A stretch of DNA of 64,000 nt from Watersipora subatra (lineage: Eukaryota; Bryozoa; Gymnolaemata; Cheilostomatida; Watersiporidae): assembly GCF_963576615.1 (NCBI RefSeq), contig NC_088714.1:41262072-41326071 (forward strand), read 5' to 3'. Positions 1 to 64,000 of the stretch are shown piece after piece. The notes under the pieces were generated by a model. The model was not told where the DNA came from. It searched no databases and saw nothing but the letters and a program-made list of their open reading frames with translations. Each line of letters opens with the position of its first letter. Position 1 is the stretch's first letter. Position numbers and translations under genes: made by a program.

Positions 1-86
1 AGAGTAGCTTCCTAGGTTCTAGGACAGCCTCTTGTACAGCAACAACATGTGGCTGTCATCAACCCCATAGCATTGATGTGTTACAG

Positions 87-177
87 AGTACTAGCCATTG
101 GGAGTGGCAGCGACTACTCACCTTTCCAGAATGTTCTTGGTATATCTTGTCTGGAGCCACGCTACACTTGGGATAGG
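87..177 (+). CDS. NAALADase-like exon A
   Basis: The acceptor is TGTTACAG and the donor is GTAAGA after an AGG codon. It encodes VLAIGSGSDYSPF through PRYTWDR, the conserved segment before the last zinc ligand. The exon starts on a third codon base and ends in phase 0. Confidence 0.85.
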
Positions 178-3100
178 GTAAGAATTATTACTAATCGTCT
201 AAAAAAAATTTCTAAGGACAACTTATATGCAAGATAAACTTATATGCGAGGATATACAGTACTTTGTAGAACATTTGCAGTAAAGTGGAATAAGTTGGTG
301 GTCAACCAGTTTTAACTCAAACAGGAATTTATGCAGTACCAGCATTCGGCTCGGCAAATTGTTACATGACTACAATCATCCCTGAATGTATTCATTGAGA
401 GCATTCTACATATATTGTACATATATTGTACCTATATTGTACATATATTGTACATATATAATTGTACATGTATTGTACATATATAATTGTACATATATTG
501 TACATATATAATTGTACATATATTGTACATATATTGTACATATATTGTACATATATTGTACATATATTGTACTTATATTGTACATATATTGTACATATAT
601 TGTATATATATTGTACATATATTGTATATATATTGTACATATATTGTACATATATTGTACATATATTGCACATATATTGCACATATATTGCACATATATT
701 GCACATATATTGCACATATATTGCACCTATATTGCACCTATATTGCACCTATATTGCACATATATTGCACATATATTGCACATATACTGCACATATATTG
801 CACATATATTGCACATATATTGCACATATATTGCACATATATTGCACATATATTGCACATATATTGCACATATATTGCACATATATTGTACATATATTGT
901 ACATATATTGTACATATATTGTACAATTGTACATTGTATATACATAATACATGCGAATACGGATTCTTGAGTTTTCAATCAGATATATCATGGTACGTTT
1001 ATAAGAAAACGAAACGATTTAGACTACCAATTAAGTCTGGCATTGCATCAAGTGGTTCTACTTTTGCACATTAAATAAGTCATAGTAAATATGCTCTTAT
1101 AACCCTTTCCTCGCATGAGAACTTATTACTGTCAAAGAACATGACTCTTATTACACCAATGATTATTCAATGACTTCGGAATGTTATCCAGTGGGGCAAG
1201 TGGTAGAATGTCGGTCTGACCAACTGAAGGTCGTCCTGGGTTCAAGAACGGTGCAAAGCAACCTATTACGAAAAATATTAATTCAGTACAATGATTTCAA
1301 AATAATCAGAAGAGTTTCATAACCCATGGTAACTTAAGCAAATAGATGGATGGACTGTTTGGTTCCAGCTCTACTATCCTAATCTTGGTGCCCTCACAGA
1401 GTCAGTGTGGGCAAGTGATATCATTACTTCCTTACAATGTTCAATGCGATGCTGTTTCCCGTCGGTAATCTCGTGCAGCAAAACCATTGCGGCGCTAGAC
1501 TCGTTGGCCTATATTCACATAAAGCTGCGTCGCTAGTGATCACATAAAAATGGCCACACGCTATGCCGTTTCGAAGTGCTGACCTTCACACGCACAGCAC
1601 ATTTTCGGGAATGTTTTGCCTGCGGCTCCTTGCAAAAGTTGAACTGCGTTAAACTCTTGTGTCGACCGCCGCAAGTACTCTGTATGTAGGTTCCCATTTC
1701 ACCCCAGATAGCCTTGCGATCCTGCCATCAGTGTTTCCGGAATATATGAGAACCAAGTTTTAGCAATGTCTTTGCATATCTTGTGCTCCACGGATTAACA
1801 CTGATAATTCTTTATTCCCTAGACATCTCTTTTAAACTACAGATATAGTAAAATCACACACTCACAGACACAAGATAAACTGTCATCATAACCATCCTCC
1901 AATTTCAGCAGAAGGAAATGCAATCCAGTGTTAATCAGTTTTGATAATGCTGTTTTAGAACAAATGGAAGTTATCCTCCTACCCTCTCTACCATACAGTC
2001 TATGAGACATTCTACCTTGTTGATCATATCATGGATCCAGGATTTCAGGTGAGTATTATACTTCATGGATACCAGTATAGAGCACTGCCTTGGGCTCTGA
2101 CCCTGGCAGCGGTGTCTAACACTGGCAGCGGTGTCTAACCCTGGCAGCGGTGTCTAACCCTGGCAGCGGTGTCTAACCCTGGCAGCGGTGTCTAACCCTG
2201 GCAGCGGTGTCTAACCCTGGCAGCGGTGTCTAACCCTGGCAGCGGTGTCCAATCCTGGCAGCAGTGTCTAAGAGTAAAACGATGAGTTTGTTTCACTTTC
2301 TACTTTCACGGCTTGAAGATGGACTTACACAAAATTTTAGTATATTTTATCAGAAAGTATCGATATTTTTCTATCATTTATGATCGTTTTTGATGTTTGA
2401 AATGGTCTGATTGGCAGAATGTTTAAGGTTGAAATCGACAAAAATTTATCACGACTAAAGCCCTCAGGTCAGTTGAATGTGTGACTATGACGTTTGTAAT
2501 TGCAACGAGACCAACAGAATAGAGACCCGTACAACTTCAACACAATAGCCGATATCAACTATGGAATGATAACAACTAGTGACGTCATTTGCACATATTT
2601 TTCTGCTGAGCATTTTAACCTTGATCAAGTTTTGTCAATTTTAATCTTTAAGTATCCTGGCAGTCAGATCACCTCAAACATCGAAAACAATGGCAAATGA
2701 TAAAAAATACCAATGCTTTCTGTAGCGTTAATCCGTTACAAGGAAGAGTGGTTATGGCTGATGGAACTTTATTTCATCTCACACAGTTCTCACCGTAAAA
2801 ACTGCAACATTTATGGAACATTTTAAACTAGAAATTCCACTGTCATACAGCCCGCGACCAAAGAGATATTGGAAAAAAAGAAAGGGTACTGATGGTTGAG
2901 AAATGCAATATTAGCAGTCAAATGGCACTGCAGTGCAATAGGATAACTGCAATGGTAGCTGTAATGTACTGGGTGTTATATACAACAAATAGCAATAATG
3001 AAAGGAAAAGATTATATGTTTATATCTCTCCCCCTGCAATAGGAGAAATGCAATATTGGCCAGTATTAGAAGTGAAATGCACTGATATTATTAGAATAAC

Positions 3101-6100
3101 CAATATTATTAATATAGTAATAATATAAAACCAATAAACAATTTTGTTTACATTTAAAAACGTCATAGTTTTTAAAATTTCATAAGTATAATCTCATAAT
3201 CTTAAAATCTCATAAGAATTGTTAGAAAAAAATATCATCGTCATTTCCTTTACTAACACTGCGTTGTACATCAGTTAGAATACCGAAGTACTCAAGAGTC
3301 TACTGTAAAATGTCAGTTACTTTGAAATCGGCAAAAATGAAACGATTTCAGTACTCCTACGTTAATTACAGAAACCTCCGACAATGCTATAGACTGGTGA
3401 AATGTGCACGTTATTTTTTCGTGAAATGCGCACGCATGTTTCAATTTCCGGTCTTAACTTTTATTAAACCAAGCTTTACAGGCATTTTGTGGCGATTTTC
3501 GTCCAAATTAATCTGTCTATTTGTGTATAATCCGATCAGATGGGTAAGTTTTAAGATAATGCCGACGGTTTACAAAGACTTGGTAACATATTTAAATAGG
3601 CTTAAATGTGTTTTGTATCGTTATTATACTTTAGCGACTCTACAAAACGATGGTGAAATTTGTTGATGAAATTTCTAGACAAGGGTTCGTCTTATTGTTG
3701 ATGATTAATTTTCGTAAGTTGTGTGCACATGCATTTATCATAAAAACTCTCATACTTCGCTTCTACTCGTTTGTTCGTGGGACAATAATTCTATGGCTAA
3801 ACTTTACAAACAACAATATTTTTTTGCAGCACTACTAATCCTACTACCACCACTGATAATAGAATAAAAGCACACACAGACCAGGTGTATAATCCAAAAG
3901 GCAATACTAATTCATAATATTTGTTCGAGAAGTTAACATTTCTGTTAATAACATGTTATCCCACTTAATGAAACACACATTAGCTAATACAAGAAAATAA
4001 TATGAAATTCATATACTAGTGTAAACATTCATGTTGTGTCATTCATGAATTGAAGGTTAAAGTCTAGCATAGATATTCTACTGACACAAGATATACGTAA
4101 TATAAGTGAAACAAAGACTTACAAATGATTAAGGCTTTATAAAAATTGACATATAATGATCATAAAAAGCTATAATATAATGATGCAACCAAAAACATAC
4201 CTTGTGCTCTCTGTAACAGATCAAGCTGAGCTCCGAAGATGGTCTTTTGCTAATGATGACCACAATATAATAAAACTATGTATACTGCATATAGTCAGCA
4301 TTTAAATGTTGAAGCAGAAGATTCGTGGTTCTTCTGGCAAAGTTTGTGTTATACTATCTGTTGAATCTTGAAGTGCTGCCTCTTACTATATACTTTTGGC
4401 AATCTTCTAAACAAGCAAAAATAAACGAAAACGGCGTACTAAAAAACTTTTGCAACTGGTACGCAATTGGAAGTGTGGTTCAGATTTACTTTTTCTTTTG
4501 GTACAAAAATGACTCTTTTAACCTATTTTTAATTATTGTTTTCAACCATGAATGATGAAATCAGGATTAGTACTCTCATACCTATGGTCATAGGCCATTA
4601 CACCATAGACTATACAAACATGCTGTCAGTGAGCACACAGCGCCCACACGTGTAATAATAGGTGAATCACTGGAGTGGAACAACAAAACAAGATGAGTAA
4701 GGAAGCCGTGTAGTTACACTTTCTGATAAAACCTGCAAAAAGTTAGTATAAATTCATTTTTGGTCTAGGATTGAAACCAGTGAGATCTTATCATTATATT
4801 TAGGTAGTCAACTATCTACTAGCCTAATTAAAAGAGTTCAATGCTCGGAAACAACGGTCATCACTATAGAGTTATCTTGTATTCAAACATTTTGTAAAAT
4901 AGGAAAAGGAATCCTGTACAAAAATGGTTAATGTTGCATTATGATCAAACCTAGTTTTGTAGGAACATGTAACTTAATTTATTTTTATTGCATGCCACAG
5001 TTTAACAATATGGGCAATTGTATATTTCTATTGTAATCACTGGAAAGTCGGCAAACTGAAAGATTACTTGAATTTTTATTATGCTTTTTAGGAACTTATT
5101 AGCTGAATATCCAGCATTACACGGGTAATAAAACACTGCATATATACAGTGGCAGGTAATGTGGTTACCGGTAAAATTAGCAAATTGGCTAATTTCAGTA
5201 ACTTAAGCTAGTAAGTTGAGCTTGTCTAAATTTTTACTATAATAAGAGCTGTGAAGCCAGCTTAATAATCATTACATTTTATTTTTATGCATATTTTAAT
5301 CGATGTAATAGTTATGTGCACAATGGATTCATTATATAGATATTAGAATATATCACATACAGTAGGCGCTCCTACAACGTAAATAATCTGTTCCTTGAAC
5401 GTTTACGTTATAGGTCATTTATGTTACGAAAACAGTAAAATACATGTAAATTGCCTAATCCAATCCAAGATCTTTTCAAACACACCCCTTTGGCCATGCA
5501 AATTGAAAAACTTGACTTAACTCTACTAATTTGTGGGCTGTACCGTAACTGCATTGTTATCGGTTTGTATCGACAACTTTGCTCTTTTTTCTGATCAATC
5601 TTACAGGTTTTATTTTTATACTTTTTTTTTTAATTTTTACAATAAGTTGATGGGAAGCGTCATCATGGCATTCGACATCTTTGGCGTTCATTTGCAACGA
5701 TTTGCTTATTTTTTTCTAAACAGCAAAGTGTATTCTGCAAAGTAAAACTAATAACAAATATTTTATATATCTACAATAAAACAAATCAACAAAAGATTTT
5801 TACTACAAAAAAAGCGGTACTACCTGTTCGACATCTATCGTACCCAGGGGTCAAGGTTAAAATGAAAGAAAATTTTCTACGATACTCCAACTCGTCACAT
5901 TCAAATTGGTAGACCGACGCTGTGACACCTGCACAAATTGATCGCCTTTGTATTTATGAGCAATTGCGCAGCAGCTGTACTCTATTTTGTTGACACATAT
6001 GACAATCTATCATGGCAAACTAAAATGTCGTGAAAGTTGTATACATAATAGATATAACTTTATGCGTGCATAGTTTTTCTTTCGTGAGTGCGATGAAATT

Positions 6101-9100
6101 GAGTAATATTCAAATCGAATTCAAGTTGCCTGACTTTACACTTTACATAACATTGAACTTTTCACATAGTAAGAAGCAAAAACTTCACACAAATTCTTTA
6201 CATTATCCGGAATTTACATTATAGGAGCTACTGTATATCTTCTCCGTAAATCTGTGCCTGTCTGTTCGTCTTTGGGTATGTCCAGTTATAACGACTACCG
6301 TAAGTTTTTATAATAAATAATCCGTTGCACACGGGATCTAAGCTCAGCACCTCCAGTTCTGAAGAACAACATTTATCACACATATGCTATCCGACTAGCT
6401 ATACCTTAGAATAAACTGTGCATATATTTATTACACCTGTCAATCTTTCATACTTTTACGCTTACCTATTCAGCTGGAAGAATGCGTTAAGGCATAACTG
6501 AAGAAAAAGATTTGCCAATATGTGAATAAAAATACTTAAACTATGGCAAGACTATTGCTATATAGAGATGTAGTAGGTACTGCAGCTGGTACAGTATGAA
6601 TTACATAGGAATAAACACAATACACAGAAATAAACAAGCACCTTCATTTAAAATTTAGAATGGTAAATGTACATGTTGATTAAGAGTAAATTTCCTGCGC
6701 AAAAACATTTTTATTATTAGTGCAATACCAGGCATTCGCAAGTATGTATCTTATATCTATATACATGTATATGAATATCAAAATTTGTCGTCTGTTATTA
6801 CCTGTCTATTCAGTTATCTGTTTGTCCAGATATAACTTTAAAATCTTAGAATGAAAAACTTACTTCGTGCTGAATTTGAAACCCCGAAGATTGCAACCAC
6901 AAATTTTTCACCATGCATTTAACCACCAAGCTACGCTGTTCTTACAATTCAATTGCTCTTATCATATACTGTATACCCTTTTCTCGATTGCACACGCTAA
7001 ATGGCGTATTAATTGATACATTGCATTGCATACATTGATACATACATTGCGTCCACGCATATTTTATATGCTATTTGCCAAAATACCACCCACAACGCTA
7101 GAAAGAGATATACACTGCTTACTATTACAGTTCAGAGTTATCGGTTATGATAAAAACGGATTTCCAAACAGATGTGATAAAATTTTAGTTGAAAGTTTGA
7201 AGTTTACTAAAATGGATACTAAAACATCCTTCCTATATGTGTTTAGCAAGCTTAATTCATTTAAGTTAGATTCAGCGTTTATGTTACACGCCTGTTTCAA
7301 AGGTGAAAACTTTCCCCGGTACATACTGCACGCAGTACATTGTAATGTTACATTTTTTTGAAGATCATAACCACAGAATGCACTAAAGTTATTGCAGGTA
7401 ACTATAGTTACCTGGTTACTAAGGTTAACATATTGTTTTATTGCTATTTTTTAATGATGATGATTTTGATTACTTTTACCAGGAAGCTTTTGCATTAAAT
7501 AATTACTGTAGGTTTCTATACCACTCTATATGATATTTTGCCTTATGATGCCAACACTAAAACAAACTAAAATCATATAATTGTATACCAAACAATTTTT
7601 CCTTTTAATCGTAGCAAAACAGACATTATTTAGCCATTACTTGCTAATGATTTTACATTTACATTTGAACACCTTTTAAAGTCTTATTTTTCCTTCTAAT
7701 TTATTTCAACAAAAAATTATTTTATGATGTGAAATTTAGAAGTCACAGTTGTTTGAAAAGGTCTCAAAACCTTTACAGCTGTTTTATTTTCTCCCTCAAC
7801 TCATTGGAATCGCGCAAAAAACACTTTCTCGTGATTTGAAGTTCAAAAGTTAGAATGGTAAATGTTGTATACGTTAAATAAAAATAAATTTTTTTGTCCA
7901 AAGACTTTTTTATTACCGGACAACGCTGGGCATTCAACTAGTATATATATATTAGAATGTTTGTTTGCAGACCCCTAGGTTCCATGTTCAAATCTAGTGC
8001 GAAGTAGATTTTTCATTTTTATTACTTTATTGCTATAACTGGACACACAGATAGCAGACCAACAAATAGACAAACACTGAGATTTATATATACATACATA
8101 ATGTAGTTTGGAGTATTGCTAAAAAAACACAAGTAAATTCCTTCTTGTTTGCCCAAAAATATTAAGCAAACCAACCTTTCAATACTTCTCTATATACACA
8201 TATTAGCTGTACCCGGCGTTGCCCGGGTGATAACCAACCTTTCAATACTTCTCTATATACACATATTAGCTGTACCCGGCGTTGCCCGGGTGATAACCAA
8301 CCTTTCAATACTTCTCTATATACACATATTAGCTGTACCCGGCGTTGCCCGGGTGATAAAATTTAAAGTCTTTGCGCAGAAAATTAATTTGTATTTAACA
8401 TTTGCCATTCTAATCTTCAAACAACATATCATGAGAAAAGTGTTTTGTATAGTTGAAATAAATTGAGAAAAAAATTAAAAAACAACTATAAAGGTTTTCA
8501 AACTTTGTTAAACAACTGTAACTTTCAAACATCATATCATGAGAAAAATGTTTTGTGCAGGTCAAATAAATTGAAAAAAAATGAAACAACTATTAAAGGG
8601 TTCAAATGTAAATATGAAATGATTAGCAAGTAATAGCTAAATTATGTCTGTTTTGTTACGATTACAATAAAAGATGATTTAGTAATGATACAATTAATAC
8701 AAACTGAGAAAACAAAATAAAAATCATGAATATGTTGAATTAATAATAGCAATTCTTGCATAGAAGTGTGTGTGTGCGTGCGTGTATGTGTGTGTGCGCA
8801 CGCGTGCGTATGTGCGTATAAAAAAGGTTACTGTTCCACCAGAAGCTATCCATCAAAACTTTGAATACGATGATACTGGTACCTTTCGATACTGGTACAA
8901 ATGTAAAAATGAGATATTGTACTGTCTTTGTCTGATCGAACGGGAGAGAATGTCGAAGCTCTTCCTACGGATATAATACATTCGTTTGCGACAGTGTGAA
9001 AATAATTGGCCTTGACTGCAATATAGCTGTTGAACTGTACAAAAAACTGAAAACGGAAGTTCAAGAAAACATGAAAAAGCATCATGATTCATAAAGTTAA

Positions 9101-12100
9101 TAAAACTCATAGAGTTTCAAATAATACATCATTTAGTGTGTGCATACTCTATACGGTATATGATGTCATTGATCAATATGCCTTGTATAGCTCAGCGGTA
9201 GACTGCGTGGATTTAAAACTTGTAGTTGCATTTTTTGTGAGTTCAAATCCATGAGAATGCGTAATTTTAAATTCCAAGATTTTAATAGCTGTAGTTGGAC
9301 ATAAACACAAACTTTGAGAGATATATAGATGGAAGATATGAGGTAATGCACATTCATCATTTGAAATGTGCAGCCATTTTACAGCTCATCACACAAAAAG
9401 CAGACCAAGGGATGCGCACCTATCGATTGTTTTGACATCAATTCAAGAGTAATGAGGTTACTGGTGTTAATTGTTAGAACAATGTTTATGACTCATTTTC
9501 ATCAGAGAAGTCAAAATCATCTCCGTCAGAGAGATAAACTTCAGTTGATCTCTCTGACATAAATGAGCCATCAACTTCAGTTGAACTCTCAAACCAGCTT
9601 ATTTTTTTCTACGTTGGAATTAATGACCATTCTAATTATTTACCAGAAATTTCGAGCAGTGGCTCAGGTGCTGTCAGAAGTAGTCCGAGATCTATCTGAC
9701 TCATTAGTCCTCCCCCTTGATGTTCAAAGCTTCTCTAGATATCTAAAGGAAGAAAGTGACAAAATCTTTGAAGTACATGAGGCACTGATGGTGGCCAATA
9801 ATCTTACTCATGATATTGGTGAGTGACAGGGATAGCGGGTAGCTGCTATTGGTGAGTGACAGGGATAGCAGGTAGCTGCTATTGGTGAGTGACAGGGATA
9901 GCAGGTAGCTGCTATTGAAGCTTAACTTAAGAGAAGTAACACATCGGAGCTTATGCTTGTTGACACAAATACAGTTTTGTAGGGATGGGAAGGTTAATTA
10001 AATGATCAAATTAAATTTTAACCAATTTAACTTTTAGAATTCTGTAAAATTACCTGAATTTCAGAACTCGAGTAGCTCTTAAAATAATCCTCATTGCAGA
10101 GTACTTCCGGCACGCAGTGAGTGTATTTCAAAAAGACGCGGAAGAGTTGACAGAGCAGATCAGACAGCTAGATACAAGCCGGTAAGTGGGAGTAAGCCAC
10201 TCCTAACATTAAAACAAAGAGAATATAACTGCTAAGAGATAGTTTTTTTTCAAAAACATAAGCCAACCTGGCGATATTCATCATTGCCTGCTTGTCTTTT
10301 GTGTAGAGAGCTAGAAATATGGATTTTTATGCTATTAAATGCAAATAAGTAGCTGAGTTGAATTCCTGGAATAAACTAGATCAAAGCTTTGTGGTCCGGT
10401 AACCTGGTTTAGTAGCCTGTACTCCATCTCATACTCATTCTTTCTGTTTTGCTGCATCTAATGATCACCACACTAATTTTAGGCATCTCATCTATCAGCA
10501 TTCTTCTGCCACTGTCTCATCTCAGCGCCTCAGTACACAGCGCCTAATCTCTTGGCGTCTCACCATACAGTGTCTCACGTTTCAAAATTCTCCTCAGCAT
10601 CATAACTTCTTTCTTCCAATCACCAATGTGAAGATGCAGTGTGAAAAAGTCAGTTTCTCAGAAGAATTTTTGTAAGCAGCAGTTCTGCCCTCAATCTGGG
10701 TTCAAGGGTCGTTAAGCACATTTCAGAGGTCATATTTTGACAGCCCCTTGTCAATTTTAACAATCAGCATAAAGAGAACTGACAGAATGGCAAAGTATTA
10801 TTATTGTTGCATTTACAAAACTAAACTGCATATTAGTGTTTTATTAGGATGCGAGACAACAAATTTCCTCTATGTTGTTGAAATATCCTTGATGAAGCAC
10901 TCCATTGGTTAGAGTTCTAAGGCAGTTTGCGCGCATACATTTTATACAAGCCCTTCCTAGTGCCATGCTATCAATAGAAGTCACAGAGGGTAGCTGTAAC
11001 ACCTTCTTCCCTCTTTGCAGCCCATATCTAGTTAGAGAAGTCAATGACAAATTGATGAATTTACAAAGAAGCTTTCTGGATCCACAAGGCCTTCCAGGAA
11101 GACCATTGTACAAGTAAGCTTACAGTAGAGTTGTCTAACCTTACCAACAGCAGTTGTGTCTCATTTAATGCAGAAAGAAAAATCTATATTTTAGCTTTCT
11201 GTTATCAGTCAACATCAACACTGTTTTGCTTGACTGTACGAAACACTGAAGTAACATTGAGAGAACATTAGTGGGCACTGTGCCAGAGTTTGATGTCATA
11301 AGTTTTAGTAAATTTGCCTTGGCAAATTGTATGAACGGATTTAGCCGGTTGCTAGAGGGTACAATATTGTACTATAGTAATGCTGCTTTTTCATCCATTA
11401 GTCACAATGTGCCAGCCTTAACATACTGACAATTCAATGGCTTGTCAAGTCGTGTTTGGGACAAACTGATTTGTGAAGCAACCACTTGACCAGGTGCCAT
11501 TCTATAAGCTTATTGTGCATGTAATTACTTCGACACCTTTTGACCACAATTTCCAAAATGGCTTCCTACCTTCTACTGGTGAAGTTGATGTTGTTATCTT
11601 TATTTGCGCTAACATACTTGGGAGCGCATGCTGCAGGGCATTTACTCATCATGCTTTGTTATTCATTTTATTAAAATGAAATAGTGCACATACAGTAGAC
11701 ACTCCTACAACGTAAAGGAATTTTATGTTATATAAACATTACAATACTTGTAATTCTAAAATCTTCCCAAACTCACTCCTTTTGCCTTTCCAAAAAAAAC
11801 TAGCCAACGTCTTTAATTAACAAACATCTTGATACAAACCATTAATACTACAGTTACTGTACGGTCTTAAATTAAGAAAGACTATACAGTAACTGTAGTA
11901 TTAAAGGTTTGTATCGACAAGTGTTTTAATTTTTCTTATCAATTTCACTAGGTTCATGGTTCATGATTATGGTAATTTTACAATAAGTCAAGGAGAACGC
12001 ACACCTTCAATGTCAATTTACATTGTTTTTTTTATTTTTTCTAGACAATGCCTAATATGTAAAAAAGAATATTCTAAAATATTTTGTCTAAAATAATTAA

Positions 12101-15100
12101 AAATATAGTTTTACTATGTGTATTAGGAGCGGTGTCTGTCTGATCAGCGGTCTATACATCACCAGGGCTCGAGGTTAGGATGAAAAATCACTTTTGGCAA
12201 GATGAAAACTTGTGACATTTAGCTGGGTATATCAACCCTCCAACGCCTGCACCGATCGATCGCCTGGAAATATTTTAGAGTTATTGCGTGGCTACATATT
12301 TTCTGTGCTTTGTTGACACACCTGACGATCTCTAATGGCGAACTAGATTGAGAAAGTATATAAGGATGTATATATATATATATATAAGGTATATATATAA
12401 GGTATATATATAAGGTATATATATAAGATATATATATAAGGTATATATATAAGATATATATATATAAGATATATATATAAGATATATATATAAGATATAT
12501 ATATAAGATATATATATATATAAGATATATATATAAGATATATATATGATATATATATAAGATATATATATAAGATATATATATAAGATATATATATATA
12601 AGATATATATATAAGGTATATATATAAGATATATATATAAGATATATATAAGATATATATAAGATATGTATATATAAGATATATATATAAGATATATATA
12701 TAAGATATATATATAAGATATATATATAAGATATATATATAAGATATATATATAAGATATATATATAAGATATATATATAAGATATATATATAAGATATA
12801 TATATAAGATATATATATATATATACAGTGAAACATGGATAACTCGCCCTCGGATATAGCGAACACATGGTTAACTCGACTGGATTTGCTTGGTCCGTTC
12901 CCACGCAATGATAAATGGCTCTATATAACTCGAATTCAACACTGTTATAACGAACTGTTTTTTGCCCAACGGCTACCGAAACGGTTGTTATCGCTTTAGA
13001 AAATCACTTTATTCCAAGCCATAGAGGTAAACCTCAACTTTTCGTAATTCATAAGCGTCGTTATTACCTCCATCGGCAAAATATTTTTGTCAACGACTGT
13101 TCTAAAGGTTTGGTGAAATTTGATTTATACTTCTATACGATGAATAGCACGGGTTAGCCGGGTCACGGGCGCAAGGATTTTCGCCACGCACATACAAAAC
13201 AAAAACAGCATGTTGTTTTTGTTTTGTATTTGCGTGGCGAAAATCCTTGAGTGCGTGACCCGGCTAGCCCGTGATGAATAGTTTTCCGACGTTGATTCCG
13301 TGTTGAATTACCGTCGGAACGTTGAATGTTTAAAACGTCTTAAAAAATGTTGTAATCAAACGTATACGTTGTCTTAGCTAAAAAAAACTATTCATCGTTT
13401 GACCTAAACACAAAATACGTGTGTACATTCAATAAGTATCCATTCAAAAAGCGTGAGTGATATACAATGTACCGTAAAACCTCGTAAAACTTTTAATTGA
13501 ACTGCCTCGGAGTGTTGCTCTTAACGAATCCCAGGTAAAGTAAGGTAATCTTTGCAAAAACTTCAAGAAAGATCGGCAAAATTGATCGTGGGTAAAACGC
13601 TCAAAATAAAAAGATGTCTATTCTTTGAGCATTTCAGCAACGATCAAGTTTTGCCAATGTCAATCTAAAAAACGTCCTGGCAATAACATCACCTCAAACA
13701 ACAAACCAATCTCAAGTGATAGAAAAATCTCTATACTTTTTGATAAAAACGTTTTAAACTTTACATTAGAAGCATTTAATTTGAAACAAGCCATTTGTGC
13801 TTTTGATTTATATTATAGTTTGTATATGTTCATGTATCTACTAATAAATAAGTAAATACATGGACTTGTGACAGTGCTCTGATAACTTGAACACTCTGAT
13901 AATTCGAACACTTTTGCTCGGTCCCTTGAAGTTTGAGTTATCCGAGTTTCACTGTATATATATATATATATGGTATATATATATAAGGTATATATATATA
14001 TGGTATATATATAAGGTATATATATATAAGGTATATATATATAAGGTATATATATATAAGGTATATATATATAAGGTATATATATAAGGTATATATATAT
14101 ATAAGGTATATATATAAGGTATATATATATAAGGTATATATATATAAGGTATATATATATAAGGTATATATATATAAGGTATATATATATAAGGTATATA
14201 TATAAGGTATATATATATATAAGGTATATATATATAAGGTATATATATATAAGGTATATATATAAGGTATATATATATAAGGTATATATATATAAGGTAT
14301 ATATATATAAGGTATATATATAAGGTATATATATATAAGGTATATATATAAGGTATATATATATAAGGTATATATATATATATAAGGTATATATATATAT
14401 ATAAGGTATATATATATATATAAGGTATATATATATAAGGTATATATATGTAAGGTATATATATATAAGGTATATATATATAAGGTATATATATATAAGG
14501 TATATATATATAAGGAATATATATATAAGGAATATATATATAAGGTATATATATATAAGGTATATATATATAAGGTATATATATATAAGGTGTATATATA
14601 TAAGGTATATATATATAAGGTATATATATATAAGGTATATATATATAAGGTATATATATATAAGGTATATATATATAAGGTATATATATATAAGGTATAT
14701 ATATATAAGGTATATATATATAAGGTATATATATATAAGGTATATATATATAAGGTATATATATATATAAGGTATATATATAAGGTATATATACATAAGG
14801 TATATATACATAAGGTATATATATATAAGGTATATATATATAAGGTATATATACATAAGGTATATATACATAAGGTATATATACATAAGGTATATATATA
14901 TAAGGTATATATATATAAGGTATATATATATAAGGTATATATATATAAGGTATATATATATAAGGTATATATATATAAGGTATATATATATAAGGTATAT
15001 ATATAAGGTATATATATAAGGTATATATATAAGGTATATATATAAGGTATATATATAAGGTATATATACATAAGGTATATATACATAAGGTATATATACA

Positions 15101-15943
15101 TAAGGTATATATACATAAGGTATATATACATAAGGTATATATACATAAGGTATATATATATATAAGGTATATATATATATAAGGTATATATATATATAAG
15201 GTATATATACATATATAAGGTATATATACATATATAAGGTATATATACATATATAAGGTATATATACATATATAAGGTATATATACATATATAAGGTATA
15301 TATACATATATAAGGTATATATACATATATAAGGTATATATACATAAGGTATATATACATAAGGTATATATACATAAGGTATATATACATAAGGTATATA
15401 TACATATATAAGGTATATATACATAAGGTATATATACATAAGGTATATATATATATATACCTTATATATATAACGAAGAGCCCTATACATATGCTGTTTT
15501 CTCTCTCAAGGGCGGTATTTTTAGGGTTAACTATGAAATTCTTGTTATTCACATCAAATTTAAGAATTTGCAGACTTGACACGTTACATTATAAGGAATT
15601 CTATACGTCGAACAAATTAAAAGCTTTACCAAATTTTTGTTGTTATATAGAATTTACCTTATAGGTTTACGTTATAAGAGTGTCTACTGTTATCAAGTTA
15701 AGACAAAGTTATGCTAGACTTAATATCTTTGTTTTATGCAGGAACCTCCTATTGGCTCCAAGCAAATTTGACGCATATTCTGGCGCTGTCTTCCCAGCAA
15801 TAACCGACTCACTGCATCGCATTGAAGCAAATACTGATCCTAAGAAATGGGAACATGTGAGAAAGAACATGTCTATTGTGACCTATATCCTTCAAACCGC
15901 TGCCTCAACCCTCAGAAAGGCAACTGAGTTCAGCAAGGTGTAA
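87..15943 (+). CDS. NAALADase / glutamate carboxypeptidase II-like M28 peptidase, C-terminal 242 residues (six exons)
   Basis: Exons 87-177, 1959-2048, 9647-9818, 10100-10181, 11021-11113 and 15742-15943 join in phase with AG/GT borders. Seen: GSGSDYSPF and PRYTWD at the end of the peptidase domain, then YPLYHTVYET, whose His matches the zinc ligand His553 of human GCPII. The transferrin-receptor-like dimerisation domain follows, with VNDKLMNLQRSFLDPQGLPG and LLAPSKFDAYSGAVFP. Known: the family are type II membrane or secreted zinc exopeptidases that trim acidic C-terminal residues from peptides. The other zinc ligands and the N-terminal anchor lie left of the window. The Lys of the GCPII glutamate pocket (Lys699) is replaced by Ala while the next Tyr is kept, and one arginine-patch Arg is Glu, so GCPII specificity should not be assumed. 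MDPGF, LSDSLVLPL and the C-terminal region look nearer to NAALADL1; this is an impression from remembered family sequences. The introns are swollen by arrays and transposons. Confidence 0.9.
410..930. repeat. 11-bp tandem array (TGTACATATAT and variants)
   Basis: About 47 copies of an 11-bp unit. The flanks have TGTACATATAT, and the middle (about 660-885) has TGCACATATAT with a few TGCACCTATAT units. The variants are clustered, as expected if units spread locally. It lies in intron A of the peptidase gene. All frames stay open on both strands over long runs, which is a by-product of the repeat. Confidence 0.95.
1190..1265 (+). repeat. tRNA-derived SINE head (degenerate)
   Basis: GGGGCAAGTGGTAGAATG resembles an A box, and CTGGGTTCAAGAAC, about 35 bp later, resembles a B box. 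The spacing fits a tRNA-derived promoter. No intact cloverleaf is visible, so a SINE or tRNA relic is more likely than a working tRNA. Confidence 0.4.
1266..1958. other. Intron A remainder, no feature recognised
   Basis: Somewhat more GC-rich than the surrounding introns (about 1440-1740). No array, inverted repeat or coding similarity was recognised up to the polypyrimidine tract before exon B. Confidence 0.5.
1959..2048 (+). CDS. NAALADase-like exon B (zinc-ligand His)
   Basis: 30 codons in phase 0-0. The acceptor is GCTGTTTTAG and the donor is CAG|GTGAGT. It encodes YPLYHTVYETFYLVDHIMD; the His is the expected final zinc ligand and the preceding Tyr is conserved in the family. Confidence 0.9.
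2097..2270. repeat. 19-bp minisatellite CCCTGGCAGCGGTGTCTAA
   Basis: About nine nearly identical copies, the last two degenerate. It is GC-rich in an AT-rich intron and begins about 50 bp after the exon B donor. Confidence 0.95.
2312..2725. mobile_element. Long-inverted-repeat MITE (family with CATCCTGGCAGTCAGATCACC)
   Basis: The left arm (about 2312-2465) is the diverged reverse complement of the right arm (about 2575-2725). The shared core reads TTTTAACCTTGATCAAG, then a TTTTAATCTT-like stretch, then GGCAGTCAGATCACCTC. The same core recurs at 13600-13770, 24355-24525 and 32400-33240, so this is an interspersed family. Ends and target duplication were not resolved. Confidence 0.7.
2726..5094. 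other. Intron B, AT-rich, no gene recognised
   Basis: Short open frames are present (for example 3310-3666), but none has recognisable domains, and GT/AG borders in phase with the peptidase are not needed here because exons B and C join directly. No tandem array was seen. Confidence 0.5.
5095..5345 (+). repeat. Interspersed repeat starting with the CCAGCATTACACGGG motif
   Basis: AGCTGAATATCCAGCATTAC followed by ACGGGTAATAAAACA matches the starts of copies at 57852 (ATCCGACGTTGCACAGG) and 8208 (TACCCGGCGTTGCCCGGG). The following GTAACTTAAGCTAGTAA stretch also recurs near 57945. Confidence 0.55.
5360..6233. mobile_element. Pogo/Tigger-like non-autonomous element, 874 bp
   Basis: The left end CAGTAGGCGCTCCTACAACG matches the reverse complement of the right end (CAGTAGCTCCTATAATG). 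It is flanked by TA on both sides (5358-5359 and 6234-6235), the target duplication of the pogo/mariner superfamily. It has no transposase. The interior is homologous to 11693-12360 and 15470-15690, which marks it as the unexpanded relative of the nested element there. Confidence 0.8.
6700..6935 (-). repeat. tRNA-derived SINE, minus orientation
   Basis: Read on the minus strand, a tRNA-like head (GTAGCTTGGTGGTTAAATGC, then GGGTTTCAAATTC) is followed by a CACGAAGTAAGTTTTTCATT body and a tail rich in GACAGATAACAGACG-like sequence. Copies with the same order are at 7945-8095, 9178-9330 and 58140-58275. Confidence 0.6.
7505..7945. repeat. Arm of the CCCGGCGTTGCCCGGG repeat family (inverted to 8360-8645)
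   Basis: This stretch ends in GACAACGCTGGGCATTCAAC. It runs as the diverged reverse complement of 8360-8645 (shared ATCATATCATGAGAAAAGTG-type and ACAACTATAAAGG-type segments). A related copy in the same orientation is at 23335-23550. With the SINE between them the arms form a large imperfect inverted repeat. Confidence 0.6.
7945..8095 (+). repeat. tRNA-derived SINE, plus orientation
   Basis: TTTGCAGACCCCTAGGTTCC and ATGTTCAAATCTAG (B-box-like) lead into GTGCGAAGTAGATTTTTCAT, then TTTATTGCTATAACTGGACA, ending in CACTGAGATTTATATATA. This is the clearest copy of the body and tail of this SINE family in the window. Confidence 0.65.
8171..8360. repeat. 63-bp unit in three tandem copies, containing the palindrome CCCGGCGTTGCCCGGG
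   Basis: Starts at 8171, 8234 and 8297; the copies are essentially identical. Each carries AGCTGTACCCGGCGTTGCCC followed by GGGTGATAA, the conserved head of the interspersed repeat whose body follows at 8360-8645. The identity implies a recent duplication. Confidence 0.95.
8767..8820. repeat. GT/GC-rich microsatellite
   Basis: Alternating purine-pyrimidine run (TGTGTGTGCGTGCGTGTATG and similar), a potential Z-DNA former. It lies in intron B of the peptidase gene. Confidence 0.85.
9178..9330 (+). repeat. tRNA-derived SINE with clear A and B boxes
   Basis: TATAGCTCAGCGGTAGACTG (A box region) and GTGAGTTCAAATCC (B box) precede a body with TTTTAATAGCTGTAGTTGGA and a tail ending GAGAGATATATA. 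The body aligns with the SINE at 7945-8095. It could also be read as a tRNA pseudogene fused to a tail. Confidence 0.6.
9647..9818 (+). CDS. NAALADase-like exon C
   Basis: The acceptor is ATTTACCAG and the exon starts in phase 0. It encodes KFRAVAQVLSEVVRDLSDSL through ANNLTHDI, the first helices of the dimerisation domain. It ends ATTG|GTGAGT in phase 1; that donor is copied twice just downstream. Confidence 0.9.
9815..9916. repeat. 33-bp tandem triplication that includes the exon C splice donor
   Basis: The unit ATTGGTGAGTGACAGGGATA plus GCAGGTAGCTGCT occurs three times and begins with the last four exon bases. Identical ATTG|GTGAGT donors therefore sit at 9819, 9852 and 9885. Splicing at either downstream copy would retain GT GAG TGA, an immediate in-frame stop. 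Confidence 0.95.
10100..10181 (+). CDS. NAALADase-like exon D
   Basis: The acceptor is TCATTGCAG, the phase is 1 to 2 and the donor is CG|GTAAGT. It encodes EYFRHAVSVFQKDAEELTEQ and IRQLDTSR, amphipathic helices of the dimer domain. Confidence 0.9.
10182..11020. other. Intron D, no array or transposon recognised
   Basis: Contains a stretch rich in TCTCATCTCAGCGCCTCA-type phrases (10420-10620) that looks mildly internally repetitive. Otherwise nothing was identified. Confidence 0.5.
11021..11113 (+). CDS. NAALADase-like exon E
   Basis: The acceptor is CTCTTTGCAG and the donor is AA|GTAAGC. It encodes PYLVREVNDKLMNLQRSFLD and PQGLPGRPLYK, the most conserved signature of the family's C-terminal domain. 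Confidence 0.93.
12367..12825. repeat. TATATAAGATA/TATATAAGGTA array, left block
   Basis: Roughly 13-bp units of (AAG[A/G]TATATATAT), with length variants of the TA run. It is interrupted at 12826 by a TA-targeting transposon and resumes at 13955. Confidence 0.95.
12826..13954. mobile_element. Inner pogo/Tigger-like element inserted in the TATATA array
   Basis: The ends are CAGTGAAACATGGATAACTC and, reverse-complemented on the right, CAGTGAAACTCGGATAACTC, flanked by TA on both sides within the array. It is about 1.1 kb with no intact transposase. The interior carries a copy of the GTCCTGGCAATAACATCACC repeat core (13600-13770) and a hAT-like hairpin insertion. Confidence 0.8.
13148..13273. 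mobile_element. 126-bp hairpin MITE, hAT-like, with 8-bp target duplication
   Basis: A near-perfect palindrome. The left arm starts CACGGGTTAGCCGGGTCACG and the right arm reverse-complements to CACGGGCTAGCCGGGTCACG. It is flanked by ATGAATAG at 13140-13147 and 13274-13281. An 8-bp duplication is the hAT signature. It is the innermost of the nested elements, so the youngest by position. Confidence 0.85.
13955..15465. repeat. TATATAAGG array, right block
   Basis: About 110 units of AAGGTATATATAT with sub-blocks: pure TA units (13955-14760), TATACATAAGG units (14790-14890 and 15060-15150) and TATACATATATAAGG units (15200-15420). AAGGAATATATAT variants occur near 14515. The block structure suggests stepwise local amplification. 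Minus-strand open frames of up to 589 codons here are repeat artefacts. Confidence 0.95.
15742..15943 (+). CDS. NAALADase-like terminal exon F
   Basis: The acceptor is GTTTTATGCAG. It encodes LLAPSKFDAYSGAVFPAITD through ILQTAASTLRKATEFSKV and stops at TAA 15941-15943. Known family members end at the same place. A candidate poly(A) signal AATAAA is at 16142-16147. Confidence 0.92.
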
Positions 15944-16264
15944 AAAGCGAACCATATCTTTGGACTGATCGCGAATGGAGAAAATAGCACTTGGCGATTC
16001 TAGTACAAGAATTCTAGCTCTAAAAGAAGCAAACGATTTCCTATATGATACTTGCACTGATTTCTCAAACTACCAGATAGCTCATTCTTATCACTAATGA
16101 TGCATAGCTTTCATAACGGCTTTAATATTTTATATGCTTTAAATAAAACAAAATGTGGGAAGAGCAACCCAGCTGCTGCAAATATTCTAATAAATATCAT
16201 ATAATTGTTGGCACATAATATCAACTCATTTGACTAAAATTGGTCTTTTCATCCATAAACTATT
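15944..16264. other. Tail-to-tail intergenic region
   Basis: Only 321 bp separate the stop codons of the peptidase (+) and the GPR107-like gene (-). AATAAA at 16142 serves the plus gene. No clear canonical signal was seen for the minus gene, whose 3' end may run into the peptidase's 3' UTR. Confidence 0.6.
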
Positions 16265-16430
16265 TCATAGGAGAGTATTGCCAGTGACTCTCTGGCCAGT
16301 GTTCAGTTCATCACCCAATTCAATATTTTTATTCTGAGACATGCTGGCCTCTTTTTGGTCTAAGTGTTCTTCATCTTGGGCAGACACAAACCTCCTTTTA
16401 GTCTCCGTCGTAAGACCCGACTTTGTGATT
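16265..16430 (-). CDS. GPR107: GPR107-like exon 15 (C-terminal tail)
   Basis: The acceptor is ATGTTGTAG and the exon enters in phase 2. It encodes ITKSGLTTETKRRFVSAQDE and a hydrophilic tail ending VTGNTLL. The stop is TGA at 16267-16265. The tail is weakly conserved, so support comes from phase, splice site and position. Confidence 0.7.
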
Positions 16431-19400
16431 CTACAACATAATGTTCAACTGAATGCAACAACTTTAATAGGCTGTTGGCCACATAAGAATCGTCTGTACA
16501 CGCGGCAACAACATACATTTACATGGCTGGAAACTTAACAAGGAAAACTGGGAGCTATATCACAACTTACGGGATTTCAGGGTATTCTTCTTCGTCATCA
16601 GAAAACTCGGGAACTTGGAAGTAAGGGTTGTCATCAGAGGGTCTAAACTTACATCCGAGAGTGATGAGAAAAATGAGCACAGTAGCTTCTCCGAAGAGAT
16701 CTACTACCCACCCGCACTGGTAAGGAAGAATAAGCTGAAATATAGACAAATTAGAATGCATTCTATGCGCTTTTGGTTTAATAGCAACACAGATCTAACC
16801 TGCTAGAACAATTCAATACGTAGTCATTACTGTCGTACAAAATGTTAGGGAAAGGGCGGCAAACATACACATGTTCTGCAACTTGTTGACTGGCCAAAAC
16901 AGTGGAGTGTCAGCAAAAGTGAGGGCTGTCAATATTAGAGAATATACGGAGTTCCATAAGTTTGGGCTCTATTAGATGATTGTAACCCACAAGTACTTAT
17001 GTTTGATCTTCCCATGATATCATATTATCATGACATGATATCACATAAGCACCATCCATAATATCATATTATAATTATATCTATGATATTATATTAAGAT
17101 ATAACATAACAACCAAAAACTCGCTTGACTTGCGGATGACTTGTGGATCGACGCCAACTTGCAGATTAACTGCGTCATGAAAACAGTGATTGCAGCCATC
17201 GTAAATAGAGCCGTCGTAAATAGAGCCGTCGTAAATAGAGCCGTCGTAAATAGAGCCGTCGTAAATAGAGCCGTCGTAAATAGCGCCGTCGTAAATAGAG
17301 CCGTCGTAAATAGAGCCGTCGTAAATAGAGCCGTCGTAAATAGAGCCGTCATAAATAGCGCCGTCGTAAATAGAGCCGTCATAAATAGAGCCGTCGTAAA
17401 TAGAGCCGTCGTAAATAGAGCCGTCGTAAATAGAGCCGTCATAAATAGCGCCGTCGTAAATAGAGCCGTCGTAAATAGCGCCGTCGTAAATAGAGCCGTC
17501 ATAAATAAGTTCATAGTGAACAAAGAAATAACACTACACAAAGTTATAGCAAACTAAGCCATGCAAACAAACCTCATTGTTTCAGATAAAATTTTGTTAA
17601 ACTCTTATTGAAATATGCATTTTTTAAGCAAGCCTAAACAACACGGAGTAAGTTAATACAGAGTAAGCTACTTACGTCGAGCACATAGAAGATTATCCTT
17701 GATATATAGATGTATGATATCACCTACAATAAAGCAGTTAACTCAAATAGTATAATACAGTGTTTTTGTGATGGTAAAAGTGTACCACATGTAGAGGCAC
17801 TTATACATTAAGGAAACGAACAGCACAAGACGAAATCTCCAATACACGACTACCACTACAGTACACGACTACCACTACAGTACACGACTACTTATACAGT
17901 ACACGAGTACCTCTACAGTACACTACTACTTCTACAGTACACGACTACCTCTACAGTACACAACTACCTCTACAGTACACGACTACCTCTACAATACAAG
18001 AATGAGATCTTCAATTAAATAGAGCAACCAATAAATGTGAAGATTATGTCTTGGGCACATGAGGAGGACCAAGTGGCAGAAAGCATTCCATCACGTTTAT
18101 AGAGCACGATGAAACTTACCGTTACATATAAAAATTTGAACAGGCGTAACTTGAGAAGATTTTGTGCAGCTTTGCCATCTATGTGTGACACGTCGGTCAA
18201 GTGTCTTATTGACCTATAATTGTAATGTCAAACACTTTACAAACAGCTCAATTTTATAACAGGTGTTTAGACATTATAATTATATTACAAATACAATATA
18301 GCAATCATAAAGCCAGCACAGAGGAAATGAATACACATGCAACATACATGTACATAGCAAATAACACATCGCATTTATAACACATGACATATAACATTTA
18401 TTGTATATAGCATTTACCATGTATAGTACACAACATATAACTTACATAACATATATACACGTACAATACTAATAAATCCCATTCTGTCATTGTATGTGTG
18501 TGCCTGTTAGTGTATGTAAGCACTACGCCTTCCCACACGCAATATCTTGGCTTAATTCGTCCAGAATTCACACACATATTCCATGCCTTCCAATGGGCTG
18601 CCACAATATTTGAGTTCAAAACAGCATCTGGTTCTTGAGAAGCTCTTAGACACACACCTGATTAGAAACTCAAGACAGCGCCTACCCATACATTGAAAAC
18701 AATTGCCTCCATTGAAGGGGTTAATAGACTGTTGTCATGAAAGCAGTGTAGGAATTTGTATTAAAAATCTACACTCATGCTGTCGGCTGTCTGATTAAAA
18801 AGAAAAGGAACTCGAGGCAACGCTGGGGTTAATACTAGTATAATATGTATCATCTACCTTTGGTATTAAATGCAACGCTGGGGTTAATACCAGTATAATA
18901 TGTATCATCTACCTTTGGTATTAAATGCAACGCTGGGGTTAATAATAGTATAATATGTATCATCTACCTTTGGTATTAAATGCAACGCTGGGGTTAATAC
19001 TAGTATAATATGTATCATCTACCATTGGTATTAAAGGCCATATGACCAATATAACAAACATAGTAGATAAAGCACGACTGACGTCATTCATGATACATCA
19101 CAGAGATAGACTAAAACATATAATACATACCATATGATGCACCATATGATAGAAAACATAGGAAAGAAATTGTATATCAAAGATATATACATACCATATA
19201 ACGGGCATTAGTATAACGATGCAGCAGAGCAAATCAACAAGAATTGATATAGTGTACCAAGTAGAGTACGCTTTGGTGGCCACCTCTGTCTCGCTCATGA
19301 TTACCTATTGGTTACAATGAATAGGTGAATATATATTAAAAGCAAAAGGTGAATAGCATTTAGGTGACATAAACGTCTATACACGCCAAACGACATTACA

Positions 19401-22400
19401 TAATTGTGATTCAGGAAGGGAGCTATATGGCGCCTTACAGTGCCTCGCGTTGCGCGTTCACAACTCGAGTTGAACAACTCGAGTTGCCGTGTTGTCCAAC
19501 TCGAGTTGCCGAATTGTACAACTCGGCCTGGGTTTATGATTAACTCGAGTTGTGTTATACGCAAAACCATAGAGTTACCATTACTCTATGTGCAAAACTA
19601 ACACGGGTTTGTAAAAAAAGCAAAGTGAGTAATTGGGGTGTCTCATTTACAGAACATTTAAAGAAATTTAACACTAATAAATTAAATATATAAACACATT
19701 TAAATTATATATATGGGTCGCGGTCACAGAAACCATGGTTAAGTCGCAAATTACGAAGTTGAGTTATTCGACTTTAAAGTTCCACTAACTGAATTTATAA
19801 TTTTGGTAAGGATTTTGATAACACATGCTTCTGGACTAATCAAAGAGTGATCTTTCTGAATCTGAAGTCAGTTTAGATAATAAATGTCTTAAAACCTCGG
19901 AAAAACCCCTTAAAACCGTTGCTATGCTAAACAGGAAGTAGGCCTACTGATAAATGGCGTCCGAAAAACGTAATCGTTTCTTTTTTGCCGATTTGAGGGA
20001 TAATTCTGACATTTTGAACACTTATAATGAGTACTTTGGTATTCCAACTGATGCCAAAAGCAGTGTAAGTAAAGGGAATGACCATGATATATTCTTAACC
20101 ATTCATATAAGATTTTTACAATATTTAATTATAAGAATAATTATTCGATTTTATAAGATTTGATTATAAGAAAAATTATTCGAATTTGCAAGATCTAAGT
20201 ATGAAGTTACCAATGATGTGCAATATGTTACTGCTATTATTATTTTTTAACATTTTGTTGATCATACTACGGTTGTGCTCAATATCGCAGCACTGCCAAG
20301 CCGTTTTCAATATCTGCAAAATTAGGTAATACATTTTCTTATAGATATACAGCCATTTCTATGACAACCAGCCAAAATCTGTTTAGATTTTTAAATTCAG
20401 CATAATTCTTTTGATACAAATACAGAAATCTAGATAAATATCACAACCTCTTAATATTGGTTGCTATGACGTTTTGAAATGCAAACAAAACTGTGCATCG
20501 GTTTTCGTTTCTCAGACTTTAACACCAGTTTTCTCTGCAACTAGGTTTTCGCACTGATGGTAAACATGCATTCAGTTTATTGACCACAAAATCTGTTGTC
20601 ATTAAGCTAGAATCAAAATTTTTTTTGCAAAATAATTGTGAGAATTTTCTCCTTCTGTTAATGCAGATAACTCTAAATCTTATAATCCCGACTTAACCAT
20701 GGTTTCTGTGATCATGACACATATATTGGCGATATTTGCGCATATTTATTTCTATACATATAACGAGACAAAAACAATTGTAGAATGTAAAAGCAAACTA
20801 AAAACAATCTATGTGGGAGGTAGGCCACTTCTTTTTCAAATGAAAAAGAGTTACCTCTCTAGAACCTGACAAAAAACTGAATGAACACCGAAAATGAACA
20901 TAGAAATTATTTCAACGGCATTTAATGATGCACCAAAATAGATTCCATATAGCTAGAGAAAATGAAACGATGAGATGTTCTCAAGCCGAGTTGTTGAACT
21001 CGAGTTGCTGTTAAAAGAACTCGGCCTGGATTTTTGATGAACTCGAGTTGTACAACTCGAGTTGCAAACTCGGCTTAGCATAATTCACCATTAGCTCTAG
21101 TTTTACAGTACATACATAGTTTAATTTCTATTAGCTAACGGGTGCCTATTGATATACCATTGTTAATATAACTAGATCTACGGTTATGCTACCGTAATAC
21201 CAATATATTGCACCTTACTTTTGAAAAGTCGCGTTGCGTGTTCACAACTCGAGTTGTGAACGCGCAAGGCGAGGCACTGTAAGGCGCCATAGAGCTAGGC
21301 TTTGATCTGCATAATACCGCATTGGGTGCGGCACATAAGCAAAAAAGTATAGAGTGAACCATATACATAGATATACGCATGAAGTACTAAGGTATAGAGT
21401 GAACTATATACATAGATATATGCATGAAGTACTAAGGTATAGAGTGAACCAGATACATAGAAATATAGATAGAGTACTAAGGTATAGAGTGAACCAGATA
21501 CATAGATATATGCATGGAGTACTAAGGTATAGAGTGACCCATATACATAGATATATGCATGGAGTACTAAGGTATAGAGTGACCCATATACATAGATATA
21601 TGCATGGAGTACTTAGGTATAGAGTGACCCATATACATAGATATATGCATGGAGTACTAAGATATAGAGTGAACCATATACATAGATATATGCAAGAAGT
21701 ACTAAGGTATAGAGTGAACCAGATACATAGATATATGCATAGAGTACTAAGGTATAGAGTGACCTATATACATAGATATATGCACAAAGTACTAAGGTAT
21801 AGAGTGAACCAGATACATAGATATATGCATAGAGTACTAAGGTATAGAGTGACCCATATACATAGATATATGCATGGAGTACTAAGGTATAGAGTGACCC
21901 ATATACATAGATATATGCATAGAGTACTAAGGTATAGAGTGAGCCATATACGTAGATATATGCATAGAGTACTAAGGTATAGAGTGAACCAGATACATAG
22001 ATATATGCATGAAGTACTAAGGTATAGAATGAACCAGATACATACATGTAGATATATGCATGGAGTACTAAGGTATAGAATGAACCAGATACATAGATAT
22101 ATGCATGGAGTACTAAGATACAGAGTGAACCAGATACATAGATATATGCATGGAGTACTAAGGTATAGAGTGAACCAGATACATAGATATATGCATGGAG
22201 TACTAAGGTATAGAGTGAACCATATACATAGATATATGCATGAAGTACTAAGGTATAGAATGAACCAGATACATAGATATATGCATAGAGTACTCACGTG
22301 TGAAACATAAACTAAGACCTGAAGAGGAAGAGCTACCAAGAAGAGTTTCTTCTCCTTATCACTGAATATATGCTTTATGAATGTCCAGCCGGAACCGACC

Positions 22401-25400
22401 AATAGTATAGTCAGGAAAAGCATCATCGTTTTCATTCTAAATACAAACCAGATCCAAATCATATCATTCACAAACTCTATATACTAATTACAGATCAGAA
22501 GCCAACCGTATCATTCACAAAGTCTTTATTCCAAATGCAGTAAACCCTGTCCAATTATCATCGAAATAGACCTCAAGTGTCTACAGACCCATAGGGAATA
22601 TTATTGTGTCAAAGCACCGGAACTTCCTGTAAAAAGGTTTCAACTCATGGAGAACATGATAGCTATATAAACCTGTATAAAGCTATATAAAGCTGTATTC
22701 ATTGCATACGTAATAATTACACCAAAACATGCCAAAACTTACAAATAAGATATGTAGAATATTACTGCCCAGGCAGTCTCCTCTCGTCCTTTCTCCCCAA
22801 TATAATATATGTTTGTCTGCAAACAGTAGTAAAATCATGTTTATTTTGCCTTGTGATACACAGACACAGGCCGAAACAATATAAGCAATGCACTTCTATC
22901 CCTAGATTCAGTCATTGTTCTTTTTAGATTATTATGATAGTTAAAATAATATTTCATGATATGTATTATTACAGTGTGCACAAGTCTGTAAGTGATTCAT
23001 CTTCGATGGCTTGCATCTCAACAGACTAACTCAAGTTCCATCATAGTCAAGTGGGTTGTTGTAAGCACAAACTGAATACTAGTGGGCCTTTGTAAGTTTT
23101 GCTATATTTAATAAGCGGTGTATCAATTATGATATCTGAACTCTTAACTACTAAATTTTTGTGCGTCTGCTTATATCTAATCTATATATATATTTCTCAA
23201 AGTATGTCCGTGTGTCGCATGTCTGTCTGCATTCCGGCTATAGCTATTATTAGAACAGCGGAGCTGGACAACAATGCAGAAGCCTAGCCTTATTAACTAG
23301 CTTAGTGGAATTTTCCATTGGCAATATGCCAGGCTACTAGCATGAAAGGTGCAGTTGTTTGACAAAGTTTTAAAGCCTTCACAGTTGTATTTATTTTTCT
23401 CTTAACTTATTTCAACTACAAAAAACACTTCTCTCATGATATGTAGTTTGAAAGTAAGAATGGGAAATGCTGTTATATGTTAAATACAAATCTAATTTCT
23501 GTCCAGAGACTTTTGTATTACCCGGGCAACGCTGGGTGGTACAGCTAGTAAATGTATATACCAGAATATCCAAACTGCTGAGTGCTTGACCTGTCAGTTA
23601 ATCCAAGGGTCTGGAGTTCATGACCTAGATTTGTTCGTCTCAGATCTCAAACGAAAACTCAGTTCTCGGCCAAACCGGAGCATGCGCATAGGAATTGGAA
23701 CAGCTCCGGAAACAGCATAAAACATTCGTTGACAAAGAGAGAAGCAATTTCAACTTAATAAACTCTTTACAAAAAGGGAGGAACCATCTGGGACAACATC
23801 TCCTCTACCGAAGAAATTTGCTAGGGAGATAGCCCCTCCAGTCGAGTTACCCTAAATTGTTTTGGAGGAGGATTCTCCTTCAAAGATGTGAAGTAAACAT
23901 GCCATTGCTGTTTATATTTTTTTTTTCCTACGATTTTTGATGTAACTGATCTGTTGCATTTCTTTGCTGTTTCATTAATCAATTTCTGCAATTTTTGGTA
24001 TTGTATCTTAACCTCTAATGTTTTCGATGTTTTAAGAGCTAAACATACGAAATGTTTACTTTTGTTTTCTTTTTTCCATCATCATAAATAGAAAACCTTT
24101 TATTAAAGTTAAACACGATCTATATCCACCCGTTTTTATTTATAGTATGCAGTATACAGTACAGCTTATGGTGTGAAATGTAGAATACTTTACTGAAGTT
24201 GTTTTCTCGCCTTGGAACAGATTAAAATTTACATACATTGATTCTAATGGGAAAATTGTTTCGGATCTCGAACAACTCGGTTTTCGAACAACCTTCTGGA
24301 ATGGATTATGTTTCAGAACCGGGGTTCCACTGTATAGACGTCATAATTGCACTTTCGTTTAATCTGATCATTTTAACCGCGATCAAGTTTTGTTGATTTT
24401 AATATTGAAACATCCTGGTAGTCAGATCACCTTAAACATTAGAAACAATTCCAAACGATCAACAAAAACCAATACTTCTTGATAAAATCAACTAAGACTT
24501 TGCATAAGTTTATCCTTAAAATGAAGGTGTCAAGTGTTGGGCCAATAAGATAAAGTGAGGATATTGAGTGCTGGACCTATGCGTCTAACCGAGAGTACTG
24601 TAGCTGTGGGTCAAATATGTCACAGACAAACGGAATCTGTTCATCACACTCCTATCAATCATTAACAACTAATATAATTTTATTAAAATCGAAAGACAGA
24701 CCTACCCCGTGAAAGAATGCAGAAAGAGCCTTGCAATAACATAAAACCAACATAACATAATGTGTTCTGAACACCCGTGACCTGTAACAAGAAAGGTGCC
24801 ATGTAATCTGTCGCACCCAACTATAATATTGCATGGATTAAATGGTATAAGATTTTACGCAGTGAGAGTCACCTTACTGCTTACACTATCATATATCACT
24901 GAGAACTTCTGATAAAAACAGACTATGAATACAAATAAAAACACGGATTAAAACACAATAGAAACGGATGAACCAAAGCTAACTCTGTTGATAGAGTGGT
25001 GGCAAGTACTGCAAGTGAGAAGGGGTAAACAACTACACCATATTTGACTATACCATACTGAACTGTACAATATTTGACTGTACCATATTTGACTGTACCA
25101 TATTTGACTGTACCATATTTGACTGTACCATATTTGACTATACCATACTGAACTGTACAATATTTGACTGTACGATATTTGACTGTACCATATCTGACTA
25201 TACCATATTTGACTACACCATACTTGACTGTACCATATTTGACTACACCATACTTGACTGTACCATATTTGACTACACCATACTTGACTGTACCATATTT
25301 GACTATACCATATTTGACTGTACCATATTTGACTGTACCATATCTGACTATACCAAATCTGACTATACCATATTTGACTGTACCATATTTGACTGTACCA

Positions 25401-28400
25401 TATTTGACTGTACCATATTTGACTGTACGATATTTGACTGTACGATATTTGACTACACCATATTTGACTGTACGATATTTGACTGTACCATATTTGACTG
25501 CACCATATTGAACAGCACCATACTGAACTGTACAATATTTGACTGTACGATATTTGACTGTACGATATTTGACTGTACGATATTTGACTGTACGATATTT
25601 GACTGCACCATATTTGACTGCACCATATTGAACTGTACAATATTTGACTGTACCATATTTGACTGTACCATATTTGACTGTACCATATTTGACTGTACCA
25701 TATCTGACTATACAATACTTGACTGTACCATATTCGACTGTACCATATTTGACTATACCATATTTGACTGTACCATATTTGACTGTACCATATTTGACTG
25801 TGCCATATTTGACTGTGCCATATTTGACTGTACCATATTTAACTGTACGATATTTGACTGTACGATATTTGACTGTACGATATTTGACTGTACGATATTT
25901 GACTACACCATATTTGACTGTACGATATTTGACTGTACCATATTTGACTGCACCATATTGAACTGCACCATACTGAACTGTACGATATTTCACTGTACGA
26001 TATTTGACTACGATATTTGACTGTACCATATTTGACTGCACCATATTTGACTGCACCATATGGAACTGTACAATATTTGACTGTACCATATTTGACTGTA
26101 CCATATTTGACTGTACCATATCTGACTATACAATACTTGACTGTATCATATTTGACTGTATCATATTTGACTGTACCATACTTGACTGTACCATACTTGA
26201 CTGTACCATATTTGACTGTACCATATTTGACTGTACCATATTTGACTGTACCATATCTGACTATACAATACTTGACTGTATCATATTTGACTGTACCATA
26301 TCTGACTATACCATATTTGACTGTACTATATTTGACTATATCATATTTGACTGTACCATATTTGACTGTACCACATCTGACTGTACCATATCTGACTGTA
26401 CCATATTTGACTGTACCATATTTGACTGTACCATATTTGGCTGTACCATTTTTGACTGCACCATACATATGTGTCACAAAAAGTCATTTTCCAAGCGCAG
26501 ATTCTCAGTTCAAACAGCTCAATATAATCAACATTGACACTCACACTGCTTTGCGGAGAATATGCAGCCAGACAAAACTGATGATTACATAGATGAAACC
26601 AATAGTGAAATAGAGGTAAGGCTTGGGAATGTCGCCTGCATTTAAGTATGTAGCTGGATTAGTATTCCTTCCCACAATGCACGCCTAAAATCCAAACTTG
26701 AAATAACAATCACTAAAATTAAGTCATTGAGCGCAATTTGTAAGTACTCAAATTCAAGAACTAAAGATGCTCTTGTCAAGGTACATGTACGATAATTAAC
26801 TTCTGTCTCGTAGCACCTGCTTCAAAATGTCATATGTAAGCAGCAAATGTCACATTGCCTCAACTCCAGGTGTACCTATTTCTTTATTCACCCAGGCAGT
26901 TTAAAAACAGGCTGACTAATAGCAGATTCCATTGGTTGTTCAGCGGTAAACAAGTGCTCATTTATCAATAATTTTAGATGATCAGGGCCAAACAAGTAGT
27001 TCATCTGCGTCATTAATAGAGGTGGAACGAGACACAAGACATTTCGAGTATCGACCTGTCTCGTCCCGTATCGGTCTCGTCTCGACCTAACTATTACCAA
27101 ACTCGAGAAAGGATATAGAACTAAAGCGCCTGCGCATGGCTGTTAAAACATGGCTTTCGCGGTAACAACAACTCTATACGGTATATTGTAATGGATTGCG
27201 GGCAACTGCTTATACCAGGTTCGTTACTACCTGTTGTTATTGATTAAGTTGGCCGCCGAGTCTAATCATGTAGTCCGGACAACGGCCCTTTGAATATATT
27301 GTAGTCTGGATCTGTGTCCTTAAACAGATACCGGGTCGTATCTAATTACCCTCCGAATAATCCAATTTAATAAACAAGACTGTTGCGGGTAAAATATCTG
27401 CATTTTATCGTATCGTGTCCAAACCATTTGCCCTTCATAAAATTCGATCCTCTTTTGTATACTACCAATTGTGGGTAAAACCTGCCCGTACACGGAGAAA
27501 CAAACTAAAGGCTGTGTCGACCATAGTCCGTGTTCGGGTAACAATGACATTATCGTTAGTTCAATATAAGAATATATACAGTAATGCATATAATTTCATG
27601 AGCACAATTTAAATATAATTCACATACTGCAGTTAATACACAAACAAAACTTAAAACAAATACACATGTACAAAGCAGTATGTTTATAATAATTAGTATC
27701 AATCAAGCTCAAAACTCTTAGAAATATACCTATAACTTCGCTATTTTAGAGCTGTTTGTGTCACTTTTGTTTACAAAAATTACATGCATATCGCAATTAA
27801 AATGTTGTATTTAAATCGTTTACACCAGGTGAAAATTCAATTTAAAAAGAGGTTTATCAATTTTATATATTAAGTACACTAGTCCTTGTGTAGTAAAATC
27901 ATCGCCAAATGCACATTATTTTACTGTCTCGTGTCTCGAATTTTTACAAGACACTGTCTCGAGTCTCGTCTCGAACTTAAAAAACCTGTCTCGTTCCACC
28001 TCTAGTGATTAATTCCCTTCCAGTCAGTTCATCAACTTAATTCAATTCATATTTGTTGTATTAAAAATATGAAGTCACTGTTTCCTTGGAACAACAAAAC
28101 ATAACATTTATACAAGCTAAGACACATGAAAATTGTACCTATACTAACTAGTTATATGGCATGGTACTAGCATTGATACAAAATATTAACTGCAGAAAAA
28201 TTGACTGAGCGCAAAAATATTATTCATGAAAAGATTTGCTGAAAAGCAACTCCAAAGACATAATTTCACATGTCATTTCTGTTAATCAGGCAAAATGTTT
28301 TTGATGTCTTTGTGCTTAAAAGTATGATAACTTTGTATTAGAGTCTAATAGTAGAGTAGACCATGATATTAGAGTCTGATAGTATAGTAGAACATGATAT

Positions 28401-31400
28401 TAGAGTCTGATAGTAGAATAGAACATGATATTAGAGTCTGATAGTAGAGTAGAACATGATATTAGAGTCTGATAGTAGAATAGAACATGATATTAGAGTC
28501 TAATAGTAGAGTAGAACATGATATTAGAGTCTGATAGTAGAGTAGAACATTATATTAGAGTCTGATAGTAGAGTAGAACATGATATTAGAGTCTGATAGT
28601 AGAGTAGAACATGATATTAGAGTCTAATAGTAGAGTAGAACATGATATTAGAGTCTAATAGTAGAGTAGAACATGATATTAGAGTCTGATAGTAGAGTAG
28701 AACATGATATTAGGGTGTAAGTGAATAGTAAATAAGTTAATCCTTCAGTCAATATACAAAAGCAATTGCCATGTCACTCTGTATAAATCTGTCACTATAT
28801 ATATAAACCCGTCACTCCGCATAAACCTGTCACTCAGTGTAAACCTGTCACTCCAAATAAACCTGTCACTCCGCATAAACCTGTCACTCCGTACAAACCT
28901 GTCACTCTGCATAAATCTGTCACTTTGAATTAACCTATCACTCCATATAAACCTATCACTCCGCATCAACCCATCACTTCGTGTTAACCTATCACTCCGT
29001 ATAAACCTATCACTCCGTATCAATCTGGCACTCCACATCAACCTGTCACTCTGTATAAACCTGTCACTCTGCATAAATCTGTCACTTTGAATTAACCTAT
29101 CACTCCATATAAACCTATCACTCCGCATCAACCCATCACTTCGTGTTAACCTATCACTCCGTATAAACCTATCACTCCGTATCAATCTGGCACTCCACAT
29201 CAACCTATCTCTCTGTATAAACCTGTCATACGGTATAAACCTGTCACTCTGTATAAACCTGTCACTCTGAATAAACATTCATGAGTATGACAGCATGTGT
29301 AACCAACCACAAATGCTATGGCTACCTACACAGATAAAAAATAAAACCACTTGTAACTTACAGAAAGTTTTTTGATTTGAGAAACCTGACTAGATGCACC
29401 GACACAGTAATTGTTGTGGTAGAATATGGAATAGAGACCCGCATCTCGTTCATTCACCTTCACTTGAAACTGAAAGTAGAGCAAAATGGTTAAAGTGCAA
29501 CCAACAAATAGAAAGCAGGCAGGCATGTAAAAACGTAGAAAGTTAAAACTTACGGAAGCGCGTTGAAAGAGCCGATAGTGTGACAGGCATGAACATTAAT
29601 AAAATAACAGTAATTTGACAGTTAGAGATGTCATTAGCTATTTAGGAAGAAATGCATTAGGAAAACTAACACATAGAATTATATGATGAAGTGACAAAAG
29701 GAAAAAGTAGGTGTGGGGCATAAATTAATGCAAAACAAGTACGAGAACTAAAATAGCATAAGCTCCTCAAAGAGTTGATGAAAAAAAATATAAACATAAA
29801 GGAAGAAATTCAAAATAGACTCAGAACAGGCTGCAGGAGGATGGAGGTTTGGAGCAAACAGCAGCTCTTTTATAGGGCTGAAAAATGTGTATGATTTTAA
29901 GTCCTATACAAACAATGATGACATGCGGAGCTTATTCATGGTTAAATTGATGAAGAAAATATGGGCCACCATTATAAATGAGTGGGCAGCACAATCCTTA
30001 AAACCAAACGGAATTAGAAAAATGAGAATGAACATGAGTAAAAGTGAAAAATAACGAATATGAATAAAAGAGAAGAATAGGAATGGATATGAACAAATGA
30101 AAAGAATAGGAATGAATACGAGTAAATAAAACGATAAGGATGAACAGAACGGTTTCAAGCATGCTTCAGAGCAATTGCAGGAAAAATAACAGAAGAACAA
30201 TTCAAGAAGACTCACGGCAACGGTCAGTGTCAGATTGTGGCCTGAAATATTTGTGTGTAGAGGGAGGGTGACGCGGAGACTGCCTTTCTCTGTAACATAA
30301 AACACTGGCTAACATCAAAAGGCCTTTGCCCGCTGGGGGAAGTTGACACAGAGCCTGGCGATGTGCCAATAATAATATTAATAATCACATTTTGATTCAC
30401 TATGTTTCCATGGTGCGCAGTACTGCGAAGCAGCCCCCTCCGAAGTCGAGGGGAGTGTACGTTTCCATGCTGCGCAGTGGTTTTCAGCAAATTAGCACAG
30501 AAGAGAAATTGTATAAATCGAATCGCCTGATGGAAAAATAGAATCGATCACGGATACCGAATGTCATAAACGGTCTTTTTCATGATTCTGTCGTCATTAT
30601 ACTTTTATTTACAATACACATTCACAAGGTTTTACAAACCTTAACACACTCTTTACAAAGTAATATATTTTTAATAAGTATTTTTAAGTAACATATTATT
30701 TAAACGTTAATTTATGACTTGCCACCTGTTTTTCAAAAAGTGTTGGCATCGATAACAAAGTCCAGGAAAGTAATCACCTCATCATCCTCGTGAATGCAGA
30801 CCATAATTAAATTTAGGTGAAAGAAAATCGGAACAATAGAAAAAAAAACAAGATTAGTGGGACAACCTTTGTACTAGTTTAAGGCCCTCGAAGAATCCGT
30901 CTCCACGGCATGAGAGCTATGCGCACCCACTGCGCAGTCGTTGTTTCCTTGCTGTGAATTTGCACTGGCTTCGCACTGATCAGTGCGCAGTGATTTCAGT
31001 GCGAAGACGCTGTTTCCATGATTCGGAGATAGCGCAACTCCGAAGCACTGCGCATCATGGAAACAGTGATAGTCTGATCCCTCAAACAAGTACTTAGCCA
31101 TATTCATCAGTAGCTTCATATCACTGTGGTGGCAAACTGATCACCCCGACAACCCAGGACAGTATCAACTAAATCTCTTAAATTTCTGATTTGGAATCCA
31201 CTGCATTGAAGAGAAAGCAAAGCCAGCCATGGTAACGTTATACATGATTGCATGTTCTCTGCCTACCCGTTACTCCTGCTTTCGTAGAATTCGTCTGTGG
31301 CTCCACACAGGTGTCTCCATTAGTTGAGGAACTGTGAGAGCTGCTGGACGATACATTTAGCAGAGAATGGCAAGGTTTTTCTGCGCATAGAGGTAGAGGT

Positions 31401-34400
31401 AATAAAGTAACATTCTGCATCTCTGGTGATTTATCCACAATCAAAGCCCTTGCAATAAGAGAAACAAGATAAAAAAACTCGGAGTGAATCCATAAAGGTG
31501 GAAAATCAAGAGAGTAAAAAGTGAACATAGACCACAGCTATGAGACTGAGAAAGTACTTCAGACACAACAGTGAGAAAAATATAACTTTAGATGACAATG
31601 GTAAGTTGATAGAGCAATGTAACTTTAGATGAGAATAGTAAGTTGATAGAGCAATGTAACTTTAGATGAGAGTAGTAAGTTGATAGAGCAATGTAACTTT
31701 AGATGAGAATAGTAAGTTGATAGAGCAATGTAACTTTAGATGAGAGTAGTAAGTTGATAGAGCAATGTAACTTTAGATGAGAATAGTAAGTTGATAGAGC
31801 AATGTAACTTTAGATGAGAATAGTAAGTTGATAGGGCAATGTAACTTTAGATGAGAATAGTAAGTTGATAGAGCAATGTAACTTTAGATGAAAATAGTAA
31901 GTTGATAGAGCAATGTAACTTTAGATGAGAATAGTAAGTTGATAGAACAATGTAACTTTAGATGAGAATAGTAAGTTGATAGAGCAATGTAACTTTAGAT
32001 GAGAATAGTAAGTTGATAGAACAATGTAACTTTAGATGAGAATAGTAAGTTGATAGGGCAATGTAACTTTAGATGAGAATAGTAAGTTGATAGAGCAATG
32101 TAACTTTAGATGAGAATAGTAAGTTGATAGAGCAATGTAACTTTAGATGAGAATAGTAAGTTGATAGAGCAATGTAACTTTAGATGAGAATAGTAAGTTG
32201 ATAGAACAATGTAACTTTAGATGAGAATAGTAAGTTGATAGGGCAATGTAACTTTAGATGAGAATAGTAAGTTGATAGAGCAATGTAACTTTAGATGAGA
32301 ATAGTAAGTTGATAGAGCAATGTAACTTTAGATGAGAATAGTAAGTTGATAGAGCAATGTAACTTTAGATGAGAATAGTAAGTTGATAGAGCAATCAAAT
32401 GTCTACATAACTTATAAGATGAACTTACATAAAAATTTTAGTAAAGTTATCAGAAAGTATCAGTATTTTTCTATCATTTTCTATTGTTTTTGATGTTTGA
32501 GGTCATCTGATAGCCGGGATGTTTTAAGATTATATATTATTATTATATTATGATATCACTATATTCATATCGCATTACAATTTTAGTCCATCAAGAATTT
32601 CATTGTAATTACATCCCTTGCACAACATATCAAACCCGATTCTCAAATTCCTGTCTAAATCTCCCACAATCTTCTTCCCGTGCAGGTCATCGCAGGGTGG
32701 AATTGCAACAAGCCATTTTTTGGAACCAACTCTCTAAGTCTATTAAAGGCATAGAGAAGGTGGACGGTTTCAAGAGAGAACTCAGGTTGTATCTTTTAAC
32801 ATGTGAATAAAACCGAAGACGACAAGCCCAACGCTACGACTAGCTATGCTATTGCGTATTATGGGCTTCACCACTCCTCCAGCTTTTTTCTTTTGCGCAA
32901 CTAATTTTGTTGATGAAAATAAATCACAAATCAGATTAAAATTGACAAAACTTGATCGATGTTAAAACGCTCAGGAGAAAATACATGCTGAAATGACATC
33001 ACTAGTTGCACGGCTGACTGTCTCTATCGTTATTGATATCAACTATTATGTTCAAGCTGCAGCGTTACGCGTCTCTATTCTACCGGTTTCTTTGCTGAAG
33101 TGCAACTATAGACTTCATAATCGTACTTTCCCTTAAATCCGAGTGTTTTAACCGCAGTCAGGTTTTGTCGATTTTAATCTTGAAACATTCTGGCTATCAG
33201 ATCACCTCAAACATAAAAACAACAAATTTGCGTAAAGCTCATCGTGTTACTACCACTTGTACTAGCTATTTTAGAATCCATGATTTTAAACAGTAATAAG
33301 AATTTATGAAACACTGTTCCATACTATTTGAGCAGTAGGTTGAGACCATGTGAAAGAGATTTGTACAAGTATGTACAGTAAAACCTCCTACTTTATGGAA
33401 GTTACTTTCAAGACCTATTGAAAGATTCTGTGCAATACAAACTAGCCTTTTTCTTAGTATGAACCATAATTTTAACACTTGAGGTACTTAACGTGCTTTC
33501 TAAACTTTTGCAATGACTATGCATGAACAGTAAGCGCATGAACAGTAAGCGCATGAACAGTAAGCGCATGAACAGTAAGCGCATGAACAGTAAGCGCATG
33601 AACAGTAAGCGCATGAACAGTAAGCGCATGAACAGTAAGCGCATGAACAGTAAGCGCATGAACAGTAAGCGCATGAACAGTAAGCGCATGAACAGTAAGC
33701 GCATGAACAGTAAGCGCATGAACGGTAAGCGCATGAACGGTAAGCGCATGAACAGTAAGCGCATGAACAGTAAGCGCATGAACAGTAAGCACATGAACAG
33801 TAAGCACATGTACAATGAGCACATGTACATTACATGTACACTCTATATACAATGCTGAAATCCGTAAGAAATTCATAAGAATCTGTAAAAGCATGGCTAA
33901 GACGAGAAGCACAAAAGCAGTAAATGCTAAATATTCTCAAGCCAATCAGCTTCAAGATAGCAAAAGGATTGAGAGTGCTTATTGGAAGGCTTATGTGCAT
34001 ACCTATTATACGTGTATTACTAATATTATTAGTGCTTAGGAAGGAGGCTGGTTAAATTCCATTCAATAACTGAAGTGGTCTGGAGCTAATCCTGTAAGAA
34101 TTAGTAGTATTATCACTGACGTCAACCAGCTAGTTGCAAATATACTTTCATATGAATGCACTGTGAGCTCCGCAATCATGCTATAGTGATGACAATGACA
34201 GTGCATTGCGATGGTATCCAAGTGAAACCCACAATCAGTGAAAATAACACACTGGAGTCGCAGAGTGACAATAATATATACTGCACTGCTGTACACTGTA
34301 CTGACTCATTCATTTATTCATTTCAAAACCAGAAATCGACCACGATTTTCAATCATAAGTTGTCATTATTAAATAAAAATGAAAAAACTTGAGTAGCCCT

Positions 34401-37400
34401 GAAGCCCGTGAAACAGTGAAGCCATAAATAGAAGGAATTACTGTACTGATTTACAGGTTGAGAAACTCTGACAATCATAGATTGGAAGGTCATAGTTTGA
34501 GATCCTAATTGAAAGTCATATATTTCCTGAAAATATATGACATTCTTCTGTTGAAACAAATATTTACTCAAACTTCCTGACATATGTCCAAAAGTTTGTA
34601 TGTAAAGTTGATCGTAAGTCAAGATATGGCTGTATATAGGAGCGCATACTGAACATGATTGCACAAATGGCTAATAGATTAGATGGGAGATGGCTTACCC
34701 TTCCTTTTTATTGTCAGATATTCGAAAGTGAAATTTCATAGTATTTGCTTTGGTGGAACCAGATTGATTGCAAGCATTTATAGGATCTAGAACCCCTTCC
34801 TGAAAACGTCAAACACAGAACACGCTATTAAGTACTGAAAACAAGCAGGAATCACACTGACTATACATGTACACTTGACCAAAGCGCGCATGAACTCAAA
34901 TGAATGAAAAAAATATCTTATACTACCATGCAGGAAATGGCCATACTATGCAGGAAATGGCCATACTTATACATGTAGCTAATACAGCAATCATTAGAAT
35001 CGATAGTAAGCGAGTGATATTGCTACTGTTTCTAGTGCTTGTGCCACATTTTTTTAAGATTCATAAAGTTGAATCAATAACGCTCATCTCTCACCAACAT
35101 AAATTTAGTATCAGTGGCTAAAATACTTCAGTACAAGGGTTGATACCAGTGCCAATACGTGCATGCAAGTAAGGATGAGATGGGAGAGTCCAATAGCCAC
35201 CACAATAAACTCACCCCATACTGTGCATACTTAGAAGAGGACTGATGTGTCTTGTCTATAGTCAGCTTGTATGCCTTTAAAATAAATTAGCACAATAAAA
35301 GATTATCAAAGGTATGACGTGGCTATATCTACACATTTCATTCGACTCATCTCGAGACAGACAACTTTATTGTACCAGGAGTTATTTATTCGTGGAATAA
35401 TTCATGATCTTATCTAAGGTCAGGTCAATGACAAACAAAGACTTATTAGTTATTATTTGTTTATAATATTATTATTATATTATTACTTATTATTTGTTAT
35501 TATAGTTTTATAGCCAACCACCTACTCATCTAAGTAAAAGAACTTAATGCAATATTATCACAGGGTATTCTTGTTAAAAGACTATATAACTTTGCTTAAA
35601 ATAGCCTAATAATTGTAGTGAAAATAATCTTGTAACAAAAATAGTTTAGGGCACATTTTGAGAACATATTGCTAAAAAACTTAAGTCTACTGCATGCAAT
35701 TGATCACAAATACTAGCAAGATTATATAGTTATTGCTATAGTTGATTATATAGTTATTGCTATTGTTGATTATATAGTTATTGCTATTGTTGATTGTATA
35801 GTTATTGCTATTGTTGATTATATAGTTATTGCTATTGTTGATTATATAGTTATTGCTATTGTTGATTATATAGTTATTGCTATTGTTGATTATATAGTTA
35901 TTGCTATTGTTGATTATATAGTTATTGCTATAGTTGATTATATAGTTATTGCTATAGTTGATTATATAGTTATTGCTATTGTTGATTGTATAGTTATTGC
36001 TATTGTTGATTATATAGTTATTGCTATTGTTGATTATATAGTTATTGCTATTGTTGATTATATAGTTATTGCTATTGTTGATTATATAGTTATTGCTATA
36101 GTTGATTATATAGTTATTGCTATTGTTGATTATATAGTTATTGCTATAGTTGATTATATAGTTATTGCTATTGTTGATTATATAGTTATTGCTATAGTTG
36201 ATTATATAGTTATTGCTATAGTTGATTATATAGTTATTGCTATTGTTGATTATATAGTTATTGCTATTGTTGATTATATAGTTATTGCTATAGTTGATTA
36301 TATAGTTATTGCTATTGTTGATTGTATAGTTATTGCTATTGTTGATTATATAGTTATTGCTATTGTTGATTATATAGTTATTGCTATTGTTGATTATATA
36401 GTTATTGCTATTGTTGATTATATAGTTATTGCTATAGTTGATTATATAGTTATTGCTATTGTTGATTATATAGTTATTGCTATTGTTGATTATATAGTTA
36501 TTGCTATAGTTGATTATATAGTTATTGCTATAGTTGATTATATAGTTATTGCTATTGTTGATTATATAGTTATTGCTATAGTTGATTATATAGTTATTGC
36601 TATAGTTGATTATATAGTTATTGCTATTGTTGATTATATAGTTATTGCTATTGTTGATTATATAGTTATTGCTATTGTTAATTATATAGTTATTGCTATT
36701 GTTGATTATATAGTTATTGCTATTGTTGATTATATAGTTATTGCTATTGTTGATTGTATAGTTATTGCTATTGTTGATTATATAGTTATTGCTATTGTTG
36801 ATTATATAGTTATTGCTATAGTTGATTATATAGTTATTGCTATTGTTGATTATATAGTTATTGCTATTGTTGATTATATAGTTATTGCTATAGTTGATTA
36901 TATAGTTATTGCTATTGTTGATTATATAGTTATTGCTATTGTTGATTATATAGTTATTGCTATAGTTGATTATATAGTTATTGCTATTGTTGATTATATA
37001 GTTATTGCTATTGTTGATTGTATAGTTATTGCTATTGTTGATTATATAGTTATTGCTATTGTTGATTATATAGTTATTGCTATTGTTGATTATATAGTTA
37101 TTGCTATTGTTGATTATATAGTTATTGCTATTGTTGATTATATAGTTATTGCTATAGTTGATTATATAGTTATTGCTATTGTTGATTATATAGTTATTGC
37201 TATTGTTGATTATATAGTTATTGCTATTGTAGATTATATAGTTATTGCTATTGTTGATTATATAGTTATTGCTATTGTTGATTATATAGTTATTGCTATT
37301 GTTGATTATATAGTTATTGCTATTGTTGATTATATAGTTATTGCTATTGTTGATTATATAGTTATTGCTATTGTTGATTATATAGTTATTGCTATTGTTG

Positions 37401-40400
37401 ATTATATAGTTATTGCTATAGTTGATTATATAGTTATTGCTATAGTTGATTATATAGTTATTGCTATTGTTGATTATATAGTTATTGCTATTGTTGATTG
37501 TATAGTTATTGCTATTGTTGATTATATAGTTATTGCTATTGTTGATTATATAGTTATTGCTATTGTTGATTATATAGTTATTGCTATTGTTGATTATATA
37601 GTTATTGCTATTGTTGATTATATAGTTATTGCTATAGTTGATTATATAGTTATTGCTATTGTTGATTATATAGTTATTGCTATTGTTGATTATATAGTTA
37701 TTGCTATTGTAGATTATATAGTTATTGCTATTGTTGATTATATAGTTATTGCTATTGTTGATTATATAGTTATTGCTATTGTTGATTATATAGTTATTGC
37801 TATTGTTGATTATATAGTTATTGCTATTGTTGATTATATAGTTATTGCTATTGTTGATTATATAGTTATTGCTATTGTTGATTATATAGTTATTGCTATA
37901 GTTGATTATATAGTTATTGCTATTGTTGATTATATAGTTATTGCTATTGTTGATTATATAGTTATTGCTATAGTTGATTATATAGTTATTGCTATTGTTG
38001 ATTATATAGTTATTGCTATTGTTGATTGTATAGTTATTGCTATTGTTGATTATATAGTTATTGCTATTGTTGATTATATAGTTATTGCTATTGTTGATTA
38101 TATAGTTATTGCTATTGTTGATTATATAGTTATTGCTATTGTTGATTATATAGTTATTGCTATAGTTGATTATATAGTTATTGCTATTGTTGATTATATA
38201 GTTATTGCTATTGTTGATTATATAGTTATTGCTATTGTTGATTATATAGTTATTGCTATTGTTGATTATATCGTTATTGCTATAGTTGATTATATAGTTA
38301 TTGCTATTGTTGATTATATAGTTATTGCTATAGTTGATTATATAGTTATTGCTATTGTTGATTATATAGTTATTGCTATTGTTGATTGTATAGTTATTGC
38401 TATTGTTGATTATATAGTTATTGCTATTGTTGATTATATAGTTATTGCTATTGTTGATTATATAGTTATTGCTATTGTTGATTATATAGTTATTGCTATA
38501 GTTGATTATATAGTTATTGCTATAGTTGATTATATAGTTATTGCTATAGTTGATTATATAGTTATTGCTATTGTTGATTATATAGTTATTGCTATTGTTG
38601 GTCAGCAAAGTTAGATGCTTCTCAATGCTGTTATTTTTAACCAACTTGCAGAAACATTTCAAAAATAGCATCTGCAAAATTTGCCATCTAGAAAAAATGG
38701 AAAACTGCCTCTTTTTCAGTGTTTGCTTGCAATATGCACTTGCATGAAGCAGCAGTGAAAGCATGTAGCATCAGTATTTAAACATAATCTTGTGCAGAGG
38801 CCAAACCAAAGGAGGCAAATTTTAAATTAGCTCAAATATAAATTAGAATGAAAAAAGTTATTACGTGGCATTGTTTGCGAAATTCTCACATCACGCTGTT
38901 TACTCGATGCAAAACTTCTGTTCCGGCAGTCATTGAGATTAGCAAGACTTCCAATTCTAATTGGAGTTGTGACCACTTGGCTGCCAAGTTGGTACAATGC
39001 AAGAGATTAACTTACACAATAAAGGATTCTTATAGACAGTGTGGCACACATGATTACATCTGAAAGCAAAACTTAAAGTTCTTACCTTGAGATAGTGTTG
39101 GGGCCAGTCCACAGTAATAGCAAATCGGATTTTCAAATATCCTCCAGGAAACATACCGAAACTAATGAGGTGTATCAAGTTACGTTGGTCATCCTAAAAG
39201 ATGGGTGGGGTATTTAGACAGTCTTTAGCTAAGGATACCAAACGAATAACAGACCTTGAGCAATGAGGTGAAAATTATGGATAAAAAATTAAGTGGTGAA
39301 AGAAGATTCGCTTCCCTGAACTAACATGGCCTATGTGAGAAATCTGACATGTCATTTGGCATCAGCTATGAAAAAAGCAGAGCAAAACGTGTTGAATTTA
39401 ACCATTGCCAGAGTTTTGACAAGAGCCAGATAGCATAACCGACGTGACACATATTTTCGCTCTGCATTTTCAATAAGATATTTATTCAATCATTGACACA
39501 CAGGTAAAGCTTTGGTGAATATTATATCATGATAATAGACTAAAGATTAGATAAACGAAACTTTTGGTCTTACTCAAAGCGTGAGGATAATATTGTAGCA
39601 ATACTTAAAGGGTTTATAGACATTGTGTCCACGTCCATTCTAAAGCAAGTAGTCAATAAGCAACAATATCTGAATGTATGGTGTGATTTTATAGTTCACT
39701 TTGTAGTTTACTGATACATTGAAAAGTCGCACTTGAATTTTAAGTTGAAAGAGCATTTTATCGTATTATCGGTCGTATAAAATGAACTACAAATAATCAC
39801 AAAGCACACACGTGTCAAGTCCCAACCAAATCGATCATAACATGCTGATCAAACCTTTCAGTTACAGAAGATTAAAGTTCAACCTGGACAAAAAGTGTTT
39901 GTTGTGCTGTTTTTGTAAATTTTTCACTAACAAGTGGAAATCGGTGATTATAGCAACTTCTTTGATTAAATTGTCAAGCAAGCTGATAGCATCGATAAAA
40001 ATGTTGACTGGACATCGTTGGAGATATTGTGTTCAATATGCAGGCCTACTGTATGTAGATACTATTCATTATGAGAATGAATTGTTACCAGAGGCAATAG
40101 TTACTATCATACATTACTGAAGTGAACTAACGCCATTGCTAGCATCAGAACTATCAAATCATCGACTGCTAGCGTATTATAACAATCTGCATACACACAA
40201 GCTCCTGTCCATAGTAAAAGATAGAGCAAAGATAAAAAAACGGCCAACTTGATAAAAGATCTTGAGCAAAGATAAACAAGCCTAACTATTTAATTCATAT
40301 TTTACTCCAAATTGTAAATGCTGACACCCTCTTGGTAGCAATGTATCATGAATTGTTTGCTTTTTATTAATGGAGACACCATCTGATGAATATACTGTAG

Positions 40401-43400
40401 AAGAGTGACCACTTATCAAACAATAATACATGTATGCTCAACCTTCAGACACACAAACATCTTCCCCAAACTTAGCTTACCAGTGATATCAGTTTAGATC
40501 GAATCACACAAGATCTTTTTTAGTACAACATTAGAGTAAATAAGACCTAGTGTGTCCTCAGCTCTTTGTTTCATTAGTTGGTAGTTTTGGTTGCTTAAAA
40601 CAGCTACTGATCTCTCAGCTGTTGCTATGAAAGGGTTTACAGAACTATCTGTATAATTGAATATTTATTTACAAAGTTTGATTTAATTTAGTACTTTAAT
40701 TTAATAACCTTAACTTTAAATGTAAAAGTTTGACTGCATAACTCGGCTTTAAAGATGAGTTCCAACATAATACATATAATAATGACATATTCCCAAAAAT
40801 GCTATATAAAATGTAGTATATCCTATAATGGCTGTTGTAAAAAGTCTGGAAGTGACTGCAACTACAAATGTATGTTTTCAACCACAATCATCTTCACAGA
40901 TTGCATGATAGCAGATTTGCTAACCAAAATAGCACTTCGAGTGTTAGCTCGGATCTAGTTGCGCTGATTAGTAAGGCTCTGCAACATTTTAGAGTTTCTT
41001 ACAATATAAAATTATTGTCTAAAAACTTATTTTGATTCCAATGATGGTAAATGTTGAATATTGTTCTTCAGCTGACACCTTTCATGATATGTGGTTGCAC
41101 CATCGCAAAGCGATTGTACAAAGTTATTCTGATTGGCTTACACCGAGAGCTGAATAATACCCTCGATAACATTTTTACGATCTCCACTAACATTTAGTCT
41201 GATCACTATGTCATTCTGTCCTTGGTCTCAGGTCAATAGGCAATCTTCTTTATACATCGCAAGCAAATTTTCACTTGAGTACTGGCACCATGGTTTATTT
41301 TCATCCCTTTCACAAATATCGTTCAAAGTCCTAAACTCCTCATGATCTGACAGCCTTTGCGTTACACTGTTACGGTGAATTGTCGCCTTATTTCCAACAT
41401 CCGGTAAATAAGGAGCTTTACATGAGAGTACATTTCTAATTGTAGTAATACTATGTATTCAAAACAAACTAAATACCAATCCTCATCATTGGTAAGTAAA
41501 GACGTTACGGTAGCAAATGCTTCATAGAATGGTGGTGGTAATATAATTTCTAATCCTTCCATCCAAAGCTGTTCTGTTTGCTTCTTGAATGGTTTTCAGC
41601 GAAGTCTTCTGGATGTGAATGGCAAATTATATTATTCTCTTTTCGGCGTGATGGAATATTCGCTCGTCATTTTATCCGGACCTCATAACAGTGACATTTG
41701 ACCTCGTAACAGTGAATTATCAACAGTCATAGCGTTCACGTCACATCTATCTGCATGCACTACCACCAGCTGCAGAATCTTGTGGGCCTTTCTGCATAGC
41801 TGAGAAGTCTGTTCATTTTTACTAACCTACAAGTCTTCTGTTGCAGAAAAATTTCCAGTATGCAGGTAGCATGTTATGACCTTTAAACAATTTAATATTC
41901 ATGGTCTTTAGGTCAAACACTTCAATTTCCCTTTGCAGTAATAAGGTCTACAAACAGCTTGAAAATGATAATTTGCTACTTTTTGTGATTAGCACCCATG
42001 ACGATTGTAGAATACTGGAGTCTCTGCATCAACAGACTAACTAGTTCCATTTCAGCAAAATATAATTCTTCTTTAACCTTAAAATCCTCTTCAAAAAGAC
42101 TTTTTTCCGTCTGTTAACTTTTTCGCATTTTCTAAAGTCGTGTCAAAGCAGTCGTTGCTGCACCTTCAGCCCATAGCGGGGCACATGGCTTGCTTATTAC
42201 AATTTTTACTGATTTTCCATGTAAGCCTTGACCAATATCTACCTCTATCTTTTAAAAGATCATCAGCCTTTTTTTCAGATATATAGGCCTACATCATATG
42301 AGAGAGACACTTAAAAAGGAAGAGAGATACAGAGAGGAGGAGTTGAAGGCAAAATTCAGTCAAGCTTTATGGAGTATGTCAGCTAGTAAAACCACTAAAA
42401 GTGTATATAGGCAAAGAGGAATTTTGTTCCAGCATACTTTGACTTTATCTTAAGAGCAAGAAATAATACTATCAAAAGTACTTTGTCTTGGAAACAATTG
42501 TAGCTGAAACAAAAATATTTGATGATAGGTATAAAATAGCAAATGATCTGAGAAATCACCCACTTTTTTTGTCAAAAAATCTAAGAAGCTCTAACAGGCT
42601 CGTCACCAAAGCCGGGAGTTTGAGCGAACAATTGCCAAGGTTCTACCAAAACAATGAGGAAACTAATCACCTTGAAGAGACTTGAAAAAGAGTCCATCTA
42701 ATCTAATCTAGTTTTTAGAGCCATGTTAGGCCATAAGAGTTTATTTTATTTTGGGACAAAACGAAAGTGCAGTGCAAAACTTTTTAAATTGCAAGAGTTC
42801 CATTTTAACTTTGTGCTAGTCTATTAAGCTATGCACAAATTAATAAATAATTTTTTAAAAATTGTATAATTTGTATAATTGTTGCTTATGGCAGAACAAG
42901 TATGCAAGTCAGGGGAGTGGCTCTCATGACAGTTGTATTGAAGTGTAACCTAGTGTTACATGATTTCCTTATTCTACAATAAAACATGTTATTGTCAGAG
43001 TAGATCAAAATTTAAAAGTTTTTCTTTTGCGATGGTTATAAAACTTTATGGCCAGAAAGGCTCTCTCACACAGCCTTCCAACTCATCCTATTTTCTGGCC
43101 TCTCTGTTCAAGGGGTGTACAAGTAGCTTTGCTGTCCCTATATACCTACCCATGCTATAAATATTAAAACAATTTTGGATGAGCTCAAATATTTAGTAAA
43201 AAATAACATGTAATGTATTCTCAAGCAGAGCCTTAGCATAGAGAGAACTAGCCTAGATAACATATACTCGTCTGACTGGCATAAACACCAGATTTTGTAT
43301 AGCACATAGACAATCAAGCACTGTTCTACGGTCTGTTAGTTGTGCATATATCGAATTTGCTCAAGTTTGGTAAATTACATAGTGCGTGATGAGCAGGGCC

Positions 43401-43930
43401 TAGGAGTTGCAGTAGTATAATAAATATGACTTAGCCTACTACTTAGCCTAGTATACAAAATAAAACATTGTCCTTTAATATGGCAAAGTTTTTGTATAGC
43501 CAACCAAAGGCAATAACACGATACAATTTAAAAATTATTGTTACTTACTGAAAGGCTATGAACCTGCTGCTAACATTGGGACAACTATACTGACAAAACA
43601 AATCAAGTTAATTAATAATTCAACACGGTTACTTTTCACTTTATGACAGTCAATCTCTAAGTTCATTTGACTAATCAATCAGTCTTCAGGTTTTGCAGCA
43701 CTTGGCTGCACATTATCTTAATGATAGTTGCTAACAGTGCAAAATGAAATTCGTTTTATCTCCGCTATTTGTCACAGTGACCGAGGACGACTCGATTATT
43801 TTTAATAAATAATTAAAGATTGCTCAAAATTGCTACCAACCTTCAAGTTAATTTCATCAAGCTTTCCTGTAACTTGAACAATATACAGCAAAGCTAACCA
43901 TAAAAATAAAAGAGACTTCACAATCATCAT
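16265..43930 (-). CDS. GPR107: GPR107/GPR108-like seven-transmembrane Golgi protein, complete, 15 exons
   Basis: Fifteen exons join in phase to 557 codons. The order is signal peptide (residues 1-22; MMIVKSLLFLWLALLYIVQV), luminal GOLD-like domain (about 23-235) with N-glycosylation sequons NVT, NVS, NST, NIS and NLT, then seven hydrophobic segments (about 240-490) and an acidic tail. Family hallmarks: KDDQRNLIHLISFGMF, VGSGWTFIKHIFSDKEKK, VDLLCCIVILMPVIW, SHIDGKAAQNLLKLRLF and LGCKFRPSDDNPYFQ. Known: GPR107 and GPR108 reside in the Golgi and endosomes and affect receptor trafficking; despite the name, G-protein coupling is not established. The luminal linker in exon 4 is Ser-rich and poorly conserved. 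Which vertebrate paralogue it matches cannot be told by eye. At least eight of its 14 introns carry tandem arrays. It faces the unknown plus-strand gene head-to-head. Confidence 0.93.
16571..16734 (-). CDS. GPR107: GPR107-like exon 14 (TM7)
   Basis: The acceptor is TATATTTCAG and the donor is CC|GTAAGT. It encodes WVVDLFGEATVLIFLITLGC, then KFRPSDDNPYFQVPEFSDDE. The K-x-RP-x-x-DNPY motif just after TM7 is diagnostic for the family. Confidence 0.95.
16735..17189. other. Intron 13, non-array part
   Basis: Mostly unstructured. A short stretch of ATGATATCAT-type palindromes lies at 16995-17100 (CATGATATCATATTATCATG and relatives). No exon is needed here, as exons 13 and 14 join in phase 0. Confidence 0.5.
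17195..17507. repeat. 15-bp tandem array GCCGTCGTAAATAGA
   Basis: About 20 copies. Variants CATAAATAGA and AATAGCG are scattered in it. Each unit has two CpGs, unusual in this AT-rich intron. Open frames on both strands follow from the 15-bp period. Confidence 0.95.
17676..17723 (-). CDS. GPR107: GPR107-like exon 13 (48 bp, TM6)
   Basis: The acceptor is TTTATTGTAG and the donor is GAC|GTAAGT; phase 0-0. It encodes VISYIYISRIIFYVLD, matching the conserved YIY-x-x-RII stretch of TM6. It is too short to stand out as an open frame alone. Confidence 0.93.
17845..17997. repeat. 19-bp tandem array (TACACGACTACCTCTACAG)
   Basis: About eight copies with substitutions (ACCACTACAG, ACTTATACAG, CTACTTCTACAG). 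It lies within the 396-bp intron 12 of the GPR107-like gene. Confidence 0.9.
18120..18213 (-). CDS. GPR107: GPR107-like exon 12
   Basis: The acceptor is AATTATAG and the donor is ACG|GTAAGT. It completes WSIRHLTDVSHIDGKAAQNL and continues LKLRLFKFLYVT, the cytosolic loop between TM5 and TM6 and the start of TM6. WSIRHL and DGKAA are strongly conserved in the family. Confidence 0.95.
18818..19035. repeat. 55-bp unit in four tandem copies
   Basis: CAACGCTGGGGTTAATACTA followed by GTATAATATGTATCATCTAC and CTTTGGTATTAAATG. The copies are nearly identical. AACGCTGGGG echoes the interspersed CAACGCTGGG repeat head. It lies in intron 11 of the GPR107-like gene. Confidence 0.95.
19195..19304 (-). 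CDS. GPR107: GPR107-like exon 11 (TM5)
   Basis: The acceptor is ACCAATAG and the donor is TG|GTATGT. It encodes VIMSETEVATKAYSTWYTIS and ILVDLLCCIVILMPVIW. The VDLLCC motif is family-specific. Confidence 0.95.
19421..21295. mobile_element. TIR element with CAACTCGAGTTG palindromes, 1.9 kb, non-autonomous
   Basis: The left end AGCTATATGGCGCCTTACAG, TGCCTCGCGTTGCGCGTTCA, is mirrored at the right end (AGCTCTATGGCGCCTTACAG when reverse-complemented). The subterminal zones (19455-19560, 20990-21075, 21245-21270) contain repeated CAACTCGAGTTG palindromes. The family is unknown; target duplication was not resolved. A second TIR element is nested at about 19708-20724. Confidence 0.75.
19708..20724. 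mobile_element. Nested TIR element (CACAGAAACCATGGTTAAGTCG ends)
   Basis: The left ATATATGGGTCGCGGTCACA, GAAACCATGGTTAAGTCG, matches the reverse complement of the right end (ATATATGTGTCATGATCACA, GAAACCATGGTTAAGTCG). The ends resemble Tigger-type termini. A short open frame at 19954-20163 starting MASEKRNRFFFADLRDN may be a transposase stub but was not recognised. Confidence 0.7.
21354..22293. repeat. 45-bp tandem array abutting the exon 10 splice donor
   Basis: About 21 copies of GTATAGAGTGAACCAGATAC, ATAGATATATGCATGGAGTA, CTAAG. In the transcribed (minus) direction the array starts a few bases after the donor CAC|GTGAGT of exon 10. GAGTACTC of the donor region aligns with the TAGTACTC of each unit. 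Long plus- and minus-strand frames follow from the 45-bp period. Confidence 0.97.
22298..22436 (-). CDS. GPR107: GPR107-like exon 10 (TM3-TM4)
   Basis: The acceptor is TTTGTATTTAG and the donor is CAC|GTGAGT. It encodes MKTMMLFLTILLVGSGWTFI, KHIFSDKEKKLFLVALPLQV and LVYVSH. G-x-GW-x-FIKH and SDK-x-KK are family hallmarks. Confidence 0.96.
22743..22816 (-). CDS. GPR107: GPR107-like exon 9
   Basis: The acceptor is TGTTTGCAG and the donor is TT|GTAAGT. It encodes TNIYYIGEKGREETAWAVIF and YISYL. It matches the extracytosolic loop and TM3 start, where the family has GWAV-x-YYI. Confidence 0.92.
23160..23550 (-). repeat. Copy of the ACCCGGGCAACGCTGGG repeat, minus orientation
   Basis: It ends on the plus strand with TATTACCCGGGCAACGCTGG, GTGGTACAGCTAGTA, the reverse complement of the head at 8208. 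The body (ATCATATCATGAGA-like and ACAACTGT-like segments) matches 8360-8645. The far end has TGTCTGTCTG-type sequence shared with the SINE tails. Confidence 0.65.
23630..24332 (-). mobile_element. Tigger-like MITE
   Basis: The right end, read on the minus strand, is CAGTGGAACCCCGGTTCTGA, AACATAATCCATTCCAGAAG, then GGTTGTTCGAAAACCGAG, the classic Tigger terminus with a TA flank (24333-24334). The left boundary is approximate. No transposase was seen. Confidence 0.7.
24355..24525 (+). repeat. Copy of the long-inverted-repeat MITE arm
   Basis: TTTTAACCGCGATCAAGTTT, then AAACATCCTGGTAGTCAGAT and CACCTTAAACATTAG. It is the same family as 2312-2725 and 32400-33240; only one arm is evident. Confidence 0.65.
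24706..24781 (-). CDS. GPR107: GPR107-like exon 8 (TM2)
   Basis: The acceptor is CTTGTTACAG and the donor is GGG|GTAGGT. It encodes SRVFRTHYVMLVLCYCKALS, AFFHG. VF-x-x-H-x-x-M and K-x-LS-x-x-FH are conserved in the family. Confidence 0.93.
25040..26465. repeat. 15-bp tandem array (TTTGACTGTACCATA), 1.4 kb, with higher-order structure
   Basis: About 95 units with C/T and A/G variants (ACGATA, ACACCATA, CTGCACCATA). Variant combinations recur at 450 bp: TACGATATTTGACTACACCA occurs at 25441 and 25891 with the same following units. All six frames are widely open, an artefact. It lies in intron 7 of the GPR107-like gene, about 80 bp after the exon 7 donor. Confidence 0.97.
26545..26684 (-). CDS. 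GPR107: GPR107-like exon 7 (TM1)
   Basis: The acceptor is GGATTTTAG and the exon starts in phase 0; the donor is GT|GTGAGT. It encodes ACIVGRNTNPATYLNAGDIP, then KPYLYFTIGFIYVIISFVW and LHILRKAV. NP-x-(T/S)YL-x-AG-(D/E)IP before TM1 is the family signature. Confidence 0.95.
27017..28004. mobile_element. hAT-like non-autonomous element, 988 bp
   Basis: The termini TAGAGGTGGAACGAGACA are exact inverted repeats, followed by TCGTCTCGAC-rich subterminal repeats at both ends. The flanking 8-bp sequences GTCATTAA (27009-27016) and GTGATTAA (28005-28012) differ by one base and fit a hAT target duplication. No transposase frame was recognised. Confidence 0.85.
28337..28715. repeat. 31-bp tandem array
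   Basis: About 12 copies of GATATTAGAGTCTGATAGTA, GAGTAGAACAT with few substitutions. It lies in intron 6 of the GPR107-like gene. Confidence 0.95.
28780..29282. repeat. 18-bp tandem array with a 162-bp higher-order period
   Basis: The unit is CCTGTCACTCCGTATAAA, about 28 copies and divergent. A nine-unit block starting GTCACTCTGCATAAATC at 28901 is repeated almost exactly from 29063, giving a 162-bp duplication. The 177-codon minus frame is repeat-derived. Confidence 0.93.
29362..29469 (-). CDS. GPR107: GPR107-like exon 6 (GOLD-like domain)
   Basis: The acceptor is CTACTTTCAG and the donor is TCT|GTAAGT; phase 0-0. It encodes FQVKVNERDAGLYSIFYHNN and YCVGASSQVSQIKKLS. It matches the family stretch (E/Q)GLY-x-LYFHNC. 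Confidence 0.93.
29470..30215. other. Intron 5, no element recognised
   Basis: It holds a purine-rich plus-strand stretch (about 30000-30150, GAATGAGAATGAACA-like, weakly repetitive). The open frame on the minus strand here is just that low-complexity sequence. Confidence 0.5.
30216..30289 (-). CDS. GPR107: GPR107-like exon 5
   Basis: The acceptor is TATGTTACAG and the donor is GCC|GTGAGT. It encodes EKGSLRVTLPLHTNISGHNL, TLTVA, with two N-glycosylation sequons. Phase joins exons 4 and 6 exactly. Sequence conservation is low. Confidence 0.82.
30403..31065. mobile_element. TIR MITE with TGTTTCCATGRTGCGCAGT ends, 663 bp
   Basis: The left end TGTTTCCATGGTGCGCAGTA and the reverse complement of the right end (TGTTTCCATGATGCGCAGTG) match. 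Extra internal copies of GTTTCCATG-x-TGCGCAG occur near 30465 and 30990 and make the subterminal zones self-complementary. Target duplication is unclear. It lies in intron 4 of the GPR107-like gene. Confidence 0.75.
31267..31448 (-). CDS. GPR107: GPR107-like exon 4 (Ser-rich luminal linker)
   Basis: The acceptor is TTATTGCAAG and the donor is ACGG|GTAGGC. It encodes ALIVDKSPEMQNVTLLPLPL, CAEKPCHSLLNVSSSSSHSS and STNGDTCVEPQTNSTKAGVT. Human GPR107 has a poorly conserved hydrophilic stretch at the same point. Phases on both sides fit exactly. Confidence 0.82.
31590..32396. repeat. 37-bp tandem array
   Basis: About 21 copies of TAACTTTAGATGAGAATAGT, AAGTTGATAGAGCAATG. Variants GAGCAATG, GGGCAATG and GAACAATG recur in a pattern (GAACAATG then GGGCAATG, twice), suggesting block duplication. 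It lies in intron 3, near the exon 4 acceptor. Confidence 0.97.
32400..33240. mobile_element. Long-inverted-repeat MITE split by a LINE 3' end
   Basis: The left arm (32400-32530) is the reverse complement of the core GGCTATCAGATCACCTCAAA (33190-33235). Inner arm portions lie at 32935-32990 and 33130-33180 (AACTTGATCGATGTTAAAAC versus TTTTAACCGCAGTCAGGTTT). The LINE fragment at about 32590-32960 has landed inside. Confidence 0.65.
32590..32960 (+). mobile_element. Non-LTR retrotransposon (LINE) 3' end, ORF2 C-terminus
   Basis: An open frame ends YQTRFSNSCLNLPQSS, then FWNQLSKSIKGIEKVDGFKR and ELRLYLLTCE. This is the usual C-terminus of LINE reverse transcriptases (Y-x-TRFS ... WN-x-LP-x-x-I ... 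FK-x-x-L-x-x-YL). Its 3' UTR (CTAGCTATGCTATTGCGTAT, TATGGGCTTCACCACT) matches the copy at 53075-53355, so both are one family. It is 5'-truncated. Confidence 0.8.
33523..33818. repeat. 15-bp tandem array ATGAACAGTAAGCGC
   Basis: About 20 nearly perfect copies; the last units drift to AAGCAC. It encodes a run of MNSKR on the plus strand and a hydrophobic run on the minus strand, neither believed to be a protein. It lies in intron 3 of the GPR107-like gene. Confidence 0.97.
33820..34698. other. Intron 3 donor-side part, no element recognised
   Basis: No array or inverted repeat was identified between the 15-bp array and exon 3. Short open frames on both strands lack recognisable domains. Confidence 0.5.
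34699..34799 (-). CDS. GPR107: GPR107-like exon 3
   Basis: The acceptor is CGTTTTCAG and the donor is GG|GTAAGC. It encodes EGVLDPINACNQSGSTKANT, MKFHFRISDNKKEG. The family has GFSLDRTKNDG-like sequence here. Phases 0 to 2 link exons 2 and 4. Confidence 0.85.
34925..34970. repeat. 22-bp direct duplication
   Basis: ATGCAGGAAATGGCCATACT is present twice in tandem. It is a small duplication in intron 2. Confidence 0.85.
35450..35508. repeat. TTA-rich microsatellite
   Basis: Interrupted runs of TTATTATTTG and ATTATTATATTATTA. Confidence 0.8.
35721..38600. repeat. 24-bp tandem array, 2.9 kb, with 480-bp higher-order period
   Basis: About 120 copies of TTATATAGTTATTGCTATTG, TTGA, differing mainly by TTGTTGA versus TATAGTTGA and by a rare TTGTATAG. 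Rare variants recur at 480 bp (20 units): ATTGTAGATTATAT occurs at about 37229 and 37709, and the GATTGTATAG variant at about 37016 and 37496. On the minus strand it is open for 1025 codons of Asn/Ile/Tyr/Ser octads, which is an array artefact. It lies in intron 2 of the GPR107-like gene. Confidence 0.97.
38601..39085. other. Intron 2 donor-side part
   Basis: Unique-looking sequence between the 24-bp array and exon 2. No feature was recognised. Confidence 0.5.
39086..39193 (-). CDS. GPR107: GPR107-like exon 2
   Basis: The acceptor is CATCTTTTAG and the donor is AAG|GTAAG; phase 0-0. It encodes DDQRNLIHLISFGMFPGGYL, KIRFAITVDWPQHYLK. It matches the family start DD-x-R-x-x-(V/I)HL-x-x-FGFF. 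Confidence 0.93.
39194..43840. other. Intron 1 of the GPR107-like gene
   Basis: The longest intron without a large array. Minus-strand coding-like traces occur at about 41160-41580 (PPPFYEAFATVTSLLTND, and after a stop and frame change NKPWCQYSSENLLAMYKED). They may be a decayed transposon or captured gene; no family was recognised. Nothing else identified. Confidence 0.5.
43841..43930 (-). CDS. GPR107: GPR107-like exon 1 (start and signal peptide)
   Basis: ATGATG at 43930-43925, then MMIVKSLLFLWLALLYIVQV and TGKLDEINLK, then donor AAG|GTTGGT. A hydrophobic signal sequence is followed by the conserved L-x-LKDD junction with exon 2. Which of the two adjacent Met codons starts is open. The donor has a weaker +3 to +6 than others in the gene. 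Confidence 0.85.
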
Positions 43931-44660
43931 AAAGACTAGTAACTAACTCTGGTTATTTGGTATAAGAGTTGGCAGGCAAATGTACCAAACGCACTATGTC
44001 CCGAATGGCCACACGTTGGTGAAAGATCGACCAGTGCTGCGAAAAAGGGGTCAGATATAAAAAAGATAACGATTTGTGAGTTTCTAGACCGCAGTTCCTA
44101 ACTCGGTTTGAAAACTGTGTAGCTGTGTTGGCGATTATATGTAATCAGTAGTACCATTGACGTAAGAAAATAGTTTTGTATAGTTTTTAAAAGAAACCTT
44201 TGACATCAGTGTTAAACGTCCTGCTCTAGCGGGCAATATTTGTTTCTTTTTTGCATTTTTAATGCGAGCGGCATCGTGGGCCAGCATCGTGCTGCACGCT
44301 TGCAGTCAAAACTCTTCTTCTTGTAAATTAAGAATGATTACTGGCATTAAAGAATGGTTACTGGTGTTTTGCTGGTGCTGGAAATGTCTAGATTTATTCT
44401 AGATACTAGAAATATAAGGTATACATATAAAAGAGTGATAAAAACATAATACATTGAAAAAATACCAAAAAGGTTTACTGTTCTTAATAAAATGTTACGC
44501 TGCTAAAAATAGATCCTAGACAGATGTTTTATAAGCAACTATGTTCTTGATGACAGTTTGTGTGGCAACAGTGTCTTCTAGTGCAGTCTGTTAAATTTCT
44601 AATTGTAATTTTCCTTCGAAATATTGGATCAAGTTTTAGATTTTATTTTAATTATTTTAG
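43931..44660. promoter_or_regulatory. Probable bidirectional promoter region between divergent genes
   Basis: The GPR107-like gene starts leftward at 43930 and the unknown gene's first located exon begins at 44661. The region is less AT-rich than the introns (GCGAGCGGCATCGTGGGCCA at 44263). It also carries a dispersed repeat (44025-44115) that recurs inverted at 50605-50700. A non-coding or short coding first exon of the plus gene must lie here or be missed. No TATA box is claimed. Confidence 0.5.
44025..44115 (+). repeat. Dispersed repeat copy in the intergenic region
   Basis: GGGTCAGATATAAAAAAGAT, AACGATTTGTGAGTTTCTAG, then CGCAGTTCCTAACTCGGTT. The reverse complement of 50605-50700 carries the same series with few differences. 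Confidence 0.75.
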
Positions 44661-44714
44661 GTGGTAGATGTTGGCATAGAACTGGCGATTTCCAAGTCGA
44701 AATCAACAATCAAG
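44661..44714 (+). CDS. Unknown gene, first located exon
   Basis: The acceptor is TTATTTTAG and the donor is AAG|GTATGT; 18 codons in phase 0-0, VVDVGIELAISKSKSTIK. No in-frame ATG is present, so at least one exon lies upstream. Confidence 0.65.
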
Positions 44715-47700
44715 GTATGTCTTTCTGAGGTTGTGATCTAAAGTTGATGTGACGTGATGCTGTCAAAGTATCTCTATTTCATTTAATCAGCGGTAAAAGT
44801 TCATCATGGGATTAATTTTATCATAATTTTTGCTACATCAACAAAATATATATTTTATAAACTTATTATGCAACGCTTAACGGAGCAGAAAAGATTTTGC
44901 CATATTGTATTATTCGTTAACTTTTTTATCTTTATCAAATGTTTATTTTCAGTTTCATGCTCTACTGATCCATGATAGTCTCACTAACGCATTAGACCAG
45001 CCTGCTGACATTATTATAGTACCAAGACATGATTCTGAGCGAAGTCATTACTCCCTAATGGTTAGTATTCTTATGCTGCACTTTTATACTAAAAGACTAT
45101 GTCAAGATATTAATTTTGAGAACAATTAGTGTTGCATGGCTGTGCATAGTTATTATAATTGTTTTAAAAATTTAAAACAGCACATCTTTTATATAGCATG
45201 TAACTTGAATAAGGTAACTGTTTTGTAGACACGGAAATACTTGCTCTGCGTGTATCTATAACATGCAACTTGCATTAGCTTGCATAGCTTTATATACAAG
45301 TTGTATACGGTACTCTGTTTGCAGCTGGTAGATAGGAAACTTTGAAAAATTCATTCAATGGACTCTCTTTCTTACAAAGGACAACAGACCATTGAAAAAA
45401 GGTGAGCATGAAATTCTTCACTAGGTTTGTCGGTAAATCTTACAAAAAGCAACAGTTATTGCCTTTGCATTCTAGCATAAATGGTTTAATCCAAAAGCTC
45501 ACTGTTAGCAACAATATTTACAGGAAGCTTGTTTCTGTTGATGAGAGGTTTGCTGATTATGCTGTGACAGATAGTGACAACATGCTGTGACGGCTATGCA
45601 ACAGAAAGATTGTGTAAGCTGTGGACTGTATGTTACCAAGGTGAAGCTGTGGACTGTATGTTATCAAGGTGAGTGACACTCTCATTCGTAGAGGTCTCAA
45701 GACTTCAACAATTATTAGTAGGAAACGTCTGGTTGGATTATTTATCTACACATTAACTATTACTAAGGAACCTAGTCCTATTCTGTCAATTTTCACTGTT
45801 AACCACAATTTTTTTTCACCAAAATTAGTGTGATTCCTTGTAGGGGGTTATGCAATAATCTTGAACTTTCTAGATATTCGGCACATTTTTGTTGTTGTAA
45901 ACTTACTAAAGAATAATTCTAAGAATCTCCATTTTTATAATGTTATTAATATTTTCAGCATGCGCAACGATATGTTGAATCGTTTGAGCTAGAAAATAGA
46001 AAAGATGGTGATATGTCTTTAAATCCTTCCACATACCGTAAAGAATTATTGGCAAGTATAAAGGTATGTGAAACAATAACTATTCCCAGCAGATTTAGCA
46101 CATCTGTATATCTTGTATGTAAATAGATGTTAAGATACTTCCTCACTTATTTGGTTTAATTTTCTCAACCTGAACTAACAACTTTTTAACATTTTTGCAT
46201 TGAATTTCATTTTTAACCAGTTGTCTTTATTTATGTTAGGAAGATGGTCGAGCATTGGCGGATATCAAGCTCTCTATTGAAGCAGGTAGGTTGAAGATGT
46301 AAGTCACATTCAGGCTAACAAGTTTTATATTTGTATCATAATAATACATAAAAATTATTTTACTGTGTTCACCAATCTAGAGCATGAGAATACTATTCTG
46401 ATATCTTTAAATAGTATAGTGTTGGTATCTATGGACATTACCTGCTTTATATATATCTAATGCATGTTCTTAACCCTTTGGCTACGGCGCGCTTACGGGC
46501 GGGAAAATACCACCGTACGGAGGCAATTACTAGGGCGATTTGAGCCTTCGGCATGACTGCATAAAAACTGCAGTAACTTACATCACTATTCTGATAGTTA
46601 CATAAATTAATATGCATAGGAAAGCTGAGAAATTTCTCTACAAGCTGATATTTTTCTATGCAGATAGCTTGCAAATGCTTTCCAGCAAAAGTCTCAATTT
46701 GTTGAAGCTATTAATTTTTTTTATACACCATTTTCAATTGTATTTTCCTAATTGATAAAGGTAATTGGCAATGTTGTATAAATAATACATGCACGGATTC
46801 ATAGGTTCTCAACAATTTGCAAAAAAAATTGGTCGTCAAAGAGCATTGAAAGTGGAGTTATGAGCTCCGATGCATTGCGGGAGCACCACTCGAAATTCTC
46901 AGTGCGTGACCCAAAAGACCAGCGAAAAATGGAGGCCTGACAATGTCGCCTAAACTTCGCTATAACGTACATGCAAATTGGAATAGAGCTATAAATGAAT
47001 ATGCATTTGAAAGCTTAGAAATTTCTCAACAGGCAGCCATTTATTCCCTGTAGATCGTCCCTGCAAAGTTATTCGTCTGTGAATATTTCTATCAACATTG
47101 TGATGTGTCAATGTTGCCACCTTTCTATCATAAAACATCGATAACAAATACATTTTTGGAAGCAATAACTCTGTGAAAATGGTTTATGATAAGCATCTGC
47201 ACAGTGTCATATGTTTGCAAGAGTTTGCAAAGAAACTGGTTGTCCAAGTCATCCTTTCCAAGCCAGCAAGCTTTCATCTATAGATATGAATTTACCAGGC
47301 AGTGAAACAGAATATAACCGGTCGCATATCATGGCAAAAAGATCTTCTAACTTGAAAAATCTATTGCTAGCAGGCTGTTCAAAATTGTCAGCAAAATGCA
47401 CAGTAGAAAGTAAACTTGCTTCTATTTTTCTTTCTATTTTTAATTTTATTAAAAATCAGCGTAGATAATAAAGGATTGTGGACCAGTAAGACAACAGAGT
47501 AGGCTTTTTAAAAATACTTATATGCAAAACTAAATAAATAACTCGCCAAATATCTTTACCATCAACAGGCTCCGAAGCATCGCAATGTTTTTGGAGGCCA
47601 TGTTTATTCGTTTCGTTAAATATAACATTTATAATGGCCGATGTTATAAAAAGCTTTAAATATTAAAAATACTTACCTGTTTAAAAATTCGAACTTACTC

Positions 47701-48744
47701 CTGCCAAGCTGTCAGCAAAATGTAATTTTTTTGTTTTAAGTCAGCTCCTCTTTGAAATCCGTAAATACTCCCGGTTTCATCGCCGGCCGTTTCACTCTCA
47801 CTTTTGCAATCCAATTCACCCTGTTGATCTTATTTTTCACTTTCATCGTCTACCCCACATTATTCCAACCTGGTATCCTTTTCTTCATTTCCAAACCAGT
47901 CGATGTCTTTCTCTAAACAAACTTTTTTAGCAGAGCTTGAACAACCGCGTGTGTTCATGATGAATAGATTTCCATAAAAGAACACATCTTTGCAAAGTGT
48001 ATTGCTTGCACATGCGTATTAGGTATTATTTATAACCTCAAAACAGTATTACAAAGCCGACGGAAATTGATCAAATTACTCATTTTAATGCTGTTTTTTT
48101 AATAAATAATATATTTTAAAAAAGGTCTATCGAAGGCCGAATTATTTCGAGATCCGTACGCTGAGACAATGCTCGTATTCCGGGCTTTTATGGATTTTGG
48201 AAGCAAAGGGTTAACTAGATCAAAACTTTGTGGAGTAGTCTGTAATGTTTTCTATTTATTTATTTGTGTAATAGCCAAGGAAGAATCCACCAGAGTTGGA
48301 GCAGTGAAGTGTTTCACGACAACAGAAGATCATGAAGCTACCAACTGGAATGGCAAGGAGCTTACAGAAAACCCTGTGGAATTTTCTGCTGTCTCACTAG
48401 ATGCTCAGCTTATGTATTATAAAATCAAGTACCTGAAGCGCTATAAAACACACCATACTAGTTATGGTGTATTTAATGTAGTTCCAGCCGAAGATTACGA
48501 ACATTGTCGACAGGAGCATATATCTGGAACATATTATGGTATTCAGATGGTAAATGAGACCATTTTATATTATCTTAAAGAGAGTAGCTCTGACTATCCG
48601 GTCATTAGTCGGCAACTTATTAGACTGAGTCCAGCTGTACTAGAAGCTTACGAGTCATGGTGTAAGAAGTTGACTCCAAAAGATGACAATAGTAGGCCAT
48701 CTCCAGCATATTATGGTATGGAAAAATCCATTACGCATAGCTAA
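44661..48744 (+). CDS. Uncharacterised multi-exon protein, 261 residues located (5' end missing)
   Basis: Exons 44661-44714, 44953-45060, 45959-46063, 46240-46285 and 48275-48744 join in phase (0-0, 0-0, 0-0, 0-1, 1-stop) with good AG/GT borders. Codon use looks normal and the frame is open throughout, so the gene is probably real. Segments: VVDVGIELAISKSKSTIK, FHALLIHDSLTNALDQPADI, HAQRYVESFELENRKDGDMS, then a long last exon rich in Tyr, with MYYKIKYLKRYKTHHTSYGV and HISGTYYGIQMVNETILYYL. No signal peptide, membrane segment or known motif was seen in the located part. I do not recognise the family. The start codon was not found; the gene lies head-to-head with the GPR107-like gene. Intron 4 holds a piggyBac-like element. 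Confidence 0.7.
44953..45060 (+). CDS. Unknown gene, second located exon
   Basis: The acceptor is TTTATTTTCAG and the donor is ATG|GTTAGT; 36 codons including FHALLIHDSLTNALDQPADI and IIVPRHDSERSHYSLM. Confidence 0.7.
45061..45958. other. Intron of the unknown gene
   Basis: It contains a 28-bp direct duplication (GCTGTGGACTGTATGTTA ... CAAGGTGA, 45617-45672). A 62-codon open frame at 45402-45590 (KSYKKQQLLPLHSSINGLIQ) was not recognised; it could be an alternative exon or transposon debris. Confidence 0.45.
45959..46063 (+). CDS. Unknown gene, third located exon
   Basis: The acceptor is AATATTTTCAG and the donor is AAG|GTATGT; 35 codons, HAQRYVESFELENRKDGDMS, LNPSTYRKELLASIK. Hydrophilic. 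Confidence 0.7.
46240..46285 (+). CDS. Unknown gene, fourth located exon (46 bp)
   Basis: The acceptor is TTTATGTTAG and the donor is CAG|GTAGGT; encodes EDGRALADIKLSIEA and ends in phase 1, which the next exon completes as GCC (Ala). Confidence 0.65.
46474..48210 (-). mobile_element. piggyBac-like element, about 1.74 kb, TTAA-flanked
   Basis: TTAA flanks at 46470-46473 and 48211-48214, with inverted CCCTTTG ends (TTAACCCTTTGGC and the reverse complement of GCAAAGGGTTAA). On the minus strand, 47960-47740 encodes MNTRGCSSSAKKVCLEKDID, WFGNEEKDTRLE, then (after stops) an acidic stretch, like the variable N-terminus of piggyBac transposases. No catalytic domain was seen, so it is non-autonomous or decayed. 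Confidence 0.75.
48275..48744 (+). CDS. Unknown gene, last exon
   Basis: The acceptor is TTTGTGTAATAG. The open frame from 48275 runs to TAA 48742-48744, from AKEESTRVGAVKCFTTTEDH through SRQLIRLSPAVLEAYESWCK to PAYYGMEKSITHS. The 155-codon frame with balanced composition is the strongest single evidence that the gene is real. Confidence 0.75.
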
Positions 48745-49215
48745 ACATATGCTTTCCTGTTATGCTTTCCAATGTACACATGTATGCGGATAACTGGCAT
48801 ATCTTCAATATGTTTTAAAACAAAATTTTATTGTTTGTTCACACTGGACTATTATAGTGTATTACCTTTTATTTGATGCCCTGATCCAGTAGTAACTACT
48901 GTTTTATTAACTTTTATGTTGCATACATTTATATAGTTTAGCCATCCTGTATTTCTAGTCAGTTTGTTTGCATTAGTGGAATATGCATCAAGGCAGTGTG
49001 TACTCAGCTGTACTCAGTGTATACTTTTTCTTTACACAATTTTGCAACTTGGTGTATTCAACTTTTTCAATGGTTTTTCTATTTGGTACATATTATATTT
49101 CGTTGAGAAATGCTATGTAAATCTAAATAGTATATAACTTTTACATACAACATACAATGATAATACCTTCTCATAACTCTAAGCTTTAGTTTGTATAATG
49201 TCATAAAACTTTTAT
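48745..49215. other. 3' flank of the unknown gene
   Basis: AT-rich presumed 3' UTR and spacer. No canonical AATAAA close to the stop was noted. Confidence 0.5.
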
Positions 49216-50330
49216 GTAGCCAGTCTAATACTTGCTCTTCAAGTCCATGAAGTTGAAATAAGATAACTGTTTTGTAGCCAGGCTAATAATTGCTGAAAAG
49301 TTAGGTTTTAACATGTATTTAATAGAAATATAACTGTTTTGTAGCTAGGCTAATATTTGCTGAAAAGTCAGGTTCTAACATGTATTTTATAGAAATATAA
49401 CTGTTTTGTAGCCAGGCTAATATTTGCTGAAAAGTTAGGTTTTAACATGTATTTAATAGAAATATAACTGTTTTGTAGCTAGGCTAATATTTGCTGAAAA
49501 GTCAGGTTCTAACATGTATTTTATAGAAATATAACTGTTTTGTAGCCAGGCTAATATTTGCTGAAAAGTTAGGTTTTAACATGTATTTAATAGAAATATA
49601 ACTGTTTTGTAGCTAGGCTAATATTTGCTGAAAAGTCAGGTTCTAACATGTATTTAATAAAAATATAACTGTTTTGTAGCTAGGCTAATATTTGCTGAAA
49701 AGTCAGGTTCTAACATGTATTTAATAAAAATATAACTGTTTTGTAGCTAGGCTAATATTTGCTGAGAAGTCAGGTTCCAATATGTATTTAATAGAAATAT
49801 AACTGTTTTGTAGCTGGGCTAATATTTGCTGAAAAGTCAGGTTCTAACGTGTATTAAATAGAAATATAACTGTTTTGTAGCCAGGCTAATATTTGCTGAG
49901 AAGTCAGGTTCCAATATGTATTTAATAGAAATATAACTGTTTTGTAGCTGGGCTAATATTTGCTGAAAAGTCAGGTTCCAATATGTATTTAATAGAAATA
50001 TAACTGTTTTGTAGCTGGGCTAATATTTGCTGAAAAGTCAGGTTCTAACGTGTATTAAATAGAAATATAACTGTTTTGTAGCTAGGCTAATAATTGCTGA
50101 AAAGTCAGGTTCTAACATGTATTTAATAGAAATATAACTGTTTTGTAGCTAGGCTAATATTTGCTGAAAAGTCAGGTTCCAATATGTATTTAATAGAAAT
50201 ATAACTGTTTTGTAGCCAGGCTAATAATTGCTGAAAAGTCAGGTTCTAACGTGTATTAAATAGAAATATAACTGTTTTGTAGCTAGGCTAATAATTGCTG
50301 AAAAGTCAGGTTCTAATTTGTATTGTAATT
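49215..50330. repeat. 67-bp tandem array
   Basis: About 16 copies of ATATAACTGTTTTGTAGCTA, GGCTAATATTTGCTGAAAAG, TCAGGTTCTAACATGTATTT, AATAGAA. Alternating variants (GCCAGG/GCTAGG/GCTGGG and TTAGGTT/TCAGGTT) recur in two-unit (134-bp) blocks in the first half. It lies 3' of the unknown gene, not in an intron. Confidence 0.96.
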
Positions 50331-50604
50331 AGAAGAAAAAGTATAACTGTTTTATGGGCAAGCCAAAACTTGCTGTAGTCATATAAAATAACTGCTTTGC
50401 AATGTAGTACATATGTAATAGTTTGTAATAATAATAGTATCAATGTACAAGCCCTATTCAAGAGTATACTAAAAACCATTTACAACAACAGCCTCCTACA
50501 ACTACGCGGTACAACTAGCATTAGCAGTTTTGTAGTTCCGTAGAAACGACCTTGTCAACGTTCAGTTATATTGTAGGCGCCAAAATTTATTTTTGTGTAC
50601 ATTC

Positions 50605-50700
50605 CGCAACCGATTTAGGAATTGCGGCTAGAAACTCACAAATCGTTATCTTTTTTATATCTGACCCGAAAAAGGACTCCCAAAACGCTAAAGTATTCGT
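50605..50700 (-). repeat. Inverted copy of the intergenic dispersed repeat
   Basis: AGAAACTCACAAATCGTTAT, CTTTTTTATATCTGACCCG reverse-complements to the sequence at 44025-44115. Confidence 0.75.
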
Positions 50701-51145
50701 CGCTATAAGGATACGCCTCGGGCATATTAACTGTTACTCTACTACATGCATAAATAAAGAATACAAAAATAAAAGGATGCGGCAAACAAACACTTGGTCA
50801 ATGTAACTTGTAATACTACCACAAACATTAAAAGTTTTTTGCGCAGATCATATTCTTATGGCGTTGTTGCGTGTAGAAATGGAAGAAATCATATTTTGCA
50901 CGATTATCCCGCATCCATATTTTTATCTACACCTGATTTGCTTTGTCACCTCATTCTGTTTTTACTATGTTTAGTTTGAGCTCTTTTGCTTAGACTATGT
51001 GACTTAATTTAATTAATACTGGTTCAGACACTAGGGAAGATATTAGGTGAAGTGATGTTTCACGCAACTTGTTAGTTATTGTCTCACTGAGCCTTTTATC
51101 GAAGAGAAAGCAACTCCTAATCAAATAATAATTCTGGTCAGAAAT
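50701..51145. other. Intergenic, nothing recognised
   Basis: Short open frames only; no array or inverted repeat was seen. Confidence 0.45.
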
Positions 51146-52330
51146 ATCTTATTCTGGGCCTGACAGAAAGAAATAACTATGGCTACCATCTGGGCAGTAA
51201 GAACAATGAGTGTCCCTTATGGCATTATAACATATGCATGGTGTAATTGTCTGCTGGTGCAATCGGGTATCATGCTGGTGCAACTGCTGGGCTGCTGGTG
51301 CATGGCTTGCCGGTATGAATGAGTTCATGAGAGAGTGGGGTGAGCTTATAAGTTGCCAACTTGTATTGCCTCCTGACTTTAGGGCCTGGATGATTCTGGC
51401 CATGCTGCCGCTTTTCTGTAGCTGCAAGGCGAGGACTTCTTGGAGCACAGAGTTTTCGATGGTTACTTGGTTTGTCGAGGAGTCTGTAAGGGTCTGGTCT
51501 GTTCTTATTTGGGCCCATCTAGAGCCGCTGTCCTATTTTTCTATGATGTGGTATTGTTCGTAGTCCATAGATCTGACTAATTCATTTGCGTTGTTAAATT
51601 TGGTGCCTGCTCAATGTTGGAGTTGGAATTAAAATTCTGTGAGAATCTCTAATCACTGAGCTACTTGCTGGCCAGGTTCCTTCCAGCACTATAATCATTG
51701 GAGAAAATTAGGATCTGTGTAGAGGATTAACAGCTGCTTATACAATTAGTGTCTAAAATGGTTCACGTCGCTACACCCAGCAGTTGTGTGTGGCGCAGTA
51801 GTTCCTTTGCCTGTTTAAGAGGGTCTTGGAGTAGTAGTCAATCAGACCACTCCTCTCCTTGCTGGACCTGTGACAAGGCTGTCTATGCCGTTCAAGCTTG
51901 CATGGGTGTCTAAGATATAATGCTTAGTGGGGTCAGGAGAGGCTAGCACGAGTGCTTTGAGCATGAATTGCTTTATCTGTTGAGATGAATCTTTTTCTTC
52001 TTATGTCCAGATATATTTCACGCTCATTGTTGTGGGTTGTTCAAGGGTTTGGCCACAGCCACATAATTGAGGCAGCAACTTATGCACTAATCAACAACTT
52101 TGAGGACTATCCTGATCTGGGTCTGACAGATAGGAGTTACCTGCTCACTAATGGTATTCACCTTGTTTGGCTCTGTTTTGACTCCTTGATGGCTGGCTAC
52201 ATGTACCAAGTATTTTACTTCTTTTTGCAGCACTTTGCGCTTGCTTAGCTTGAGTTTTAGAATTGTCTGTCAGAACCTTTCTAACACATTGGAAAGTCGT
52301 TGCATGTGAATGTCAAAATTTTTGGCAGAA
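51145..52330 (-). pseudogene. Decayed Ty3/Gypsy LTR-retrotransposon pol fragment
   Basis: Read on the minus strand from about 52310, the order is reverse-transcriptase C-terminus (LQKEVKYLVHVASHQGVKTE, then VAKPLNN), RNase H start (HYILDTHASLNG) and YYSKTLLNRQRNYC, all separated by stops and frameshifts. This is the normal Gypsy order. A further open stretch at 51563-51149 (MDYEQYHIIE, SVLQEVLALQLQKSGSMARI, ending CSYCPDGSHSYFFL) follows but was not assigned to a pol domain. No LTRs were seen. Clearly inactive. Confidence 0.7.
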
Positions 52331-53070
52331 ATAGCAACATCTGTAAGGGCCACAGCGGTGAATTATTTATCACCCTCTTGAACATTCTTTTGGTAGCTGT
52401 CATCTGACAAAACAGTGACATCAGCCCTTTCGTATATTTATTGATCAGAGTTACAACACTTGAAAATTACAGTTAAACGCTCCAACTAAGGAGATGGTAC
52501 TTTGATTAAGCTTTGGACAGTGAGAAATAAGCAAGATTTAGCTGGCGCTAAATCTGAATGGCAGCTGATTCCAACAATATCTTCCAATAAGAATCTTAAG
52601 CATAACAAGTAGCTCAAACTCTAAAAACAGTTTTACCTGCACAAAGTCGTTTTTTGCATTGGAAGGATAGGAACGTTTGGATTATTGGTAGTTATTTACT
52701 AGTCACATGTACTCCTAACAGTTTGTTTTCATTCTTACAAAAAAGAAATATATTTAAATACTGTGCATTACAAACAGGTTGAGATGAAATCAGACACTGT
52801 TTCCTGTAGTTTACAATTACTGCCAGTGTTTCAGGTCCCTCAGTGAAGACTTTTCTAGCAGGAAACAAATTAGCTTTGCAACACAACCACATAAAAGAGA
52901 ACAAGCAGCTAACTTTATGGATCATCTACTCAAATTAGTTTAGTAATGCTAGTACATGTAAACACAAGTATTACGTCGCATTGCTACTTTCTCTGTTCGT
53001 CATTGTCTGTAATAAATTTCATCTATGTAAATGCAAAATATGAACCCTATTATTTACATCCTTCGTATAA
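52331..53070. other. Intergenic, nothing recognised
   Basis: No array, TIR or coding similarity was found. Confidence 0.45.
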
Positions 53071-53074
53071 CAAA

Positions 53075-53355
53075 GGGCCATCGCTGCTTTGGGTCACCGC
53101 AGAATGTCTTACCAGCAGTCAGCACAATGGAACGCTCTGCCTGATGAACTGCGTAGGGTTGTGAGTGGGCCCACTTTTAGACGTGCCCTCAAGCTCTACC
53201 TGTTGAGCGGTGACTAGATAGTTTCTGGCTGCTCACTGGTAACCTTTGGCCCAGCGCCTTGACTAGCAATGCTACTGCGCAGTTTGGGCCTCATCATTAC
53301 GGTATTTCTTTTGTTGTTTTTCTGTTTTCATATCGGTTGATGAAATAAAACAAAA
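53075..53355 (+). mobile_element. LINE 3' end, second copy of the family at 32590
   Basis: The frame GHRRMSYQQSAQWNALPDEL, RRVVSGPTFRRALKLYLLSG D stop is a LINE reverse-transcriptase C-terminus. Its 3' UTR GACTAGCAATGCTACTGCGC, AGTTTGGGCCTCATCATTAC matches that at 32835-32875. It ends GGTTGATGAAATAAAACAAA. 5'-truncated. Confidence 0.8.
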
Positions 53356-54484
53356 CAAAAGCAAGAAAATTTATTAGTTATGTCTATGTTGATCATGCCC
53401 GGAATTCATTAGATGGGTAATAGAAGCCATCAGTTTATAATCTTTGTTAACATGGTAGGTTCAAATACTATCCTGCACTTAATAGTTTATCTGTAGACCG
53501 TATCTGAAGTTTCAGTTTCAGACACCAAGCCCAGAATTTGGGCAACTCTAACCGGACATACAAGCAGGCGTACACTCGCTCCTCATTATATAAGCCGACA
53601 TTGTTGTGCGCGTTTGAGGGAATTACGCTAAGCACAATTCTTCTGCATCCACACATACATCAGTGTTGAATTTGCATTGTCTTATTCTGTTTTGACTAAG
53701 TGTAGTGTGTGTCTTTTTCTTTGGTTGCATGAACTAATGAATTAGTATTGGTAGAGACACTAGTGAAAGTGCTAACCAATAGTAAGTAACACCAATGTAA
53801 TATGAGTAATACCCATATTTACTCTTAAGCGATTAGCTTGTGACACAGCAGTTATTCAAACAATTGTACACATTTCAGAACTGCCATATTTTAGCATAAT
53901 AGAAAAAACAACTCCAAATTAACAAGTTTTCCAACAATTTATGTTTTCAACAATTCAACGTAACCAACGCTCACTGCGATTCATTGTTGGTGCGTTAATA
54001 GTAGCAGTCAAGCATCGCAAGATCAAAGTTAAGCTGTGGAAGTATCTCACTCCATAACTCATATCATTGTTCAACATTTTACATTTGGATGCGGTGCGTG
54101 ATGTGATAGAGACCGACAAAGTGCCATCAAGTCTCACCGGTTTATTAACATTTGGGATAATCTCACGCTTCATAAAGGATGCTGATAGATCTATTAGTCA
54201 ATTGATTTAGTTGAGCATTAAATGGTGCTTCAGTAAACCTTTTTCTCTTGTCTCTTAAGCTTGATATTCTACTATAGAGAAAAGCCCCAAGCAATGCCCA
54301 GCTATGAACATTCATACTTTGATATATATTATGGGATTATCAATCGAGATGAACAAACAGCACAAACTTGACCGATGAACGACATAAAAATAGCAATATT
54401 TGAGGTCACAGAACTCTAACAAACATCAACAAAACCAATAGTGATAAGTTGGTAGACAATAGCATGCCAAAGCAATGCCGGTCT
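53356..54484. other. Intergenic 3' of pyruvate kinase, nothing recognised
   Basis: Presumed 3' UTR of the minus-strand pyruvate kinase near 54484 and downstream spacer. No repeat was identified. Confidence 0.45.
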
Positions 54485-54648
54485 TCATGCGTCATCATGT
54501 GGAGACAGACCTTCCATAGGATTTTGGGTACCACTGCAGATAGGCATGATGCTCTTGTCATTCATGTTTCGTGGAATTGTCACCACTCTCATTGTATTCG
54601 TAAAACCAGCACCTGCTCTCCAGCCAGTCACAACTACGACATTGTCAC
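54485..54648 (-). CDS. Pyruvate kinase last exon
   Basis: The acceptor is ATGTTTGAAG (weak pyrimidine tract). It encodes [25 protein letters not shown] and a 28-residue extension starting [14 protein letters not shown] before TGA at 54487-54485. The core is unmistakable; the extension has no counterpart in the vertebrate enzymes known to me. Confidence 0.9.
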
Positions 54649-57600
54649 CTTCAAACATGTGTCAAACTTGAGTATATATTGGCAAGATATGTTTGAAAAA
54701 ATAGGATTGTTTTGGCATGAGAAGACTTTAACCCTTCAAGAACATATTTAATTCCTTCCTATCAAGCATAAGATGCAGCAGAAATCTTAAAAACATAATT
54801 TTACTTTAAAAATAATAAAAACAGAATTTTACACAAGCTATTACAGTTTACATTTTATAAATCTCTGAAAATTTGTTACGAATTAGCAACACCACCAATG
54901 AGATGCCTTCATTCTCTTAGCATAGGGATACATACAAATATTATTTTATTGGCAATAATTTAATTTCAAACAGAAAAGCTTTCCAAATTATGCCATACAA
55001 GAACCGTGAAACAAAAAAAGAGCAGCCAAAACAAATGGTTTGACATATAGCAATTACAATCACTTTTGCTGCTAAGAGAATGGATATTAGGCGGAAGATT
55101 GTTAAAGCAGCTGGCAATGATATTTTCAAGATAATTATTGGACGTTGTATGTTGGAGGAATTTGTGGATATCACTTAAGTTGAAATGAGTTGAAAACCTT
55201 TAACTTTCATGTAAAAAATGATAAACCATGAAAGACCTTGAAACCTCTGACGTAAAATAAACATTTAGCATAGGTGAAGTAGGAAGATGCAAAGATTTGG
55301 AAAGATCAATCGTTGGAATAAGATATGCTTGAAAATGATGTAGATTTTCAATTAGTCGGAACACTCTTTTTGCAACAAAAGTAAATCGTTAGCATCGTAT
55401 CTTGAGTATACATGTACATCAGCAACATTGCAAAAGTTACAAATGTTGCTCACAAATAAAGCTTAAAGGTTGACTTGCAATAAAATTCACATCACACTTT
55501 ATTTGGTATCAAAAAATTCACCATGTCTTACTCTGTTGTGTTGTAGGTGCCAAATGTGTGGAAAAGTGATTACAAGCTCTTAAAAGCTCAAAAACGAAAA
55601 GCCGCCGTAGATTGGAATCTATTTGTTTCTCTGACGTAATCATGACATTTTGGTTATTGTCTTCTCACGTGATGTTCTCACGTGAATTGAAAGGCCAATA
55701 AAAAGTCAGTATAAACTTATCGTAGCACTAGTTTATGACAAACACTTCGGGTTTTACCGAAGACCCCGTATCAAATATAGATGCTCGCTACTCCACAGTT
55801 TTGTTTCGGCATTATCTAATCATCAAGTCGTAATCTGATCATGTGACCCAATACTTCGCAAATAATTTTTGCAGCACTTTTCGATTATCACAGGTGACCA
55901 ACAGGCTCGTCATGATTATCAGACAATGATATGTACTCTTTCGAGCTAAGGTTAAAAATTAAATGAATTTTTACAGTAAGTTATAAGATATCAGTGCTAC
56001 AATGACGATAAAACAGACGTGTAAGAACAATAGACATGGTTTTATTGAATGCGTGAAGTATATATGTGAAAATATTTCGACGAATAAGGTTGCATGAAAG
56101 TGTAAACAGAAACCATCTACCACAGCTACGTCACATTTGAGCTGTTTTGGAAAGATAATCCAAACTACAGCGGTCTCGTGTGGCTGTGATTAACTGTTTG
56201 TTTTTAGCATTTAAGAGCTTGTAATCACCTTTCCACATATTTTGCACCTACAACAAAACAGAGTAAGACTTGGTGAATCTTTTGATAACAAATAACTGTA
56301 ATGTGAATTTTGTTGCAAGTCAACCTTTAAATGCATAAAAATAAAGCTCAATAACTAAATACTTTGTAATTTCAATCATACCATAAGTCTGACTCACAAT
56401 AAGATATATCAAATAGATATTGTAGCATGTCTAATGGCAGGGATACAAGCAGAACTCAATAGATTTGTGCATGACTATATGCTACTTGATTGACTACTCT
56501 TTTTTGTTGCATGACTACTTTGGCTATTGGGTATTCATTCAGCCATGCTGTTGTATGACTACTTTTGATTGCCTAATCATTTGGCCATGCTGCTGTGCGA
56601 CTACTTATATTTGGGTTATAATTCTGCCACACTACTTTTCATTTGCTGGGCCACCTTCCAGATTGTCACATGGTTAAGCATGAACAGCTGCACATATATC
56701 AATATTATTGAATGGCTTCAATAGTCTGCAGGTAAAATCTTGCAATGAAAACTTATTTGCATCAGGGCTGTTTTTCTGTGGTCATGTGATTGATGAAGTG
56801 CACTTTTGCCAAAAACAGTTCAATTTGCACTTTCTTTGGAGACACATGCAAATAACAAAGCGGGTGGTTAGAATTAGTCTATAGTGGCTAATTATCAATG
56901 TTTGGTACTTTTGCAGCATCCATCAAAGGTGAATGATAAATGTAAGATATAAAAACAGAAATTGAAAACGAATGTAGAAGAGAATCAAGGGCAACAAGAA
57001 CTAGCGATGACTACCATACAAGAGTCCATAACACTACCTGGTTTCAAGAAGCCTCTGTCCATTCCAACCTGCATGCCCTTGTGGATTCTATTGTCCATGT
57101 CCTCAGTCCACTCCGGTGACCGGGGTTCTACAGAAACACCAGTGAGCAGACTTGAACATAACTAGCAAGCCAGTGTCCAACAAAACTTTACGAGGGCATT
57201 GAAGTTAAATGTCAGTATGATCATTGGCGGGTTTTATACTACTACTGTACTACTACAACTAGAACATGCGATACGAGTGCTTCATTGTACAAGCAAAGCA
57301 CCTTACGAGCAGCCATTCATATGAAGTTACTTGCATTTTTTAGTTGTCTTCTCCACCACCTTACCTAATGAGTATGATCAGGTGTGGTGGTGACTAAAGT
57401 TACCCAGGTTAATATCTAGGAACAAATATAATGAAATTCAAGGTGGAGCACATAGACTAGGAACATAAGCTTCCACTGAAAGCGGCTGGTAGACCCTTAG
57501 TTCACAAGTCCATCTTGTAACAGTATGATCATAAGATTGTTGTATTTACGCATTGTCTGTTTCATCTACTTTTTAATTTACTGTAATGATTGTTTTGCGT

Positions 57601-60600
57601 TCACCATGTGTCCAAAGAAACTGAGTGACGAAGATTTTGGTTCAGAGAAATAATACAAAAAACAGGGTAGGTAGGGGCGAATGTAATAGGTGGAACACCG
57701 TACTAGGGCAGAACAATAATAGCAATCTCTGCCCAATCATAAATGAGAATGACATAACATGCCATGAAACATTTTGAATTCAAGAACACCTCAGGTTATA
57801 TTTATAAATATATATAGTTACAATCAACTCAGACTTACCTCTATTAAAAACTAGGTGAATATCCGACGTTGCACAGGTAATAAAAACAGCTAATAAACAG
57901 CGGCAAGTAATTTACCCAATGTATATTAGTAACTTAAGCTAGTAACTTAAGCTAGCTATAATTAACTTAAAAGCTAGTAAATTAGCTTACTAAGAGCTCT
58001 CATGCAATCAATCACGATCTTCAAGCGTGCCAGTAGCACACTAGCGTGCCAGTAGTAACAAATCCTATTTTCGCAAGCGCTTGAAGCAAGAGTATTTTAA
58101 CCAATGTAATGAGTATGACCACACTTATTCCTTTATATAGCAATGTAGCCACTTAGCAGCCTGTCTGCAGACTTGGAAGTTAAAATCCAGTGCGAAGCTA
58201 ATTTTTCAATCTTTTAACTTTATTGCTATTACTGGACACACAAATGACAGACAGACAAACACTGAAATTTATATAATTATAATTACTATCAATTCAGTTT
58301 TACCTGTATCGCTATACATATTTACAATCGATTCAGACTTACCCGGTGCCCTAAAAAGTACACAATTGAAAGTAAAAGCTACATATATTAACTACACATT
58401 ATGTTGCTAAACATATCAGCCCATGCAACCCATCATACTTGTCAGACTAATTGAGCAAAAACCCTTACCACACGGTTAGGAAAGCAGCCTACACGTAGAA
58501 CAAAGGTTACAGGCTTGGTGCGGGTGTTCACACTCTATTTCACTAGTAGCGATAAGAAACTATACATAGAAAAAGTTCACAGTGTAAATTATAAAGAGAC
58601 ACAGCGACAACACAAGGTTCATTTTGTTGAGAGAGAAAAAGCAATAGGAGAGAGCAACCGTATGACACCCAAAATTACCAGAATGCAGATTATTACCATC
58701 TGCAATGATGAACAGTAAACATAAGCAATAAACAGGCACAATGCTCTCACTCACCAGTCAGCGCATGACAAAAGGCCATGAATGAGGTAAGAGTCGCAGT
58801 GTGCAAGTTACGACAGCGGTCATTAACACACATGCAATCGATATAGCACGAGTAGACAAAGCACAGACCTTTGTAGTGGACAGGGAAAACTCCCCTATAA
58901 AGATGACATTGCCTTGCAGTCTGTCCATTCCTGGTAATGGTGATGATGGGAGCACGAGGCCGGTAAGATGAGATAAGGTGAGAGGTTCTAAAAAGAGATT
59001 GGAAAGAAAGAATGAAAGGTGCAATTTCAGTCCATAGAAGCTGTTTGGCAGTTTTCTAACTTCCGGTTGCTTACTTTCTAGCTTAACCCTTTGGCTGGAG
59101 AAACGACCTAAATGTCGTTTATTGGTTGTGTGAGGAAACGACTTTTATCTCACTTTCGGTAGACGTTTATAAAGCTGTTGCCTAGTAACATTAAACAAAG
59201 GATATAAACGCTAGTAAATTTGAAATAACATCAACAAGATATTAGTCGAACTACAATATGAAAAAATTATATGAGAAGTGTTGCCTTATGCTAAAAGCTA
59301 AAGAAATTGCAACTCCTTTGAAAAAAATAAAAGTTAAAAAAACCAGTCAGCCTACGGCTTAACGTTCAAAACGATAAAATAAAAATTTAATTAATCCTAC
59401 GATCGTTAGCGATCTTTTGTCTGATCAGTATAAAAATAATTCAGATGATGGAAGTGATGTAAACTCTTTAAAACTTTTGCATATACAGAGAAAAGTGATC
59501 GTTATGGTAGCTCGCACTGCTACGCTGTAGCATTGGACCTCACCGAGAGGAATTCTTCCAAGCATTTCATACAGGGACACTTGTACATAGTCGTAGCTTT
59601 TTTGTAGTACTACACATAGAAATGAATGTTTAGGTACAAAAGATTTTACTAATAGAAATAAATTTCAATTTGAGCCAGGCATGTTCATAGAATACCGATT
59701 TTATTGAATTTTCAAAAATGAACTACACGATTTTCAGATGTTTTTGCAGGCTTTAACCTAGCCAAAGAGTTAAAGACGCTTTCAACTTAAGCTTTCATTT
59801 ATGTTATAGCAAAATACAACAAATTGTAGCAGTGGAAAATAGTAACTATACTAACTAGTAAACCAACTACGTGTATATTGTAACTATAACCAACTAGTAT
59901 AGTAGCCACATACTACTTCTACAGTAATACTTCAACTTACGAGTGCTCCAACGTACGAGAAACTTGAGATACGAGCCAGCTTTTAAGTAAGTTTTAGCAC
60001 TAACATACGAGCCATATTTGAGATACGAGCACGTGAGTCAGTTGCCAAGTATGCCGGAGGTGTTTTATGACAACAGCATCAATCTGTATTTTTCAACTGC
60101 ACAGGTTATACTTTTGTACCGTGTTTTTGTGCACGCTTTTCAGTGCAGAATTATGTGAATTAAAAGTACTGTGCGTAGACCGAAAGTTTGCCAGTAAAAT
60201 GAAAAATAATGCAAAGAAAAAGCAAATGATAAAAATTGATATTAAACGGAAAATTATTGAAAAATATGCGAAATGTGTATGCATGATTGAGCTAGCTCAG
60301 CAATATGACAGAAATACATCCACAATTATCAAACAGAAGGATTATATTCAGGGCATTTAGCTCGCAAAAGTACTAACCGTAGTTTCTAAACGGCGCGGCG
60401 ATCTTCACCACCGCTGATGGAGAGACCGCTCAGGCATTGGATATAAGATAAACAATTGGCCGGTGACAGCGTGACTGAAACGACGCTATTTAAAAAGGCT
60501 TTTGCTATCTATCAAAACTATAAAAATAGACATTCGGACAAGTTGGCTAGTGGTCGCGCATTAAACCTTTGTGACGACACCTGGGTTCGTCCTAATCGCG

Positions 60601-62981
60601 ACATGTTGAATGGGCGACAAAGGCAAACGTCCTTAGATAGGTTCATCTTAAAAGTATGACTGTATAATAACTAGTGAACCACTACTTGTACTAGCCACAT
60701 ACTACTTCTATAAAAACCAGTATCCCACTACTTGTACTAACATATACTGTACATAGAGATGGCGAGTGCCACATATCTCATTGACGAGGTCAAGTGGAAG
60801 CTGTTTCTGAAGAAGAGAGGATGGTCTACTGATAAAGCCATGTATTCCCACTCTGACCGCGGCTCGCCGGCCAGCGCAAAAAGTCGAAGCCCAGTCGGTC
60901 GGAGGGCACAGGCACCAGCCTGAGGAAGCGCACTGACCAAAGACGCCGATAGAATCACTGGAGCCAAAGCCAACTCAGCGATTCAAAGATGCTTCTCTAC
61001 AATAGAGCAAGCCTAGTTCTGCCGAGCAGCTGGATCGGCCCTTGTACAGCCAAACTATCAGGTTGTCGAGGGGAGCAGAGGAGAGCCCAGAACGACCCGA
61101 GTCACGCTCAGAGTGACTGACTCGCGCGCCAGGATGCCCACCTGCAGCCGAACCCCTGTACCACCCACTGCTAGGAGGAGCAAGACCGCCAGCTACTAGA
61201 GGATAGCTGTCGCTGACAGGAGTTGGTAATGTTTACCGCTAGCTTGAATAGAGCCCGGAAGCTTAAAGATTGACTTGCAACAAAAATCACATTACAGTTA
61301 TTTGATATGAAAAGATTCACCATGTCTTACTCTGTTGTGTTGTAGGTGCAAAATATGTGGGAATGTGATTACAAGCTTTTAAAAGCTCAAAAACTGACAG
61401 TTAATCGCAGCCACACGAGACTGCCGTAGTTTGGATTCTCTTTCCAAAATGGCTCAAATGTGACGCAGCTGTGTTAGATGGTTTCTGTTTCCACTTTCAT
61501 GCAACCTTATTCGTTGAAATATTTCACAAATACACTTCACGCATTCAATAAAACCATGTCTATTGTTCTTACCCGCCTGTTTTATCGTCATTTTAATGCT
61601 GTCACTTTTAGCTGTGATATCTTATAACTTACCGTAAAAATTCGTTTTATTTTTTAGCCTTAGCTTGAAGGAGTACATATCATTGTCTGATAATCATGAC
61701 GAGCCTGTTGGTCACCTGTGATAATCGAAAAGTGCTGCAAAAATTATTTGCGAAGTAGTGGGTCACATGATCAGATTACGACTCGCCGATTAGACCAAAC
61801 CGGAGCAAAACTGTAAAGTAGCGAGCATCTATATTTGATACGGGGTCTTCGGTAAAACCCGAAGTGTTTGTCATAAACTAGTGCTACGATAAGTTTTACA
61901 TTAAGCTTTTTATTGGCCTTTCAATTCACGTGAGAACATACGTGACAAAACGATAACCAAATTGGAATGACTACGTCAGATAAATAAACAGATTCCAATC
62001 TACGGCGGCTTGTTTTTGAGTTTTTAAAAGCTTGTAATCACATTTCCATATATTTGGCACCTACAACACAACAGAGTAAGACATGGTGAATCTTTTGATA
62101 CCAAATAACCTAATGTGAATTTTGGTGCAAGTCAACCTTTAAGGAAGAGGACTGAGCCTTCACCGATGCAGAAGTCTGCCACGTGGAGTGTGGAGCCCGG
62201 CTCCACTGGGGCCACAGTGCCTCCACTGGGGAGAGTGTGGTGGCCCATCACCAGGGCCCACGCCTAGCTAAACAGGATAGCTGACGCCAGGACAGGGCCA
62301 AGCCTCGACTCGATAGACAACACGGCCCCCTGTAACACTTTGTTTGGGGAAGCACTAGCTTGAAGTAAACCATATCCTTCCCTGCGCTAAAATCCAAGTA
62401 AAATAAGGAATATAATTATGTCCCTCCATTATGCTGAATGCTTGACCAATCAGCGTTTTTATAAAGACAGTAAAGTAATGTAAATTATGTTCTTCTACTA
62501 AATAAAAAAAGAGTTGACTAGCTTAAGTACAAAATCTCTGACCCGAAGTAAACTAAAAGCAACTAGCCTCATACCTTCCCGACGTCGTACACACAATGAT
62601 GGCCTTGGCAAGACATCGCAGTGAAGCTTCAACAGCTGCCACTGCTGTCGTATGCGTCACATCGACCATGGTTGGTGCGAGATGCCTCAACTCATCAAAG
62701 ATTATCTGCAACAGTCAACGTACCCGCTGTTTGGTATATTACGACATGTTTAGATAACTTGGCTGTGCCACACAAGCAGAAGAGAAGCTTACCTTGTGAA
62801 AGAAGGCGGCTTCAGCTTCACGACAGATGCGATGCATCATTCTAAGTGAGTCTAGTGGGAAGTCTCCCTTGGCAGTCTCGCCGCTGAGCATAACGCAGTC
62901 CGCACCATCTAAGACTGCATTGGCAACGTCACTCGCTTCAGCCCTTGTCGGCCGCGGCTTCTTTACCATCGACTCCAGCAT
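54485..62981 (-). CDS. Pyruvate kinase, C-terminal 230 residues (five exons)
   Basis: Exons 62793-62981, 62575-62705, 58869-58987, 57038-57127 and 54485-54648 join in phase. Function: transfers phosphate from phosphoenolpyruvate to ADP, the last step of glycolysis, as a cytosolic tetramer. Seen: [20 protein letters not shown] and [20 protein letters not shown] (end of the A domain), then the C domain with [20 protein letters not shown] and [20 protein letters not shown]. The fructose-1,6-bisphosphate loop reads TTSGRT against TKSGRS in PKM2; the Trp (EWTED) and Arg (DNRI) and the GWRAGAG loop that contact the bisphosphate are kept, so allosteric activation is plausible. The C-terminus runs 28 residues past the usual end. 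The first exons lie right of the window. Introns hold three or more transposons. Confidence 0.95.
54649..55462. other. Pyruvate kinase last intron, left part
   Basis: AT-rich; no array or element was recognised before the TTAA-flanked palindrome. Confidence 0.45.
55463..56330. mobile_element. TTAA-flanked long-inverted-repeat element, copy 1
   Basis: The ends TTAAAGGTTGACTTGCAA and its reverse complement begin inverted repeats of about 140 bp, including ATTCACCATGTCTTACTCTG and TTGTGTTGTAGGTGCCAAAT. The interior has CACTTCGGGTTTTACCGAAG, a perfect-arm hairpin. It is homologous to 61263-62142 in the opposite orientation. The TTAA flank hints at piggyBac-type insertion, although the ends are not CCC. 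Confidence 0.85.
56331..57037. other. Pyruvate kinase last intron, right part
   Basis: A stretch with loosely repeated GCATGACTACT/GCTGTGCGACTACTT phrases (56465-56640) may be a decayed minisatellite. Otherwise nothing. Confidence 0.4.
57038..57127 (-). CDS. Pyruvate kinase exon (C domain)
   Basis: The acceptor is TTTCTGTAG and the donor is CCAG|GTAGTG. It encodes [30 protein letters not shown]. The Trp and Arg match the bisphosphate-binding residues of PKM2. Confidence 0.92.
57128..57850. other. Pyruvate kinase intron, nothing recognised
   Basis: No clear repeat was seen up to the interspersed element at 57852. Confidence 0.4.
57852..58275 (+). repeat. Interspersed repeat plus tRNA-derived SINE
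   Basis: It begins ACTAGGTGAATATCCGACGT, TGCACAGGTAATAAAA (the repeat head also at 5106 and 8208) and ends with the SINE: CTTAGCAGCCTGTCTGCAGA, TTGGAAGTTAAAATCCAGTG, CGAAGC ... ATTACTGGACACACAAATGA ... CACTGAAATTTATATA. Between them are GTAACTTAAGCTA duplications and two GCGTGCCAGTAG copies. Confidence 0.65.
58869..58987 (-). CDS. Pyruvate kinase exon (C domain)
   Basis: The acceptor is TCTTTTTAG and the donor is AAAG|GTCTGT. It encodes [46 protein letters not shown] and TARQ-x-HLYRG are diagnostic. Phases fit both neighbours. Confidence 0.95.
59083..59773. mobile_element. piggyBac-like MITE, TTAA-flanked
   Basis: Left TTAACCCTTTGGCTGG; right reverse complement TTAACTCTTTGGCTAGG. It contains an ACGACCTAAATGTCGT hairpin at the left end. 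No transposase. It is the same terminal type as 46474-48210. Confidence 0.75.
59922..60662 (+). mobile_element. Tigger (pogo) element, internally deleted, 741 bp
   Basis: The ends CAGTAATACTT and, reverse-complemented, CAGTCATACTT are flanked by TA (59920-59921, 60663-60664). Inside, 60198-60345 encodes a CENP-B-type helix-turn-helix start ([30 protein letters not shown]), then a frameshifted stretch (60456 on: [20 protein letters not shown]), then an abrupt jump to [13 protein letters not shown] at 60620-60656. The DDE catalytic core is missing. Confidence 0.82.
60745..61262 (+). repeat. GC-rich sequence, possible retroelement fragment, left part
   Basis: Markedly more GC-rich than its surroundings. 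An open frame from ATG 60759 reads [28 protein letters not shown] and ends after 55 codons; several frames beyond read through Pro/Ser-rich sequence with stops. It could be the 5' part of a gag-like gene. It is interrupted by the TTAA element and seems to resume at 62143. Confidence 0.4.
61263..62142. mobile_element. TTAA-flanked long-inverted-repeat element, copy 2 (inverted relative to copy 1)
   Basis: TTAAAGATTGACTTGCAA at the left and the reverse complement of AGTCAACCTTTAA at the right. The interior (ACGGGGTCTTCGGTAAAACC) is the reverse complement of copy 1 at 55463-56330. It lies in the intron between the 62575 and 58987 exons. Confidence 0.85.
62143..62345 (+). repeat. GC-rich sequence, right part
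   Basis: CCGGCTCCACTGGGGCCACA, GTGCCTCCACTGGGGAGAGT and relatives. Its composition matches 60745-61262, of which it is probably the continuation across the TTAA insertion. Confidence 0.4.
62575..62705 (-). CDS. Pyruvate kinase exon with FBP loop
   Basis: The acceptor is ACTGTTGCAG and the donor is AAG|GTATGA. It encodes [43 protein letters not shown] with the following Arg completed by the next exon. RLAP ... VEAS-x-(K/R)C is the usual family pattern. Confidence 0.95.
62793..62981 (-). CDS. Pyruvate kinase exon (end of A domain)
   Basis: 63 codons in phase 0-0. The acceptor is TCTCTCTAG and the donor is AAG|GTAAGC. It encodes [40 protein letters not shown] and [17 protein letters not shown] is the classic pyruvate kinase motif. 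Confidence 0.97.
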
Positions 62982-63560
62982 CTAGAGAGAAGCTCACTAT
63001 GAAATACTCTATGGTAGTACAGCTGGTCGGCACTAGAGAATGAGCAACAACAAACACAGCTACCAGTTAACTGTTCCAGAAGGAGCACATACTAAAGGGT
63101 AAATGTTATAATAATGAGCACATGTTCCAGTATTTATATTATCTGATCATATCCACAGTAATTGAAATTATGGCAATTAGTGCTTTGCGATCCTTGGATG
63201 ACTGTGGTATTTCTGTTTTTCCCATTTATTTATTCCTATTCCAAATCTTGGCTTACTAAAAAGTAACTGTGACCTTAAAAAATTAACAAAATAGGACAGC
63301 TCGTAATAAACCAATTCAGAATCAACCAAATCTTTAAATATTTGAACCACAAGCTCTGATTCTACGCAAAAATTTATTGCTTTACACCACTACAACTATT
63401 TTTCTGTTACCATGAGCTAACTATTGTCCATGAACAATGTTTTCTCCATGTGATTGTTATTAAAAATTGTATCATAACAACTAGAGACCCATTGATTAAC
63501 AGTACTAATACCCTGGCAGGCCTCTGGTTTAATAATTATCTGCGCAATTATTGCAAAATG
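62982..63560. other. Upstream pyruvate kinase intron
   Basis: No further pyruvate kinase exon (such as the MVARGDLG segment) was found before the window edge, so this intron exceeds 1 kb. Confidence 0.5.
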
Positions 63561-63564
63561 TGGG

Positions 63565-63645
63565 AAGCTGAACGACTGGCACACGTGGAAGCATGCCAGG
63601 CGGCCAACCTGAGCGTCATGGATTTAAATCCCGAACGATGAAATA
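63565..63645 (+). repeat. tRNA-like SINE head (possible)
   Basis: GAACGACTGGCACACGTGGA, then CAGGCGGCCAACCTGAGCGT and ATGGATTTAAATCCCGAACG resemble an A box, anticodon stem and B box in order. The second half fits better than the first. No other copy is in the window. Confidence 0.35.
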
Positions 63646-64000
63646 TTTTTCCCAACAGCCAAACAGCATCGAACCCGGCTCTTATTATAAGTAAGATTTG
63701 CTGACACGATATCAGTTCGTGATTTCATTTTCACTGATCACCTAATGTATCGTCTCCTTGGTAACTAAGTTTGAGTGATGAACTATGATTTAATGTGTCA
63801 AAATGGGGAAAGTTCAATTTAGCATAGAGATGATGAAATACACGTAAGCAGGTTGTCTCTAGTCTAGACAAAGATAAAACCAATGTATAATACACATGAC
63901 AGCGTGTCCTAGCCAGCGATGCCTAGATGCGTATTCTGTAAAGGAGCCCATAAAAGAGCTAATTGCCAGTGGCTAGTGTTTCCATGTGAGACAAACTTTG
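63646..64000. other. Window end, nothing recognised
   Basis: Presumably still a pyruvate kinase intron. No coding or repeat features were seen. Confidence 0.4.

Follow-up and report, generated by a model that had tools for sequence, protein, structure and literature searches.

The window, by which we mean the whole 64,000-nucleotide stretch analyzed here, contains what is probably a glutamate carboxypeptidase II-like gene, identified with varying confidence along its length, and a nest of repetitive elements on the forward strand. The initial annotation had described four physically nested layers, and this nesting is confirmed by direct observation, with an outer element holding an array in its middle, an inner element lying inside the array, and a palindromic hairpin lying inside the inner element. 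The features are the following:

5360..6233, forward strand: compact copy of the outer family, with TA at both flanks and no array
11693..12366, forward strand: left part of the outer element, an old MITE family, with a TA-flanked CAGTAG.. terminal inverted repeat; aligns with 5360-6233 and with 39 other scored genome places
12357..12819, forward strand: left sub-array (TRF and unit list), opening with four AAGG-type units at its far left edge and otherwise made up largely of TATATATATAAGA (13 nt), with two further AAGG units
12826..13954, forward strand: inner element, 1129 bp, young and non-autonomous, with terminal inverted repeats CAGTGAAAC..GGATAACTC, inserted at a TA in a (TA)n run
13148..13273, forward strand: palindromic MITE (the hairpin), 126 bp, with two 63-nt arms, 90% complementary and without spacer, inside the inner element
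13959..15455, forward strand: right sub-array (TRF and unit list), with some 97 units, most of them TATATATATATAAGG, identical variants being grouped in runs
15466..15689, forward strand: right part of the outer element, ending in ..GTGTCTACTG; matched by the compact copy and at 39 other scored places of the genome
15740..15943, forward strand: probable last coding exon of the glutamate carboxypeptidase II-like gene (Pfam TFR_dimer, 4.4e-11 for 15740-15940)

The open reading frame at 15740-15940 matches the transferrin-receptor-like dimerisation domain (Pfam, E 4.4e-11), while the seven other open reading frames scanned gave no Pfam match. Upstream, 9563-9823 shows a weak match to glutamate carboxypeptidase II (best E 0.037), and the frames near 1-234 and 10896-11114 are, by eye, what we take to be further exons of the same gene. 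The outer element is probably located in the intron before the 15740-15943 exon, and both outer copies of the window are likely to lie in introns of one gene.

Outer element, its family and the central array

The outer element extends from 11693 to 15689, one base less than initially proposed (11693-15690), and its left 674 bp and right 225 bp are collinear, in the same orientation, with the 874-bp compact copy at 5360-6233. The kinship that had been suggested between these two copies is borne out by the local alignment scores against the compact copy, which were 278 for the left part and 94 for the right part, compared with best scores of 57 and 55, respectively, in 200 dinucleotide shuffles. 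The terminal inverted repeats match over the first 12 bases in the outer element and over the first 6 in the compact copy. The 11693-15689 copy is preceded by TA and followed by TT, so its target duplication is not intact, and the compact copy has TA at either end.

We searched a genome of 783.7 Mb in 239 contigs for further members of the family. For the left part, the main alignments at 39 other places were 71 to 77% identical (best 40 of 2756 first-look candidates, 76 match rows), and those of the compact copy were 74 to 81% identical (best 40 of 5495 first-look candidates). The outer family is large and old, and the best matches between its copies, at 71 to 81% identity, are about 19 to 29% apart; the outer element of the window is itself degraded.

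Some peculiarities of individual members were seen along the way. The left part of the outer element contains an internal inverted repeat at 11832-11916, and many family matches start or restart near it; at locus L003, an array of 34 copies of a 20-bp unit lies in the zone matching this inverted repeat. Two compact-family copies, L013 and L074, have arrays of like period and unit on both sides, as if they had landed in pre-existing arrays. At L136 (G000:C10:58761854-58762334) the central zone of an outer copy runs, by eye, into the apparent CAGTAG end of another member, which looks like one outer element inserted in another.

The array of the window consists, according to TRF, of 12357-12819 and 13959-15455, and sits at the join of the two halves of the outer element. 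A TATATAAGG array of about 3 kb had been claimed for the middle of the outer element; its location between the halves stands, but the array proper measures 463 plus 1497 bp, about 1.96 kb (close to 2.0 kb), and a length of about 3.1 kb is reached only when the inner element is counted. A position of the array outside the outer element was considered and rejected, as the element halves align with the compact copy on either side of it. Unit types differ by side, with mostly AAGA units to the left of the inner element and almost exclusively AAGG units to its right, where two ATGG units adjoin the inner element. That identical unit variants occur in runs is a sign of local duplication. After the right sub-array comes an inverted unit, ACCTTATATATATAAC, and this terminal unit makes a short palindrome (15440-15475) at the right edge of the array.

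A genome check of the outer copies for an internal TATATAAGG array, as suggested by the initial annotation, places the array inside the element, but in only 1 of the 65 sampled copies with an at least partly readable centre, which is the window copy. These 65 comprised 32 copies picked because both halves were close together (a choice that would miss long arrays), 31 others, L072 and the window copy. A TATATAAGG array was likewise absent from 39 further copies that had been selected on their left part only (L002-L008, L065 and L119-L149), within the 0.4 to 1.5 kb fetched beyond that part. The usual centre can be observed directly in nearly all of the other sampled copies, where a short GTATATATAATAGAGAG-like sequence occupies it, such as ..GTACTAGTATATATAATAGAGAG.. 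or one of its variants. L072 was fetched without its left half, as its array reaches the edge of the locus; ahead of its right part it carries 29 copies of a 49-bp unit, which aligns with the central zone of other copies at a score of 68, versus at most 41 in 60 shuffles.

The repeat itself was also sought on its own. A strict pattern of three 13-nt AAGG units has five occurrences in 784 Mb, all of them inside the window array. A looser pattern gave 503 matches, and among the approximately 100 places listed there were related AAGG arrays at other loci. At the four loci fetched from these listed places (L150-L153, not including the 18-nt arrays on C1 near 21.05 and 21.21 Mb) the outer element was not detected, which indicates that AAGG arrays arise without the outer family too. 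As the TATATAAGG unit is so simple that homology to the central seed of the element cannot be shown statistically, we infer growth in situ from the context. Most likely, the array arose as an expansion of the outer element's own middle, and the collinear halves, the short centre in sister copies and the expansion in L072 favor the earlier proposal that the array replaces or expands this part of the element.

Inner element and its hairpin passenger

A TA-targeting element had been placed at 12826-13954 inside the array, and it is indeed present there and flanked by TA. Positions 1 to 9 and 12 to 20 of its terminal inverted repeats match. The nine other copies found via the hairpin are 95.8 to 98.8% identical, and L065 is 97.3% identical. 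The window copy departs from the column majority of the 11 copies at only 9 of 1129 positions (0.8%) and is therefore young. The TA target duplication was found in 27 of the 28 inner-family sites with both flanks readable, the exception being L040. Both the outer and the inner element resemble Tc1/mariner-pogo (Tigger-type) MITEs in their inverted ends starting with CAG, and the inner element, as the outer one may do, also shares the TA target; it is on these ends and this target that the putative class label of both is based. A search of the genome for the DDE_1 (pogo-type) transposase gave 718 first-look candidates and 150 scored matches.

The landing sites of the inner family were compared with other TA sites. 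From 30 sites, 2 were dropped for a missing flank, one of them with a long TA run on the readable side. The 28 remaining sites show the context A-TA-T in 24 cases, and 9 of them have a TA run of at least 10 nt, compared with 1.3% of all TA sites, 6.3% of 4-mer-matched controls and 11.0% of 6-mer-matched controls, all of which were drawn from the window and the loci fetched for the outer family and not from a random genome sample. The enrichment over the 6-mer-matched controls has a one-sided p of 0.0024, and of 0.007 without the window copy (8 of 27). A preference for tandem arrays was not found, as 9 of the 28 sites are in arrays, versus 18.7% of all TA sites (p 0.09), 30.3% of 4-mer-matched and 38.4% of 6-mer-matched controls. 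The nine sites include the window copy for arrays as well as for TA runs, and leaving it out (8 of 27 in arrays) does not alter this result. The inner family thus has A-TA-T as its target, with an enrichment for TA runs of at least 10 nt but not for arrays as such. The idea that TA-rich arrays act as landing pads survives in part, for long TA runs (9/28 versus 11.0%), but does not extend to arrays as such (9/28 versus 30 to 38%). The TA runs at the insertion sites may also have lengthened after insertion.

The 126-bp palindrome with a clean 8-bp duplication described in the initial annotation was recovered at 13148-13273, with ATGAATAG on both sides (13140-13147 and 13274-13281). An 8-bp duplication and inverted repeats reaching to the centre are typical of hAT-type palindromic MITEs, and these two traits are the basis of the putative hAT label; the hairpin differs from such MITEs in that it was met here solely as a passenger fixed within the inner element. 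Elsewhere in the search, 40 places of the genome are 99 to 100% identical to the hairpin over 126 bp (best 40 of 902 first-look candidates), of which 30 were covered and the last 10 left out. At all ten fully aligned loci (nine besides the window), the hairpin is embedded in a complete 1129-bp inner element, at an identical position and with flanks differing by single changes. At 20 further loci, for which short stretches were fetched around the predicted ends, we found both inner-element ends where predicted in 18 and one end in 2.

This shared position in 30 of 30 examined copies is a direct observation and argues that the hairpin came with the inner element, with no separate landing in the window copy, which contradicts the claim that such a landing was the last step at the locus. 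The hairpin is a fixed passenger of this inner subfamily and would have entered an inner-element progenitor once, multiplying with it afterwards. The case illustrates a pitfall, as even an insertion nested within another element and bordered by a clean target duplication may predate other events at its locus.

A second TATATATAAGG-type array was seen at L151 (G000:C6:2412400-2414500), where the outer element was not detected. It holds an inner-family copy in pieces 95.7 to 96.7% identical. This copy has neither the hairpin nor the sequence around the hairpin, so no empty hairpin site was seen.

Order of events

We consider it probable that the locus was built from an old outer MITE, an array formed in situ and a young inner MITE that already carried the hairpin. 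An old TA-targeting outer MITE would have inserted at the start, probably in an intron. We infer that its short central TA-rich stretch was the seed of a TATATA(TA)nAAGG minisatellite of about 2 kb, which then grew in place through slippage or unequal exchange. The young inner MITE, with its preference for A-TA-T and long TA runs, would have inserted much later in a TA run of the array, with the hairpin already aboard after a single progenitor insertion and multiplied with the inner element. The outer element is placed before the inner one because the observed divergence of the two families is unequal (about 19 to 29% versus 0.8%). The time order given in the initial annotation fits copy divergence for the outer element, the array and the inner element, but its fourth step, the landing of the hairpin, is not supported. 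The least certain step, and a doubtful one, is that the array preceded the inner element, because the latter sits at the boundary between AAGA and AAGG units, so the array may in part have grown after the landing, on one side or on both.

This boundary would agree with an alternative in which the short TA stretch of the outer element received the inner element before any array existed, and arrays then grew separately on each side, AAGA on the left and AAGG on the right. Such a history is nevertheless unlikely, since the AAGG unit at the far left is the same as the unit on the right, pointing to a common ancestral unit, since the comparable insertion at L151 has an inner-family copy in an AAGG array whose unit type does not change from one side of the copy to the other, and since the inner copy of the window is young. 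The first two of these points are also what favors an array-first order. Quite improbable is a foreign origin of the array, as a pre-existing TA-rich minisatellite captured by, or inserted in, the outer element; similar TATATATAAGG arrays at L150 and L151, where the outer element was not detected, would agree with it, but the element halves stay aligned with the compact copy past the array edges, the window locus alone has the strict repeat pattern, and the L072 array is made of the same central zone.

The reading with four successive landings at the locus, the hairpin arriving last, draws on the clean 8-bp ATGAATAG duplication, which shows an insertion of the hairpin into the inner element at some time. 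We regard it as extremely improbable for this locus, as the inner element encloses the palindrome at all 10 full loci, with flanks alike except for single changes, and at least one inner-element end lies where predicted from the hairpin at 20 of 20 further loci. With the preferred order of outer element, array and hairpin-bearing inner element, the locus offers a readable case of a minisatellite seemingly born in a transposon copy, and dozens of sister copies show the site before expansion.

Known elements and array formation in the outer family

The locus belongs to known kinds, namely, MITE-derived repeats and microsatellite-targeting MITEs, and is mostly ordinary transposon biology. In rice, Micron is reportedly a microsatellite-targeting MITE. 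Both MITE-internal tandem repeats and (TA)n-targeting MITEs are described in the literature (PMC12628747, PMC4079207, PMC6947457, PMC8449440). MITE-derived tandem arrays are described for Xstir and miDNA4 of Xenopus, with Xstir repeats that may derive from internal MITE sequence (PMC12628747), and for the Tetris TIR-220 of Drosophila virilis (PMC4079207). Like these, the outer element is a non-autonomous DNA element with internal tandem repeats able to lengthen; unlike them, the outer family has its long arrays in single copies, each with its own unit, and no unit spread among the sampled copies. The Ac-mMITEs of pineapple, attributed to Mutator-like elements, are flanked by TA microsatellites in about 74% of cases, according to their description (PMC8449440). 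They share with the inner family the enrichment in (TA)n runs, but the latter has TA runs of at least 10 nt at only 9 of 28 sites and duplicates TA.

Arrays whose units match other parts of the outer element are present in several copies. None of 100 shuffles reached the score against the element for L003, L006, L122, L134 (by one point), L137, L138 and L146, and 1 of 100 did so for L057 and L123, while the array units of L119, L124 and L145 and the 14-mer of L138 were no better than shuffles. For a count, 33 of 38 outer copies were used, L002, L119, L128, L136 and L145 being dropped with the right end not found or used. Seven element-derived arrays were counted (L006, L122, L123, L134, L137, L138 and L146, with L123 and L134 borderline against shuffles), leaving out the 14-mer of L138 and the arrays of L119, L124 and L145, whose units have no match to the element. 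These 7 arrays in 33 copies compare with 2.85 expected from window density (P 0.03; with 6 arrays, P 0.07), a weak, approximately twofold excess over a high genome background, and as the excess is only about twofold, a special array-making function of the family is not established.

A more general model would make the outer family an array-seeding transposon, whose end-proximal, hairpin and central TA zones repeatedly yield private minisatellites, the TA-rich ones of which then catch MITEs that target TA runs; we offer this as a tentative and rather doubtful proposal. Among the looser-pattern places listed, three loci are of the TATATATAAGG type, and an inner-family copy is present at two of them, the window locus and L151, whose sequence contexts differ. 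The expected numbers of inner copies in the TATATATAAGG-type arrays there are about 0.21 and 0.01, a post hoc comparison with a rough family size of 902 first-look candidates and about 100 of the 503 places listed. Tandem repeats make up 19.7% of the 64,000-nt window, with 20 merged arrays of at least 2.5 copies and mostly different units, and the sequence of the window seems unusually rich in minisatellites.
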